In this document: piece by piece, positions 1 through 47,757 of the stretch
Position numbering within the stretch: position 1 is the stretch's first letter
Layout of the letters: every line of letters starts with the position of its first letter
Source: a virus
DNA length: 47,757 nucleotides
Direction: 5' to 3' (one strand)
Virus record (IMG/VR): IMGVR_UViG_3300042556_001041
Span: 1 to 47,757 of that record
Made by a program: the position numbers and the translations under genes
Notes under the pieces: generated by a model
The model's input: the letters and a program-made list of their open reading frames with translations, nothing else
Database searches by the model: none
What the model was told of the DNA's origin: nothing

Positions 1-127
1 ACTGGATCATGGCGGCCCGATCAGGACCGTGGGCGATGATGTAGTTGAGGACGTAGGTTTCGATGGCCTTGAGTTCGTCGTCAGACGGTGCCGCCTTGAG
101 TTCCGCCGGCCCGGTCCCGTGCTTGAG
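1..127. repeat. Terminal direct repeat (circular junction)
   Basis: Positions 1-127 are identical to 47631-47757. The portal reading frame runs unbroken from position 1 into 47630 when the two copies are merged, so this is one sequence seen twice and not a biological terminal repeat. The length of 127 is a common k-mer overlap in short-read assemblies of circular molecules. Unique genome length is therefore 47,630 bp. Confidence 0.93.
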
Positions 128-1696
128 TTCACGGAACTGCCGACTGCCGAACGTCTCGCCGATGGCCAGATAGACCGCCTGCAAGAGCGTCGCCCACTCG
201 GCCGCCTGCGCTTCGATGACCGCCTCGGCCGTGCCGATCAGGTCGTCGCCGGCCTTGCCTTCGATGGCTGCCAATACGGCGGCCTTCTCAGCACGGAACC
301 GCTCGGCGACCCGCTGGCGTACCGTCTGGTAAAACGGTGCCCGGCTGCGTTCTGTTGCCTTGTAAGCCTCAACCCGTGCCGCCTCGACGGTCTCCGATGG
401 CACGGGGCCGGATTTTCCCTCGGTCAGCGCCGCCGGTTTCGTCGGTGCCGCCGGGGTGGATCCTGGCCAGACGCCCCACCGGAGCAGGTAGTCGATCTCC
501 CAGGCGTAGCGGTTGCCGTGTTCGTCGTCGGCGTCCCATCCAAGCTCGCCCCGGGCCTCGTTCAGGCGCAGGATGTGATGGGTTTTGAACGCCTCGCCGT
601 TGCGCTTGTAGGCGGCGTCGCGGTTCTCTTGCAGGGCGTCGACGCTGTCCCAGTCGGGGATCAGATACAGGCGCTCGTTCCGCCCGGCGAACCGGGGGAC
701 CAGCCAGCGGTTCAGCTCGCTAGCCAAGTCCGCCAACAGGGGGACCATGGTGTCTTGCCAGAACATCGTCTTGGCGATGGCCATGTTGGCGAAGGTGGAA
801 TCTGTCGGGCTGAGCAGGGTCATCGACAGCCCGAGGGCGACGACGATTTGCTCGGCGCTGGCCTTGCTGCTTTCGATGTAGTCCAACTCGACCGGCGTCA
901 GGGCCGTCTGTGTCCAGGTCATGCCGTCGGTGAGCAGCAGCGGTTTCCCGGAGTTGCGGGCGCCGACCCAGTTCTCGGCCATGTCGGTCTTGAGCCGGGC
1001 ATAGGCCTTGTCATTGATGGCGGCAGGCGCGGACAGGATCCCAGACGGCCGGGCCATGTTCTGTTGCAGGTAGACGTTGCTCTCCTGCCCGGCGTTGAAC
1101 TGGTCGATGCCACGGGCCGCGACGGCGAGAGGGCTCAGGCCGTACCAGTCGTCGAGCGGGTGGAACGCCTTCCATTGGAGGATGCTCTCAGCCGGCAGGT
1201 TGCGGACGGTCCCGCCAACGGTGTACTCCCAGCCGCCGATAGGCTGCTCAGCCGTGCCGACGACGACCCGCATCCGGTCAGGCCGGTGGGCGTAGAGTTC
1301 CAGCGGGGGGCGGTTGGGGTTGTCGCCCGTGCCTTCGATGTAGCCGTTGCCGCTGATCTCCCGCCATGCGACGAGGTTTTCGATAATCCGGGGCCACCCT
1401 TGGCCGGGGTTGGGGTTGTTGATCAGGTTCAGCAGCGGATGGGCGGTGACGATCTCGGGACCGTCCTTGCCATCCCGCATCAGCAGCCATTGCACCGACG
1501 AGGCAGCTTGCGCCTTCTTCTGGATGGCACGGAAGGCCCAACTGCACTTCTGATAGCCCTCTCGGGCCAGTTGCTCATAGTTGGCAGGCGTCCAGACGGC
1601 TTGGCCTTGGCCCCAGTAGCCGACGACGGCAGGGGTGACGGCGGATGCCTTGGTGGACATGCCGAGCATCGCCCGCATGGTGTCGAAGATTCCCAC
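1..1696 (-). CDS. Portal protein fused to MuF-like domain (N-terminal 565 codons)
   Basis: HK97-type portal: the dodecameric ring through which DNA enters the head. Start is a GTG at 1696 preceded by GAGGG; the protein begins VGIFDTMRAM. The frame stays open to position 1 and continues at 47630, ending at 47170, for 718 residues in total. The first ~400 residues show portal features, including NPNPGQGWPRIIENLV and a segment with LSMTLLSPTDSTFANM. After a Pro/Ala/Lys linker the chain continues into a MuF/SPP1-gp7-like minor head region. Portals of this family are usually about 400-500 residues, so this is a fusion. It lies downstream of terL and a 53-codon ORF and overlaps the next gene by ATGA. 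Confidence 0.9.
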   Translation of the reverse strand, partial: MGIFDTMRAMLGMSTKASAVTPAVVGYWGQGQAVWTPANYEQLAREGYQKCSWAFRAIQKKAQAASSVQWLLMRDGKDGPEIVTAHPLLNLINNPNPGQGWPRIIENLVAWREISGNGYIEGTGDNPNRPPLELYAHRPDRMRVVVGTAEQPIGGWEYTVGGTVRNLPAESILQWKAFHPLDDWYGLSPLAVAARGIDQFNAGQESNVYLQQNMARPSGILSAPAAINDKAYARLKTDMAENWVGARNSGKPLLLTDGMTWTQTALTPVELDYIESSKASAEQIVVALGLSMTLLSPTDSTFANMAIAKTMFWQDTMVPLLADLASELNRWLVPRFAGRNERLYLIPDWDSVDALQENRDAAYKRNGEAFKTHHILRLNEARGELGWDADDEHGNRYAWEIDYLLRWGVWPGSTPAAPTKPAALTEGKSGPVPSETVEAARVEAYKATERSRAPFYQTVRQRVAERFRAEKAAVLAAIEGKAGDDLIGTAEAVIEAQAAEWATLLQAVYLAIGETFGSRQFRELKHGTGPAELKAAPSDDELKAIETYVLNYIIAHGPDRAAMIQ

Positions 1697-1710
1697 GGGC
1701 CACCCTCAGC

Positions 1711-1735
1711 AAAAGCCCCACCATGACGGCGGGGC
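1711..1735 (-). terminator. Intrinsic terminator-like hairpin before portal
   Basis: On the minus strand GCCCCGCC and GGTGGGGC form an 8-bp stem (one G-T) around loop GTCAT, followed directly by TTTT. It lies between the 53-codon ORF and the portal start, inside the late operon. It may reduce read-through from the terminase genes to the head genes, or be bypassed by antitermination. Confidence 0.6.
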
Positions 1736-1741
1736 GTGTGA

Positions 1742-1903
1742 TCAGTTTCGGCTCACCTCCTCGACCTTGGAGGTTGCCGGGCAGAAGATAGCGAGCCAGG
1801 TCCGCATCACGTTGCCCCGTTCGAGGGCGTGCGTGCGGCAGATCCCGACAACCGCGAAGTGGCCGCCGGGCAGTTTGAAACAGGCGATGCGTCGGACGAT
1901 CAT
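1742..1903 (-). CDS. Small hypothetical protein (53 aa) between terL and portal
   Basis: The ATG at 1903 lies 9 bases after the terL stop and gives MIVRRIACFKLPGGHFAVVG and onward to SKVEEVSRN. It has two cysteines in the first half and a Cys near the end (AIFCPAT), with no recognised domain. The only ribosome site is a weak GAGCGG. Its position and tight spacing suggest translation coupled to terL. The alternative is a non-coding spacer. Confidence 0.5.
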   Translation of the reverse strand: MIVRRIACFKLPGGHFAVVGICRTHALERGNVMRTWLAIFCPATSKVEEVSRN

Positions 1904-1912
1904 CCGCTCAGT

Positions 1913-3238
1913 CTACAGGGACAGGACACGGGGGCCGTCGTCGTCAACGGACAACCGCAGCAGGGCCTGCGACATGGCGTCGATCTGGTCGTCATGCGCC
2001 CCTGTCGGGAAGGCAGCGGCCTCCTCTAGGAAGTCATGCACCCATGGGGCGATAGTCGGGTCAGGAACAAACACGTTGCCGGCTTCGATCCGGGGCGATA
2101 CCGCCGACAGCCGGGCGGCCTTGCTGCCCTGAGGTTCGACGGCGATCACACCGGGGATCTCCCGCTTGAGCGTGGCGACGATGGCCGGGCCGTTGGCCTT
2201 GTCCTCGACGAGGATCGCCCCGGCGTCGGGCCACTTGGCCGACAGCGTGCGGATGGCCTGCACCGTCGCCGGGAAGTCCATGCGGTCCCGGATCTGATCG
2301 AGGAGATAGCAGTCGGCGCCCTTGCGGCCCCAGACCTGACCGACTACGTAATCCGATCCAGGGCCGCCCTTGAAGGCAGCGTCCCAGGACTGAATGACCT
2401 CGTCGAAGTCGGTCGGCGCCAGGCGGTAGCTCTGCCACCATCCCCGCTTGATCATGCCACCATCGGCGGGGCTTGGCCGTTGCTGGTAAAGCGATTCCCA
2501 GACCCGTGACCCGACGGCCCGTTTGATGGCCTGTAACCGTTCCAGCGGGTAGGCGTCGGGCCATAGGGCCTGATCGTCGTCGCTGATGGCCGGCAGGCTG
2601 AGGACTTCCCATCCCTCGTGAGCGTGGTCCCGCAGTAGCCATCCGGCGAGGTCGTCCTCATGCCATCGGGTCTGGATGACCACGACGGCGCCGCCCGGCA
2701 TCAGGCGGGTATAGGCGACCGAGGCATACCATTCTTTGAGCTTGCGCCGTTGCGTCTCGCTGTCGGCGTCCTCTTGACCCTTGATCGGGTCGTCAATCAG
2801 CAGGACGTGAGCGCCCCGGCCGGTGATCGGGCCACCGGCGCCGACCGCGAAGTAGGCCCCGCCCGCCTCGGTGTGGAACCTGCGGACGCTGGTGCTGTCC
2901 TCGCGCAGTCCGCACTTGGGGAACGCCTTGCGGTGGATCTCGCCGGCAAGTTGGTTGCGGACCTTGCGGCCGATGTCGTCGGCAAACTCCTGCGAGTAGG
3001 TGCAGGCGATGACGTTTTTGTCAGGGTTGCGGCCCATGTACCACGCCGGGAACAACTCGGACGCAAGCCGGCTCTTGCCGTGGCGGGGAGGCATGGCGAT
3101 CATCAGGCGGGCGCACTCGCCCCGCTCGACCCGTTCCAGCGCCCGGGCAATCAGTTTGTGATGCGGCGCCGGCTCGTAGGGCTCAGGCTGCACGACGGCG
3201 TAACTCAGCAGGCGCTCCCGTGCCCATGACGGCCACAC
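1913..3238 (-). CDS. terL: Terminase large subunit
   Basis: ATPase-nuclease motor that packages DNA into the procapsid and cuts it. 441 aa, of typical length. ATPase part: Walker A PPRHGKS (residues 50-56), Walker B VLLIDDP (145-151), coupling motif VIQTRW (188-193). RNase H-like nuclease part: WDAAFKGG (Asp286), VEDKANG (Glu345/Asp346), and HDDQID (415-420) with the last acidic residues. The start is GTG at 3238 with GAGGG eight bases upstream, and the gene begins four bases after the terS stop. It acts with the TerS-like protein just upstream and docks on the portal downstream. Confidence 0.95.
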   Translation of the reverse strand: MWPSWARERLLSYAVVQPEPYEPAPHHKLIARALERVERGECARLMIAMPPRHGKSRLASELFPAWYMGRNPDKNVIACTYSQEFADDIGRKVRNQLAGEIHRKAFPKCGLREDSTSVRRFHTEAGGAYFAVGAGGPITGRGAHVLLIDDPIKGQEDADSETQRRKLKEWYASVAYTRLMPGGAVVVIQTRWHEDDLAGWLLRDHAHEGWEVLSLPAISDDDQALWPDAYPLERLQAIKRAVGSRVWESLYQQRPSPADGGMIKRGWWQSYRLAPTDFDEVIQSWDAAFKGGPGSDYVVGQVWGRKGADCYLLDQIRDRMDFPATVQAIRTLSAKWPDAGAILVEDKANGPAIVATLKREIPGVIAVEPQGSKAARLSAVSPRIEAGNVFVPDPTIAPWVHDFLEEAAAFPTGAHDDQIDAMSQALLRLSVDDDGPRVLSL

Positions 3239-3242
3239 GGCG

Positions 3243-3767
3243 TTAACCCTCGACCATCAACTGAGCCGCCCGCATCGCCTGGTCTTTGCTGACAGCGTCG
3301 TCGCCGGCCGTCGGTGCGTCGAGGTTGTAGGCCTGGCGCTCGATCTGAATGACCTTCTGCGTCACGGTCGTTGCGTCGCTGAGGATGCTGGCCAGCATGG
3401 CAACGTCTTTGACGATCATCGCCGTTGCCGCCATGGTGTCGAACATCGTCAGCAGCACGTCGGCCCGAGTGCGGAGCTTCTCGCCGTCCTTGCGGTGCAG
3501 TTGCACCATGGCGACGTTGCGGTCCGAGGCGGCGGCGATGATCTGACCCGCAGGAGCAGGGGTAACGCCGGGGGTAACAGCATCAGTGACCAGTTTCGCC
3601 CGTGTAGCCTGCCGAACCTGCTCGGACAGGTCACGCTGCCAGCCGTTGCGCCTTGCGCGGTTGCGGATTGCCTGAGGTGTAACGCCGGCCTGTCTGGCGA
3701 TCTCGTTGACGCTCAGCGACCCGGCCCGGTATTCGGTTTCGATGGTTTCCCAGTCGGTGCCGGCCAT
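3243..3767 (-). CDS. terS: Terminase small subunit (putative)
   Basis: 174 aa. The N-terminal helix-turn-helix (SVNEIARQAGVTPQAIRNRA, about residues 19-38) fits the DNA-recognition domain of small terminases, and the rest is helical as in TerS oligomerisation domains. The ATG at 3767 has GGGGAGG five bases upstream. It lies directly before terL, which is the main support for the role. Sequence alone could also fit a generic HTH protein. Confidence 0.8.
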   Translation of the reverse strand: MAGTDWETIETEYRAGSLSVNEIARQAGVTPQAIRNRARRNGWQRDLSEQVRQATRAKLVTDAVTPGVTPAPAGQIIAAASDRNVAMVQLHRKDGEKLRTRADVLLTMFDTMAATAMIVKDVAMLASILSDATTVTQKVIQIERQAYNLDAPTAGDDAVSKDQAMRAAQLMVEG

Positions 3768-4121
3768 ACCGGCCTCCCCTCAAATCTGAAGCCCCGCCGG
3801 GTTGCGCTTGCCGTGATCGCCCATGTAGGACGCGGTAGAGGCGTGGCGGGGACATATCGCCCGGCGTGTCGTGCTGATCGCCCAATGGGTAATCGCTCGC
3901 CGGTCGAAAACTATGGGCCGGGGCGGCGGTGAAAAGCACACCCGGCCAAGTGGCGGACCTCTATGTGGACACCCTTGCGGGTGGCGGGAAGGCCGGTCAC
4001 CACCGCCCACCACATGCCGTCGACTGCCCCTCGACGAGACCACAGTGCCTGCTGACGAATGAACCAGCGCTTGAAGAAAGGTAAGACAAGCGCTAGCGGT
4101 GACCACCATCAGGCGGGGAGG
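3768..4121. other. Non-coding gap upstream of terS (possible packaging-site region)
   Basis: This 354-bp gap is unusual in a genome with mostly overlapping genes. One minus-strand frame (4109-3780) is open for 109 codons and stops 13 bases before the terS start, but its translation is Arg/Pro/Ser-rich and low in quality. A hairpin CACCC-TTGC-GGGTG lies at 3970-3983 and a perfect 8-bp inverted repeat at 4066-4094. The position next to terS fits a cos or pac site. No promoter was seen. Confidence 0.4.
4066..4094. repeat. Perfect 8-bp inverted repeat upstream of terS
   Basis: AGCGCTTG at 4066-4073 and CAAGCGCT at 4087-4094, separated by 13 bases. Neither strand has a T-tract after it, so it is not a classical terminator. 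It is a candidate TerS or regulator binding site. Confidence 0.5.
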
Positions 4122-4295
4122 TTAATCTTTCCGTGACGCCTTGGGCACCGGCCGTCCGGTCATGGCGTCGTGAACATAGGTAAAATCGAATATCTCGGGA
4201 GCTTCCGGCCGATGCTTGGCGGCCCGTTCCCGGATCTGCTTGCGGCGCTTCCGGCTCAGCCCGTCGCCCCGTGGGCGGCCCTGGCTAGGAGGCAT
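4122..4295 (-). CDS. Small basic protein (57 aa)
   Basis: Starts at ATG 4295, overlapping the end of the sigma-like gene by 11 bases. Very basic N-terminal half (SRKRRKQIRERAAKHRPEAP), then IFDFTYVHDAMTGRPVPKAS. No catalytic motif is visible; the charge suggests nucleic-acid binding. It is the last gene before the terS gap, so it belongs to the regulatory end of the late operon. A longer in-frame start at 4424 would cover the upstream gene and is unlikely. Confidence 0.65.
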   Translation of the reverse strand: MPPSQGRPRGDGLSRKRRKQIRERAAKHRPEAPEIFDFTYVHDAMTGRPVPKASRKD

Positions 4296-4839
4296 GTTTC
4301 GCCCGTTCGTCCTCGGTGAACCACTCGCCGAAGTAGTCGCCCAGTCGGATCGCCAGGGCCTCGTAATGAAACCCGTGCTTGGCGGCGTAGACCGAGTGGG
4401 TAATCCCCATCCGGTCGCACACATCCTCGACGCTCATCTCGCCCCAGTAGCGCAGGCGGAAAAGCATCCGAGCCGTGACGGGCAAATCGTTGATCTGGCG
4501 TTCCAGGTCGGCGTAAAGCTCCACGTCGACCCATTGGCGATCAGGCCGAAATGCCGTGCGCTGGGCTTCTCGGACCGTCGGCGCCCCGTGGCGACCGCAA
4601 ACATCGTGACCCGGTGTCGCCCAGGCCTTGCAGCCTTGGAGTACCGTCCGGGGTCGTCCGTTGCGGGTGAATTGCTGCGTGCCGGTCTTGGGATCCAGGA
4701 CAGGCCGCTCGACGGTGTGCGTGCATTGGATCGGGCCGTAGTCGACAGAGCCGGTGGGCTTGTCCCCGCCCCAGTGCTGTGACCTAATCCGATCCCGCAG
4801 GTTTAGCACGTTGTCTAGCACGTCCTGGAGCGTTTTCAC
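4285..4839 (-). CDS. Zinc-ribbon plus sigma region 4-like protein (putative late regulator)
   Basis: About 184 aa from GTG 4839; GTG 4821 or 4809 are alternative starts because the longest form overlaps the upstream gene by 56 bases. The middle has a Cys/His cluster (CTHTV, then QGCKAWATPGHDVCGRHG). The C-terminal part (LPVTARMLFRLRYWGEMSVE, then DVCDRMGITHSVY) resembles sigma-70 region 4, the helix-turn-helix that reads -35 elements. Such proteins just upstream of terminases often activate late genes. A catalytic role is not indicated. Confidence 0.7.
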   Translation of the reverse strand: MKTLQDVLDNVLNLRDRIRSQHWGGDKPTGSVDYGPIQCTHTVERPVLDPKTGTQQFTRNGRPRTVLQGCKAWATPGHDVCGRHGAPTVREAQRTAFRPDRQWVDVELYADLERQINDLPVTARMLFRLRYWGEMSVEDVCDRMGITHSVYAAKHGFHYEALAIRLGDYFGEWFTEDERAKHAS

Positions 4840-5020
4840 CCTTCCACCACCACTTCTCAACGACTTCGATAGTGCGTTCAGCGTAGCGGCAGGAAAGGCA
4901 ACGCTTGTACCGGCGGCGGTGGCCATCGGCAAGGGGCTTGATGTGGGTGACGGTGAGGGTGCCGGCGTCGCAGTTGGGGCAGGCCATAACGGCCGGTCTG
5001 TACTGCGCATAATACGACAT
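4784..5020 (-). CDS. NrdR-like zinc-ribbon protein (78 aa)
   Basis: The N-terminal half carries two CxxC pairs (CPNC at 14-17 and CLSC further on) with RRRYKRC between them, matching the zinc-ribbon DNA-binding part of NrdR repressors but lacking the ATP-cone. Start ATG 5020 is chosen because it follows the promoter at 5070-5099; an internal ATG (MACPNC) is possible. First gene of the late/terminase transcript. Likely a DNA-binding regulator. Confidence 0.75.
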   Translation of the reverse strand: MSYYAQYRPAVMACPNCDAGTLTVTHIKPLADGHRRRYKRCLSCRYAERTIEVVEKWWWKGENAPGRARQRAKPAGSD

Positions 5021-5069
5021 GGTAGTAATTTACCCACGTTTTTCGCTGCGTTTCAAGGCTACGGGTAGC

Positions 5070-5099
5070 ATCATACAAAAAAGCTGCACTTTTCTGCAA
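5070..5099 (-). promoter_or_regulatory. Sigma70-type promoter for the late region
   Basis: On the minus strand TTGCAG (-35, 5099-5094), an 18-base spacer and TATGAT (-10, 5075-5070). The surrounding ~100 bp is AT-rich compared with the genome. The start of the zinc-ribbon gene lies about 50 bases downstream. It is the only clear promoter found ahead of the terminase and structural genes. Confidence 0.7.
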
Positions 5100-5211
5100 T
5101 TGATAAACACTTTCTAAGTTCGCCACGATCCGCCGCCTGTTTAGCTCAAAAGGCGCACGATTGCCGAATGCCTCGCGGTTGTTTGGCTTGCCGGGTTGCG
5201 GTGGCGTGCAA

Positions 5212-5604
5212 TCAGCCTGTCGCCTCAGTCGTGCCGATGGCTTCAATCCGTACCGTGATCCCCACGTCGGCCCGTGGCGCCTTGACGACCTCCACGAGTA
5301 GTCGCCGCACCTGGCTATCGTTGGCGATGATCCCGGCATCTTGGAGGGCGTCGAGAACCGCCCCGGCGGCGTTGTCTACGTCGGGCCGCATGTTGCCGGT
5401 GGCGGTGCGATAGGTGACGGCGACGGCGATGGGCTCTGTGATCGGCTCACGTCTCCCCGTGCCGGTCTGGCTTCTCGTCATCAGCACGAACTCATGCCGC
5501 CATTGCCGGAACTTCGGGGCGACCATGTGCCGCCCGCTGACGTTGTGGAACCGCGCCCGGTCCTTGGCGTGCGGCTTCATGCCAGGGAATGTCAGGGTGA
5601 TCAT
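5212..5604 (-). CDS. RusA-like Holliday junction resolvase
   Basis: 130 aa, the usual RusA length. Nuclease that cuts recombination and replication junctions. The N-terminal FPGMKPHAKDRARF matches the family entry, and the acidic core is RPDVDNAAGAVLDALQDAG followed by ANDSQV, giving three aspartates equivalent to E. coli D70, D72 and D91. The residue aligned with the essential E. coli Lys76 is Gly here. Overlaps the upstream gene by ATGA and ends the replication operon. Confidence 0.88.
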   Translation of the reverse strand: MITLTFPGMKPHAKDRARFHNVSGRHMVAPKFRQWRHEFVLMTRSQTGTGRREPITEPIAVAVTYRTATGNMRPDVDNAAGAVLDALQDAGIIANDSQVRRLLVEVVKAPRADVGITVRIEAIGTTEATG

Positions 5605-5900
5605 GCCATCACCGCCCCGAAGATGCCCAACTGCACCTTGCCGCCGGCCACGGGCACATCGGCGCCAACGTCACGGTAAGACGTCAACCCCAATGCGCCA
5701 TCATCACAGGCGTTGCCGGCATTTGCTGGCGTGAACGGTGCCGGTCTGACGTCAACCCCGCCCAGGGTCTGCCCGTGGATGCGGCAGGCGACCGAGACGC
5801 TGAACGTCCGACCGTCCCGCCAATCGCCTTTGCCGTGATGGTTGTCGCTGGCCGGGCATTTGCAACCGGCCGCCACGGCTTCGGGTGAACCTGGTGTCAT
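5601..5900 (-). CDS. Conserved small phage protein with GCKCP motif (99 aa)
   Basis: Begins MTPGSPEAVAAGCKCPASDN and later has ACRIHG. This opening (PGSPEA..GC.CP..DN) recurs in small phage proteins next to replication genes; no function is known to me. The Cys/His arrangement (CKC, then CRIH) could bind a metal. ATGA overlaps join it to the methyltransferase upstream and to rusA downstream. Confidence 0.75.
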   Translation of the reverse strand: MTPGSPEAVAAGCKCPASDNHHGKGDWRDGRTFSVSVACRIHGQTLGGVDVRPAPFTPANAGNACDDGALGLTSYRDVGADVPVAGGKVQLGIFGAVMA

Positions 5901-6631
5901 GCGGCACCGCCAAACAGGCCTAGTTGCCGCTCGCTTGCCGTGATCCGCTCCCGTGCCTTGGTGGCAAAGTCGCTGTCTCGCTCAACGCCAACAAAACGGC
6001 AATCCTCGGCAAGGGCGGCCATTGCGGTGCTGCCAGATCCCGTAAACGGGTCAAGGATTACCGAACCGGCCGGCGCCACCAGTCGAATCGCTCGCGCCAT
6101 CAGATCGACCGGCTTTTCGGCCGAGTGGCCTTCCTTGCGGTTTCCGGGTGTCCACTTGTGGGTCCAGACATCAGGCTCGTCGGTCTTGCGACGCTCAAAC
6201 TCAGCCATGGTGACGACGACGAAGCACTCGTGAACCTTCCGCAGCAGGAAACCCATGCCGAGCCCTTCACGGTGCCAGATGCCGATAACCGGCCGCTTGA
6301 TGCCGAGTTTGAAGCAGGCCGCCTCCACGCACATTGCCGCCCGCAGATCGCAGGTGAACCAGATGGCGCCCGTCAGACGCAGGACCCGCCGCCATTCCGA
6401 CATCTGCTCTCGCAGCCATGCCTCGTAGAATTGGGACTCCTGCGGCACGCCGCTGCGGGTTTCGGAGATGGAGACGAACGCCGACTCGCTGGACGTTCCG
6501 GCGTATGGCGGATCGGTCACGATGGCATCCACCGAGGCCGTCGGCATCCCCCGCAAAACAGCCAGACAATCCCCCGTCTCGATGTGCCACCGGGCCTCGC
6601 CGGTCAAAACTTGCTCAATCGTGGTCGTCAT
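5897..6631 (-). CDS. DNA adenine-type (N6/N4) methyltransferase
   Basis: 244 aa. Transfers a methyl group from S-adenosylmethionine to an exocyclic amino group in DNA. The catalytic motif IV is DPPY (40-43), the target-recognition region lies in the middle, then HSAEKP (169-174) and the SAM-binding motif I DPFTGSGST (194-202): the motif order of beta-class enzymes. No restriction partner is nearby, so it probably protects phage DNA or adjusts expression. Overlaps dnaB by 4 bases. Confidence 0.92.
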   Translation of the reverse strand: MTTTIEQVLTGEARWHIETGDCLAVLRGMPTASVDAIVTDPPYAGTSSESAFVSISETRSGVPQESQFYEAWLREQMSEWRRVLRLTGAIWFTCDLRAAMCVEAACFKLGIKRPVIGIWHREGLGMGFLLRKVHECFVVVTMAEFERRKTDEPDVWTHKWTPGNRKEGHSAEKPVDLMARAIRLVAPAGSVILDPFTGSGSTAMAALAEDCRFVGVERDSDFATKARERITASERQLGLFGGAA

Positions 6632-8058
6632 GCGCTTGCTCCATAGGTCTGCGTGAGGGGTTCGGGGGAGTTGAGGAAGTCGTAGGGGCGGGCTTGGGCC
6701 GTGGCCGCCGCCCGGTGGTCAACCTGTGCCGGGTCGTTGTCAAAGCCCAGCGTCTCGAATGCCGCCGTGGCCTTGCTGTAAAAGAGCTTTACCGTGCCCG
6801 TGGTGCCGTCTCGGTGCTTGGCGACGATGACCTCGGCCGTGTCGCCTTCTTTGCTCTCCGGGTCGTAGTAGGCGTCCCGGTAGACAAACAGAACCTTGTC
6901 GGCGTCTTGTTCCAGGCTGCCGCTCTCCCGGAGGTCGGACAGCATCGGGCGCTTGTTGGTCCGCTGCTCGACTTGCCGGTTAAGCTGAGACAGGACCAGT
7001 ACCGGGCAATCGAACTCCTTGGCCATGAGCTTGATGCCCCGGCTGATGCGGCTCATCTCCTGCGTCCGGTTCTCGGCCTTGCCGTCGGGCTCCATCAGGC
7101 CGATGTGATCGACGATGATCAGGCCAAGCTGCCCCGCCTCTCGCTGGACCCGCCGGCACTTCGCCCGCATCTGCTGCGAGGTGACTTCGCCGTTGTCGTC
7201 GATGTACAGCGGCCAATCGCCCATGCGGCCCATTGCCTTCGCCAGCTTGTCCCAATCGCCGTCACGCATGGCCCCGGTCATCTGCATGGCCATGCCGTTG
7301 ACTTTGGCGTTGGTCGCCATCAACCGGCGGGCGATGCTCTCCGAGGTCATTTCCAGGCTGAACAGCATGACCGGGCGCCCCTGGGCTCCCGCGACCGCCG
7401 CAGCGATCCCGGCCGCCAATGCCGTCTTGCCCATCGCCGGGCGCGCCGCGAGCAGCACCATTTCGCCAGGCGACATACCGACGGCCGTCGCGTCGAGGTC
7501 GGGATACCCGAACGAGATGAACCGCCCGTCGTCCTCGCCGGATTGCCGGCGCTCGATGTCCTGGTACGCCTTGCTCATCACGTCGGACAGGCGGCGGATG
7601 TCGCGGCCGGCATCGAAGCCAGCGGCACCGGAGACGCCCCGCTCGGCGGCCTCGATGACCTCGCCCAGCCTGCGCCGCTCGTCCTGAGCCCCAGCGATCA
7701 TCTCCATGGCCGACCGGATCAGCCGCCGGCGGCTGGCGAGTTCGTTCAGCCTGCCGGCGTGGTGCTCGACGTTGGCCGTGGTGTAAACGTCGTTGACCAG
7801 CGCGGCGAGGTAGCCTGGGCCGCCCACGTCGTCGAGTTGCCCGGCCACCCGGAGAGCCCCGGCGGTCGCCAACAGGTCGGCCGTCTGCCGTGTGGCGCTG
7901 AGGCGGGCGATGGCCTGAAAGATCATCCGATGCCCGTTGCCGTAGAAGGCATCCGGCGTCAGGAGGTGCATTACCTCGGCCTGGGCCTGTGCGTCGTACA
8001 TGGCGGCACCGAGCACCGCCCGCTCCAAGTCGTCATCATGCGGCATCGTGTCAGACAT
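6628..8058 (-). CDS. dnaB: Replicative DNA helicase, DnaB type
   Basis: 476 aa hexameric helicase that unwinds the replication fork. The N-terminal helical domain (LERAVLGAAMYD and onward to about 110) is followed by the RecA-like ATPase: Walker A ARPAMGKTAL (205-214), FSLEMTSE, Walker B LIIVDHIGLM (313-322), the SQLNRQVE sensor segment and DLRESGSLEQDAD near 380. Overlaps the upstream initiator gene by 8 bases, as expected for a loader/initiator-helicase pair. Confidence 0.95.
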   Translation of the reverse strand: MSDTMPHDDDLERAVLGAAMYDAQAQAEVMHLLTPDAFYGNGHRMIFQAIARLSATRQTADLLATAGALRVAGQLDDVGGPGYLAALVNDVYTTANVEHHAGRLNELASRRRLIRSAMEMIAGAQDERRRLGEVIEAAERGVSGAAGFDAGRDIRRLSDVMSKAYQDIERRQSGEDDGRFISFGYPDLDATAVGMSPGEMVLLAARPAMGKTALAAGIAAAVAGAQGRPVMLFSLEMTSESIARRLMATNAKVNGMAMQMTGAMRDGDWDKLAKAMGRMGDWPLYIDDNGEVTSQQMRAKCRRVQREAGQLGLIIVDHIGLMEPDGKAENRTQEMSRISRGIKLMAKEFDCPVLVLSQLNRQVEQRTNKRPMLSDLRESGSLEQDADKVLFVYRDAYYDPESKEGDTAEVIVAKHRDGTTGTVKLFYSKATAAFETLGFDNDPAQVDHRAAATAQARPYDFLNSPEPLTQTYGASA

Positions 8059-9073
8059 GGACGCCTCCGAACCCGTGGTTGATCAGCCACGCATCGACCT
8101 TGGCGGCTTCGTGGGGCCGCTCGGCCTGACAGGCCTTGGCGGCGGCGATGATCTCTGCGTCGGTGTAGTCGGCCCGGTGGCGGCTGACGATGCAGAAGTG
8201 CTCGAAGGCGGTACGGGGAACCGGCTGGGCTTGGTTGGCTGGGCCGGCTTGAACGAACAGCGATGCGGGCGGCTTGGCCTGCGCCGGGGTGGCGTTTCTC
8301 AGCCAGTTGCCGACACGGCCGACGGCGCCAGGACCAACCTTGTCCGGGTTGTCCCGCATCCACTGGATGCAGCTGTGGATCTCTGCCTCGACATCGAGAC
8401 GAGGGAATGCCGCCCGCCACTCGGCGACCTTCTCCAGCGTGATCGGCACGTCGGGCAAGGTCTTACCGGCGGTGCCGGCCTTGGTGCGAGCCGGTGCCCA
8501 TGCGAACACCGAGGCAGTCGGCCTGCCGTTCAGGCCCGAAGGGTGAGCATCGTTGCCCCCTTGGGGGGTAAAGGGGGGATTCTCTTGAGATGGAATAGGA
8601 GATGGAGATGGTATAGGGGCATTGCTGTTTTCGGTTTTCGGCAGTGCCGGTTTGTTCGGGCCGCTATGCTGATCGATGCTGACCGCATTGCTGTCTGCAC
8701 GATTGGGCATTGCCCGTTTACGTTCCCACCTTTGCTCAGCGGCGGATCGGCTTTGCTCGGAGCGGGCCTGAGCATTGGCCGCCCAGCCGTTGTGCATTGC
8801 CCAATCGTGAATGACGAATGCTCCGTCGACGTCGTCGAGAAACCGGCACTCCATCAGGCCGCTGATGAAGATGACCGGGTCATCGGACCAGCCGGCGGCG
8901 ATGGCGATGTCCTCCTCGGACATGCCAGCAAGGCGACCGTCGGGCTTGTTCTGTGCGGTGAACCCGTAGAGGGCGATCAGGGACAGCACCCCGTCCGCTC
9001 CAATGCGCCGGCGAAGTTTGACCGTCTTGGGGTGGCCGATGAAGCCGACCGACAACCGGAAGTCTTTGTTCAT
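8051..9073 (-). CDS. Replication initiator/helicase-loader-like protein
   Basis: 340 aa. The N-terminal ~110 residues (MNKDFRLSVGFIGHPKTVKL, then SEEDIAIAAGWS and FVIHDWAMHNG) match winged-helix replisome-organiser domains of phage replication proteins. A low-complexity linker (PIPSPSPIPSQ) separates a C-terminal part with VAEWRAAFPRLDVEAEI and an HFCIVSRHRA segment. It directly precedes dnaB. It probably binds the phage origin and recruits DnaB; the origin was not located. Confidence 0.8.
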   Translation of the reverse strand: MNKDFRLSVGFIGHPKTVKLRRRIGADGVLSLIALYGFTAQNKPDGRLAGMSEEDIAIAAGWSDDPVIFISGLMECRFLDDVDGAFVIHDWAMHNGWAANAQARSEQSRSAAEQRWERKRAMPNRADSNAVSIDQHSGPNKPALPKTENSNAPIPSPSPIPSQENPPFTPQGGNDAHPSGLNGRPTASVFAWAPARTKAGTAGKTLPDVPITLEKVAEWRAAFPRLDVEAEIHSCIQWMRDNPDKVGPGAVGRVGNWLRNATPAQAKPPASLFVQAGPANQAQPVPRTAFEHFCIVSRHRADYTDAEIIAAAKACQAERPHEAAKVDAWLINHGFGGVHV

Positions 9074-9076
9074 GCT

Positions 9077-9274
9077 TCAAATCCCCAACTCTGCGGCGAT
9101 GCGCTTGCAGCCTTCCTGGTAGTCAGACGGCGGCAGGTCTTGGTCAATGAGAAGCGCCTTGCGCCGCTCGTACTCCGCCCATGGCGGGTTGAGGTGAACC
9201 CAGTTCTGATGCCGGTCCATCTCGGGCTCGGTTTCGACCGGCAAAGCCGCCAGCCATTCGCTGATGTGCCTCAT
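9077..9274 (-). CDS. Hypothetical protein (65 aa)
   Basis: MRHISEWLAALPVETEPEMD and onward to EGCKRIAAELGI; mostly helical, acidic, no motif recognised. ATGA overlap with the small ORF upstream, and three bases separate its stop from the replication initiator start. Its place inside the replication operon suggests an accessory role there. Confidence 0.7.
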   Translation of the reverse strand: MRHISEWLAALPVETEPEMDRHQNWVHLNPPWAEYERRKALLIDQDLPPSDYQEGCKRIAAELGI

Positions 9275-9405
9275 GCCGCACGCTCCCCGGCGCCCTGTGC
9301 TGCCCTGGTGTTCTGGGGTTGCTGTGGAAGTGGTACGATGACCATGTCGGATCTCCTCTGGGGATCTTGGGCCGGCGTGTCAGCGCCGGCCTTTTCGTTT
9401 GTCAT
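9271..9405 (-). CDS. Tiny coupled ORF (44 aa; alternative 24-aa start)
   Basis: Overlaps both neighbours by exactly four bases (ATGA at each end), typical of genes translated by re-initiation. Sequence MTNEKAGADTPAQDPQRRSD then MVIVPLPQQPQNTR. The inner ATG at 9345 has a strong AGAGGAG site, so a 24-residue product is also possible. The first codons contain the hairpin at 9370-9391. No function recognised. Confidence 0.5.
   Translation of the reverse strand: MTNEKAGADTPAQDPQRRSDMVIVPLPQQPQNTRAAQGAGERAA
9370..9395 (+). terminator. GC-rich hairpin with T-tract on the plus strand
   Basis: GGCCGGCG (9370-9377), loop TGTCAG, CGCCGGCC (9384-9391), then TTTT on the plus strand. No plus-strand gene lies just upstream, so it may stop antisense transcription. 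On the minus strand the same hairpin sits in the first codons of the 44-aa ORF and could limit its translation. Confidence 0.5.
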
Positions 9406-9584
9406 GCCGTCGCCTCGTTGCCCCTGGCCACATTCCTGGCCTCGGAGAATACGAGCCGCCGCAGGTAATCGCTGACGGTTTCGCCAGCCCTTGCCGCCGC
9501 CGCTTCGACGGCCGCTTTCTCCGCCTCTGTGACCGTTGCCTGTAGGCGCAGATCCCGGCGGGCCGATATACGCGGTGGAGCCAT
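9402..9584 (-). CDS. Ribbon-helix-helix-like DNA-binding protein (60 aa)
   Basis: Residues about 9-45 (RRDLRLQATVTEAEKAAVEA, then GETVSDYLRRLVF) have the beta-strand/two-helix pattern of RHH repressors and MobC-like proteins. ATG 9584 has a perfect AAGGAGG site seven bases upstream. It is the first gene of the replication operon, behind the promoter at 9622-9651 and the long inverted repeat, so it may autoregulate this operon. Confidence 0.75.
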   Translation of the reverse strand: MAPPRISARRDLRLQATVTEAEKAAVEAAAARAGETVSDYLRRLVFSEARNVARGNEATA

Positions 9585-9621
9585 CCCGTGACCTCCTTCT
9601 GGTCGATTAACCGCATGTCAT

Positions 9622-9651
9622 ATTATCTAGCGTGCCGATATGGCCTGTCTA
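9622..9651 (-). promoter_or_regulatory. Promoter of the replication operon
   Basis: Minus strand TAGACA (-35, 9651-9646), an 18-base spacer and GATAAT (-10, 9627-9622), each one mismatch from consensus. The RHH gene starts 38 bases downstream. The 260-bp region 9585-9844 has no gene; it holds this promoter and the inverted repeat at 9656-9713. Confidence 0.65.
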
Positions 9652-9655
9652 TGAT

Positions 9656-9713
9656 AAAGACTTTCCAATTTCGGCCTTTTTTCGCTGTTTCTTGCGAAAG
9701 TTGGAAAGTCTTT
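9656..9713. repeat. 13-bp perfect inverted repeat with nested hairpin
   Basis: AAAGACTTTCCAA (9656-9668) and TTGGAAAGTCTTT (9701-9713), with a 32-base interior that itself contains TTTCGC/GCGAAA (9680-9685/9694-9699). AT-rich and immediately upstream of the -35 of the replication promoter. It could be an operator for the RHH protein or a replication-origin element. Confidence 0.6.
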
Positions 9714-9844
9714 TCTAAGTTTTCGGGGAATTGGTCGATCAACCACGCCAACCGGGGTGTGTCGTCATCCGCTGAAGCCTTGTCTTTCGTTGGACTGGCT
9801 ATAGCTGATCCCCGGCCGGCGTGGAAGGCTTTATGGGGTGGTCG

Positions 9845-10399
9845 TCATGCCGTCACCGCCTGCCGAACGCCCGTCAGCATCCGCAGTACTTCCGCCGATG
9901 CCAGAACGTCACCGAGGGCGTCGTGGGCCTGGTGCGGGATCCCGAGGTGAGCCGTGACCGTGCCGAGTTTCACGTCGGGGATCTTGCCGGGAAGCCACAG
10001 GTGAGCGATCGCCAGCGCCATCACGTCCAGCTTCCGGTATGACCAGAACCGGGCCAGCGCCGGGCACCATGCCGCCATGAACCGCTCGTCAAACGGCAGG
10101 TTATAGGCGCAGGGGATGGGCCGATCCAGACTGACCCCGAACACCCACGAGGCGAACGCCCGGGACGTGTCGTGGGGGCTGTCCTGCGTGGCGAGGTAGT
10201 CCAGGGTGAGGCCGTGCGTCTCCATCGCCTTTTGCGTGGCGTTTTCGGGCCGCAGCGGGCGCATGGTGGCCGAGTAGCGGCCCTGCTCCGTCAGCGTCGC
10301 CCCGTCGAGGGCCACGGCGGCGATCTGGATGGGGTCGTGAATGCCGGGATTGAGGCCCGTCGTCTCGAAGTCGTAGAGGATGATGGTGGGGTTAGGCAT
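9845..10399 (-). CDS. DEDDh 3'-5' exonuclease (DnaQ-like)
   Basis: 184 aa from ATG 10399, which overlaps the RecT-like gene by 8 bases. Motif I is ILYDFETTGL (DxE), then AYNLPFDERFM (motif II Asp) and HQAHDALGDV (motif III H-x4-D). The fold trims single-stranded or duplex 3' ends. Next to an annealing protein it may act as the exonuclease partner of a recombination pair, though DnaQ-like proteins also proofread. A 28-residue N-terminal extension in frame is a shadow of the upstream gene. Confidence 0.88.
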   Translation of the reverse strand: MPNPTIILYDFETTGLNPGIHDPIQIAAVALDGATLTEQGRYSATMRPLRPENATQKAMETHGLTLDYLATQDSPHDTSRAFASWVFGVSLDRPIPCAYNLPFDERFMAAWCPALARFWSYRKLDVMALAIAHLWLPGKIPDVKLGTVTAHLGIPHQAHDALGDVLASAEVLRMLTGVRQAVTA

Positions 10400-11354
10400 T
10401 GGCGGCCGCCATGTTGTCGCCGTCGATCTCGCCAGCGGTGACCTCGGATGGGTCGAAGGGCGGCACGTCGTCGTCGGTCGCATGGCTGGCGGCGGTCACG
10501 GCGTTGGCGAGGACGGACGGGTCAGCGTCGATGGCGTCGGCCCACTCGTGCAGCGTCTCGGGCTCCAGCGTCGTCGATGACTTGCCGCCGAACAGGTGCG
10601 TGAGGCCGATGGCGATTGATTTGGTGGGGATGCCGTAGCGCTTGGCAGCCTTGCCGGCAATGGCCCGCAGGCGCTTGTTGGCCTTGTCCCACGGCGTCTC
10701 GGCCTTGGGTTCAGGTTGCGGCAACGGGTAGGCCTGCCCGGTCACGTCGTCGGCCGTGCTGTCGATGGCGTCGGGGGCGTTGATGCGGACGGGCGGCGGG
10801 GCCTGGGGCTCCAGTTCATCGGGATCGTAGACGCCCATGAGCAGATCGGGGTAGACGATGCGGCCCAGCGCCGATGAGCAGCGAGCCCTGAGCATGGCGG
10901 CCCGGAACTTCTGCCAGTTGTCCTTTCCGGTCAGGCGGGCGGCCTCGGCCTCCTTGATGGTGAAACTGAGCCGGGTCGGCTCGGAGTGGCCACGCCGCTT
11001 GGTTTCGTAGGTGGCGACCTGATCAGTGCTTTCGATCATGCGGAAGTATTCGCAGACCGGCGACCGCTGAATGACGGCGCCCATCATGTCGGCGCTCAGC
11101 GTGGGCTTGCCTTCAATGACGTGGATTCCCCGGACGGACTGCATCGCCGACAGGCCAAGCTCCCGGCCCATGACGATGGCGGTGACGACGGCTTCCGGGG
11201 TGGCGAGGTGCTTGGGCAGCATCCGGCCGGCGTAGAGGACTTGGGCGAGTTGCATCGCCTCGGGCAGGCTGCCGGGCTCGAATGCCCGCTCGTGGGCGAC
11301 GGGCGCCATCGTCGGGGCGCCGTTAGTGTGGACTGTGAGCGCTTGACTGGTCAT
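10392..11354 (-). CDS. RecT-like single-strand annealing protein
   Basis: 320 aa from ATG 11354 with AAGGAG eight bases upstream. The core VVTAIVMGRELGLSAMQSVR, then IHVIEGKPTLSADMMGAVI and NWQKFRAAMLRARCSSALGR, is the pattern of phage RecT-family annealing proteins. An acidic, variable C-terminal tail (DDDVPPFDPSE) resembles SSB-interacting tails. It probably pairs with the DEDDh exonuclease just downstream for recombination. Family assignment is by pattern, not by search. Confidence 0.8.
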   Translation of the reverse strand: MTSQALTVHTNGAPTMAPVAHERAFEPGSLPEAMQLAQVLYAGRMLPKHLATPEAVVTAIVMGRELGLSAMQSVRGIHVIEGKPTLSADMMGAVIQRSPVCEYFRMIESTDQVATYETKRRGHSEPTRLSFTIKEAEAARLTGKDNWQKFRAAMLRARCSSALGRIVYPDLLMGVYDPDELEPQAPPPVRINAPDAIDSTADDVTGQAYPLPQPEPKAETPWDKANKRLRAIAGKAAKRYGIPTKSIAIGLTHLFGGKSSTTLEPETLHEWADAIDADPSVLANAVTAASHATDDDVPPFDPSEVTAGEIDGDNMAAANA

Positions 11355-11367
11355 CGTTCTGGGCTCC

Positions 11368-11604
11368 TTAATCTTCGTTCCAGGTGGTGAGGGTGGCGCC
11401 ACAATTGGCGTTGATGCAGGTGTATTCGTCGGAGTGGCTGCCAGCGTGGCGCTCGGTGCGCTTCGTGTGCCGCATTGCGCTGCGACAGGTGCGGCAGTCC
11501 TTTGCCTTAGGGTCGGCCAAACCGAAGGCATGGCCACAGGGGAAGTAGCCGCCGGGGCCGCACATGGAGCAGAGGAACGCCGGTGCCTTGGTTTCTGTCG
11601 TCAT
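11368..11604 (-). CDS. Small zinc-finger protein (78 aa)
   Basis: Cysteine pairs: CSMC near residue 12, FPCGHAF, CRTC about residue 37 and CINANC near the end, enough for two zinc sites. Opening MTTETKAPAFLCSMCGPGG. Function unknown. ATGA overlap with the 85-aa gene upstream; 13 bases before the RecT-like start. Confidence 0.75.
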   Translation of the reverse strand: MTTETKAPAFLCSMCGPGGYFPCGHAFGLADPKAKDCRTCRSAMRHTKRTERHAGSHSDEYTCINANCGATLTTWNED

Positions 11605-11858
11605 GCGGTCTGCTCCTGTCGTTGGGCGAGGTGAGCAGCGAGCGATTGCCGCTGGTCATCGGTGAGGGTGGCGGGCGTGAGCCAGTGGCGGGACTGATCA
11701 ACCTCCATGCGTTCCGCCCGATAGGTCACGTCTTGCCAGTGGTCGCCGGCGAACCGAGCGCACCGGACGGTATCGCCTTCGACGGCGACGACGACCTGGG
11801 GCGGCATGTGGTTCGGGGAGTACATGCGGAACACGGTGCCGGGGGTGAGTTCGATCAT
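11601..11858 (-). CDS. Hypothetical protein (85 aa)
   Basis: MIELTPGTVFRMYSPNHMPP then VVVAVEGDTVRCARFAGDHW. The beta-rich first half with GDTV is like small SH3/OB-type barrels found in phage accessory proteins. No catalytic motif. AGGAGG nine bases before the ATG. Confidence 0.7.
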   Translation of the reverse strand: MIELTPGTVFRMYSPNHMPPQVVVAVEGDTVRCARFAGDHWQDVTYRAERMEVDQSRHWLTPATLTDDQRQSLAAHLAQRQEQTA

Positions 11859-11867
11859 TGGGGCCTC

Positions 11868-12089
11868 CTAGAAGGGCGGGAAGTCGTCGTCAAAGTCGGT
11901 GGTCACGGCGCACGGGCCGGCGTTGGCGGTGTCGGCGATCTCCGACCAGTTGCAGTCGAGGCATGAGGCGGGATCGTGGTAGCTGTCGGCGTGGCCGGGG
12001 CCGGCGCTGTAGCTGTGATCGGTGCCGCCGACGACGTTGGGGCCGCCGCATCCGGGGCAGGCGGTGTCAGGTGGGGCGATGGTGAGCAT
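11868..12089 (-). CDS. Small zinc-ribbon protein (73 aa)
   Basis: CPGCGG near residue 11 and CLDCNW near residue 43 make a two-knuckle zinc ribbon with a His/Tyr-rich loop between. Acidic end DFDDDFPPF, a tail like those that dock onto OB-fold proteins such as SSB. ATG 12089 follows the 61-aa gene stop directly. Confidence 0.75.
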   Translation of the reverse strand: MLTIAPPDTACPGCGGPNVVGGTDHSYSAGPGHADSYHDPASCLDCNWSEIADTANAGPCAVTTDFDDDFPPF

Positions 12090-12275
12090 CTAGCAGCCCT
12101 CCCGCATGGCCCGAGCGATGTCGGCGTCGTTGGCGATCCGGCCCGCCTCGGCTTGGGCTGCGGTGACCGTCTCGACGTGCTGCCCCATCTGGTAGAGGTG
12201 AGCGAAGGCGCCATAGACGAAGGCCCGATAGCGGGTGGGGCGGCGGTCGCCGGGGAGCCGGAGTAAAACGGTCAT
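12090..12275 (-). CDS. Hypothetical protein (61 aa), first gene of the recombination operon
   Basis: MTVLLRLPGDRRPTRYRAFV then YGAFAHLYQMGQHVETVTAA; mixed basic and helical, no motif recognised. Lies about 50 bases downstream of the leftward promoter at 12326-12354, opposite the XRE repressor. Confidence 0.7.
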   Translation of the reverse strand: MTVLLRLPGDRRPTRYRAFVYGAFAHLYQMGQHVETVTAAQAEAGRIANDADIARAMREGC

Positions 12276-12292
12276 CGCTTGGCCTCTCTCGG

Positions 12293-12321
12293 TTGCCTTT
12301 GGAATGTGAATGCTTTACAAT
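12293..12321 (+). promoter_or_regulatory. Rightward promoter for the XRE repressor
   Basis: TTGCCT (12293-12298), a 17-base spacer and TACAAT (12316-12321). The -10 overlaps the TTACA-N8-TGTAA dyad. The repressor starts at 12381 behind AGGGGGAAAG. Confidence 0.6.
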
Positions 12322-12332
12322 CTCAACTGTAA
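12315..12332. promoter_or_regulatory. Operator-like dyad of the 12.3 kb switch
   Basis: TTACA (12315-12319) and TGTAA (12328-12332) around 8 bases. It overlaps the -10 boxes of both divergent promoters, the position expected for a repressor that controls both. A further ATTACA half-site lies at 12363-12368. Confidence 0.55.
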
Positions 12333-12354
12333 TGTGTTCGCTTTCCACTGTCAA
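12326..12354 (-). promoter_or_regulatory. Leftward promoter for the recombination operon
   Basis: Minus strand TTGACA (12354-12349, perfect consensus), a 17-base spacer and TACAGT (12331-12326). Drives the operon from 12275 to 9845. Its -10 sits in the shared dyad. Confidence 0.65.
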
Positions 12355-12380
12355 GCTGTTGCATTACAAAAGGGGGAAAG

Positions 12381-12692
12381 ATGTCGGATACACTGACCGT
12401 CACGATGGGAAAGCACTTCGGGAAATGGCTCAAGGCGCGGCGTGAATCGCTGGGCCTGAATACCCGTGACCTTGGCGATTCGGCCGAGTGCAGTCACAAC
12501 TCGATCAGCCTCATGGAGCGGGGGAAGTTCGACCCGAAGCCGGACCTCAAGGCCAGGTTGGCGAAAGCCCTTGGCGTTTCCATAGAGGAACTGACGCTGG
12601 CGACGTTCCCGGATCGCTTTGACGAGAGCGAGCGCCCGTTACTCAGGCAGTGGCTTTCCTCGGACGGCCACCCCGGCGGCGCCCCAGGTTGA
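12381..12692 (+). CDS. XRE-family repressor (103 aa)
   Basis: Helix-turn-helix over about residues 13-66: FGKWLKARRESLGLNTRDLG, then HNSISLMERGKFDPKPD and LAKALGVSIEEL. There is no cleavage or oligomerisation domain. It is divergent from the RecT operon, with the dyad at 12315-12332 as its likely site, so it is probably the repressor of that operon. Its last 50 bases overlap head-to-head with the minus-strand gene ending at 12643. Confidence 0.88.
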   Translation: MSDTLTVTMGKHFGKWLKARRESLGLNTRDLGDSAECSHNSISLMERGKFDPKPDLKARLAKALGVSIEELTLATFPDRFDESERPLLRQWLSSDGHPGGAPG

Positions 12693-12861
12693 CCACCCGA
12701 TACCGCTCGACCTCCTCGGCCGTGAACATCGCCGGGGCGTTGGCGTGTAGCAGGGCGTCGAGGTTGCCGGGGATCAGCGCCCCACGCATCACCGCAGCAG
12801 CCACCGCCTGACGGGTGATGCCCAGCGACCGGGCGGCCTGTGATTGGGTCATGAGCATCAT
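12643..12861 (-). CDS. Excisionase-like HTH protein with AT-hook-like tail (72 aa)
   Basis: MTQSQAARSLGITRQAVAAA is a helix-turn-helix like MerR/excisionase folds, then FTAEEVERYRV, and a basic tail RRRGGRPRK resembling an AT-hook. Last gene of the early operon, converging on the XRE repressor and overlapping it by 50 bases. A recombination directionality factor is a reasonable guess because the phage has a serine integrase; a plain regulator is equally possible. Confidence 0.7.
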   Translation of the reverse strand: MMLMTQSQAARSLGITRQAVAAAVMRGALIPGNLDALLHANAPAMFTAEEVERYRVVNLGRRRGGRPRKATA

Positions 12862-13052
12862 GGCCGGCCTCGCTTCGGGATCCGCACCAACTCAAACTCG
12901 CTGACCGGCGGCGTCATCAGGGCGACAAAGCAGGCCCCGCAGATGTACATGGTCAGGTTGTGACGAGGCGGCCCATTGTCCCACTGTGATATTTCCTCAC
13001 CGATTTTCATAGACGCCGGGCTTCCGCCGCAGATGGGGCAATCGTCACGCAT
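12858..13052 (-). CDS. Small zinc-ribbon protein (64 aa)
   Basis: From ATG 13052: CPIC near the N-terminus and CGAC in the middle (MYICGACFVAL) form a zinc ribbon, followed by a basic end VRIPKRGRP. ATGA overlaps on both sides. Function unknown. Confidence 0.75.
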   Translation of the reverse strand: MRDDCPICGGSPASMKIGEEISQWDNGPPRHNLTMYICGACFVALMTPPVSEFELVRIPKRGRP

Positions 13053-13369
13053 CACGCCACCCGCCCATGACACAGCGCCCAAAACACAGCGGGCTCCAGG
13101 TCCACCCACTCGCCGTCGCGGTAGGCGGCCTGGTAGACCCCATTGGCCTCGTCTCGGTAGAACATGATCGGTTTCGTCATTGGCGGATCTCCAAAAGGGA
13201 TTGGCATGGTTTGCTCGTCTGCGGGCACCGGCGCCGCTCGCCTGACCCGGTGGGATGGGCCGGTGAGCATCCGGCGGCACGTCGGCCCCAGGCCGTCAGC
13301 GGTTGGCGCCTTCATCGGGCGGCGGCAGCGCGAGCAAAGGAAGTCGTCAGGGGTTAGGGTGGTGGGCAT
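13052..13369 (-). CDS. Zinc-motif protein (105 aa), possibly two products
   Basis: MPTTLTPDDFLCSRCRRPMK then DGLGPTCRRML: the C..C...GLGP.C pattern seen in small phage zinc proteins. The C-terminal ~42 residues (MTKPIMFYRDEANGVYQAAY onward) form a different compact unit, preceded by GGAG nine bases before an internal ATG at 13177. The gene may therefore yield a full-length and a short product. Confidence 0.65.
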   Translation of the reverse strand: MPTTLTPDDFLCSRCRRPMKAPTADGLGPTCRRMLTGPSHRVRRAAPVPADEQTMPIPFGDPPMTKPIMFYRDEANGVYQAAYRDGEWVDLEPAVFWALCHGRVA

Positions 13370-13559
13370 TTGGCGGCACCTTCCCTGCCCAATCCGGCCG
13401 GCTGTCGATCTTGTGCCCGTCGTTGTCCCGGCCGGCGGCGGCCATGATGGCCTCCGTGTGGCGGACGTGTTGGCGTGCGCTCGGTGTCTCGCTGGCGATG
13501 ATCTTGAGCCCACGGGTGAGCGAGGCCAGGCCTTGCCAGAGGTACGTTTCGTCGGTCAT
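13347..13559 (-). CDS. Hypothetical protein (70 aa)
   Basis: MTDETYLWQGLASLTRGLKI then HVRHTEAIMAAAGRDND and a Pro/His-rich end. Helical, no motif recognised. ATGA overlap with the 127-aa gene upstream and a 23-base overlap with the next gene. Confidence 0.65.
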   Translation of the reverse strand: MTDETYLWQGLASLTRGLKIIASETPSARQHVRHTEAIMAAAGRDNDGHKIDSRPDWAGKVPPNAHHPNP

Positions 13560-13939
13560 TCCTGCGTCCCTTCCGCCATGCTTGCTGAGATGGCGCCGAA
13601 AACCATGTCGATCAGTTCCCGGGCGCTGATCAGCGAGAGCCGGCCGGCGTCTCGGTCGGCCTGTAGCGACCGCATCCACTCCCAGGCCCCGGCGTGGGCG
13701 GCGTCGCGGTGGCGCTCCAATCGGGCGATGTCCAGCGGGTCGGGTACGTCTCCCATGTGCGTCAGATCGACGCCGACGCAGACCGTTTCCCGCCGGCTCG
13801 CCGTTCCGCTGTGGTGCCTCTCATCCGTCACCAGCCAGACGCCGGGGGCGGGGAACCCCTCGAACGGCTTGATGGGGAGGTAGCGGCGGCCGTGCTTGCG
13901 GTAGACCTGTTCGGTGGCGTAGCTATCACGGGCGATCAT
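13556..13939 (-). CDS. Hypothetical protein (127 aa)
   Basis: Begins MIARDSYATEQVYRKHGRRY with a beta-rich half (PAPGVWLVTDERHHSG, VCVGVDLTHMGDVPD) and a helical half (LERHRDAAHAGAWEWMRSLQ). No catalytic signature can be named. Part of the early operon by ATGA overlaps at both ends. Confidence 0.7.
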   Translation of the reverse strand: MIARDSYATEQVYRKHGRRYLPIKPFEGFPAPGVWLVTDERHHSGTASRRETVCVGVDLTHMGDVPDPLDIARLERHRDAAHAGAWEWMRSLQADRDAGRLSLISARELIDMVFGAISASMAEGTQE

Positions 13940-14139
13940 CGGGCGGCCTCCAATCGTTCAATCCGTTCCTGACAGGTGACACACGTCACAGCCGCCTGCC
14001 TTCCCGATTCGATCCAGCCCCGCAGATCTCGGCCGCAGAATGACCGGGGCGTCCATCGGTCGCCGGGGATGACGGCGTGGGTCTGATAGGCGCCGCCCTT
14101 GCTGGGTTTGATGGGTACCATCCGCCGGTACTGGGTCAT
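13936..14139 (-). CDS. Small zinc protein, paralogue of the next gene (67 aa)
   Basis: ATG 14139 with GGGAGG five bases upstream. Contains HAVIPGDRW, SFCGRDL and VTCVTCQERIERL. The CG...VTCxxC arrangement is shared with the adjacent 71-aa protein, pointing to a local duplication. It probably binds one zinc; function unknown. Confidence 0.75.
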   Translation of the reverse strand: MTQYRRMVPIKPSKGGAYQTHAVIPGDRWTPRSFCGRDLRGWIESGRQAAVTCVTCQERIERLEAAR

Positions 14140-14351
14140 GCGGACCTCCCGAGGCTTCGCAGGCACCGCCCGCATGTGACGTGCGCCAGATCCCTGCCAA
14201 TGCCCCTGATCCGGGGCCATGCCGTCGCCTTCATGCCGCAGGCGGTTCGGTAGTCGTCGCTGTAAGGGCCATTCCGACAGACGGCGTGAACGGCGGGCGC
14301 CTCGTACCCGGCCGGGCTGCGGAGTGTCCAGTGGGAAGCGTGCAGGCTCAT
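14136..14351 (-). CDS. Small zinc protein, paralogue of the neighbour (71 aa)
   Basis: Contains VHAVCRNGPYSDDYRTACGM and HVTCGRCLRSLG; the same HAV...CG...VTCxxC order as the gene at 13936-14139. Overlaps it by ATGA. Likely one zinc site; no known function. Confidence 0.75.
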   Translation of the reverse strand: MSLHASHWTLRSPAGYEAPAVHAVCRNGPYSDDYRTACGMKATAWPRIRGIGRDLAHVTCGRCLRSLGRSA

Positions 14352-14599
14352 GAGGCGGCCCCGCAGTGGGGGCAGGCGGCGCCGTCGGGACCATTGACCC
14401 TCCAGGCCCTCGGCCCGGCCCGGTCGATGTAGCCGATGGCTTCGAGTTGGGCGACGTGGTAGTAGGCGGTGGACGGGGACCGCATCTTGAGGGCCTTGCA
14501 GATGTCGGCGAGGGTCGGGGCGTAGCCGTTGGTCCGCATGTGGGCTTTGATGGCGTCCAGCACCTCGGCCGTGCGGGGGGTGAGCATGGGGTGGGTCAT
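14348..14599 (-). CDS. LexA-type winged-helix protein with CPHCG tail (83 aa)
   Basis: LTPRTAEVLDAIKAHMRTNG, then APTLADICKALKM and HVAQLEAIGYIDR, is the LexA N-terminal winged helix; the protease domain is absent. It ends in ACPHCGAAS, which could supply half of a metal site. A second 83-aa protein with the same build lies at 18420-18671. Probably a DNA-binding regulator that may dimerise through zinc. Confidence 0.8.
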   Translation of the reverse strand: MTHPMLTPRTAEVLDAIKAHMRTNGYAPTLADICKALKMRSPSTAYYHVAQLEAIGYIDRAGPRAWRVNGPDGAACPHCGAAS

Positions 14600-15609
14600 G
14601 GCGTCACCTCGTCGGCCAACCCGTTGCCGGGCTCCGGAGTCAGCACCTCGATCAGCGGTAGGCGCTTGTTCACCCGCTCGTGCTGCTCATGCACCCATTC
14701 CAGGGCGACGCCGAGTTGCCGGGCCGTGAGGGCATCACGGACGCCCCAGCGCTGGCCGATCCTGTCATTGAGCCAGCGGGCGTTTTTGCTGACCTCCCGG
14801 CTGTGCATCCCGACGCCGGCCATCTCGTCAGCGAGTTTGCCGACAGCTTTGTGCAGGCGGCGCCGCAGCATCGGGCGGGCCTCCATGTCGGCCTCAAGTT
14901 GCGTCAGGCGCTCGGCCTGTTCCGTCGCCGTGATCACAGCGGCCCTGGCCATGGCGTGAGCTTCGAGGGTGGCGGCGGCCAGCTCGGGCAGTTTGACCCC
15001 CAGGACCAGGGCGAGCTTATCGACCTCGGAGAGCGGGGCGGCCGGGGCCGGGATCTCGCCAGCGGCAACGGCAGCGTCGAGGTCGCGGACGTGCTTGCGG
15101 ATCTCCCGTGCCCGGTCGCCGCCGACGTTCATGGCGATGAGCGTGACGCCCTGCCGGTAGAACGCCGGGCGCTCGATACCACCGACAAAAATGGCGGTGT
15201 AGTCCTGACCTGGGCGCATCTCGTCTTGCCGCAACTCGGCCCAATGCCTCTCAATGGTCCGCAGCGACACGTCGAGGCCCTCGGCCACGTCTTGCAGCGT
15301 GTAGACCGGGCGGCCCTCGTGCATCCGCTCGTTGAGCATCCCGGTATGCCGAGCCACCGGCAGCGTCGGCTCAGGCGCCGGGGTCGTCGGGGTGATCACG
15401 GCCGGTTCGTCAAGGTTGCCGAGGTTGGCTGCCATGCGTGCCAGGGTTTTTGCGGCCATGTTCTGCCACCGCTCCGTGCCGTCGACGCAGCGGCGGATGG
15501 TGGTGTCGGAGACGGAGAGGGCGGCGCCGATCTCGGCATTGGTCTTGCCGGCGTGGATGGCGGCCAAGACGGCCTGCCGGATCTCGTCGCGGTTGGGGGT
15601 GGGTTTCAT
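14596..15609 (-). CDS. Phage antirepressor/regulatory protein (337 aa)
   Basis: An N-terminal HTH (KTNAEIGAALSVSDTTIRRC) is followed by a second HTH-like block (YTLQDVAEGLDVSLRTIERH). Then comes RPAFYRQGVTLIAMNVGGDR with AREIRKHVRDLD, which resembles ORF6N/BRO-type phage regulator domains. The C-terminal half is helical (LTQLEADMEARPMLRRRLHK). Likely counteracts repressors during induction, by family analogy only. ATGA overlaps on both sides. Confidence 0.7.
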   Translation of the reverse strand: MKPTPNRDEIRQAVLAAIHAGKTNAEIGAALSVSDTTIRRCVDGTERWQNMAAKTLARMAANLGNLDEPAVITPTTPAPEPTLPVARHTGMLNERMHEGRPVYTLQDVAEGLDVSLRTIERHWAELRQDEMRPGQDYTAIFVGGIERPAFYRQGVTLIAMNVGGDRAREIRKHVRDLDAAVAAGEIPAPAAPLSEVDKLALVLGVKLPELAAATLEAHAMARAAVITATEQAERLTQLEADMEARPMLRRRLHKAVGKLADEMAGVGMHSREVSKNARWLNDRIGQRWGVRDALTARQLGVALEWVHEQHERVNKRLPLIEVLTPEPGNGLADEVTP

Positions 15610-16472
15610 TGGGCCACCTCGGTTTCAGCGTCGATGCTGAACTTGTTGCGCAGCCCGTGGTTCATCTCGTTGAGGATGCCTGTCGCCCAGACCTTTTCGC
15701 CGCCGCTTTGGTAGTAGGCGTTCGCCCGTGCGATGCCATCCAAGAGCTTGTTGACGCCGATGGCCTTGATGCGGTCATGGAATCGCTTATCGTCAAGCGT
15801 GCCGGGGGCCTTGGTTTCGATGTGCCACAGGCCAGCAAGAATCCGCTCCACCATTGCGGATTCGGTCAGGATGGATTTGCCCATCCGCAGAACTTTGACA
15901 AACCGATCCCGGTCGATAGCGGCGCACCTGAGCGCCCATCCGATGCACTTGATCTCTCCGGGGTTTTTGGCGACCCGCTTGACGGTCAAGCCGATGTCGT
16001 CGAACGTCTCCGACACGAACACCGGCGTCTCGTCACCATGCGCCACCATCGCCCCGAATCGGTCTGCCACGGGCACGGGCTTGCGGTTAGTGTTGGCGTC
16101 GAGGAACCCGCCGGCCTCCTGGCTCACGTCGACGGTGTCGAACACGATGCACGGCAACTCTTTGATGTCGCTGCGCTTCCGTGCCGCCAGGAGACGGTGT
16201 TGCCCGTCAATGACCCAGAGTTCCCCGCCACGGCGTCCGACGATCAGCACGCCGCAGGCGATCCACGACCACGACGACGCAAGCTCTCCGACCTTGGTCA
16301 GCATCGGGGATCTTTGGTAGTCGGCGTGGACTCGGAGGTCGGACTTGGGCACCATCATCAGATGGCCCGGCCGGTCCTTCGTAGACCATCCCCACATGGC
16401 GATCTTGTCGACGCCACGATTGGTCAGTTCGTCCCCTTTGCTCCCGTTGAGCGTGGCGACTGATGTGTTCAT
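15606..16472 (-). CDS. ParB-like nuclease-fold protein (288 aa)
   Basis: From ATG 16472 with AAGAAGGG upstream. The ParB/Srx signature VIDGQHRLLAARKR lies at about 87-100, followed by LPCIVFD. The remainder is helical and ends in EMNHGLRNKFSID. In this fold the GxHR segment binds nucleotide or DNA. In phages such proteins are often regulators or DNA-modification accessories; partitioning is unlikely because no ParA is present. Confidence 0.8.
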   Translation of the reverse strand: MNTSVATLNGSKGDELTNRGVDKIAMWGWSTKDRPGHLMMVPKSDLRVHADYQRSPMLTKVGELASSWSWIACGVLIVGRRGGELWVIDGQHRLLAARKRSDIKELPCIVFDTVDVSQEAGGFLDANTNRKPVPVADRFGAMVAHGDETPVFVSETFDDIGLTVKRVAKNPGEIKCIGWALRCAAIDRDRFVKVLRMGKSILTESAMVERILAGLWHIETKAPGTLDDKRFHDRIKAIGVNKLLDGIARANAYYQSGGEKVWATGILNEMNHGLRNKFSIDAETEVAQ

Positions 16473-16497
16473 TTTCTGTTCCCTTCTTACTTCTGTG

Positions 16498-16569
16498 CTA
16501 GTGCTGGTCTGGTGTGACGGCCCATCCGAGGCCAAATAGAACGAGGATCAGGAGAATGGCGGCGATCAT
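16498..16569 (-). CDS. Single-transmembrane micropeptide (23 aa)
   Basis: MIAAILLILVLFGLG, then WAVTPDQH: one hydrophobic segment with a short polar tail. Its ATG overlaps the stop of the zinc-finger gene (ATGA), a pattern used throughout this operon, which argues for real translation. Candidates are a membrane effector or lysis/exclusion peptide; the sequence gives no more. Confidence 0.5.
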   Translation of the reverse strand: MIAAILLILVLFGLGWAVTPDQH

Positions 16570-17372
16570 GGGGCCTCGGGGCACCATGAGTCGTGGTTCT
16601 GCCTGCCGAGGGTGTCCGTCCCGTAGCGGCGGCATCTGGGGCAGCCGGCGACCGTCGTGACCGCCTGCCGTGGGGCGGCCTCGCTGAACCCGGAGAACGT
16701 GAAGCCCTTGCCGGTGATCGGGCCGGGGCGGTCGTAGCGGATGCGTGGCTTTGGCGCCTGATCCGGCCAGGTCTCGACTGGGTCAGTTGGACGGATCGCA
16801 GACTGCCGGGCTTTTGCCCTGTAGTCCTGCCGCCGTTCGTTGGCCCGTTTGCGTCGGCACTCGCTTTTGCAGTAGCGGACGCCGGGGCCGGACGGCCGGA
16901 ATAGCTGGTTGCAACCCTTGCACCGTGGGCGCTCTGGCGCTGTCCGCTCTGGGCTCTGTTTCGCCACTGCCGCCCACCGCTGGCGCTGATACTCGCTATG
17001 GCGCTTCGTGCGGCGCTGGCTGGTGCATCTGTCGGAGCAGCACATGCGCTGGGGGGATGCCGTGAGGAACGATCCGCCGCAGTTGGCGCAACGGCGCTCG
17101 GCCTTCACCGTTTCATCTGCTGGCGACCGATCCCGCTTGGCATCGCCAGCCGTCCGCATACAGATCCGGCCGCAGTAGACCTTGCGGGCGTCCTTTGTTG
17201 TGAAGCCGGCGCCGCATTTGAGGCAGTTGCGGGCCATCTCGACAACCTGAACCCTGATGCGGTCGTAGGTGTGGTTTTTGCGGCAACGGTTGGAGCAGTG
17301 CTGCCGGCGGCGTGTTTTGCTGGCGAACTCAGCGCCGCACTTGACGCACTGCAACTGGATCATGGCGCCCAT
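16566..17372 (-). CDS. Multi-zinc-finger protein, four tandem Cys4 fingers (268 aa)
   Basis: From ATG 17372, six bases after GGAGG. Four fingers share the exact spacing C-x2-C-x13-C-x3-C: C9/12/26/30, C50/53/67/71, C95/98/112/116 and C151/154/168/172, separated by basic linkers. Each has the form CxxCG..F......YC...C. A C-terminal module CPRCRRYG...HDSWC (244-264) resembles the end of the small protein at 22766-22975. Likely nucleic-acid binding. I do not know a named family with this build. Confidence 0.8.
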   Translation of the reverse strand: MGAMIQLQCVKCGAEFASKTRRRQHCSNRCRKNHTYDRIRVQVVEMARNCLKCGAGFTTKDARKVYCGRICMRTAGDAKRDRSPADETVKAERRCANCGGSFLTASPQRMCCSDRCTSQRRTKRHSEYQRQRWAAVAKQSPERTAPERPRCKGCNQLFRPSGPGVRYCKSECRRKRANERRQDYRAKARQSAIRPTDPVETWPDQAPKPRIRYDRPGPITGKGFTFSGFSEAAPRQAVTTVAGCPRCRRYGTDTLGRQNHDSWCPEAP

Positions 17373-17506
17373 CACTCACCTCCGACGGTGGCGACGGCCC
17401 AGCGTGGGGCGAGGGGGAAAGCCTGGGCGATCTCGACGGCGAGGAACCCGACGAGCGGGCGGCCGTAGACCAGGGCGAACGAGGGGCAGGAGTTGGGGCG
17501 GGTCAT
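17372..17506 (-). CDS. Small hypothetical protein (44 aa)
   Basis: ATG 17506 overlaps the stop of the C5 methyltransferase (ATGA), and its TGA shares a base with the next ATG (TGATG). MTRPNSCPSFALVYGRPLVG then FLAVEIAQAFPLAPRWAVAT. Hydrophobic but without a clean transmembrane helix. Its own tail encodes the GGAGG that serves the zinc-finger gene. Confidence 0.55.
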   Translation of the reverse strand: MTRPNSCPSFALVYGRPLVGFLAVEIAQAFPLAPRWAVATVGGE

Positions 17507-18423
17507 GCGGCACCGCCCATCGCCGCCGCAACCTGCGACAGCACGCCACGGGCCAGCGGCGGGGGCACGGCGTTGCCAAGCACCTTCACGGCGTCTTTGT
17601 GGCTCGCCGGCAGTTGGTAGCCGTCCGGGAACCCCATCGCCCGCCGGTATTCGTTGGGCGTCAGCATCCGCATCCGGTCGCCGCTGACGAGGGCGAAACG
17701 GTCCGTCGTCGTCACGGTGCCGAGGGGCATGTCCAGCGACCGGCCGCCATCCTCGTTGCCGTAGTAGGCCATCAGGAAGTCAGCGCCGTGGGCCTTGCGG
17801 CCGGCGACGATGCGGGCGAGTGTCTTGGGCGACCGGCCCGGCTTGTCGATCTCGGACCACGACCCGCCGCCGTCGATGATGGACCTGGCCGGAACCGCCG
17901 CCAGCTTTGGGCTGACGATCTCGATGCCTCGCCGGCGATGGCCGACGACGAACAGTCGCTCACGGTTCTGGGGGACGCCCCACTCGGAAGCGTTCAGAAC
18001 CTGCTCCGTCAGGTGGTAGCCGAGGGCTTGCAGGCTCATCCGCCAGAACGGATAGAGGCCCCAGCGTTGGAACTCGGGCACGTTCTCGACGACAAGCGCC
18101 TCGGGCCGGCGAACCTCGGCAGCGGTGACCACGGCCCAGGCCGTCGACCGTTGGGCGTCGTGGTGCGCCTGCTCCTTGCCCCGGGCGCGGCTGTGGCCCT
18201 GGCAGGCCGGCGACGCCATCAGCAAGTCAAAGTCGGGCACGTCGAGGAAGTTCGCCTGTTGCAGATCCTGGCAGGCGTGGGCGACGTGGGGATGGTTGGC
18301 CTTGTGCGTCTGGACGGCAATATCCCAGTGGTTTGCGGCCCACACGACCTGAATGGCGCCGGTCTGCTCAGCCCCGGTCGTCGTGCCGCCGCATCCGGCG
18401 AATAGGTCAATGGCTCGGATCAT
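17503..18423 (-). CDS. DNA cytosine-C5 methyltransferase
   Basis: 306 aa from ATG 18423. SAM motif I AIDLFAGCGGTTTG, catalytic motif IV SPACQGHSRARG (the Cys nucleophile is present, but Ala replaces the usual Pro before it), VVENVPEF (motif VI), QNRERLFVVG (motif VIII) and GNAVPPPLAR (motif X). Methylates a specific cytosine, presumably to escape restriction. No cognate endonuclease is nearby. ATGA overlap with the winged-helix gene upstream. Confidence 0.93.
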   Translation of the reverse strand: MIRAIDLFAGCGGTTTGAEQTGAIQVVWAANHWDIAVQTHKANHPHVAHACQDLQQANFLDVPDFDLLMASPACQGHSRARGKEQAHHDAQRSTAWAVVTAAEVRRPEALVVENVPEFQRWGLYPFWRMSLQALGYHLTEQVLNASEWGVPQNRERLFVVGHRRRGIEIVSPKLAAVPARSIIDGGGSWSEIDKPGRSPKTLARIVAGRKAHGADFLMAYYGNEDGGRSLDMPLGTVTTTDRFALVSGDRMRMLTPNEYRRAMGFPDGYQLPASHKDAVKVLGNAVPPPLARGVLSQVAAAMGGAA

Positions 18424-18671
18424 GCCGTCACCCCGCAATGAGGGCAAGCAGTCGGCGTGTCGGCGGGTGCGACGATCAGGTTGTTGTTGGCGTCACGGGA
18501 CATCCAGCCGGCAGCGGTGAGGCGTTGCATCCGGGTCGATGCCGTGCTGATGGCGCAATCCACGCCGTCGGCGATCTCCACCACGGTCGGCGACTTGCTG
18601 TTGTCGGCGATGTACTGGCGGATGAACGACAAGACCTCGGCTTGCCCGGGGTTGGGGGTTGGAAGGCGCAT
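18420..18671 (-). CDS. LexA-type winged-helix protein with CPHCG tail (83 aa), second copy
   Basis: NPGQAEVLSFIRQYIADNSK, then SPTVVEIADGV and MQRLTAAGWMSRD, and a tail TACPHCGVTA. Same length and layout as the protein at 14348-14599, but much diverged. A regulator with a possible shared zinc at the tail. Sits directly before the C5 methyltransferase. Confidence 0.8.
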   Translation of the reverse strand: MRLPTPNPGQAEVLSFIRQYIADNSKSPTVVEIADGVDCAISTASTRMQRLTAAGWMSRDANNNLIVAPADTPTACPHCGVTA

Positions 18672-19057
18672 CAGGACACCGCCATCCGCAGCAGCATCGC
18701 CACGCCGGCAGCGGTCACAGCGACCATGCAGGCACCGGCGGCGGCCGTCTCGATCAGGTCATGGCGGGTCATGATGGGCGAGGCCAGCCATTCGGCGACG
18801 GCCCGGCGGATCTCGGCCATGACACCAGGCCGACGGGTCTTGCGGGCGGCACGGATCAGGCGGCGGATGGTCGGCGCCGTGTCATCGGCGAGGGCTCCGG
18901 TCTGGGCAGCCTTGAGCCGGGAGCAGAACACCGGGAGCGCCGCAGCCTTGACGGTCGGGGAGATGGCCATGGCCGCCGCTCGGGTGCCGCCGCCTCGGGC
19001 CGTGTTGCGGGCGTCTGCCTTGGCGCAGAAGCAGTGGTAATCGCAGGTGTGCGTCAT
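18671..19057 (-). CDS. Hypothetical protein with C-terminal membrane segment (128 aa)
   Basis: The N-terminal Cys/His cluster (THTCDYHCFCAKADA) could bind a metal. The middle is Arg/Ala-rich helix, and the end (TAAAGACMVAVTAAGVAMLL) is a probable transmembrane segment. Function unknown; starts three bases before the end of the 46-aa ORF. Confidence 0.6.
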   Translation of the reverse strand: MTHTCDYHCFCAKADARNTARGGGTRAAAMAISPTVKAAALPVFCSRLKAAQTGALADDTAPTIRRLIRAARKTRRPGVMAEIRRAVAEWLASPIMTRHDLIETAAAGACMVAVTAAGVAMLLRMAVS

Positions 19058-19060
19058 TGG

Positions 19061-19201
19061 TTAACTCCTAGGGTCGGTGGGTGTGGGGATGGGTTGGCGA
19101 TCCCGGCAGGCGACGGCGATCTCATAGAGGACCATCAGGCCGTGGCGCATCACCGGGGAAAGCGGCGGGACGGGCTGGCCGTCAGGCGGCCGGGTCGGCA
19201 T
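19061..19201 (-). CDS. Small hypothetical protein (46 aa)
   Basis: From ATG 19201: MPTRPPDGQPVPPLSPVMRH then GLMVLYEIAVACRDRQPI. The last half could be the first helices of a winged helix. It overlaps the Cro-like gene by 20 bases. A longer start at 19243 would deepen the overlap and is less likely. Confidence 0.5.
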   Translation of the reverse strand: MPTRPPDGQPVPPLSPVMRHGLMVLYEIAVACRDRQPIPTPTDPRS

Positions 19202-19415
19202 CGGGGCGGGCCGTGATGCTGTAGTTACAACAAACGTCGGCAAAAAAAATAGGCCAGGGCCGATTGAAAAACGAGGCCAGGCGCCGTGCCGTCTTAGGCG
19301 TCACGTCCCTGCCGTTTTCGAGTTTGACGATAGAGCTGATGCCGACGCCGGAAGCCTTGGCCAGATCGGCCTGGGAAAGGTCTGATTCACGGCGCAGGCG
19401 TTCGAGTTCGTACAT
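19182..19415 (-). CDS. Cro-like XRE regulator (77 aa)
   Basis: From ATG 19415, preceded by AGGAGG. HTH: YELERLRRESDLSQADLAKA, then GISSIVKLENGRDVTPKTA and RLASFFNRPW. First gene of the long leftward early operon and divergent from the CI-like repressor at 19513, so Cro-like by position. The operator repeats at 19429-19502 lie between them. Confidence 0.85.
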   Translation of the reverse strand: MYELERLRRESDLSQADLAKASGVGISSIVKLENGRDVTPKTARRLASFFNRPWPIFFADVCCNYSITARPDADPAA

Positions 19416-19428
19416 GGCAACCTCCTGC

Positions 19429-19502
19429 TGTAAGTGCAACATTACCACAGGCCGCTACAATTGCAACCGTTTTTGCTGTGGATTTTTCCTGTTGCAGTTG
19501 TA
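19429..19502. promoter_or_regulatory. Operator cluster of the CI/Cro switch (three sites)
   Basis: TGTAAGTGCAAC (19429-19440), TACAATTGCAAC (19456-19467) and an inverted copy GTTGCAGTTGTA (19491-19502). All match a TGTAA-N-TGCAAC pattern with one to three mismatches. They fill the 97-bp gap between the two divergent regulators. Confidence 0.65.
19439..19466 (-). promoter_or_regulatory. Leftward early promoter (weak candidate)
   Basis: Minus strand TTGCAA (-35, 19466-19461), a 16-base spacer and TAATGT (-10, 19444-19439), 24 bases ahead of the Cro-like start. The -35 lies inside the second operator site. The -10 is poor, so the exact position is uncertain. No clear rightward -10 was found for the CI-like gene. 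Confidence 0.4.
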
Positions 19503-19512
19503 CCGTGGAGGT

Positions 19513-19860
19513 ATGACCCACCCATCAGACGGCTATGACGCCCTCCGGGCCTTCATCCTCCGCACACGGTCCGAACTAGGAAGGTCGCAGGAGGACGTGG
19601 CGAGGCGTGGCGGTTTCCCCAGGGGCACGTTGTCGGCCATCGAGGCGGGCCGGGGATCCATCCCCAGGCAGGACACCATGGCCAAAATCGCCAGGGGCCT
19701 CGACGTGCCCTATACGATGCTGGACCGGATCGCCCGCGGGCTGCCGGCGGATGACGCTGCTATCGACCGGACGACGGACGAACTGCTGGCGGCGTGGGAA
19801 CGACTGCCGGAAGATCGGCGGGAAATGGCCCTGAGGATGATTCAGGCGCTGCGAGACTAG
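19513..19860 (+). CDS. CI-like XRE repressor (115 aa)
   Basis: From ATG 19513, with GGAGG almost touching the start. HTH: FILRTRSELGRSQEDVARRG, then RGTLSAIEAGRGSIPRQD and IARGLDVPYTML. The C-terminal part (TDELLAAWERLPEDRREMAL) is a short helical segment; there is no RecA-cleavable domain. It is followed by the integrase on the same strand, so it is probably the lysogenic repressor. Confidence 0.85.
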   Translation: MTHPSDGYDALRAFILRTRSELGRSQEDVARRGGFPRGTLSAIEAGRGSIPRQDTMAKIARGLDVPYTMLDRIARGLPADDAAIDRTTDELLAAWERLPEDRREMALRMIQALRD

Positions 19861-19945
19861 CCAGAATGGCGGCGACAGCATCACGACGCCCATCAGCCAC
19901 AGCGGCGCCGATGATGGTGCGTGCGGTCTGCGTGTCTGTTGCCAT
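19760..19945 (-). CDS. Possible small ORF antisense to the repressor end (61 aa)
   Basis: ATG 19945 gives MATDTQTARTIIGAAVADGR with RDAVAAILASLA; the first ~30 residues read like a protein, but the rest overlaps the repressor on the other strand. No strong ribosome site. It may be only a chance frame. Confidence 0.25.
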   Translation of the reverse strand: MATDTQTARTIIGAAVADGRRDAVAAILASLAAPESSSGPFPADLPAVVPTPPAVRPSSGR

Positions 19946-20130
19946 GCGATGCTGCCCTTGCCTTATCGAAAACATTTTCGGTGATTCAGATCACCAGCAT
20001 AGCCGCTCCGAATGACTAGAGCAAGCAATCGGAAATGAGCATCGGGCCATTATCCCGACTGGGTTTGCGCCCCGTTATCCCGGAATGAGCAAAACATCAT
20101 TTAACAACTGATCGGACCACGCACCGCACC
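19861..20130. other. Repressor-integrase intergenic region (attP candidate)
   Basis: 270 bp with three dyads: CGAAAACATTTTCG (19967-19980), GGTGAT-TCAG-ATCACC (19980-19995) and TCGGG-N7-CCCGA (20042-20058). It also has direct repeats GGAAATGAGCA (20031) / CGGAATGAGCA (20081), exactly 50 bp apart, and TTATCCCG (20050, 20075), 25 bp apart. Serine-integrase attachment sites usually lie beside the integrase gene, so 20031-20091 is the best attP candidate here. Confidence 0.4.
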
Positions 20131-21639
20131 ATGCCAACGCACGCCGCCATCCTCTGCCGGGTCAGCACCGAGGCCCAGCGGGACAACACCAGCCTCGACG
20201 AGCAGCGCCGGATCCTGACCGAACTATGCGAGCGGCAAGGCTGGACGTGGGAGGCGTTCGAGGAGGTCGAGAGCGGCGGGGCAGGGGTCGCCAACCGGCC
20301 CATCCTCGCGGCCATCCTCGGGCGCATCGCCGCCGGGGAGTTTCAGCGCCTGGTGGTCTTGGCTCAAGACCGTCTCTCACGGGCGGGCGTGGGCGAACTG
20401 GAGCAGATCAGCGCAATCCTCGCCAAGATCGGGGCGCGCCTCGTCACCCAGTCCGGGGAGTTCGACCCGAACAACGCCGACCACACGCTAATCCAGGACA
20501 TCAACGCCGTGGTGGCGAAACGGGAACGGGCGGCCATCAAAGAGCGGACGATCCGGGGGCGGGAGGCGCGGGTGAAGGCGGGCGGGTTTGCCGGCCATGC
20601 CGTCCCGTTCGGCTGGCGGCGGATCTGGAACCCCGACGGCACCTACCGCTTTGAGATCGAACCCGACGAGGCCGCGGTCGTGCGGGCCATCGTCGACGCC
20701 TACGCCGAAGGGGTCGACGGGATCCACCTCGTCGCCGAGCGCATTGGCCTGCCGTTTGCGAAGGTCCGCTACATCCTGACCAACCCCCGCTACGCCGGAA
20801 TCGAGAGTTACCGGGCGGGGCGGGATGCCCGCCGCAAAACAGACCGGCCGCCCATCGTGGTCCCGTCGGCAGTCTGGCCGGCGATCATCACGGCCGATCA
20901 GTGGGCGGCGGTGCAGGCCGTCAAGTCTCGCCGTCGAGACGAGCCGAGGGCGTCGGGCATCGGGCGCGCCGGGCCGGCAAAGCACCCTCTGTCCGGGATC
21001 GTCGTCTGCCGCCGATGCGACCGGGGCATGACGATGTTGCAGAAGGCTGGCCGATCCTACTACCACTGCGGCTACCGGGACTGCCCGAGGCAGGACAACG
21101 CCCGGGCCGAGGACTGCCACCGGCTGACGCTGGCGGCCCTGCCGGCGATTCTTGCCCACCGCGAGGCGGAATTGCTCGTCCGGGCGACGGATGACGGGTC
21201 GGCGGCGGAATTGGCCGGGCTTCGTGCTGCGATCCTGCGGGCTGAGCAGTCGGAGTTAGACCTCTGGACCGAGCGCCAGGCCGGGCGGTTGGATCCGGCG
21301 CAGTGGTCCCGGATGAATGCCAGGCTGTCCGATGAGCGGGCGGGCATTGAGAGGCAGGCGGCGGCCATCGAGAGCAGGCGGCGTGCGCACGGGCCGGCAC
21401 CGATGACGGCGGGTGAGGCTGCGGACATCGTCGCCAACGCCGATCACATCCTCAGCGACTGGCCGACGTTGCGCCGGTTGTTCGCCGCCCTGCTGTCCCG
21501 TGTCGAGGTGGCGAAGGTCGCCTACGTCACCCACGAGTGCGGCCGGGGGCGTCGCCCGGTTATCGCTATCCGTGCCGCCGTTGACCATGACGGCGTGCGC
21601 TGGGAGGCTCCGGGCGTCGGTCCCGACTGTGACATCTAA
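20131..21639 (+). CDS. Large serine recombinase (integrase)
   Basis: 502 aa. Integrates and excises the phage by a Ser-linked mechanism. The catalytic domain opens HAAILCRVSTEAQRDNTSLD with nucleophile Ser12, then VVLAQDRLSRAG and the KRERAAIKERTIRG helix. The recombinase domain has PFGWRR and ILTNPRYAGI. The zinc ribbon is CRRCDRGM...YYHCGYRDC. A coiled-coil stretch (about 370-430) precedes the end. No good ribosome site precedes the ATG, so initiation may be weak. No excision factor is obvious; the HTH protein at 12643 is a candidate. Confidence 0.93.
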   Translation: MPTHAAILCRVSTEAQRDNTSLDEQRRILTELCERQGWTWEAFEEVESGGAGVANRPILAAILGRIAAGEFQRLVVLAQDRLSRAGVGELEQISAILAKIGARLVTQSGEFDPNNADHTLIQDINAVVAKRERAAIKERTIRGREARVKAGGFAGHAVPFGWRRIWNPDGTYRFEIEPDEAAVVRAIVDAYAEGVDGIHLVAERIGLPFAKVRYILTNPRYAGIESYRAGRDARRKTDRPPIVVPSAVWPAIITADQWAAVQAVKSRRRDEPRASGIGRAGPAKHPLSGIVVCRRCDRGMTMLQKAGRSYYHCGYRDCPRQDNARAEDCHRLTLAALPAILAHREAELLVRATDDGSAAELAGLRAAILRAEQSELDLWTERQAGRLDPAQWSRMNARLSDERAGIERQAAAIESRRRAHGPAPMTAGEAADIVANADHILSDWPTLRRLFAALLSRVEVAKVAYVTHECGRGRRPVIAIRAAVDHDGVRWEAPGVGPDCDI

Positions 21640-21739
21640 AACTGCCGCACTTGTTGACGTGCTGCATGGTTGCATGTCACAGCGAAACGGCGTGGCTGCG
21701 TCAACCCCCGACTGAGCCGCCACAATCGCAAGCGCAACT

Positions 21740-21780
21740 GTTGCAATTACAGGCATGCTCGCTTATGCTGTATTTGCAAC
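21740..21780. promoter_or_regulatory. Two operator repeats at the DpdA-cassette promoter
   Basis: Inverted copy GTTGCAATTACA (21740-21751) and TGTATTTGCAAC (21769-21780), the same family as the sites at 19429-19502. One covers the -35 and the other abuts the -10. GCAAC-T-GTTGC at 21734-21744 adds a short palindrome. Confidence 0.6.
21741..21769 (+). promoter_or_regulatory. Rightward promoter of the C2H2/DpdA cassette
   Basis: TTGCAA (21741-21746), a 17-base spacer and TATGCT (21764-21769). Lies 49 bases ahead of the C2H2 gene. Overlap with the operator repeats suggests repressor control. Confidence 0.5.
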
Positions 21781-21802
21781 ACACACGCCGGACGAACCGG
21801 CA

Positions 21803-21817
21803 GACGAGGGGGACGAG
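21803..21817 (+). promoter_or_regulatory. Start-associated sequence, copy 1
   Basis: GACGAGGGGGACGAG directly abuts the ATG at 21818. The identical 15 bases abut the GTG at 22015. The GAGGGGG core can act as a ribosome site, which fixes both starts. Confidence 0.7.
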
Positions 21818-21955
21818 ATGACGACGACCGATGAAAAGCGCTTTACCTGCAAATGCGGGAAGTCGTTCAAGTCCAAGCTCGGATTGATGCAGCACACACA
21901 GAAGGCGCACGGCGTCGACCTCCGGAGCGCTCGCTATGACGAGTTGGTGATCTAG
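21818..21955 (+). CDS. C2H2-like zinc-finger protein (45 aa)
   Basis: FTCKCGKSFKSKLGLMQHTQ then KAHG: a single classical-looking finger, but with C-x-C in place of the usual C-x2-4-C and H-x4-H at the end. The rest is a short tail (VDLRSARYDELVI). C2H2 fingers are rare in phages. It shares the 15-nt start sequence with the DpdA-like gene downstream. Confidence 0.7.
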   Translation: MTTTDEKRFTCKCGKSFKSKLGLMQHTQKAHGVDLRSARYDELVI

Positions 21956-21968
21956 ACCCCAACCCCGA

Positions 21969-21989
21969 GCCGCAGCGGGTGACTGCGGC
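21969..21989 (+). ncRNA. Intergenic hairpin motif, copy 1
   Basis: CCGA-GCCGCAG-CGGGTGA-CTGCGGC: a 7-bp perfect stem with loop CGGGTGA, between the C2H2 and DpdA-like genes. The same flank and loop recur at 23015-23036 and 27165-27185. No T-tract follows, so it is not a standard terminator. Confidence 0.6.
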
Positions 21990-21999
21990 AATCAATAAA

Positions 22000-22014
22000 G
22001 ACGAGGGGGACGAG
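22000..22014 (+). promoter_or_regulatory. Start-associated sequence, copy 2
   Basis: GACGAGGGGGACGAG abutting the GTG at 22015, identical to 21803-21817. It supports GTG 22015 as the start over the in-frame ATG at 21979, which would translate the hairpin. Confidence 0.7.
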
Positions 22015-22779
22015 GTGAAGATTTACCTGGCGGGAGGGGCGATGGCATGGAAAGCGCAACTCCAAGGCCATAATCTTCTCGTCTCGTTCGCTGAGCGCAG
22101 CCAGTTAAAACTTCTGGATGCCGGGTGGGATGTGTCCGGGTGGATGCTAGACAGCGGCGCCTTTGCGGCGTGGACGCTGGGCAAGCCCGTGGACCTGGAA
22201 GCCTACGGGCGTTTCATCGACAAGCATGAAAGCCTGTTGGACTACGCCGTTTCGCTCGACGTGATCCCCGGCAAGCCCGGCCGGTTGCCGACACAGGATG
22301 AAGCGGCGGCAGCTGTTGAGCAGAGCCTCGCCAACCTGCAACGCTTAGAGCAGATGCTGGGCAAAGGCACGGTGATGCCGGTCTTTCACGAGGGCGACCC
22401 GCTGTGGTTGCTGGACGAGTACGCCGGGCGGGGATATGACCGCATCGCCCTCGGGGCCACAGCCTCACGGGGCAAGCCCGAACTGCTGGACTGGCTTCTG
22501 CCCATCTTCGACCGCCACCCGGCGCAGGACTTCCACGGGCTCGGGATGACTCAAAGTCGGATCATCGGCCACGTTCCGTTTGCCTCGGTGGACAGTACGA
22601 CATGGTTGAACTTCGTCCGGTATGGCGTGGACAGCAACACCTACCTACTCAAGGGGCGCACCCGTGAGTTCCTGCGGGCCTTGGGTATCGCCGCCCTGCA
22701 TGACATTGCCCAATGCCCGAGGGGCGTACAGGCGACCAGAGACGGCCAATTAAGGATGTTCCCTGATGAGGCGGTGTAG
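22015..22779 (+). CDS. DpdA-like tRNA-guanine-transglycosylase-fold protein (7-deazaguanine DNA modification)
   Basis: 254 aa. Motifs: LDSGAFAAW (45-53), SLDVIPG (80-86, candidate catalytic Asp82), MPVFHEGD (121-128), YDRIALGA (141-148), FHGLGMTQ (173-180) and SVDSTTW (191-197). This is the pattern of short phage TGT-like proteins of the DpdA group, which swap guanine in DNA for a 7-deazaguanine base. The zinc site of tRNA TGTs is absent. No preQ0 synthesis genes (folE, queD, queE, queC types) were found, so host precursor would be needed. The activity is inferred from family resemblance only. Confidence 0.75.
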   Translation: MKIYLAGGAMAWKAQLQGHNLLVSFAERSQLKLLDAGWDVSGWMLDSGAFAAWTLGKPVDLEAYGRFIDKHESLLDYAVSLDVIPGKPGRLPTQDEAAAAVEQSLANLQRLEQMLGKGTVMPVFHEGDPLWLLDEYAGRGYDRIALGATASRGKPELLDWLLPIFDRHPAQDFHGLGMTQSRIIGHVPFASVDSTTWLNFVRYGVDSNTYLLKGRTREFLRALGIAALHDIAQCPRGVQATRDGQLRMFPDEAV

Positions 22780-22975
22780 TTGTGGGCGAGAGGCCAGGCC
22801 GGCTGGCATCTACTGCGGCGACGAGTGCAAGTGGGAAGCGAAGAAGGCTCGACTACGGGAGCGTAGACGTGTCGCCAACGGATACCTGCGCTGCTGTCTC
22901 TGCGACAGGGTTGGGGGCAAGCACTGGGACTGGTGCAAGCGATCAGGGGTGGGCGTCGGTGCTGGCCAGAGTTGA
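22766..22975 (+). CDS. Small two-module zinc protein (69 aa)
   Basis: Overlaps the DpdA-like gene by 14 bases. First module CSCGREARPAGIYCGDEC (C4, C6, C17, C21), a compressed form of the fingers in the protein at 16566-17372. Second module CCLCDRVGGKHWDWC matches that protein's C-terminal CxxC.R.G...H..WC unit. Probably a mini-paralogue. Its coupling to DpdA suggests a partner or DNA-binding adaptor. Confidence 0.7.
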   Translation: MRRCSCGREARPAGIYCGDECKWEAKKARLRERRRVANGYLRCCLCDRVGGKHWDWCKRSGVGVGAGQS

Positions 22976-23014
22976 GGCCGGCGAACAGATGGACGCCCCG
23001 TGTTAGACCCCCGA

Positions 23015-23036
23015 GCCGCAGCGGGTTGACTGCGGC
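23015..23036 (+). ncRNA. Intergenic hairpin motif, copy 2
   Basis: GCCGCAG (23015-23021), loop CGGGTTGA, CTGCGGC (23030-23036), with CCGA before it. A second hairpin GCCCC-AC-GGGGC follows at about 23041-23052. Lies between the small zinc gene and the coiled-coil gene. Confidence 0.6.
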
Positions 23037-23070
23037 GTGAGCCCCACGGGGCAGATAGGAGCGTGAGGGG

Positions 23071-23472
23071 ATGAGCGAAGACACGGCGTCATCGCAGGCG
23101 TACCCAGGTTGCACGACCATGCGCCTGATCGAGCGGGTCGAGCGGGTAAAGGCCGAGCGTGACCGCTACATGGCCGAGGCGTCCGAGCGGCAGCAGGCCA
23201 TCGGCAGGCTTGAGGCCGAGCGGGACGCCCTCGCTGCCCAGCTTGAGCGGGATTGCAACGCCCTCAACTGCCTGATTGACGACGAGCGGGCAATCAATCA
23301 GACGATGGCTGCCCAGTGTGCTGCATTGGCCGAGGAATGCGGCGCCAACCCCAACGACATCCCCGCCGCCGCTGCCGTGTATCTTGCGGCTGAGCGGGCC
23401 ATGGAGGCGCACGGCGATCCGGTGATGTGGACGCCGGCCCTAATCGCATGGCGGAAGGCGGCAGGCAAATGA
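23071..23472 (+). CDS. Coiled-coil protein (133 aa)
   Basis: MRLIERVERVKAERDRYMAE and EASERQQAIGRLEAERDALA form a clear heptad coiled coil (about 17-62). A helical C-terminal half follows with VYLAAERAMEAHGDP and ALIAWRKAAG. ATG 23071 follows GAGGGG. Last gene of the plus-strand cassette; role unknown. Confidence 0.75.
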   Translation: MSEDTASSQAYPGCTTMRLIERVERVKAERDRYMAEASERQQAIGRLEAERDALAAQLERDCNALNCLIDDERAINQTMAAQCAALAEECGANPNDIPAAAAVYLAAERAMEAHGDPVMWTPALIAWRKAAGK

Positions 23473-23484
23473 CCCCAAACGCAG

Positions 23485-23520
23485 AAAAGCGGGGGACCGA
23501 GCGTTAGCCCGATCCCCCGC
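23485..23520 (-). terminator. Terminator of the late (structural) transcript
   Basis: Stem GCGGGGGA/TCCCCCGC (23489-23496 and 23513-23520), 16-base loop, followed by TTTT on the minus strand. It sits 59 bases past the stop of the last fibre gene, between converging transcripts. The remaining part of the 106-bp gap shows nothing else. Confidence 0.65.
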
Positions 23521-23578
23521 CCCATCGCATCCCGACGGCTCGCCCATCCACTGACTGCCCGCCGGGAATCCTCTATAG

Positions 23579-24997
23579 CTACTCGAAATAGCCGTTAACA
23601 AACACGACCCCTCGCAGGATTTGCGACCCAGTAGCCGTGCCAACAGGAACCTTTAGCAGCATGTGCAAATAGTTGCCTGCCTCGACGAACAGCGGCGTAT
23701 CGAACGTTACAACGATCGGGGTTGCCTGAGCGCCAATCGCCGCACCGACCGGGAACGACTGATAACCGAGGGTCAATCGACGGGCCGCCTTGGTGCCGGC
23801 ACCTTCCGCCGTGGCCATCGTCACCGCCGTCGCCCCGACGCCAAGTCCCCACTGCATGATGGTCGCCGTCGTCGCCACAGCGGCGCCGGTGTTTACAGCG
23901 TCGATGCGGATCCCGGTCACGTACAGGTTTTTGCCGCTGATGGCATTGCTGGCGGCAGGCACCTGGAACGCAAACAGGATCAGGTCGGTCTCAGCGCCCG
24001 CTGGTGCTGCGATTTGCCATTGCCCGCCGAGCGTCGCGTAGCCGGCTGTGGTATTGGTGGCGCCAGTCGCCGACGCAGGGGCCGCCGAGTTGGCGTAGTT
24101 GGCGGTGGTGCCCATCGTGCCGCCGGTCTGGCCCTGATACGAGCCGCCGCCCATGCCGGCGAGGACGTGGGGCCACGGTTTCCCGGTCTGCGTGTCGCCG
24201 ATGGTGGCGAAACAATCAGCGACGAGGATTTGGACCGCCTGCGCAACGGTGTTGTTGTTGTAAACCCGGTAGACCATTGGCTGAGAGTTGGAGGCGGTCG
24301 GACTGTCGAGGCCTGCGGGCGTCGGAATGATGACCTGCAGAACGTCGTCGACCCAAAACTCAACTCCGTCCTGACCGACAACGATGGAGTACTTGTGTCG
24401 CTCGTTGACGCTCGGCGATGTCAGGACGCCGCTCTGCGTCTCGACGCCGGCATTGTTGATGACACACCGAAACTCGCCAGAGGCCCACCTGAAAAACACG
24501 CCATCAGTCGGCGCCGACGTGCCGGCAACGAGGCCCGCCCCAATCTCGACAACGGCGTTAGCCTGCACGCCCGTGATCACCGCCGTCGTTTCAAAATATG
24601 TGGGGAACGAGCCGTACAGGGGGAACGTCCGATAGCTGCGGAGGATGGCGAGGTGCCCAGATGTCAGGGAGTTGCCAGCGTTGAGGCGGGCGAACCCACC
24701 AGACACGGTCAGCGTCATGGTGGTCAGGCTCTGGAACCATTGCGCCGTGTTGAGGGCAGTACCCAGAAACGCCTCGGAGAGCAGCACCGAATCCATGCCG
24801 ACACGCAGGCGGTAGTCCGTTGTGGCCTCGGGCTCACGGGTGACTCGGGTGCCGGTGGTGGATCCTTCGTCGACGCAACTCAGCATTGCGGCGTAGCCGG
24901 CCTGGGCGGGCACGATGGGCAGGTTGGTTTGCAGGTTGTTGTCTGCGTCAACGGCGGCCGTATTCGCGGAACTGCCGGATTTGATGATGATGCTCAT
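23579..24997 (-). CDS. Tail/fibre-associated structural protein (472 aa)
   Basis: From ATG 24997 with AAGGAG upstream. MSIIIKSGSSANTAAVDADN then a lectin/laminin-G-like middle (FFRWASGEFRCVINNAG, VGQDGVEFWVDDVLQVIIPT) and a Gly/Thr-rich C-terminal part. It resembles phage surface proteins that bind polymers. Last gene of the late operon and part of the fibre cluster; a head-fibre role is possible. Confidence 0.65.
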   Translation of the reverse strand: MSIIIKSGSSANTAAVDADNNLQTNLPIVPAQAGYAAMLSCVDEGSTTGTRVTREPEATTDYRLRVGMDSVLLSEAFLGTALNTAQWFQSLTTMTLTVSGGFARLNAGNSLTSGHLAILRSYRTFPLYGSFPTYFETTAVITGVQANAVVEIGAGLVAGTSAPTDGVFFRWASGEFRCVINNAGVETQSGVLTSPSVNERHKYSIVVGQDGVEFWVDDVLQVIIPTPAGLDSPTASNSQPMVYRVYNNNTVAQAVQILVADCFATIGDTQTGKPWPHVLAGMGGGSYQGQTGGTMGTTANYANSAAPASATGATNTTAGYATLGGQWQIAAPAGAETDLILFAFQVPAASNAISGKNLYVTGIRIDAVNTGAAVATTATIMQWGLGVGATAVTMATAEGAGTKAARRLTLGYQSFPVGAAIGAQATPIVVTFDTPLFVEAGNYLHMLLKVPVGTATGSQILRGVVFVNGYFE

Positions 24998-25007
24998 GGT
25001 GGTCTCC

Positions 25008-25943
25008 TTAGGCGCCAGTGGCGTGGATGGTATAGCGGCCCCAGGTGCCATGCGGCGCCCGGACGTAAACGGTGAACCCGACGCCAGCCTGCCTGTTGCC
25101 GGCGTAGGCGATCAGCCCCTCTGCGACGGGGTCGTCTGGGTCATGGTCGGCCGTCGCCGAAGCGGCGACGCTAATGATGATCTGGCTGGTTTCCGTGACC
25201 CACGGGGCGGCGATGTCGGCACTGGCTATGTCGCCCTCACCGCTGGCGGCGTAGCCAAAATCGACCGTGCCCGTGGCCGTGTTGGTTGATCCTGCGGGGC
25301 CGGTCGCTCCGGTTGGCCCCGCTGGGCCTGTGGCACCCGCCGGGCCAGTGGCCCCAGCCGGGCCTTGAGGACCAGTGGCACCGGCAGGGCCAGTCGCTCC
25401 GGTTGGACCTGTAGATCCGGTTGCACCAGTTGGCCCCGCTGGGCCCGTTGGCCCAGGTACGGTGGAATCAGCGCCCGTGGCTCCGGTTGCCCCGTCGGCT
25501 CCTGCCGGTCCCGCTGGCCCTGCCGGTCCCGCTGGCCCTGCCGGTCCCGCTGGCCCTGTTGGGCCCGCTGGTCCGGTCGCTCCCGTCGGCCCTGGCACCG
25601 TGGAATCGGCCCCCGTGGCGCCCGCTGGGCCCTGAGGCCCGGTTGGGCCTGCGGGTCCGGTAGCACCCGTCGCTCCGGTGGCGCCGGTAGGCCCTGGGTC
25701 GCCCTGCGGACCGGTTGGTCCCTGCGGGCCAGTCTCGCCCGTTGCGCCCGTTGCCCCTGTCGGCCCCGTGGCGCCAGTTGGGCCGGCAGGCCCTGTGGGT
25801 CCGGTCGGGCCAGTCGGACCCGGCACGGTCGAAGCCGCACCAGTGGCCCCAGTTGCACCCGTGGCGCCGACGGGTCCGGGCGGCCCCTGCGTCCCGACGG
25901 TGCGGGTTGATAACACTGGATCCCTGATAATGATCCGCCTCAT
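25008..25943 (-). CDS. Collagen-like tail fibre protein (311 aa)
   Basis: From ATG 25943. After [17 protein letters not shown] come about 65 Gly-X-Y triplets (mostly GPT, GAT, GPA), interrupted by a thrice-repeated STVPGPTG block, then a non-repetitive C-terminal head of about 100 residues ([20 protein letters not shown] onward). Collagen triplets make a trimeric rigid shaft; the C-terminal head is like those of phage fibres of the DUF2793 or neck-passage type. Repeats may vary in number by recombination. Confidence 0.85.
25290..25895 (-). repeat. Collagen-triplet coding repeat
   Basis: GC-rich 9-bp-based repetition encoding the Gly-X-Y shaft, with long imperfect direct copies such as the GPAGPAGPA run. 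It creates long open frames on both strands that are not genes. Confidence 0.8.
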
Positions 25944-26845
25944 GCGCTGATGACCTCCAGCAATTCCGCTGTGCCGCCGTCCACTCGCTCGACGATTGCC
26001 CCGGACGTGAGCACGATGTCCCAGACGGCGGCGCCGCTCCATGACAAATCGCCCGTATCAGAGGATGAGACCTCGACGCTGATTGCCCCCGATGGGCCGT
26101 CGATCGTGATCTCGCCGCTGCTGGTTCCCCAGTCGAACACCGAATCATCGGCGGTGGCGCTGAGCCTGCCCATCATGCGGGCGGAGTAACCTGTCAGGTC
26201 GACGGGACCACTGGCGTCTGCGTAGACGATTGACCAGCGGAACGTGGCGCCCCGGTAGATGGTGAGCGTCAGCGGGTCGTCGTCGGCTGATGCCTGCAAC
26301 TCCGTAAAGTCGGCATCTTCTGCGGGCGTCTGCCGATGCAGCCGGGAGCCGTCTGGGAAAAGCCACACGGACGGACGATCCAGCGGAATGCCGGTGATTT
26401 GCCACGATCCATCAACGGCAATGCTGGATTCGTAGCTCCTGGTCAGGTAGGTCTGAATGCCGCCGTTGGTCGGCGCCAGCAAACGCATCTCGACCTTCCG
26501 ATTGGTCGTCCCCGTCGCCCACTGCTCGTCGAGTTTTCCCGAGACGACGCATTCGTAATCCGACTGATCGCCCGGCAGGATCGGCAGCGTCGGCAGGCCC
26601 GTGGTCCCGTCCGAGTAGGTCGGCACCAGGCGATAGAGCCATGCCCCGTTGGTGAGCAGCGTCAGTCCGTGATTGGTGGCGTAGCTGACGCCGACCGTGC
26701 TGCCGCTGAATGTCAGGGCGCTGACGGTGACGACCCCGGCCGCTGGCTGCGTGGTGTCGTTGGCCCATGCCCCGCCGGCGAGCAGTTGGCGCTGCACCTG
26801 ATACGTCGTCGGCTGCGGGCTGGTGTAGTAGATGGCGAGTGGCAT
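25940..26845 (-). CDS. Tail fibre/receptor-associated protein (301 aa)
   Basis: [20 protein letters not shown]; the middle repeats beta-strand patterns ([40 protein letters not shown]). The C-terminal third, [20 protein letters not shown] with ARMMGRL, resembles the BppU-like N-terminal domain of phage tail proteins. ATGA overlap with the collagen-like gene. First gene after the moron on this strand. Confidence 0.65.
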
Positions 26846-26906
26846 ATCTGAACTCCCCGCCGCTAGGGCGTCTGTGCGATTGCTTGTTTATTTTCGCTAT
26901 CGCCTA

Positions 26907-26935
26907 TTGACCTGCAAGCGGATTAGCGATATTGT
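26907..26935 (+). promoter_or_regulatory. Promoter of the plus-strand moron
   Basis: TTGACC (26907-26912), a 17-base spacer and TATTGT (26930-26935), in an AT-rich stretch unlike its surroundings. TCGCTA before and TAGCGA within the spacer form an inverted pair that could be an operator. Confidence 0.6.
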
Positions 26936-26979
26936 TAATTCATCGGGGGACGAACCGCCGACCAACCGGAGACAAGACG

Positions 26980-27150
26980 ATGACCAACGAACTCGCTACC
27001 CTCGCCGCCGAAGTCGCCACCCTCACCATTCAGCACATGGCCGACGAAGCCGGCTTGACCTTCGGTGAGACTGTCGCCGCCATCGCCCAAGGTGGCAACG
27101 CCGCCGCCCGGTTCACCGCCTACATCAAGACCGCCCAAGCCAACATCTAA
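26980..27150 (+). CDS. Moron protein 1 (56 aa)
   Basis: MTNELATLAAEVATLTIQHM then ADEAGLTFGETVAAIAQGGN; all-helical, Ala-rich, no motif recognised. Ribosome site CGGAGACAAG nearly matches that of the next gene, and both proteins start MTN. First gene of the inserted cassette. Confidence 0.7.
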   Translation: MTNELATLAAEVATLTIQHMADEAGLTFGETVAAIAQGGNAAARFTAYIKTAQANI

Positions 27151-27164
27151 CTCCCACCACCCGA

Positions 27165-27185
27165 GCCGGGCGGGTTGCCCCCGGC
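27165..27185 (+). ncRNA. Intergenic hairpin motif, copy 3 (covarying stem)
   Basis: CCGA-GCCGGG-CGGGTTGCC-CCCGGC: the CCGA flank and CGGGTTG loop of copies 1 and 2 are kept, while both sides of the stem changed together (GCAG/CTGC to GGG/CCC). Between moron genes 1 and 2. Confidence 0.6.
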
Positions 27186-27208
27186 ATAGAGGACAGGAGA
27201 CAACGACC

Positions 27209-27388
27209 ATGACCAACGCCGCCGACATGACCATCATTCGCACCCACGCTGACGGCAGTGCCGCCCTCTGGACTGAAACGATCAACGGGAAAACCCATCT
27301 GTGCGACGACAACCATAGCTACGTCATCAACAAATCCGAACTGGCCGAGGAAATCGCCCTCTGGGATAAGGCTGTCGGCAATGCCTGA
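27209..27388 (+). CDS. Moron protein 2 (59 aa)
   Basis: MTNAADMTIIRTHADGSAAL then WTETINGKTHLCDDNHSYVI; a small mixed alpha/beta protein, no known motif. CAGGAGACAACGACC precedes the ATG. Overlaps the RHH gene by 8 bases. Confidence 0.7.
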   Translation: MTNAADMTIIRTHADGSAALWTETINGKTHLCDDNHSYVINKSELAEEIALWDKAVGNA

Positions 27389-27533
27389 ACCCACGAAGCG
27401 GGGCCGAGGCAGGCCCACCACAGGAACCCCAGTCCTGATCCGCCTGACGCCTGAGCAGCTGGCATGGATCGACGGACAGGGCAGACGCCCCGAGGTCATC
27501 CGGCAAGTGATCCAGCAGGCCATGGCCACCTAA
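27381..27533 (+). CDS. Moron ribbon-helix-helix protein with AT-hook-like start (50 aa)
   Basis: MPEPTKRGRGRPTTGTPVLI then RLTPEQLAWIDGQGRRPEVI: a basic RGRGRP AT-hook-like segment followed by a beta-strand and two helices of RHH type. Likely DNA-binding, perhaps autoregulating the cassette. An antitoxin role is possible but the sequence does not show it. A terminator follows 8 bases later. Confidence 0.75.
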   Translation: MPEPTKRGRGRPTTGTPVLIRLTPEQLAWIDGQGRRPEVIRQVIQQAMAT

Positions 27534-27540
27534 CAGACAA

Positions 27541-27561
27541 GCCCCCATCACGGGGGCTTTT
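27541..27561 (+). terminator. Terminator of the moron
   Basis: GCCCCC-ATCAC-GGGGGC followed by TTTT on the plus strand; a clean intrinsic terminator. Only 2 bases separate it from the end of the facing fibre gene (27563). Confidence 0.85.
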
Positions 27562-27562
27562 G

Positions 27563-29083
27563 TCATGGCAGCCACGCAATCGCCGGCCGAGGGTAGGTGA
27601 TCCATCCCAGGGTAGGCGCCGGGGCCGTCGGGCCGATGAGGGCGCCGGCAACACCTGTGACGGCATTGGCCGCAACGCCGCTGGTCATGGCGTTGCCGTC
27701 GAGGGTCACCGTCACGCTGCCGGTGATGGTGGGTGTGAGTGTGGCCGTCTGGCCAGGCGTTACCGTCGTGTCGTCGAGGACGAGGGCCACAGCGCCAGCC
27801 ACCGCAGGGACCGCCACCGCCGAGGTGGTCGTCGCCGCAGATCCGCGGACGCCGTCATCGCTCGCGCTGGCCGTGCGAATCTTGAACGACCCAGGGACAG
27901 TCAGGCCTCGGAAGGTCGCAGACGGCTCAAGTTCCCAGCGGGCGTCAATTACAGCGTCCCCTGCCCCCGCATCGAGCAGTTCCAGATAGTACGCCGCTGC
28001 GCCGTTCGCCAGTGACGTGCAGTTGCCGCCGATGGCACTTGCTCCGACCGCTGCCGCCTCTGGTCCTGACGGGTTGCCGGGCGCCGCCAGATCCGAGGCG
28101 AGATCGACCTCAGTGAGCGTGCCATCCCTCCATCCCTTGATTTGCCAGTACCGCTGGCGGCGGGAGAACGACGTGTCGCCGTCCGTCACCGTCTCCCACC
28201 CGTATTCATCCACCGACGACGAGGCGCAGAAAATACGAACCATGCCCCAGCGGCAGGTCGTGCCGCCGGACCAGACGCCGCCGAACTCAAGGGCTGTGAA
28301 ATCGTTAGAGGCCGACGTAGCAGCGAGGCCGGCGAGCGTGTAGCCGGTCAAATCGTCCTGATCGTAGGATCCTGCCGCCCGATACCAGATTTCGTAGTAC
28401 GGGGGGCGGGTGCCAGAACTCGACGTGCGGAATACCAGCCAGAAATCGTAGAACGTTGATGCCGCAAATCCGGGGATCGTGTAGATTGTGGCCCCGGAGT
28501 TGCGGATGATGCCGGTATTGGTCAGCGACAGATAAAACAGGGTTTGACCCGTGTATGTGCCGGTGCCCATCGGCAACATGCCAGACACGCCCTGGTCGCC
28601 GGTCCCGCTCTCGTGGGACAGGCGGAAATTAATCTCGATTAGTTTGCTGCCGGTCGGAATGATGCCGTTCCCGTACCTGCGGAACTTCTGGGTGCCGCTC
28701 GTCGGCACGGTCAGGTATCCGCCGCTCAGGCTCTCGCCGGTCACGGTGTCTGTCCAGCCGACCGCTCCCGGCAGTGAGCCCAGGCCGGGATCGTAATACT
28801 CGGAGGTGTCCCACTCGGCAGAGCCGGGCAGGATCAGGCAGGCATCCGCCATGGCCACCGACGCTGCCGGACGGGCGGCAGATGTGCGGCCTTGGATCGT
28901 TCCGGTCGCCGTCCCGGCCCACTGGACACGGGCGAGAGTGGCGCCGCTGCCCATGTCGTACCAGGGCGTCCGCACGGGCTCGGCAGACGACGCCCCAATG
29001 GTGATGCTCTCCTGGTCGGCGCTCAGGGTGTAGGTGCCGGCAAATGCTGAGAATGGCTGGACGCCGGGGACTAATGCGGGCAC
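27563..29083 (-). CDS. Large tail fibre/adhesin (506 aa)
   Basis: GTG 29083 with GGAGG seven bases upstream. Beta-rich throughout: MSGMLPMGTGTYTGQT-type strands, then FYDFWLVFRTSSSGTRPPYY, and a C-terminal Ig-like stretch (DDTTVTPGQTATLTPTITGS). It ends with YPRPAIAWLP. Likely a receptor-binding or wall-binding fibre. Last gene before the moron. Confidence 0.7.
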   Translation of the reverse strand: MPALVPGVQPFSAFAGTYTLSADQESITIGASSAEPVRTPWYDMGSGATLARVQWAGTATGTIQGRTSAARPAASVAMADACLILPGSAEWDTSEYYDPGLGSLPGAVGWTDTVTGESLSGGYLTVPTSGTQKFRRYGNGIIPTGSKLIEINFRLSHESGTGDQGVSGMLPMGTGTYTGQTLFYLSLTNTGIIRNSGATIYTIPGFAASTFYDFWLVFRTSSSGTRPPYYEIWYRAAGSYDQDDLTGYTLAGLAATSASNDFTALEFGGVWSGGTTCRWGMVRIFCASSSVDEYGWETVTDGDTSFSRRQRYWQIKGWRDGTLTEVDLASDLAAPGNPSGPEAAAVGASAIGGNCTSLANGAAAYYLELLDAGAGDAVIDARWELEPSATFRGLTVPGSFKIRTASASDDGVRGSAATTTSAVAVPAVAGAVALVLDDTTVTPGQTATLTPTITGSVTVTLDGNAMTSGVAANAVTGVAGALIGPTAPAPTLGWITYPRPAIAWLP

Positions 29084-29190
29084 GGTGGCACCTCCGGGGG
29101 ATCGGTCAGGCAGACGGTAATCTGCTCAGGGGTCAGGCCGGTTTTCTCGGCGATGAAGGCCACGGCGGCGGCCCGGTCGTCGTCGGTCAT
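29071..29190 (-). CDS. Small protein (39 aa) between endolysin and fibre
   Basis: MTDDDRAAAVAFIAEKTGLT then PEQITVCLTDPPEVPPCPH. The ATG shares its last base region with the endolysin stop (TGATG), and its 3' end carries the GGAGG of the fibre gene. A helix-turn pattern (FIAEKTGLTPEQI); function unknown. Confidence 0.6.
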   Translation of the reverse strand: MTDDDRAAAVAFIAEKTGLTPEQITVCLTDPPEVPPCPH

Positions 29191-29621
29191 CAGTATGTCC
29201 AGCGAACGATTTGGCCGCCAACGCGAGGCCGGGCGTCTGCGTGAACGAACCCCGAACCCATGGCCAGGCCGCCAACCGCCGGCAGGGTGGCGAGGAATGC
29301 GTGCAACTGCGGCAGGCTGGCGGCATGGGGGAACCCGTCGCCAGCGTCGGCTTCAAGGTGCCGGGAGAGCTTGGCCCCGCCGATGCGCTGGTTGTGCGCC
29401 CGGCTGCGGAATACCGATGTCATGGTGATTGGGCCGAGGTGGTCGCGGGCGGGTTGCCAGATGCCATTAAACAGGCGGAACAGGCGAGGCCCGTAGGTTG
29501 CCCAGCCAGACTGCAACTCCGACCAACCCCATGGATCGTTGCGACTGACGCACTCGGACAGGGCGAAGTTTTTGCTCAGTTGCAGGCTGCGGCTGAACGC
29601 CGGCAGGACAAAGGCGCTCAT
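29190..29621 (-). CDS. M15-type peptidase endolysin (143 aa)
   Basis: D,D- or L,D-peptidase that cuts peptidoglycan stems. Zinc ligands fit the M15 pattern: SRHLEADAGD (His88, Asp95; canonical SxHxxGxAxD with Ala for Gly) and FVHADAR (His127-x-Asp129). SVFRSRAHNQRIGG precedes. No signal peptide, so export needs a holin; two membrane-type proteins lie just upstream. ATGA overlap with the HExxH gene. Confidence 0.85.
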   Translation of the reverse strand: MSAFVLPAFSRSLQLSKNFALSECVSRNDPWGWSELQSGWATYGPRLFRLFNGIWQPARDHLGPITMTSVFRSRAHNQRIGGAKLSRHLEADAGDGFPHAASLPQLHAFLATLPAVGGLAMGSGFVHADARPRVGGQIVRWTY

Positions 29622-30271
29622 ACGTCCCTCCACTGGCTCATCTGGTACTTCTGATGCCGCCCGTCGGCGTTGATGCGCTCGTGGTAGCTGTTGAGGCCGT
29701 TGGGATCCATCCGCATCCAGACGACCGCCGACCCGTCGTAGCCCATGTTGGCCACGGGCCAGGCGTTCGAGCGGGCAGCAGCCAGAACGGCCGGAAAGTT
29801 CCGCATAAACGGCACCGTCCGCAGGCCGAGCAGATGCGCCCCGCATGCGTTGGCAAAGTCCTCCTCGCCGTCGGGTCCGGGGATCGCCCGCCAGACCTCC
29901 CACAGTTGCCGGCAGAGCGGATCGGCCGCCGTCGGCAGGATGGCGTAGTAGTGCTGAGCGCAGTGGCCGAGTTCGTGGGCGAGCACGTCCCGCACCGTAA
30001 AATCGCTGTTGATCAGTATGGCGAGGGTGTTGGGCATGGTCGCCCCGCCCCGCATCGTGCCGTCGGCGTTTTTCAGATCCTGCGGCGTGTTGATGTTGGC
30101 CGAGCCGCACCAGATCTTGACGCCTCCGAGCGAGGCCCAGAACGGCGCATGGGGGAATCGGGGAACGAACTCGGTCAGCCAGCGGGTGACGGTGACGGGC
30201 TCGGGGGTCTCGGCCGGGTTGGACTGCCAGAACGTGTCAACCCTGGGGAGCGTTAGGTTACGGATGGGCAT
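29618..30271 (-). CDS. HExxH zinc metalloprotease-like protein (217 aa)
   Basis: VRDVLAHELGHCAQHYYA carries H99-E100-x-x-H103, and GEEDFANACGAH follows 30 residues later with Glu136/137 as a possible third ligand (gluzincin-like). No signal peptide. Its place between holin-like proteins and the endolysin suggests a lysis or particle-associated protease. Substrate unknown. Confidence 0.75.
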   Translation of the reverse strand: MPIRNLTLPRVDTFWQSNPAETPEPVTVTRWLTEFVPRFPHAPFWASLGGVKIWCGSANINTPQDLKNADGTMRGGATMPNTLAILINSDFTVRDVLAHELGHCAQHYYAILPTAADPLCRQLWEVWRAIPGPDGEEDFANACGAHLLGLRTVPFMRNFPAVLAAARSNAWPVANMGYDGSAVVWMRMDPNGLNSYHERINADGRHQKYQMSQWRDV

Positions 30272-30501
30272 CAGCGCTTGCTCCCGGCGTCACGGACGGC
30301 CACGCCGACGCGACTGATCCCGGCCCGCAGGATGTTGACCAGCCAGGGGTTGCCGCTGAGGATCTTGATGTGCGGCGTCAGCCCGTCGAGGACCAGGGCC
30401 AGCAGGGCCGCAGCCAGACCGCCGACGGCCTCGGGGTATGTCTGGTGGAAGGCGACGAGGACATGCCCCACGGGGGCGGCAATGGCGATAGCGTCAGACA
30501 T
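30271..30501 (-). CDS. Holin-like membrane protein (76 aa)
   Basis: The central segment AVGGLAAALLALVLDGL is a transmembrane helix, and PVGHVLVAFH before it is moderately hydrophobic. A basic C-terminus (RAGISRVGVAVRDAGSKR) is typical for small holins. Located immediately upstream of lysis enzymes. Calling it holin is inference from size, helix and position. Confidence 0.55.
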   Translation of the reverse strand: MSDAIAIAAPVGHVLVAFHQTYPEAVGGLAAALLALVLDGLTPHIKILSGNPWLVNILRAGISRVGVAVRDAGSKR

Positions 30502-30519
30502 GGTGGCGGTCTCCCTGGC

Positions 30520-30777
30520 CTATTGGCCGATTCCGAACTTGCGTTTCAGGAGGTCGGCGAGGGCGGTCATGGCGCCAACCCCGACGAGGGCGCCGCCCCT
30601 TTTGAACAGGGCAACGTCCCGCTCGACGTTGGATATGCGCCCACTCAGGCCGATGCGTGATGGGTCGGCAGGGTCGCCGTGCATGTCCCGGCGATGCTCG
30701 TCACGGTAGGCGTCGAGTTTGGCCTCCATCCGCTCGATTGGATCGTCGGGCCATTGCCCCATCGGTGATGTGGTCAT
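30520..30777 (-). CDS. Small protein with terminal hydrophobic helix (85 aa)
   Basis: From ATG 30777. A charged helical N-terminal part (ERMEAKLDAYRDEHRRDMHG), ISNVERDVALFK, then GGALVGVGAMTALADLLKRK. Coiled-coil plus one C-terminal helix resembles XhlA-type holin accessory proteins. Neighbour of the holin-like gene. Confidence 0.6.
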   Translation of the reverse strand: MTTSPMGQWPDDPIERMEAKLDAYRDEHRRDMHGDPADPSRIGLSGRISNVERDVALFKRGGALVGVGAMTALADLLKRKFGIGQ

Positions 30778-30823
30778 GGTGCGTATATCCTCCCGGTATC
30801 GAGCCAGTAAAATCGGTTTGGGG

Positions 30824-31168
30824 TTAAACGGGGGAGATGGGCAGCGAGCCGGCGGCCGTGCCATCGGCGAGGAACAGGACGAGCGCCGGCCCGTCGGGGT
30901 TGATGGCGACGGTATTGCCCGCCGTCACTTCCTGCGGCTGGCTGCCTTTCAACTCCGGACCTTCGGGGTCGTCCGGGTCGGGGAAGGTCACCGGGATCAA
31001 CTGCGTGACAGTGGCGCCGACGTGGGCGGCGTAGGTGGCGAATGCGTCAGGCTGGCGGCAGACGTAGATGGCGGCCCCTGGGTATCCGGCGGCGACGGCC
31101 TCGCTGATCTTGTCGTCAGGGTTGTTGCTCATGACCGAGATGGCCCCTGCGTTGTCGATGATCCACAT
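30824..31168 (-). CDS. Hypothetical fibre-region protein (114 aa)
   Basis: From ATG 31168 (MWIIDNAGAISVMSNNPDDK), just past the Gly-rich gene; an ATG at 31183 is an alternative start overlapping it. Beta-rich, acidic middle (PDPDDPEGPELK). Possible fibre chaperone or small structural protein. Confidence 0.55.
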   Translation of the reverse strand: MWIIDNAGAISVMSNNPDDKISEAVAAGYPGAAIYVCRQPDAFATYAAHVGATVTQLIPVTFPDPDDPEGPELKGSQPQEVTAGNTVAINPDGPALVLFLADGTAAGSLPISPV

Positions 31169-31170
31169 GG

Positions 31171-31947
31171 TTAGACCTGCCATTCCAGCTTGGCGTAGCC
31201 ACGGGCGCCGGCGCCGCCGAAATAATTAGTGGCCATGGTCGTCGAGAATGACGGGGCAGCACCAGCGCCGAACCCCAGGCCACCGGACTGGCCGCTCTGG
31301 GATGCCGTGGTCAGGGATTGCGATCCGTAGCCGCCGGCGCCGTAGTTGGCCGACGCGCCGCCGAGGAAGTGGTTGGCACCGGCTCCGCCGTTGGCGCCGC
31401 CGCCGGCCCCGGTGATAAAGGTCAGATCAGGCGTGTCGACGAGCTTTTTGGGGTTGCCGCCGCGGCCGGATTCGTAGGCCGAGTTGCCGCCGGCCCCGCT
31501 GGCCCAGCCTGCCGCAGTGTTGGTCAGGCCCTCCCATCCGTTGTTACCGTTGGCGCCGCCGGCCTGGGTTGCTGTGGTCGCCGGAGCGCCAGCCCCGCCG
31601 CCGCCGCCGGTCGCCGCAGCGATGACGGTGGACGACCGCTGGATCTGGCTGGTCCCGCCCGTGCCGCCCGCACTGCCGCCGGACGCTCCGGCAGCACCGC
31701 CAGCGCCGACGACGACCGTCAGCGTCTCGCCGGGGGTGACAGAGATCCAGCCCGCTGCGTAGTTCCCGGACCCACCGCCGCCGCCGAAGATGTTGTTATT
31801 GGTCCCAGACCCGCCGCCGCCGCCGCCGCCGCCGACGAGGGTGTAGCGCATTCGGTAGACGCCGGAAGGCACGACGAGGGAATTGGAGCCGGCGGCGCTG
31901 GCATACTCGCTGTATCGCCAGGTGTTGTTGGGGCTGATGACGGACAT
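31171..31947 (-). CDS. Glycine-rich tail protein (258 aa)
   Basis: From ATG 31947. Long Gly tracts (GGGGGGGGSG near residue 44, GGGGGSGNYAAG, further GG/GA runs) with regular GGA motifs and a conserved end GGAGARGYAKLEWQV. It matches glycine-rich phage tail-tip or fibre-adhesin proteins that form polyglycine sandwiches. Probably receptor binding. Confidence 0.75.
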   Translation of the reverse strand: MSVISPNNTWRYSEYASAAGSNSLVVPSGVYRMRYTLVGGGGGGGGSGTNNNIFGGGGGSGNYAAGWISVTPGETLTVVVGAGGAAGASGGSAGGTGGTSQIQRSSTVIAAATGGGGGAGAPATTATQAGGANGNNGWEGLTNTAAGWASGAGGNSAYESGRGGNPKKLVDTPDLTFITGAGGGANGGAGANHFLGGASANYGAGGYGSQSLTTASQSGQSGGLGFGAGAAPSFSTTMATNYFGGAGARGYAKLEWQV

Positions 31948-31969
31948 GGCCGATCCTTTCGGGCGCAAC

Positions 31970-31992
31970 AAAAAGCCCCACCGAGGCAGGGC
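31970..31992 (-). terminator. Terminator-like hairpin between fibre genes
   Basis: Minus strand GCCCTGCC...GGTGGGGC hairpin followed by TTTTT. Its shape and flanking sequence resemble the one before the portal (1711-1735). It splits the late operon before the Gly-rich gene. Confidence 0.5.
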
Positions 31993-32007
31993 GTGGATGG
32001 GTGCGGG

Positions 32008-32511
32008 TTAGCTGACGCTGACGAGGATGTCCCGGGCGTCTGCCGGGGCTGCGGTCAACCGGACGATGAGCAGATCACCGGCGGCGATGGTCGTGGTGTT
32101 GGGCAGGCTGCCACTGGCAATCGTCGCCGCTGCGTAGCCGCCGTTGCATGTCAGCGCCGGCAGCGGGTTGGACGTGTAGAGGTTGACGGCGGCGCCGCCC
32201 GGCGTGACCTTCCACAGCCCGAACTCGATGGTGCCGCTGGCTGGGGTTTGCGGGCAGACGACCGTGATGGCGCCGATTTCAAACTCGGACGTGATGAGGT
32301 ACTGCCCCATGTCAAGGCCGACCATGGAATCCAACCCGCCGACGCCCTCGAACGTGTAGCCGACGAGTCCGCTGATGTTGGCGACCTGCTGGAAAAGCCA
32401 GTTAAACTCGCCAGCGGGCGGCTTGTTGCCGGTCTCATAGCCGAGCGCCTTGCGGCCACTGCTCGGCTCCTGAACGTCGGCGCCGGGATCGGTCGCCCAT
32501 GTGAAGGCCAT
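32008..32511 (-). CDS. Tail fibre-associated protein (167 aa)
   Basis: MAFTWATDPGADVQEPSSGR then KALGYETGNKPPAGEFNWLF: the GxxxxKPPAxxxNWL segment is common at the start of phage fibre proteins. The rest is beta-rich. Probably connects baseplate and fibres. Confidence 0.65.
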   Translation of the reverse strand: MAFTWATDPGADVQEPSSGRKALGYETGNKPPAGEFNWLFQQVANISGLVGYTFEGVGGLDSMVGLDMGQYLITSEFEIGAITVVCPQTPASGTIEFGLWKVTPGGAAVNLYTSNPLPALTCNGGYAAATIASGSLPNTTTIAAGDLLIVRLTAAPADARDILVSVS

Positions 32512-33074
32512 TAGAGAATCCTCCGTGCAAGCTCGCCCTCGCCGAAGCCAAGGGCCGTGGGGTCGCCGTCAAAGCCGAATGCCTCGGTGGGGTGGTAGAC
32601 GACGACTGTCAGATTGATGGGCGGCGTCGCCTGGACGAGGATGTCGGCGAGCCCGTCGTCGGTGAGCAGGAGCGTGTCCGTCACCTCGACGTGGGCCGTA
32701 GCCGTGGCGATCTCGCTGATCCATGCGCCCGTGGCTCCGACTTGCCGCAGGAAGGCGTAGACCGTCTCCGGCGTGCCGTATCCCGTGTTGACGATGATCC
32801 GGCCGTAGATCAGCGCCCGGTAAGCCTCGTCGTCGGTGGCGTCGGGACCGTCGACGCTGCGGGGTTGGCCGACCATCTCGCCAAGGGTGTCCAGCGTCGC
32901 CCCGGTGGCCTGCTGGATCGTGCGCCCGTCGATGCAGTCCCATAGCGCATCCTCGATGGCCTGCACCTGTTCGGAGAAGGCGTCGAGGACGGCCAGCAGT
33001 CGGGTCTTGTCGTTGAACTGATCGGCGAGGCGGTCACGGGCAATGCCTTCGTGGTCGGTGATGTGCTCGGTCAT
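32511..33074 (-). CDS. Baseplate protein, gpI/DUF2612-like (187 aa)
   Basis: The N-terminal region (RLADQFNDKTRLLAVLDAFS, then AIEDALWDCIDGRTIQQATG) and the middle (LDTLGEMVGQPR, AYRALIYGRI) match myophage wedge-tip proteins that follow gpJ. Overlaps gpJ by 4 bases. Confidence 0.78.
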   Translation of the reverse strand: MTEHITDHEGIARDRLADQFNDKTRLLAVLDAFSEQVQAIEDALWDCIDGRTIQQATGATLDTLGEMVGQPRSVDGPDATDDEAYRALIYGRIIVNTGYGTPETVYAFLRQVGATGAWISEIATATAHVEVTDTLLLTDDGLADILVQATPPINLTVVVYHPTEAFGFDGDPTALGFGEGELARRIL

Positions 33075-34222
33075 GCCGTCACCTGAGCCAGCGAGGTCGT
33101 GGCGATCTCACTGATGGCGATGCTGACGGGCGTATTCGGCACCGTCGGCCCGGGGCTGGTCCCGATGGACAGCGACACCGAGAGGATTCCGGAGACGCCG
33201 GTCAGGGCGGATTGCAGGGCGAACGGCGTTACGTCGTCGCCGTTGGCGAGGTCGTTGATGGCGTCGACCACCAGGCCCCGCACGGTCGTCATGCTGGCGA
33301 CGAAGGCCGAGCTCGTGGCGATGGCCAGCGAGCAGTAGATGCTGACGGGCGTCGGGCGGGAAAAGAACACGTTTTGAGCGTTGCCGAAACTGTCCGTGAT
33401 GGCGACCGTGACGCCGCCATGGGTGGCGATGCCGGCGGGCTTGGTGTCCCAGATCATCTGACCGATGGCCGTGGTGGCCCCGCCGACAACCGTGGCCTCA
33501 AAACTGTGCGGCGGGCGGCCGTCCCCGTCGGTCGTGTCCGTGCGGTTCTCGGTGACGCCGGCAAACTCGACGCCGCTGATCCCCAGTAGTCGGTTTTCGA
33601 TGGCCTGGATCCCGCCCGCTTGAGCGATGACCAGGGCGCCACGCCTGCGGATGCGCAGGTCTGCGTCCGTTTCCTGATCACGGCCCACATCGGCGTCGGA
33701 GGCGTTGGTCGAGCTCGTCCATCCGCTGACGGGCGTCACGATCTCGGTCAGGGTGCCGGCGAGTGCTTCGACCTCACCGGCCACCGTCGCCCGGCATTCT
33801 ACGGTGACGCTGCCGCTGGCCGGGATGATCACCTCCGTCAGCGTTTCGAACGTCGCCCCGGTGGCGGTGACCCGGACCTGACGGCCGATGGGTAGGGTGA
33901 CAGGCGACCCGCCGGTGGTGGCACAGGTGACGGTGACAGTTGAGAACGTCGCACCGAGGCGGGCATGGCCTGTGACGGCGACGACGTTGTCGAGGTTGGC
34001 GGCGCTGGACGTATCGGGGAATGCCGAGCCATAGACGGCGTCGGACAGTTCCCACAGTTCGGCAAGGCGTTCGGCTTGAATGCCGATCAACTGGCCCATG
34101 ACGGAATCGCCCGTGACCTTGACGGCGTCGCCGAAGGCGGATCGGTAGGCGGCCTGTAGTTCGCTTTCGATGTCGGCGAGCCGCTTGCGGAGGAAGCCGG
34201 TGCTGGTCAGTCCGAACGTCAT
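33071..34222 (-). CDS. Baseplate J-like protein (383 aa)
   Basis: From ATG 34222. MTFGLTSTGFLRKRLADIES then ELQAAYRSAFGDAV and GQLIGIQAERLAELWELSDA are the gpJ-family opening. The centre has DVGRDQETDADLRIRRRGAL and ENRLLGISGVEFAGV. Forms baseplate wedges with gp25-like and gpI. ATGA overlap with the gp25-like gene. Confidence 0.9.
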   Translation of the reverse strand: MTFGLTSTGFLRKRLADIESELQAAYRSAFGDAVKVTGDSVMGQLIGIQAERLAELWELSDAVYGSAFPDTSSAANLDNVVAVTGHARLGATFSTVTVTCATTGGSPVTLPIGRQVRVTATGATFETLTEVIIPASGSVTVECRATVAGEVEALAGTLTEIVTPVSGWTSSTNASDADVGRDQETDADLRIRRRGALVIAQAGGIQAIENRLLGISGVEFAGVTENRTDTTDGDGRPPHSFEATVVGGATTAIGQMIWDTKPAGIATHGGVTVAITDSFGNAQNVFFSRPTPVSIYCSLAIATSSAFVASMTTVRGLVVDAINDLANGDDVTPFALQSALTGVSGILSVSLSIGTSPGPTVPNTPVSIAISEIATTSLAQVTA

Positions 34223-34596
34223 AGCCCAATCACCTCGGCATCTGCGATAGCGGTCCCGTCCTCGGTCGTGCCGGCGAAGGTCACGACCAGCGAGCGGGTG
34301 GATGTGGTAAAGGTCTGGCTGTAGGCGGTGAGCGTCGCCATGCCGGGCGTTTCGAGGATGGTGCGGCGTAGCAACCCCTCGACCGCCATCAGGTCCGGCC
34401 CCTTGACCCAGACTACGCCGGGGTAGTCCGTGCCGAGCCGGGTGTCTAGGAACCACTCACCGAGGACCAGCCGCAGGCGGATCTTGACAGCCTGCGCCAC
34501 CTCGGCCCCGTCGCTGACGATCAGGAAGTCGCCGACTGTGATTTGCAGGTCGCCCGTGCCCTCGCCGGTGGCGATCAGTTGCAGGTCACTAGCCAT
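34219..34596 (-). CDS. gp25-like baseplate wedge protein (125 aa)
   Basis: VAQAVKIRLRLVLGEWFLDT, then RLGTDYPGVVWVKGPD and RRTILETPGM: the gp25/DUF2634 lysozyme-like wedge pattern. Overlaps the spike gene by 8 bases and gpJ by 4. Confidence 0.88.
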   Translation of the reverse strand: MASDLQLIATGEGTGDLQITVGDFLIVSDGAEVAQAVKIRLRLVLGEWFLDTRLGTDYPGVVWVKGPDLMAVEGLLRRTILETPGMATLTAYSQTFTTSTRSLVVTFAGTTEDGTAIADAEVIGL

Positions 34597-35317
34597 TGGC
34601 GAACACCTTTCCCGATGCGATGGCCCCGAGTGCGCCGATGGGCGTCAGGGGCGGCGACGGCGGGCCGACCGCTGCCGTCGGGTGCATGTGGGCGTCGAAT
34701 GCAGCCTGGATCTGGTCGAGCCGTGACTTGGTTTCGGTGGCGAGGGCGAGGGCTTGGCTGGCATTGGCCGCACCGAGGCGCACACTGTCGCCGATGGCCT
34801 GCACCTGGGACGCCGTGACCCGCAACTGCGCCGCCCCGTTCTCCTTGCCGATGACGATGTGGGCCGTCGGGGCGTTGGGGATCGGGTTGGCCTTGGTGGT
34901 CATGCCGGGGATGCAAACGGCGTCGGTCACGTCATGGGTGCGGGCGTCGTCGGGGTCGATCACCGATGCGCCGTCGCTGTCGAGATAGGCGTCGAGGCTG
35001 CGCTCGGAGAACACCAGCAGGCAGGGGTCGCCCTCGGTCAGCGGCCAGGCGATGCAGAACCCGCCGCCACGGGGGAACGCCACTGGAACGGCCGTGATGA
35101 CCGGGTATTCGTCGTCCTGCTGCACGATCTCGCCGTCGGCTCCGTCGACGTTGAACCGGCGCTTGAGCAGCGGCTTGACGTTGGCGAGGCACTTGGTGGC
35201 GTCGTAGCTCTCGATGCGGCCGGGGATGGCCGTATGGACCTCGGCAATGTGGCCACGGGTAAGGTCGTCGACCTGTTGCTGCGGGTCTGGATCGTAGGTC
35301 TGCTCGTAGCCCATCAC
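34589..35317 (-). CDS. Baseplate spike protein (gp138/gpV-like, 242 aa)
   Basis: IPGRIESYDATKCLANVKPL then GFCIAWPLTEGDPCLLVFSE form the OB-fold of membrane-piercing spikes (gp138 N-terminal type). The C-terminal part has DAHMHPTAAV, a His-containing tip like metal-binding spike ends. Sits at the tail tip under the hub. Confidence 0.85.
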   Translation of the reverse strand: MMGYEQTYDPDPQQQVDDLTRGHIAEVHTAIPGRIESYDATKCLANVKPLLKRRFNVDGADGEIVQQDDEYPVITAVPVAFPRGGGFCIAWPLTEGDPCLLVFSERSLDAYLDSDGASVIDPDDARTHDVTDAVCIPGMTTKANPIPNAPTAHIVIGKENGAAQLRVTASQVQAIGDSVRLGAANASQALALATETKSRLDQIQAAFDAHMHPTAAVGPPSPPLTPIGALGAIASGKVFANG

Positions 35318-36135
35318 GTCACCTTCACCGCTGTTATGTCCGTGTACCAGTCGTTGCCGTCGGTGTCGCCGGAATGCTCGACGGTTTCGGCGAGGAACAC
35401 GCCGTCGACGGCCCGGCTCTTGATCTTGACCGGCATCCCCGGCACGATTTGACCCTGCATCAGGGACCGGACCTTATAGCCCCGGTCAGTTTTCTCGGGG
35501 CTGCCGATCATGCCGGTCGACGGGGTGAGCAGCACGGCGTCCGCTGTCGGGTTGGCCGATGCCGTGGCGCCGATGGGGAACACGACGAGATAGCCGTCCT
35601 GGATCGACCAGCGCAGGCCACGGGTGCGGCAGATGCTGTCCAGTTGGAACCGGGCCGGGCCGCTCAGAACCCTGCCGTTGCCGTACTTCTTGCCGTCGAG
35701 GCCGCTGATGGACTTGACCGGCAGGTTGAGCTTCTTGGCGATGGCACGGATGGCGGATTCCTCTGTCGTGTCCGGGGCGAGGGTTTCGCTGATCACGGCC
35801 CCGTATGCCGTCATGCCGTCGGCGGCCTCCACCTTGGTTTCCCAGTCGACGCCTTCCAGCGTTGACGATGCCCGCAGGATCTCGCCGCTGGCGATCTTGA
35901 CGAGGCGCCCGTCGTAGCCCGCTTCGATCATCAGCGCCGTCTTGCGCTTCTCGAACAGGGCGCGGGTGTCGAGGGCGAGGTTGTAGATGGTCAGGTCGAT
36001 GTCGTTGGGCGTGCTGGCGGCGGTCTTTTTGACGCTGAACCGGCAGTCGATGTCCGTCCACTGCTTGCCGTTGGCCCCGGGCTCGCCGACGGTGATGCGC
36101 CAGGCCCGCCGGTAAAGGTCACTCCCCGTCGTCAT
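35314..36135 (-). CDS. Baseplate hub protein (273 aa)
   Basis: From ATG 36135. SDLYRRAWRITVGEPGANGK then NDIDLTIYNLALDTRALFEK and a phage-late-control-D-like middle. It probably forms the trimeric hub that joins tail tube and spike. The longer frame start at 36267 would overlap the plug gene heavily. ATGA overlap with the spike gene. Confidence 0.8.
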   Translation of the reverse strand: MTTGSDLYRRAWRITVGEPGANGKQWTDIDCRFSVKKTAASTPNDIDLTIYNLALDTRALFEKRKTALMIEAGYDGRLVKIASGEILRASSTLEGVDWETKVEAADGMTAYGAVISETLAPDTTEESAIRAIAKKLNLPVKSISGLDGKKYGNGRVLSGPARFQLDSICRTRGLRWSIQDGYLVVFPIGATASANPTADAVLLTPSTGMIGSPEKTDRGYKVRSLMQGQIVPGMPVKIKSRAVDGVFLAETVEHSGDTDGNDWYTDITAVKVT

Positions 36136-36439
36136 AGCAGACCAGCACTCTCGTCCCCAGATCGGTTTCATCCGGGTCCGTGCCCGTGCCCTCGAGGTCA
36201 ACCGTGAAGATGGTCCCGGCCGGCATCCGATCGTCGACGATGGCAGCGAACGGCTCCCAGTCGGCACGGATCACCTGACCATTGGCGATGACCGTGCCAT
36301 CGGGCAGGCCGATGCCGATAGACCAGCATTCCGCCCGGGTGTTGTAGGCGAGGTCGAAACGATAGACGGTAGACCCCAGATCCACGTCGACGGTGTAGGC
36401 GGGTAGCAGGGCGTCAATCGGCAGGACGGTCAGGGCCAC
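36119..36439 (-). CDS. Baseplate plug-like protein (106 aa)
   Basis: YTVDVDLGSTVYRFDLAYNT then AECWSIGIGLPDGTVIANG and DWEPFAAI: the beta-sandwich pattern of small phage proteins (DUF6983 type) placed between Dit-like and hub genes in short-tailed myophages. Overlaps the hub gene by 17 bases. Confidence 0.7.
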   Translation of the reverse strand: MALTVLPIDALLPAYTVDVDLGSTVYRFDLAYNTRAECWSIGIGLPDGTVIANGQVIRADWEPFAAIVDDRMPAGTIFTVDLEGTGTDPDETDLGTRVLVCYDDGE

Positions 36440-36440
36440 G

Positions 36441-37067
36441 TTATCCTCCGAACCCGGTCAGGCGAGACAGTAGCGAGGTCGCCTTGGCGGCCTGCGGGAC
36501 AGCGGCGGCGACCTTGGGGGCGGCGCCCTTGACGACCTTGGCGGCGGCCTGGATCTGTGTCTTGGCCTTGCTGGCCACGGCGGCAACCCCGGACAGTCCC
36601 GGCAGCGCCTTCCCGATGGCATCCAGCGGGATCTTGATGGTGGCCGCCTCGACGAACCGGACCTCCTCTAGTTGCAGGGTGAACACGAAGTCGGAGCCCG
36701 TCGCCGTCTCGCGTGGGCTGTCGATGCTGCGGATCGCCATGTTCTTGTAGAGCCGCAGGCCCGTGTCGACGGTGACCAGTTCGGAGCGGTCGATGGCCTC
36801 GTGCAACCGCTCGAACGCCTTGCCCGTTCGGTTGGCGTCGAAGATGGCGCCGAATGCCACGTCCAGCGGGTTGCGAGGCGGGGCATAGGCAATGATCCCG
36901 TTGACGCTCAGCGAGTAGGCGCCGGGCCGGACGTGATCGGTTACGTCGCTGCCCCGCTCCACCCGATGCCGGGTCACCTCGGCGGATCGGGTGTGCTGCT
37001 GCGATAAACAGGCGTCGAGCTGCATCGTCCCGAAGTGCGGCAGCGGGAAGGTGATGATGGTGGCCAT
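36441..37067 (-). CDS. Dit-like/LysM-position baseplate protein (208 aa)
   Basis: MATIITFPLPHFGTMQLDAC then RHRVERGSDVTDHVRPGAYS with SLSVNGIIA: the Dit-like N-terminal domain. The C-terminal ~60 residues are Ala/Lys-rich helix (KAKTQIQAAAKVVKGAAPKV). Links tail tube end to baseplate. Follows the tape measure, as usual. Confidence 0.8.
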   Translation of the reverse strand: MATIITFPLPHFGTMQLDACLSQQHTRSAEVTRHRVERGSDVTDHVRPGAYSLSVNGIIAYAPPRNPLDVAFGAIFDANRTGKAFERLHEAIDRSELVTVDTGLRLYKNMAIRSIDSPRETATGSDFVFTLQLEEVRFVEAATIKIPLDAIGKALPGLSGVAAVASKAKTQIQAAAKVVKGAAPKVAAAVPQAAKATSLLSRLTGFGG

Positions 37068-37076
37068 GATCCCTCC

Positions 37077-38921
37077 CTAAAAACCGGCTGCGGGTCGGAG
37101 TTGCGGCGCTGCCCGGCCAGCGGTGACGGCGGTTCTGGCGACGGTCGGGTTGTTGGTGGTCACGCTGATCGGGCCGCCGTTGTAGGTGACGTTGCTCCTG
37201 TTGCTGGTGTTGGCGGCGCTGGTCCCTCGCCGTGACGCATCAGCGCCAGGGGTGAGGCCGAGCAACCCGAGGGCCGCCGACCCACCCGGCAGCATGGCCA
37301 GCGCCGACATGATCGCCGGGCCGATGCCCTGCACCTTGGCGATGATGCCGTTGATCCACCCGGCGGCGGCGTTGTAGGCGCCCTGGAACGCCCCGCCGAT
37401 GGCGCCGATGATCCCCGGGGCGATAGCCGTCAGGAAGGCGACGCCCTGATTGAATAGGGTCTGAACCAGCGTCCAGAAGGCTGACAGGGCCGTGCTTGGC
37501 TGTTGCCAGACGCCGGCGAAAAACTCGACGAAGGCCAGCACCGAGGCGGCGGCCGTCGTGAAAAACGTCCCGATCACCGGACCGAGCCAGGCAAACGCTG
37601 CCCCGATGCCGTCCATGACGAGCGATGCGAACGAGGCCAATCCCGGCCCGATGACCGCCCATGCGGCGCTGAACGACTCCAGCATCCCGAACCAGAAGTC
37701 ACTGACGATGGGGGCGGCGAGCCGGAAGAATGCGACGACGCCATCAACCGCCGCAGCGAAGGCCGGGAATTGCTGGGTCAGCCCGCCGATGACGGATTTG
37801 CCGCCGGTGGCGAACTGGTAGATGTCCTCAGCCAGCAAGCCGACGGCGATGATCAGCGCCCCGATGCCGGTCGCCATCATGGCCCCACGGAATGACGTGC
37901 CCATGAGCTTAGCGGCGAGGCTGGCGACGGTGGCGGATTTGGCGAGGCCGTAGAGGCCTTGGGCGATGGCGCCGATCTTCCATGCAGCGAAGGCCAGACC
38001 GGCGATGCCGACGGCCTTGGTCATCCATCCGATGTTCATGCGAACGAAGTCGATGGCCTTGCCGAGGCCCTTGCCGACGCTCTCGGCCATGCTGTCGCCG
38101 TTGCCGGTGGCCGTGACCATCTCGGCAGCGGCGGCCTTGAGGGCGTCGAGCAGACCACCCGACCCGACCTTGCGGGCGAGGCGGCCGGCGTTGTCTTGCA
38201 GGTTGCTCATCATGCCGGCGAGGGTTTTAGCCTGCCGGGCCATGCCGCCTGCGAATTGGTTTTTGCCGAGGTCCGTCAGGTACTGCTCGATCTCTTTGCT
38301 GTTGATCCCGACCGTCTTGGCGACGCCCCGGAACGTGAAGGTGACTTGATCGCCCTGCTTTTTGGAGCGGATGCCGAACTCTTTCAGGCGCTCGAACTCG
38401 CCAGTGGCGGCGTCGGCGACGGCCTCGATCATCTGCATCAGGGGCTTGCCCATGGCCGATGCCGTGTTTCCGTAGGCGGTGAGGGCCTCCTCGGACGGCT
38501 CCAATCCGAGGTTCTGCAACTTGATGAAGGCGTCCGTCACCTGGCCCAGTTCGTAGGGCGTGGTGGCGGCGAACTTCTCAATCCGCCCGAACGCTGCCGA
38601 CGCTGCCGCCTCGGAGCCGGTCGCCGTGACGAGGGCGGCGTTCAGGCGCTCAAACTCGGCATTGCTGGATCCGATGAACCGGGCCACGCCGGACAGAGCC
38701 TGGAACCCGAGATAACCGGCCACGAGCGTCCGCAGGCTGCCGGCGAGGTTTCCGAGGCCCGCCGACGCCGAATGCGCCTGCGTGTTGAACTTGCCGACCT
38801 GATCGCCGGCAGCCTTGGCCTTGGCCTTGGTCTGATCCAGCGCCTTGTTGACGCCGTCGACCTTCTTGGTGTCGCCCTGAAAGACGAACTTGACGACCAA
38901 CTCCCGGAGGAAGGCGCTCAT
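37077..38921 (-). CDS. Tail tape measure protein (614 aa)
   Basis: Sets tail length and may form a membrane channel. N-terminal FVFQGDTKKVDGVNKALDQT with a Lys/Ala coiled coil, then LVAGYLGFQALSGVARFIGS (tape-measure domain). Several hydrophobic segments (GIAGLAFAAWKIGAIAQGL, ATGIGALIIAVGLLAEDIY, IIGAIGGAFQGAYNAAAGW). At the usual ~0.15 nm per residue this predicts a tail near 90 nm. Its ATG overlaps the stop of the frameshifted chaperone (ATGA). Confidence 0.93.
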   Translation of the reverse strand: MSAFLRELVVKFVFQGDTKKVDGVNKALDQTKAKAKAAGDQVGKFNTQAHSASAGLGNLAGSLRTLVAGYLGFQALSGVARFIGSSNAEFERLNAALVTATGSEAAASAAFGRIEKFAATTPYELGQVTDAFIKLQNLGLEPSEEALTAYGNTASAMGKPLMQMIEAVADAATGEFERLKEFGIRSKKQGDQVTFTFRGVAKTVGINSKEIEQYLTDLGKNQFAGGMARQAKTLAGMMSNLQDNAGRLARKVGSGGLLDALKAAAAEMVTATGNGDSMAESVGKGLGKAIDFVRMNIGWMTKAVGIAGLAFAAWKIGAIAQGLYGLAKSATVASLAAKLMGTSFRGAMMATGIGALIIAVGLLAEDIYQFATGGKSVIGGLTQQFPAFAAAVDGVVAFFRLAAPIVSDFWFGMLESFSAAWAVIGPGLASFASLVMDGIGAAFAWLGPVIGTFFTTAAASVLAFVEFFAGVWQQPSTALSAFWTLVQTLFNQGVAFLTAIAPGIIGAIGGAFQGAYNAAAGWINGIIAKVQGIGPAIMSALAMLPGGSAALGLLGLTPGADASRRGTSAANTSNRSNVTYNGGPISVTTNNPTVARTAVTAGRAAPQLRPAAGF

Positions 38922-39145
38922 CGTTTCGCCCCCATCTCGGCAATCTTTGCCGCCTCGTCCTCTATCTCGGCCTCGATGTCGAGGGCCTCATTTGCCAGAA
39001 CCAGATCCAGATAGGACCACTCCCGGCGGATCTCCGTCAGCGACGCCTTGCCGCTCATCCAGACACGCCAGACCGGCCACGGCAGATCCGGCGGGCACTC
39101 GATGGTTACGGCTTGAGGCCGAGCCCGAGACTGCCGAGGGCGTCG
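38918..39145 (-). CDS. Tail assembly chaperone, -1 frameshift extension
   Basis: Second frame of the tail chaperone, reached by a -1 shift at the TTTTTTC heptamer (39151-39145). From the slip it reads open for 75 codons (PPDLPWPVWRVWMSGKASLT, then YLDLVLANEALDIEAEI) to a TGA overlapping the tape-measure ATG. The joined product is 203 aa: 128 from the first frame plus 75. It could alternatively start at an internal ATG (39057) as a separate 46-aa protein. Confidence 0.8.
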   Translation of the reverse strand, partial: RRPRQSRARPQAVTIECPPDLPWPVWRVWMSGKASLTEIRREWSYLDLVLANEALDIEAEIEDEAAKIAEMGAKR

Positions 39146-39528
39146 AAAAAACCGTTGTGCTTGATCACCTCGGCACAGAGCCGGAACATATCACCGTAGC
39201 GCCCGACGAAGTGCATGGCGAACACGTCCGATGCCTTGCCCTTGCCGACGACGACGACGACGCTCAGCAGATCCTTGACCAACCGCACGACCTCCGGGGC
39301 GTCGAGGGACTGGCTAAGGGCCTGCGCCGCCTGCACGACGGTCTGATCAATCAGGGCGTCGGCGTCACCGTCACCGGCCTTGCCACGGGCGACGGCACCG
39401 ACGGCAACCGCCGGCCCGACGATCTTGGCAAGGCGGGCGATGATGCCGAGGCCCCGCTCGGGGTCAAACCGCATCACGTCGTAGGACTGATCACCGATCA
39501 CGACGTTGTGGATGGCGTCTTGGCTCAT
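39106..39528 (-). CDS. Tail assembly chaperone, unshifted product (140 aa)
   Basis: MSQDAIHNVVIGDQSYDVMR then ARLAKIVGPAVAVGAVARGK; helical, in the standard position between tail tube and tape measure. The slippery site lies 13 codons before its stop. Products of this type coat the tape measure during tail assembly. Confidence 0.85.
   Translation of the reverse strand: MSQDAIHNVVIGDQSYDVMRFDPERGLGIIARLAKIVGPAVAVGAVARGKAGDGDADALIDQTVVQAAQALSQSLDAPEVVRLVKDLLSVVVVVGKGKASDVFAMHFVGRYGDMFRLCAEVIKHNGFFDALGSLGLGLKP
39145..39151 (-). promoter_or_regulatory. Programmed -1 ribosomal frameshift site
   Basis: Minus strand T TTT TTC read in the zero frame as GGT-TTT-TTC; a canonical X-XXY-YYZ slippery heptamer. 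The -1 frame is open from here to 38918. Only the heptamer was established; no downstream pseudoknot was modelled. Confidence 0.85.
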
Positions 39529-39953
39529 CAGTTACCGCCCTCGGCCCAGTTGAGTTCGCCCGTCTCGAACACCCACTCCCGAACGTCGGCTTCCCGGCCG
39601 AAGTTGGCGGCGGGCGGCTTGACGCACCAGGCGACCGAGGCGTTGTAGACGCTGGTCCCGTTGATGTCCTTGACGAGGATGGGCACGGCCCCGGCGTTGC
39701 CGAGTTCGTCGAGCTTGGCGATGGCCGTCAGGGCCAGGTTGGCGGCGCTGGTCTGCATCAGGGAGAAGGTGAACCGGCCCGAGCGGTTGTTGGTCTTGCT
39801 GCGGGTGTAATCGGCGCCGTCGGTGCCAACCTGCAGGGTGAACGTGTCCTCGTTGCGCTCGATGCTCACCATATCGCCGTCGGAGAACCCCGAGAGGATC
39901 GCCCCGCCGACGATGCAGCAGACCTGCTTGGCGTCATACGTTTTGGTTGCCAT
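39528..39953 (-). CDS. Tail tube protein (141 aa)
   Basis: TYDAKQVCCIVGGAILSGFS then DGDMVSIERNEDTFTLQVGT and GADYTRSKTNNRSGRFTFSL: the DUF3277-type tube of contractile tails. Directly after the sheath gene, 12 bases apart. Confidence 0.92.
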   Translation of the reverse strand: MATKTYDAKQVCCIVGGAILSGFSDGDMVSIERNEDTFTLQVGTDGADYTRSKTNNRSGRFTFSLMQTSAANLALTAIAKLDELGNAGAVPILVKDINGTSVYNASVAWCVKPPAANFGREADVREWVFETGELNWAEGGN

Positions 39954-39965
39954 TGCTGTGTCTCC

Positions 39966-41291
39966 TTAGATCGAGATGACGCCGGTGAGGGTGGCGGTGT
40001 GGATGGCCCCGGCGAACGTGCCGGCGAACTCCACGTCGGGGAGGATGCGGTTGCCTCGGTTGGCGGTGGACACGTCAGCGACCAGCGGCGTGGTGACCGT
40101 CGGCGCCGGGTTGGCGGCGAGGATGCCTTGGCCGACGGCATCGGTCAGCACCGAGCGGACGATGGACTCGATGATGCCGACGCCGGCATCGGTGTACGGG
40201 ATCTTGACCACGTCGACGAGTTGCTGGAAAATCCGCTCTTGCAGGCGGGCGTGAATCCAGTCCTCACCCCGGATCAGGTCGAGGTAAGTGCCGGATGCCG
40301 CCGTGCCGAAGGTGGTCACGTCGACGCCGCCGATGGTGCGGAACAGGTTGACGTTCTTGGCCAGGGCGTTGGTAACCTCGGTGTCGGTGTAGTTGCCGGC
40401 CGTGATGCCCGCCAGCGTCTTGTAGGCCCACGTCTCGGAGCCGGCGTCGTATGGGAACAGCTTGCCCATGAAGGCGCCGTCGGCGTACTGATCAGCGGTG
40501 GCGTGGTAGATGGCGGCCGACCGGCGGTAGTTCAGGGCCTCCAACAGGGCGGCGAGGTCGGTGCTGGTGGCGTCGAGGGTCGTGCTGTCGTTGGTGCGGA
40601 ACACGGCCATTTTGCGCTGGGCTTCGATCCATGCGGCGGCGCTCATCTTGTCGTTGACGGTCGTGCTGGTCAGCAGCAGGCCGTACCAGTCGTCGTCCTC
40701 CAACTGGATCTCGGCTAGTTCCGAGGCGGCGGTCACGGCGGCCGTGCTGGTGGCGATGGTGGCCGTGGCCTGCGAGGCGCCGAGCGTGACGACGGCACCA
40801 GCGACGGACAGGTCATAGCCGGCCTCGCCCGTGATGGTCAGGACACGGTTGGAGCCGCCGCCGACGGTGACCGAGGCGACGCCGTCGATGGCGCTGATCG
40901 CCGTGTCGATGGCGTTCATCGTGTCGAGGTGACTGGTGGCGTAGGTCACTGCCACGGGCGCACCGTTGACCGTCACGGCGAACACGTTGGCGGTGATCAG
41001 GTCGCCGCTCAGCGTGATCGTCTTGACGCCGGCCACGTTGGCGGCCCGTTTGCCGATCTTGAGGCGGGCGACCCGAGGCGACTGGGCAAAGACGGCGCTG
41101 GCCATCTTGTACTCCACGTCGGAGGTGGCGAAGTCGGCGGCGACGCCCGTCAGGCTGGTGTAGGTGCGGGTCCGCTCGCTGGGCCAGGTGGCCGTGGTCC
41201 CGACGATCAGGGGCACGCCGAATCCGGCTTGCGTGACCGTGGCCCCGCTGGTGCTGATCGTGACTGATACGATTTCGTCAATGGCGCCCAC
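39966..41291 (-). CDS. Contractile tail sheath protein (DUF3383-like, 441 aa)
   Basis: GTG 41291 behind AGGAGG. Opening SVTISTSGATVTQAGFGVPL; later WYGLLLTSTTVNDKMSAAAW, YKTLAGITAGNYTDTEVTNA with NALAKNVNLFRTIGG, GEDWIHARLQERIFQQLV and ILPDVEFAGTFAGAIH. This pattern is the DUF3383 sheath of short myophages. It defines the phage as contractile-tailed. Confidence 0.93.
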   Translation of the reverse strand: MGAIDEIVSVTISTSGATVTQAGFGVPLIVGTTATWPSERTRTYTSLTGVAADFATSDVEYKMASAVFAQSPRVARLKIGKRAANVAGVKTITLSGDLITANVFAVTVNGAPVAVTYATSHLDTMNAIDTAISAIDGVASVTVGGGSNRVLTITGEAGYDLSVAGAVVTLGASQATATIATSTAAVTAASELAEIQLEDDDWYGLLLTSTTVNDKMSAAAWIEAQRKMAVFRTNDSTTLDATSTDLAALLEALNYRRSAAIYHATADQYADGAFMGKLFPYDAGSETWAYKTLAGITAGNYTDTEVTNALAKNVNLFRTIGGVDVTTFGTAASGTYLDLIRGEDWIHARLQERIFQQLVDVVKIPYTDAGVGIIESIVRSVLTDAVGQGILAANPAPTVTTPLVADVSTANRGNRILPDVEFAGTFAGAIHTATLTGVISI

Positions 41292-41304
41292 GGCAGCCTC
41301 CTGT

Positions 41305-41826
41305 CTATTCGATGGTGTAGGGGACGGGCTCGCCGTCGTCGTAAGTCGCCGTGCCGGTCACGGTTTCGATGTAGCCGACCGTCTCGGTTGATGTGTCGGC
41401 GAGGGCAAACACGGGGTCAAACTGGGCTCGTTCCTCGTACCGGGACTGCAAGAGCCCGGTCAGGTTGCGGACCTCGCCTTGGCTGACCACCGACAGGCAT
41501 TGGGCGGCGAGGATGTCCCGCACGTCGTAGCGGTCGAGGCCAGCGCAGGCGTCATGGGCGAGGCTGACGGCGTCGGAGCCGAACACGTCGACGCGGATCG
41601 TCAGGTGCCGCAGGGCGAACCGGGTGATCACGCCGTCGGCGTCGGAGTCGATGCGCTCCTCGTCGTAGACGCCCCGGCGCATGATGGCCAGGGGGCGGTA
41701 GACGACGGCGTAGGGCGGCGATGGCCGAGGGGCGTCTTGGTAGGCGTTGATGATCTTGCCGTCGGCGAGGCCGGTGGTCAGGGCGACCCAGCCCCGAACG
41801 GCGCCCATGATGGCGGGGATGTTCAC
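41305..41826 (-). CDS. Tail terminator/neck protein (173 aa)
   Basis: From GTG 41826 (GTGA overlap with the gene before). VRGWVALTTGLADGKIINAY then PRPSPPYAVVYRPLAIMRRG: the LIC_12616-like neck terminator pattern. It caps the tube-sheath assembly at the head side. A longer frame start at 41934 would intrude on the neighbour. Confidence 0.8.
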   Translation of the reverse strand: MNIPAIMGAVRGWVALTTGLADGKIINAYQDAPRPSPPYAVVYRPLAIMRRGVYDEERIDSDADGVITRFALRHLTIRVDVFGSDAVSLAHDACAGLDRYDVRDILAAQCLSVVSQGEVRNLTGLLQSRYEERAQFDPVFALADTSTETVGYIETVTGTATYDDGEPVPYTIE

Positions 41827-42185
41827 GGCGCATCCTCCGGCAGATCCACCAGGGCGGCGTATGACTTGTAGTGCTCCAGGCTGGTGTAGGCCTGCCGCTC
41901 GGACCCGACTACGACCCACGTGTAGCCGTCCCATGCGAACGTGTCGCCCTTGGTGCCGGCGTGCTCATCGGCGGGCCGCAGTTGGCTGTCGCTGTAGACC
42001 TTGAGCGATGCCGTGGTGCGGATGGCCTCGGGTAGCCGGCGGATCTCCCGCTCGGTCATGGGCTGGACGGATGCCGGGACCGTGATGGTAGATGTGCTGC
42101 CGTCGATCCAGTCGCCATCAATGAACTGGCCGGCGGCCGTCCGGGTGACGGTGAGGGTCGAGAGGAAGCGGGCCGGCAGTGCCAT
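41823..42185 (-). CDS. Head-closure/neck protein (120 aa)
   Basis: MALPARFLSTLTVTRTAAGQ then TITVPASVQPMTEREIRRLP and SLKVYSDSQLRPADEHAG ending in a beta-rich part. Its size and place between connectors and terminator fit a head-completion protein; the family is not certain. Confidence 0.7.
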   Translation of the reverse strand: MALPARFLSTLTVTRTAAGQFIDGDWIDGSTSTITVPASVQPMTEREIRRLPEAIRTTASLKVYSDSQLRPADEHAGTKGDTFAWDGYTWVVVGSERQAYTSLEHYKSYAALVDLPEDAP

Positions 42186-42188
42186 GGT

Positions 42189-42659
42189 CTACTCCCTGAT
42201 CTTCTTGAACTTGACGGTGTCCCGCATGATGCCGCTGTCGACGAGTGGGTCGTTTTTGCCCTTGATCTCGACGGTGGCCGGGGCATTGGGGGGCGCCGTC
42301 CAGTCGTTGATGGTGTATTTCACGTCCGAGGCCTGAATGGCCCCGAGGGTCTGCAACGCCTGATCGACGCTGAGCCCGTCCCTGACCACCGAGGCAAACA
42401 CCTTCTCAGCCAACCGGCCGTACTTCTGCTCGTGGGCGGCATAGTTCGTGGCCATGAACGGCCGTGCCGGCACGCCGTCGTCGCCGAACTCGTTGCGGAG
42501 GGCGATCTCAGCGATGCTGGCCCCGTCGTCGGCGTTCGGGTGCGGCCCGTCCTCCTCGAAGATCCCGACCTCGACGCCGGCCCCGTCCATGTGGGTCAGG
42601 CCGGCGAGGGCGGCGCCCCATCCGGCATCCATGTCGGAAACGGTGACGTTGCGGGCCAT
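42189..42659 (-). CDS. Neck/morphogenesis protein (156 aa)
   Basis: VEVGIFEEDGPHPN, SIAEIALRNEFGDDGVPARP with FMATNYAAHEQKYGRLAEKV, and NDPLVDSGIMRDTVKF. This layout (RPF...., then PL-DSG-MR) is that of phage virion-morphogenesis/tail-completion proteins of the gpG/HK97 gp10-like type. Confidence 0.78.
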   Translation of the reverse strand: MARNVTVSDMDAGWGAALAGLTHMDGAGVEVGIFEEDGPHPNADDGASIAEIALRNEFGDDGVPARPFMATNYAAHEQKYGRLAEKVFASVVRDGLSVDQALQTLGAIQASDVKYTINDWTAPPNAPATVEIKGKNDPLVDSGIMRDTVKFKKIRE

Positions 42660-42661
42660 GG

Positions 42662-43069
42662 TCAGGCGTCCTCGTCCGTCTCGGCGGCAGGGGCGATCAT
42701 CTCGGCCCCGGCGAAGATGCTGGAGCGGAATGCGGCGAACTGTTGCCCGTAGCCCGTGGCGTCGAGGGCGGCCATGGATTGCGCCACGGCGTAGCTCACC
42801 GACGCATCGCCGACCGATTCTGACTGGACAGCGGACGCCGTAGCGCCCTGCCGTGCCCGAAGGGTCAGGATGTGGCAGGCCAGCAGGGCGGATGCCCGGT
42901 CGTAGTAGGCGTCGGCGGTCACGTCGTCGGTGACCTCGGCGGCAGACCAGCGGGCGGCGTCGATCTCGTCCTGAGCCAGGCCGATGGCCGTCGTCACCGT
43001 CTCGTCACTCACGGCGGCAAGGTCGGTGGCGAAAAACCGGACCAACTCGATGATGTCGGCGGTGGCCAT
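42662..43069 (-). CDS. Head-tail connector (DUF4054-like, 135 aa)
   Basis: IIELVRFFATDLAAVSDETV then AYYDRASALLACHILTLRAR and SVSYAVAQSMAALDATGYG QQFAAF near the end: helical adaptor pattern of myophage connectors. Overlaps the upstream gene by one base. Confidence 0.8.
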   Translation of the reverse strand: MATADIIELVRFFATDLAAVSDETVTTAIGLAQDEIDAARWSAAEVTDDVTADAYYDRASALLACHILTLRARQGATASAVQSESVGDASVSYAVAQSMAALDATGYGQQFAAFRSSIFAGAEMIAPAAETDEDA

Positions 43070-43419
43070 CAGATCGGCACCGATCGAATGGAGACCTGCG
43101 ACAGGCCGGCAGCCAGGGCCGCATTTGACCGCAGGGCGACCCTCCGCAGGCCGGCAGTCGTCGACGGGTCGATGGTGACGACCTTGTTGGGGCCGGAGAC
43201 AACAGACAGAGCGACGTTGGCGGCGTTCGTGACGGTGAAAAACGCCCCGGCATCGTCGACTGAGAGGATATGGCAGAGGGTGCCGGCGAATGGCGTGGGG
43301 AACACGAGGCCGACAATCCGGGTGCCCATCAGGTCAACGGCGGCGGAATCGGTGACGGTGCCAGGGAACACGGCCGGCGTCTCGAACAACCGAGGAGCGA
43401 AGTCGTTAATGCTGGCCAT
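43069..43419 (-). CDS. Hypothetical structural protein (116 aa)
   Basis: MASINDFAPRLFETPAVFPG then TDSAAVDLMGTRIVGLVFPT and a VNIDPSTTAG-like beta region. Probably a small capsid or neck protein by position; no family recognised. Three bases after the preceding stop. Confidence 0.6.
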   Translation of the reverse strand: MASINDFAPRLFETPAVFPGTVTDSAAVDLMGTRIVGLVFPTPFAGTLCHILSVDDAGAFFTVTNAANVALSVVSGPNKVVTIDPSTTAGLRRVALRSNAALAAGLSQVSIRSVPI

Positions 43420-43422
43420 GGG

Positions 43423-43728
43423 TTACCGTCCCCGCTTTTTCGGTTTGGTTTCAGTCGGGCCGTCGGTCGTCGCCGTCTCGGTCGGGCCGATCTCGGTCAC
43501 GGCAGGCGGTGCGGCGAAGGTCTCGGCGACGGGCTCGACGGGGCGGGCCACGGGCAGGGTCGGAATGCTGGTGTCGCGGGTGGCGTAGGTCGCCCGGCCG
43601 GTGGTGACGAAGGCCCTGGCGAGGCTTTCGGGGATGGTGTAGGTGATGCCTTGGGAATAGGCGCGGACGGTGACGCCATCGGGGGATCCCTTGGCGGTCT
43701 GCGTCATGGTCACGTCGAACATGCTCAT
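43423..43728 (-). CDS. Hypothetical structural protein (101 aa)
   Basis: MSMFDVTMTQTAKGSPDGVT then VRAYSQGITYTIPESLARAF: a compact beta domain, then a low-complexity Thr/Pro/Glu tail ending KPKKRGR. Such short proteins often accompany the capsid gene. Function not known. Confidence 0.6.
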   Translation of the reverse strand: MSMFDVTMTQTAKGSPDGVTVRAYSQGITYTIPESLARAFVTTGRATYATRDTSIPTLPVARPVEPVAETFAAPPAVTEIGPTETATTDGPTETKPKKRGR

Positions 43729-43781
43729 CGGTCAGTCTCCTGACAAGGCGGCCCCGCCATCGCTGACGGGGCCGCTTGGGG

Positions 43782-44219
43782 TTAGGTCGTGGCCGTGCCG
43801 GTGCCGGTGGCGGCATCCGGGGCATGACGCAAGGCGCCACCCATGGCCGTGATGCCGACGAGGGCCGATGCCGTGCCGGTTTCGGTCAGAGTGACGAGGT
43901 TGTACCGCTTCCGGGGTCGGATGCTGATGCGGTAGGCCTTGTTGGCCTCGGCCGATGCGTCGAGCGCCGAGATGTCCTGCAACAGGATGTCGGTGGCGCT
44001 GACGGCGGTCAGGCCGGACGCTGCGGTCGTGTCGCTGTGCATGATGCCGATGGTGTACTTGTTCGAGGCGTCGAGGCTGCAAGCGCCGACGGTGAACAGG
44101 AAGTCCACCGTGCCATTGGTGTCCTTGGCGTCGAACATGGTCGTGGTGACCGCGGCCGCCGTCAGGGTCTGGGGCGCCAGCAACTGCTGAACGTCCGAGT
44201 TCTGGAGGGTGCTATTCAT
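43782..44219 (-). CDS. Possible capsid decoration protein (145 aa)
   Basis: MNSTLQNSDVQQLLAPQTLT then FDAKDTNGTVDFLFTVGACS and LLQDISALDASAEANKAYRI; beta-rich, Thr/Ala-rich. Position after the major capsid and head-fibre genes suggests decoration or structural role; not certain. Confidence 0.6.
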   Translation of the reverse strand: MNSTLQNSDVQQLLAPQTLTAAAVTTTMFDAKDTNGTVDFLFTVGACSLDASNKYTIGIMHSDTTAASGLTAVSATDILLQDISALDASAEANKAYRISIRPRKRYNLVTLTETGTASALVGITAMGGALRHAPDAATGTGTATT

Positions 44220-44230
44220 CGTGTGCCTCC

Positions 44231-44449
44231 TTAGGTGGCGATGATGCCGACGCCCCGGAGAGCGGCGAGGATGCTGTTGATTGCGGTTCGGGCCTCAGCG
44301 TCGGTGGTAGCCCCGCCGGTGGGGTTGGTGATGGCCGACGCCTGCGTCCCGGAGTTGGGGGTGATGGTGCCGCCGGTGGCGATCCGAAGTTCGCCGCCGA
44401 CGACCCACTCACCGCCGCCCTGTTCCATGCGGTTGGTGGTGTTGCTCAT
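44231..44449 (-). CDS. Head fibre-like protein (72 aa)
   Basis: From ATG 44449 with GGGGG upstream. MSNTTNRMEQGGGEWVVGGE then TGGTITPNSGTQASAITNPT, and the ending EARTAINSILAALRGVGIIA, which is common in short phage head-fibre or trimeric tail-spike-foot proteins. Immediately after the capsid gene. Confidence 0.72.
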   Translation of the reverse strand: MSNTTNRMEQGGGEWVVGGELRIATGGTITPNSGTQASAITNPTGGATTDAEARTAINSILAALRGVGIIAT

Positions 44450-44459
44450 GCTGTCCCCC

Positions 44460-45614
44460 TTAGACCGACGTGGCGATCTTGAGCTTGGAGAAAGCCTCGG
44501 CGAGGACGGTCTGACCGCCGACCCGCTTGCGGCCGACGAACCGGACGACGCCCTGATCAGCCTTGGTGGTCTCGTCACGGACGACGGCCAACTGGACCCG
44601 ATCAGCGATGACGTAGCCCCGGCGGAAGTCGCCGTAGAGGATCGGGTAGGCATCGCTGGCGATGTCCGGCATGTCCGGGCACTCGATGTACGGGCGACCC
44701 TGGATCGTCGGCGCCTTGCCGACATCCTGGTTGGGGCTGTAGAGGTACTGGCCCTGCCCGTCCTTGAGGGTGTAGACGGCGAACAGCGTGTTCCGGTTGA
44801 GGGCGAAGGTCGCGTTCCGGGCATACTCCGTCTTGATGTCGAAGGTGACGCCGGTAATGGCGTCAGCCTGCAACGCCGAGGCGTGGCCGTTGGCGTACTC
44901 GCCGAGGCCGGTGGCGGTCAGCAGGCCCTGAGGGCGACCCGTGCCGGAACCGCTGACGAAGGCCAGGCCCTCGGCGGCGGCGAACTGCTCGGCCATGTCG
45001 GCCTGGATGAAGCCCTGGAGGTCAAAGGCGGCATCTTCCAGCATCTCGACGCTGATCTCGGTCACGGCCATCAGCATGTTGGCGTCGATGCGCTCCATGC
45101 CATAGGTCGAGTTCGAGGCGGTCACGGTGGCGCCGTCGCCGGCCCAGGTGGCGGTGACGAGGCCGGTGCGCCGGGGGATTTCGATGCCCTTGGCGCTGGT
45201 GGGGATGATCCGGGCGACGGTGCGGATGGGGCTCATCTCGGTGACGGCCCGGATGACCTCGTTGACCATCTGGCGGGGTGCCAGGTAGCCGGCCTGCGTG
45301 TCGTCGCTGGTAGACAGGAGTTTGACCTCGTCGGCGGTCAGGTTGCCCCGGCCCTTGCGGAGGTAGTTGACCAGAGCGGCCTTGACCTCGGCGGGCTCGT
45401 TGTCGCCCTTGGCCTCGGGGGCAGGGGCGACGGGCGGGCGGGCGGCCTTCACCTCGAACTGGTGCATGGCCTCGGCGAGGCGCTTGACCTCGGCGTTCAG
45501 TTCGGCGGAAGCGGCGCCGTCCTTTTCGATCTGCTGCAACCGCTCGTCGTTCTTGGTCTGGAACTGCTGGAAGGCGCTGTTCAGGCCCTCGATTGCCTTG
45601 ATGGTTTCGTCCAT
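44460..45614 (-). CDS. Major capsid protein, HK97 type (384 aa)
   Basis: The N-terminal ~100 residues are a coiled-coil scaffold (delta) domain (AIEGLNSAFQQFQTKNDERL, ELNAEVKRLAEAMHQFEVKA). The mature part begins near LSTSDDTQAGYLAPRQMVNE and has IPRRTGLVTATWAGDGATVT, SGSGTGRPQGLLTA, and PILYGDFRRGYVIADRVQLA (P-loop/A-domain). The prohead protease upstream would remove the delta domain. Confidence 0.95.
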   Translation of the reverse strand: MDETIKAIEGLNSAFQQFQTKNDERLQQIEKDGAASAELNAEVKRLAEAMHQFEVKAARPPVAPAPEAKGDNEPAEVKAALVNYLRKGRGNLTADEVKLLSTSDDTQAGYLAPRQMVNEVIRAVTEMSPIRTVARIIPTSAKGIEIPRRTGLVTATWAGDGATVTASNSTYGMERIDANMLMAVTEISVEMLEDAAFDLQGFIQADMAEQFAAAEGLAFVSGSGTGRPQGLLTATGLGEYANGHASALQADAITGVTFDIKTEYARNATFALNRNTLFAVYTLKDGQGQYLYSPNQDVGKAPTIQGRPYIECPDMPDIASDAYPILYGDFRRGYVIADRVQLAVVRDETTKADQGVVRFVGRKRVGGQTVLAEAFSKLKIATSV

Positions 45615-45632
45615 GGTGTGTGTCTCCCCGGC

Positions 45633-46997
45633 CTATTTGGCCGACATGGTCTGCGACAGTCGCCGAATGGCCATCAGGGCCTCGGTCTGGACTGCTGCGG
45701 CTTTGATCTCGCTGGTGAGGCGGGCCACGTCGGCGCTGGGGCCGGGGGTGGGTGCCGGGATGCCGTCTGCGGATTTGGATTCGGCCTCGTCGGCGTCGTC
45801 GTCCATCCCCAGGAGGGCAGAAAGTTTGTCGTGTGCCGACTTGATGTCGGCAATGGCGGCGCTCATGCTGCCGATGCTGGCGGCGCTGAACTTGCGGCCG
45901 GCCTTGATTTCGGCGGGGCCGTCGGCGCCCTTCTCGGAGTAGAGCCCGGCAGCGAGCGCCCGGCGCAGCCAGGCGAGCATGGCCTGATGCCATTGACCGA
46001 TACTGGCGTCGCAGGCGGCGATCTTGTCGTCGTCGGTCATGTCGTCATCGGCCATGGCCTGATAGATCGCCGACGACAGCGCCCGCTCCATCTTCCATCG
46101 GGTGTCGTAGATGTTTTCCTCGACCTGCTGCTGGGTCAGGATGGTGGCGAAGTCGGCCGACTTGATGCCGGTGATCTTGCTGGCGTCGTTGGCGGGGAAC
46201 GTCACGAGGCTGATCTCCCACAACCGCAGCTCGATCAGCTTGCGGCTCTTGGTCTTGGTGTCGGTCTCGGCCTGCAACGTGTCAAAGCCGATGCTCATTT
46301 TGAGCAGCCCGGCCTTGGCCAGTTCGTAGTGGTCCCGGCCGGCTTGGGTTGCCGTGAGGATCTGACCCTTGACCCGCAGGCCCTCGGTGTCCTCGTAGCA
46401 GTCGGCAGGCTCGAAGTAGCCGACGACGTTGGAGGGGTTGTGCTGGCTGAGCATCGGGATCCGCTCGCCCTTGGTTTTCCAGTGGTCGAGGGTCCGCTTG
46501 AAGGCGCCGGGCTGCACCTCGTCACCGTAGGCGTCCCGGGCGTAGGTGTTGGCGTAGCCCTCGAACTGCCCGGCCTCGTCGATGGCCTTGATCTCGAATG
46601 AAAAGGCCCGGCGCTCTGCCGGGCCGGTGCCTTTAGCCATTCGCTTCTCCTCTGCCGTCTCGTCGGCGGCTTCCATCTGGCCGACAAGCCGCTTTGACCA
46701 TCGCTGGCCGGGGTCACCGCCCCAGAGCAGCCATGCGACCATAGCCGGGCTCTTGGCGTCCTTGGCCCTGGCGGCGTTTTCGGTGTCGTTGTCGTGACGG
46801 GCGAACCAGGCCCGCATCTGGACGGCCTTCTCGGGGCTGATGTCCTCACCGGCGGCGAGCCGGCGTGCCCATGCCACCGTGGCCGGTTTTAGGCCTTCGC
46901 CGCTGTGGCCTTCTTTGTGCAGTTCCAGCCCTCGGGCGCAGGCATCCCGGACGCCCTGCGGCGGGGTGAAGTTGATGCCGTCGTACCGGGTTGTCAT
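45633..46997 (-). CDS. Prohead protease with extra N-terminal domain (454 aa)
   Basis: HK97-type S78 serine protease that matures the head. Core: EGYANTYARDAYGDEVQPGA, MLSQHNPSNVVGYF (His186), LAKAGLLKMSIGFDT (Ser235) and LWEISLVTFPANDAS. Residues ~1-110 form another unit (GLELHKEGHSGEGLKPATVA, MRAWFARHDND, MVAWLLWGGDPGQRW) found in other phage head proteins. A long C-terminal helical region (ADFATILTQQQVEENIYDTR onward) may aid scaffold. The typical protease is about 200 aa, so this is enlarged. Confidence 0.9.
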   Translation of the reverse strand: MTTRYDGINFTPPQGVRDACARGLELHKEGHSGEGLKPATVAWARRLAAGEDISPEKAVQMRAWFARHDNDTENAARAKDAKSPAMVAWLLWGGDPGQRWSKRLVGQMEAADETAEEKRMAKGTGPAERRAFSFEIKAIDEAGQFEGYANTYARDAYGDEVQPGAFKRTLDHWKTKGERIPMLSQHNPSNVVGYFEPADCYEDTEGLRVKGQILTATQAGRDHYELAKAGLLKMSIGFDTLQAETDTKTKSRKLIELRLWEISLVTFPANDASKITGIKSADFATILTQQQVEENIYDTRWKMERALSSAIYQAMADDDMTDDDKIAACDASIGQWHQAMLAWLRRALAAGLYSEKGADGPAEIKAGRKFSAASIGSMSAAIADIKSAHDKLSALLGMDDDADEAESKSADGIPAPTPGPSADVARLTSEIKAAAVQTEALMAIRRLSQTMSAK

Positions 46998-47170
46998 TGG
47001 TCGTCGCCGTCGGGCGGTTGCGGGGACTGGGATTCCAGCATCATCAGCACGGCCTCGACGCCATCACGGAACCCCTCGGCCCATGCCGGATCAATGCCGC
47101 ACTGGATGACGACGGCGCCGGCCTCGTCACTGGTGCCGCTGAGTTTGAACGGGGAAGGTAGCGACGGCAT
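46994..47170 (-). CDS. Small protein between portal and protease (58 aa)
   Basis: ATG 47170 overlaps the portal stop (ATGA) and its TGA overlaps the protease ATG. MPSLPSPFKLSGTSDEAGAV then VIQCGIDPAWAEGFRDGVEA with VLMMLES. Acidic end. Function not recognised; tight coupling suggests a head accessory. Confidence 0.65.
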   Translation of the reverse strand: MPSLPSPFKLSGTSDEAGAVVIQCGIDPAWAEGFRDGVEAVLMMLESQSPQPPDGDDQ

Positions 47171-47757
47171 CACAGGGCATCCTCATCAAGGTCGTATCGC
47201 AGGAAGCATCGGCAACGTACCGACTCAGACCCGCCGCCGAGCGAGCCGTCGCCGGGGTGCATCAACTCGACGCCCCCGACCGTGAAAGGCTCGGTCTGCT
47301 TGTGCTTCTGGCCGTCGGCGGCCTTGTGGGTGGGTCGGACCCGATGGTCTCGGGTGCTGATCCATTCCTTTGTCAGCGGCAGACCCGAGGCGTCAGCCCC
47401 GGCCGCCTTGCCAAGTTCGGAGGCGTTGACCGTCTCGGTGACGGCGATGGTGTCGGCTCGCGTCTCGACCATCTGCACGACCTCGGCGCCGATGGGCTCA
47501 CCGGCAGCGACGACTTCCTCGGCCGCCCACCGCTCATAGGCGGCGTCGACGGCAACCATGATGGCGTCGGCATCCTCGCCGGCGGCGATCAGTTCCAAGA
47601 CCCGGCCCTTGATGGCTTTCGCCGTCGTGGACTGGATCATGGCGGCCCGATCAGGACCGTGGGCGATGATGTAGTTGAGGACGTAGGTTTCGATGGCCTT
47701 GAGTTCGTCGTCAGACGGTGCCGCCTTGAGTTCCGCCGGCCCGGTCCCGTGCTTGAG
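47170..47757 (-). CDS. Portal-MuF fusion, C-terminal part (5' end continues at position 1)
   Basis: This is the C-terminal portion of the same gene as 1-1696; bases 47631-47757 duplicate 1-127. The segment carries the MuF/SPP1 gp7 signature: a helical region with TRADTIAVTETVNAS, then WISTRDHRVRPTHKAADGQ, and an ending with RCRCFLRYD. In the family this domain is a minor head protein or the carrier domain of ejected effectors. No separate MuF gene is seen elsewhere, so the fusion probably supplies that role. No toxin domain follows; the protein ends about 16 residues after the RCRC motif. Confidence 0.88.
   Translation of the reverse strand, partial: LKHGTGPAELKAAPSDDELKAIETYVLNYIIAHGPDRAAMIQSTTAKAIKGRVLELIAAGEDADAIMVAVDAAYERWAAEEVVAAGEPIGAEVVQMVETRADTIAVTETVNASELGKAAGADASGLPLTKEWISTRDHRVRPTHKAADGQKHKQTEPFTVGGVELMHPGDGSLGGGSESVRCRCFLRYDLDEDAL
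47631..47757. repeat. Terminal direct repeat, second copy
   Basis: Identical to 1-127; overlap of a circular contig. Confidence 0.93.

Follow-up and report, generated by a model that had tools for sequence, protein, structure and literature searches.

The gene at 22015-22779 of the viral genome analysed here specifies a member of the DpdA family. It probably functions as a short DNA-guanine transglycosylase that uses a 7-deazaguanine made by the host, with partial protection from restriction as the likely benefit. DpdA enzymes confer resistance to restriction on DNA by putting a modified base in place of guanine. All genes for synthesis of the precursor are absent from this genome, and a small cysteine-rich reading frame overlapping the gene is unlikely to be its partner.

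Genome and position of the dpdA-like gene

The sequence, called the window in the following, is one IMG/VR virus record of 47,757 nt (IMGVR_UViG_3300042556_001041). Positions 1-127 are identical to 47631-47757, forming an exact terminal direct repeat of 127 bp, and a portal-like reading frame on the minus strand at the left end continues into this repeat. The record is therefore most likely a complete circular genome of 47,630 bp with 66% GC, cut inside the portal region. On the left side, genes for terminase, DnaB, RecT, RusA, methyltransferases, and regulators are located on the minus strand, and on the right side the head and tail genes, also on the minus strand. Between these blocks lies a plus-strand cassette consisting of a serine integrase gene, a 45-aa ORF, dpdA, a 69-aa ORF, and the gene for a 133-aa protein. 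The serine integrase places dpdA in a lysogeny or accessory cassette, and integrase and a repressor-like gene together indicate a temperate phage. When capsid and terminase were used to look for the host, the best capsid match was to a Sinorhizobium phage with 39%. The relevant features are as follows.

5897..6631, minus strand: N6/N4 DNA methyltransferase (Pfam PF01555, E = 2e-25)
15606..16472, minus strand: ParB/DGQHR-domain protein, distant from dpdA (PHROG_1033 ParB-like, E = 4e-13; TIGR03187 DGQHR, E = 2e-6, below the cut-off)
17503..18423, minus strand: C5-cytosine DNA methyltransferase, a separate and independent modification gene of this phage (Pfam PF00145, E = 1e-47)
20131..21639, plus strand: large serine integrase (PHROG_95, E = 7e-70; Pfam Resolvase and Recombinase)
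21818..21955, plus strand: 45-aa ORF of C2H2-like zinc-finger type, located between the integrase gene and dpdA (zf-C2H2 of Pfam matched below threshold, E = 0.0018)
21963..21980, plus strand: left copy of the exact direct repeat CCCCGAGCCGCAGCGGGT (18 nt), at a distance of 34 nt upstream of dpdA and adjoining a CCGCAG/CTGCGG hairpin
22015..22779, plus strand: dpdA-like gene, 254-aa DNA-guanine transglycosylase homologue (PHROG_887, 7UI4 profile match, BFVD fold matches)
22766..22975, plus strand: 69-aa Cys-rich ORF, possible translationally coupled zinc-ribbon protein, as read from the sequence
23009..23026, plus strand: right copy of CCCCGAGCCGCAGCGGGT, 33 nt downstream of the 69-aa ORF
23071-23472, plus strand: 133-aa protein of the cassette

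Sequence and predicted fold of the DpdA-like protein

The gene starts with GTG at 22015 and ends with the stop at 22779, specifying 254 aa. The start is backed by the closest relative, encoded on a 10.3-kb contig (L002) and 57% identical over the full length, which opens with MKIYLAG at the same point. A string of DpdA-type motifs had been noted for this gene in the initial annotation, and all five are present: LDSGAF (45-50), SLDVIPG (80-86), PVFHEG (122-127), HGLGMT (174-179), and SVDSTTW (191-197). PHROG_887, named 'queuine tRNA-ribosyltransferase', matches the protein with E = 8e-39. A profile of 63 relatives gave one convincing match to a solved structure, the DNA-guanine transglycosylase 7UI4 (E = 7.8e-5), with the motifs in order. 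Five positions are invariant across these 63 relatives (D46, G48, A49, H174, D193), and five more are nearly so (D82, P122, H125, S191, W197). The core of the TGT superfamily is present, with the catalytic Asp pair and the motif order DSGA - LDxI - HGxG - xDSxxW. The roles of the Asp residues are established from TGT enzymology; by analogy, D193 (SVDSTTW) is predicted to be the nucleophile, D46 (LDSGAF) the general base, and D82 (SLDVIPG) the base-binding residue. H174, the His of HGLG, aligns with His196 of the Nonagvirus DpdA (L014), and a His at 196 is diagnostic for 9g-type DpdA and absent in DpdA2 (Hutinet et al. 2019, PMC6884629). The NCBIfam model for DpdA (NF041059, a bacterial equivalog) scored 12.8 bits against a curated cut-off of 200, and the 9g-type Nonagvirus DpdA reached only 14.1 bits. 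As a membership test the NCBIfam and PADLOC models were set aside as uninformative, since 9g-type phage DpdA fails them too.

An AlphaFold2 model of the protein was obtained with a pLDDT of 82 and a pTM of 0.77, the C-terminal fifth being of low confidence. Comparison of such a model with DpdA and TGT had been suggested as a check, a match to a TIM barrel other than TGT being expected if the assignment was wrong. In the BFVD fold search every named match at E<=1e-5 was a queuine transglycosylase/DpdA or an uncharacterised phage protein. The best one was Mufasa8 gp90 (TM 0.70, rmsd 2.7), whose gene is adjoined by a full preQ0 operon. A match at 2.4e-5 was protein R9TGF0 of Vibrio phage nt-1, which we take to be the DpdA2 of this phage. 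The best 50 hits of the PDB fold search were generic TIM barrels only, with TM values of about 0.5 or less, which we read as a lack of discrimination; the specific matches were all on the side of DpdA/TGT. Judged from sequence and model, the 254-aa protein belongs to the DpdA family and has a predicted transglycosylase fold, and a chance match is far excluded.

Membership in the same fold superfamily and the PHROG name could also indicate a tRNA-guanine transglycosylase (TGT) with host tRNA and not DNA as its substrate. This appears highly improbable, because by its motifs the protein is nearest to characterised enzymes that act on DNA, and it carries DSGA where TGT has DSGG. Moreover, a C-terminal zinc site of the TGT type (CxCxxC...H) was not found in the protein, which contains a single Cys, C234.

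Absence of precursor synthesis genes and relatives of the gene

FolE, QueC, QueD, QueE, and QueF were not detected in the window by iterated searches with phage proteins, and the Pfam families PTPS (QueD), QueC, FolE, and YhhQ had zero matches there, while controls worked. Since the genome is complete and circular, the absence of FolE, QueD, QueC, and QueE is real, and the initial annotation was right in stating that no preQ0 or queuosine synthesis gene is present. With DpdA encoded and no genes for preQ0 or G+ synthesis in the genome, the phage corresponds to the DpdA-only phages (group 3 in Hutinet 2019).

Relatives of the protein are encoded by 206 phage records, all with less than 60% identity; relatives of the cassette at the DNA level were not found in phages. 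A scan of genome contigs for further loci revealed one distant locus only. Among 77 non-redundant viral relatives, collected by the motif MKIYLAG at the first residues so that proportions describe this sample and not all DpdAs, 61 have at least two preQ0 genes near dpdA. If at least 3.5 kb of flanking sequence was available on each side, two or more such genes were found beside dpdA in 41 out of 44. No preQ0 genes were detected within the 10.3-kb stretch of L002. From these numbers, window and L002 represent an orphaned lineage in a family mostly tied to preQ0 operons. Short proteins are not unusual in this family: 28 of 36 relatives with no more than 262 aa are located in preQ0 operons, which indicates that the short form of DpdA belongs to the preQ0 pathway.

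Phylogenetic trees paired the window protein with L002 on a long branch (support 100/100). In two trees the protein grouped with the DpdA-only branch (MED16/7-11/SfI), with weak support of 87 and 89, and in a third tree with more members it was placed near Mufasa8/phiSM (74/76). An AU test of the grouping with the DpdA-only branch (MED16, 7-11, SfI, Epa33) gave a p-AU of 0.377, neither establishing nor rejecting it. The window gene and that of L002 appear to form a deep branch unlike the characterised DpdA-only enzymes. A deep alignment (A2) was discarded for the pattern scan as too divergent.

Variation of the first motif was seen in other loci. The DpdA-like protein of L040:7986-8813, encoded beside preQ0 genes, has the TGT-type DSGG motif (DSGGYS) in place of DSGA, and those of L079, L080, and L092 have DSGVF.

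The overlapping 69-aa ORF and the flanking repeats

The 69-aa ORF overlaps the stop of dpdA by 14 nt, as described initially, and has a fair ribosome-binding site, AAGGA, 9 nt before its ATG. It contains two Cys modules, CSC..YCGDEC and CCLC..HWDWC. The initial annotation regarded its product as a zinc-protein adaptor coupled to DpdA. In such a two-protein unit, the zinc protein would supply a missing zinc site or guide DpdA to DNA. Overlap and AAGGA suggest coupled translation, among the 262 uncalled ORFs of the window only this one shows the two-module arrangement of Cys, and the 18-nt repeats bracket exactly both ORFs, which may have arrived together.

Apart from CCCCGAGCCGCAGCGGGT, the genome contains just one other non-simple 18-mer that is exactly repeated. 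Stem-loops at the two copies are little or no better than those of shuffled sequences (z of -1.4 and -0.6). The pair is possibly a cassette boundary or a repeated leader, and its position is the one hint that dpdA and the 69-aa ORF form a unit. A second repeat, the 15-nt leader GACGAGGGGGACGAG, occurs in identical form at 21803 and 22000, directly before the starts of the 45-aa ORF and dpdA, with no further copies within two mismatches. It is a ribosome-binding leader common to these two reading frames.

Other observations argue against the two-protein unit, which we consider very unlikely. For the 69-aa ORF no homologue was detected in the viral contigs and phages searched, and Pfam, PHROGs, and NCBIfam yielded no matching family. 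Its synonymous codon use is equalled or beaten by 52% of the non-gene ORFs, which corresponds to the non-gene median, and it is not certain that the ORF is a gene. Co-occurrence of a zinc gene with dpdA had been named as a check on the adaptor, and a Cys-rich ORF follows dpdA in none of 91 other loci, the closest relative included (1/92 being the window itself). For comparison, such an ORF followed FolE in 2/75, QueC in 1/63, and QueD in 0/65 cases. In L002, a Dam-type methyltransferase gene directly follows dpdA; for the immediate clade, co-occurrence is judged from this one case, L002 being the only close relative. A zinc site acting in trans was also rejected, because the DpdAs examined (L014, P0001) lack a Cys cluster that would need completion; the 9g type has none at the C-terminus. 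On co-occurrence, homology, and codon use, the zinc ORF was dismissed as a conserved partner and the adaptor proposal was abandoned.

A resemblance of the small ORF to pieces of another phage protein had been pointed out as well. Its modules are similar to those of a 268-aa zinc protein of the phage, at the C-terminus as judged by eye, but the local score of 48 was reached by 11 of 300 composition shuffles and is only suggestive. The 268-aa protein (16566-17372, minus strand) is built from four zinc-ribbon modules in tandem (type CxxC...HCSxRC) and a C-terminal CPRC...HDSWC module; it is matched in part by an HNH family of PHROGs and belongs to no Pfam family.

A ParB-like companion of DpdA

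A ParB-like gene is located within 400 bp of dpdA and on the same strand in 41 of the 88 non-redundant loci, mostly immediately upstream. The bacterial DpdB, a ParB-like ATPase, works with DpdA, and some clusters may do without it (PMC12839542); a link of ParB and DpdA has been suggested for a mycobacteriophage (PMC6392294). These neighbour counts suggest that the protein regularly accompanying phage DpdA is ParB-like and not a zinc protein, matching the known partner DpdB. In the window, the ParB/DGQHR protein is weakly related to these ParB neighbours, with an E of 1e-4 in one iterated search and no match in two others. As a guess, it is the likelier candidate for a DpdB-like partner compared to the zinc ORF.

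Loci with a ParB-like gene directly beside dpdA are found among L004-L097, L009, L011, L015, and L017, a linkage far stronger than that of any zinc gene. One of them, L015:670-2751 of Microbacterium phage Nicole72, contains two tandem DpdA-like genes near ParB-like and QueC-like genes.

Comparison with characterised DpdA systems

The motif string and the columns of D46, D82, H174, and D193 are shared with DpdA1 of the 9g type (Enterobacteria phage 9g, CAjan, Nonagvirus Bas19), which also has the diagnostic His (residue 196) and lacks a C-terminal zinc cluster. In contrast to the 9g type, the window protein is shorter (254 aa versus 317 aa in the Nonagvirus protein, to which it is about 27% identical), and its gene is located by a serine integrase gene in a temperate phage without adjoining preQ0 genes. 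Salmonella phage 7-11 and Pantoea phage MED16 likewise have a single short dpdA (234-261 aa) and no precursor synthesis, but their branch is characterised by DNGAF and IPD motifs instead of DSGAF and SLDVIPG. Mufasa8 gp90 and the DpdA of Cellulophaga phiSM resemble the window protein in short form and motifs, yet a complete FolE/QueC/QueD/QueE set is found alongside those genes. The bacterial DpdA (7UI4), which acts with DpdB and DpdC, has the core and motif order in common with the window protein, but its size exceeds 400 aa and it is part of a large restriction-modification cluster, whereas a ParB-like (DpdB-like) gene does not adjoin the window dpdA.

Phages with DpdA but without preQ0 synthesis genes, 76 in number, are the largest group of DpdA phages, and a precursor from the host or a scavenged or imported one has been proposed for them (Hutinet et al. 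2019, PMC6884629). With the dpdA gene of 9g alone, dPreQ0 appeared in plasmid DNA and amounted to 0.03-0.3% of G (PMC6884629). In virion DNA of MED16, which has dpdA only, dADG was detected by LC-MS at about 0.13% of G, and according to the same paper dADG is also present in the virion DNA of phage 7-11, which again has no synthesis genes (PMC8306585). The initial annotation described a minimal unit using host precursor and considered it new. A DpdA-type protein without synthesis genes is indeed present and a host precursor is the natural assumption; the novelty was lost to the 76 published phages. DpdA-only phages are already known, and the window is a divergent further case.

Possible function of the short DpdA

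By the reading considered probable above, the enzyme would replace a small share of guanines by a 7-deazaguanine, in the DNA of the phage and perhaps also in that of its lysogen. The incoming base would be preQ0, possibly found as dADG, and would be made by the host for the queuosine pathway of tRNA. D193 is expected to attack the sugar of the target deoxyguanosine so that guanine leaves and 7-deazaguanine takes its place, with D46 serving as general acid/base. The outcome would be partial protection from restriction enzymes. For these steps the 69-aa ORF would not be needed, and any protein partner would more likely be the ParB/DGQHR protein at 15606-16472.

The gene could also be idle or decaying, in a host without the precursor or the needed partner, leaving the phage DNA unmodified. 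In the DpdA-only Mycobacterium phage Orion no 7-deazaguanine was found, and its host makes no preQ0 (PMC8306585); in addition, the window dpdA lacks the neighbouring ParB-like gene seen in 41/88 relatives. Since all active-site residues are intact and 57% identity to L002 over the full length argues for continuing selection, loss of function is regarded as unlikely. If active, the enzyme would be one more DpdA that obtains its modified base wholly from the host, here in a temperate phage. It would then contribute to a question left open by the 2019 survey, namely whether phages with DpdA only are generally modified.

A more elaborate arrangement would have dpdA and the 69-aa ORF moving as a cassette bracketed by the 18-nt repeats, with the zinc protein or the ParB/DGQHR protein directing host-derived 7-deazaguanine to chosen DNA sites, also in the prophage state. 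Lysogeny itself would then change the base content of host DNA, but we regard this arrangement as extremely improbable.

Among the complete genomes of E. coli (5,426), 100 carry the gene of the lambdoid, DpdA-only phage SfI (L010:4950-5702) on the chromosome with at least 99% identity, 95 of them over most of its length; it is annotated as hypothetical protein among the matches listed. Lambdoid prophages in about 95/5,426 E. coli genomes carry a short DpdA-like gene. In the literature, no report was found on modification of SfI-type lysogens or virions. In HK106, the DpdA-like gene is located close to a phage integrase gene, as in the window.
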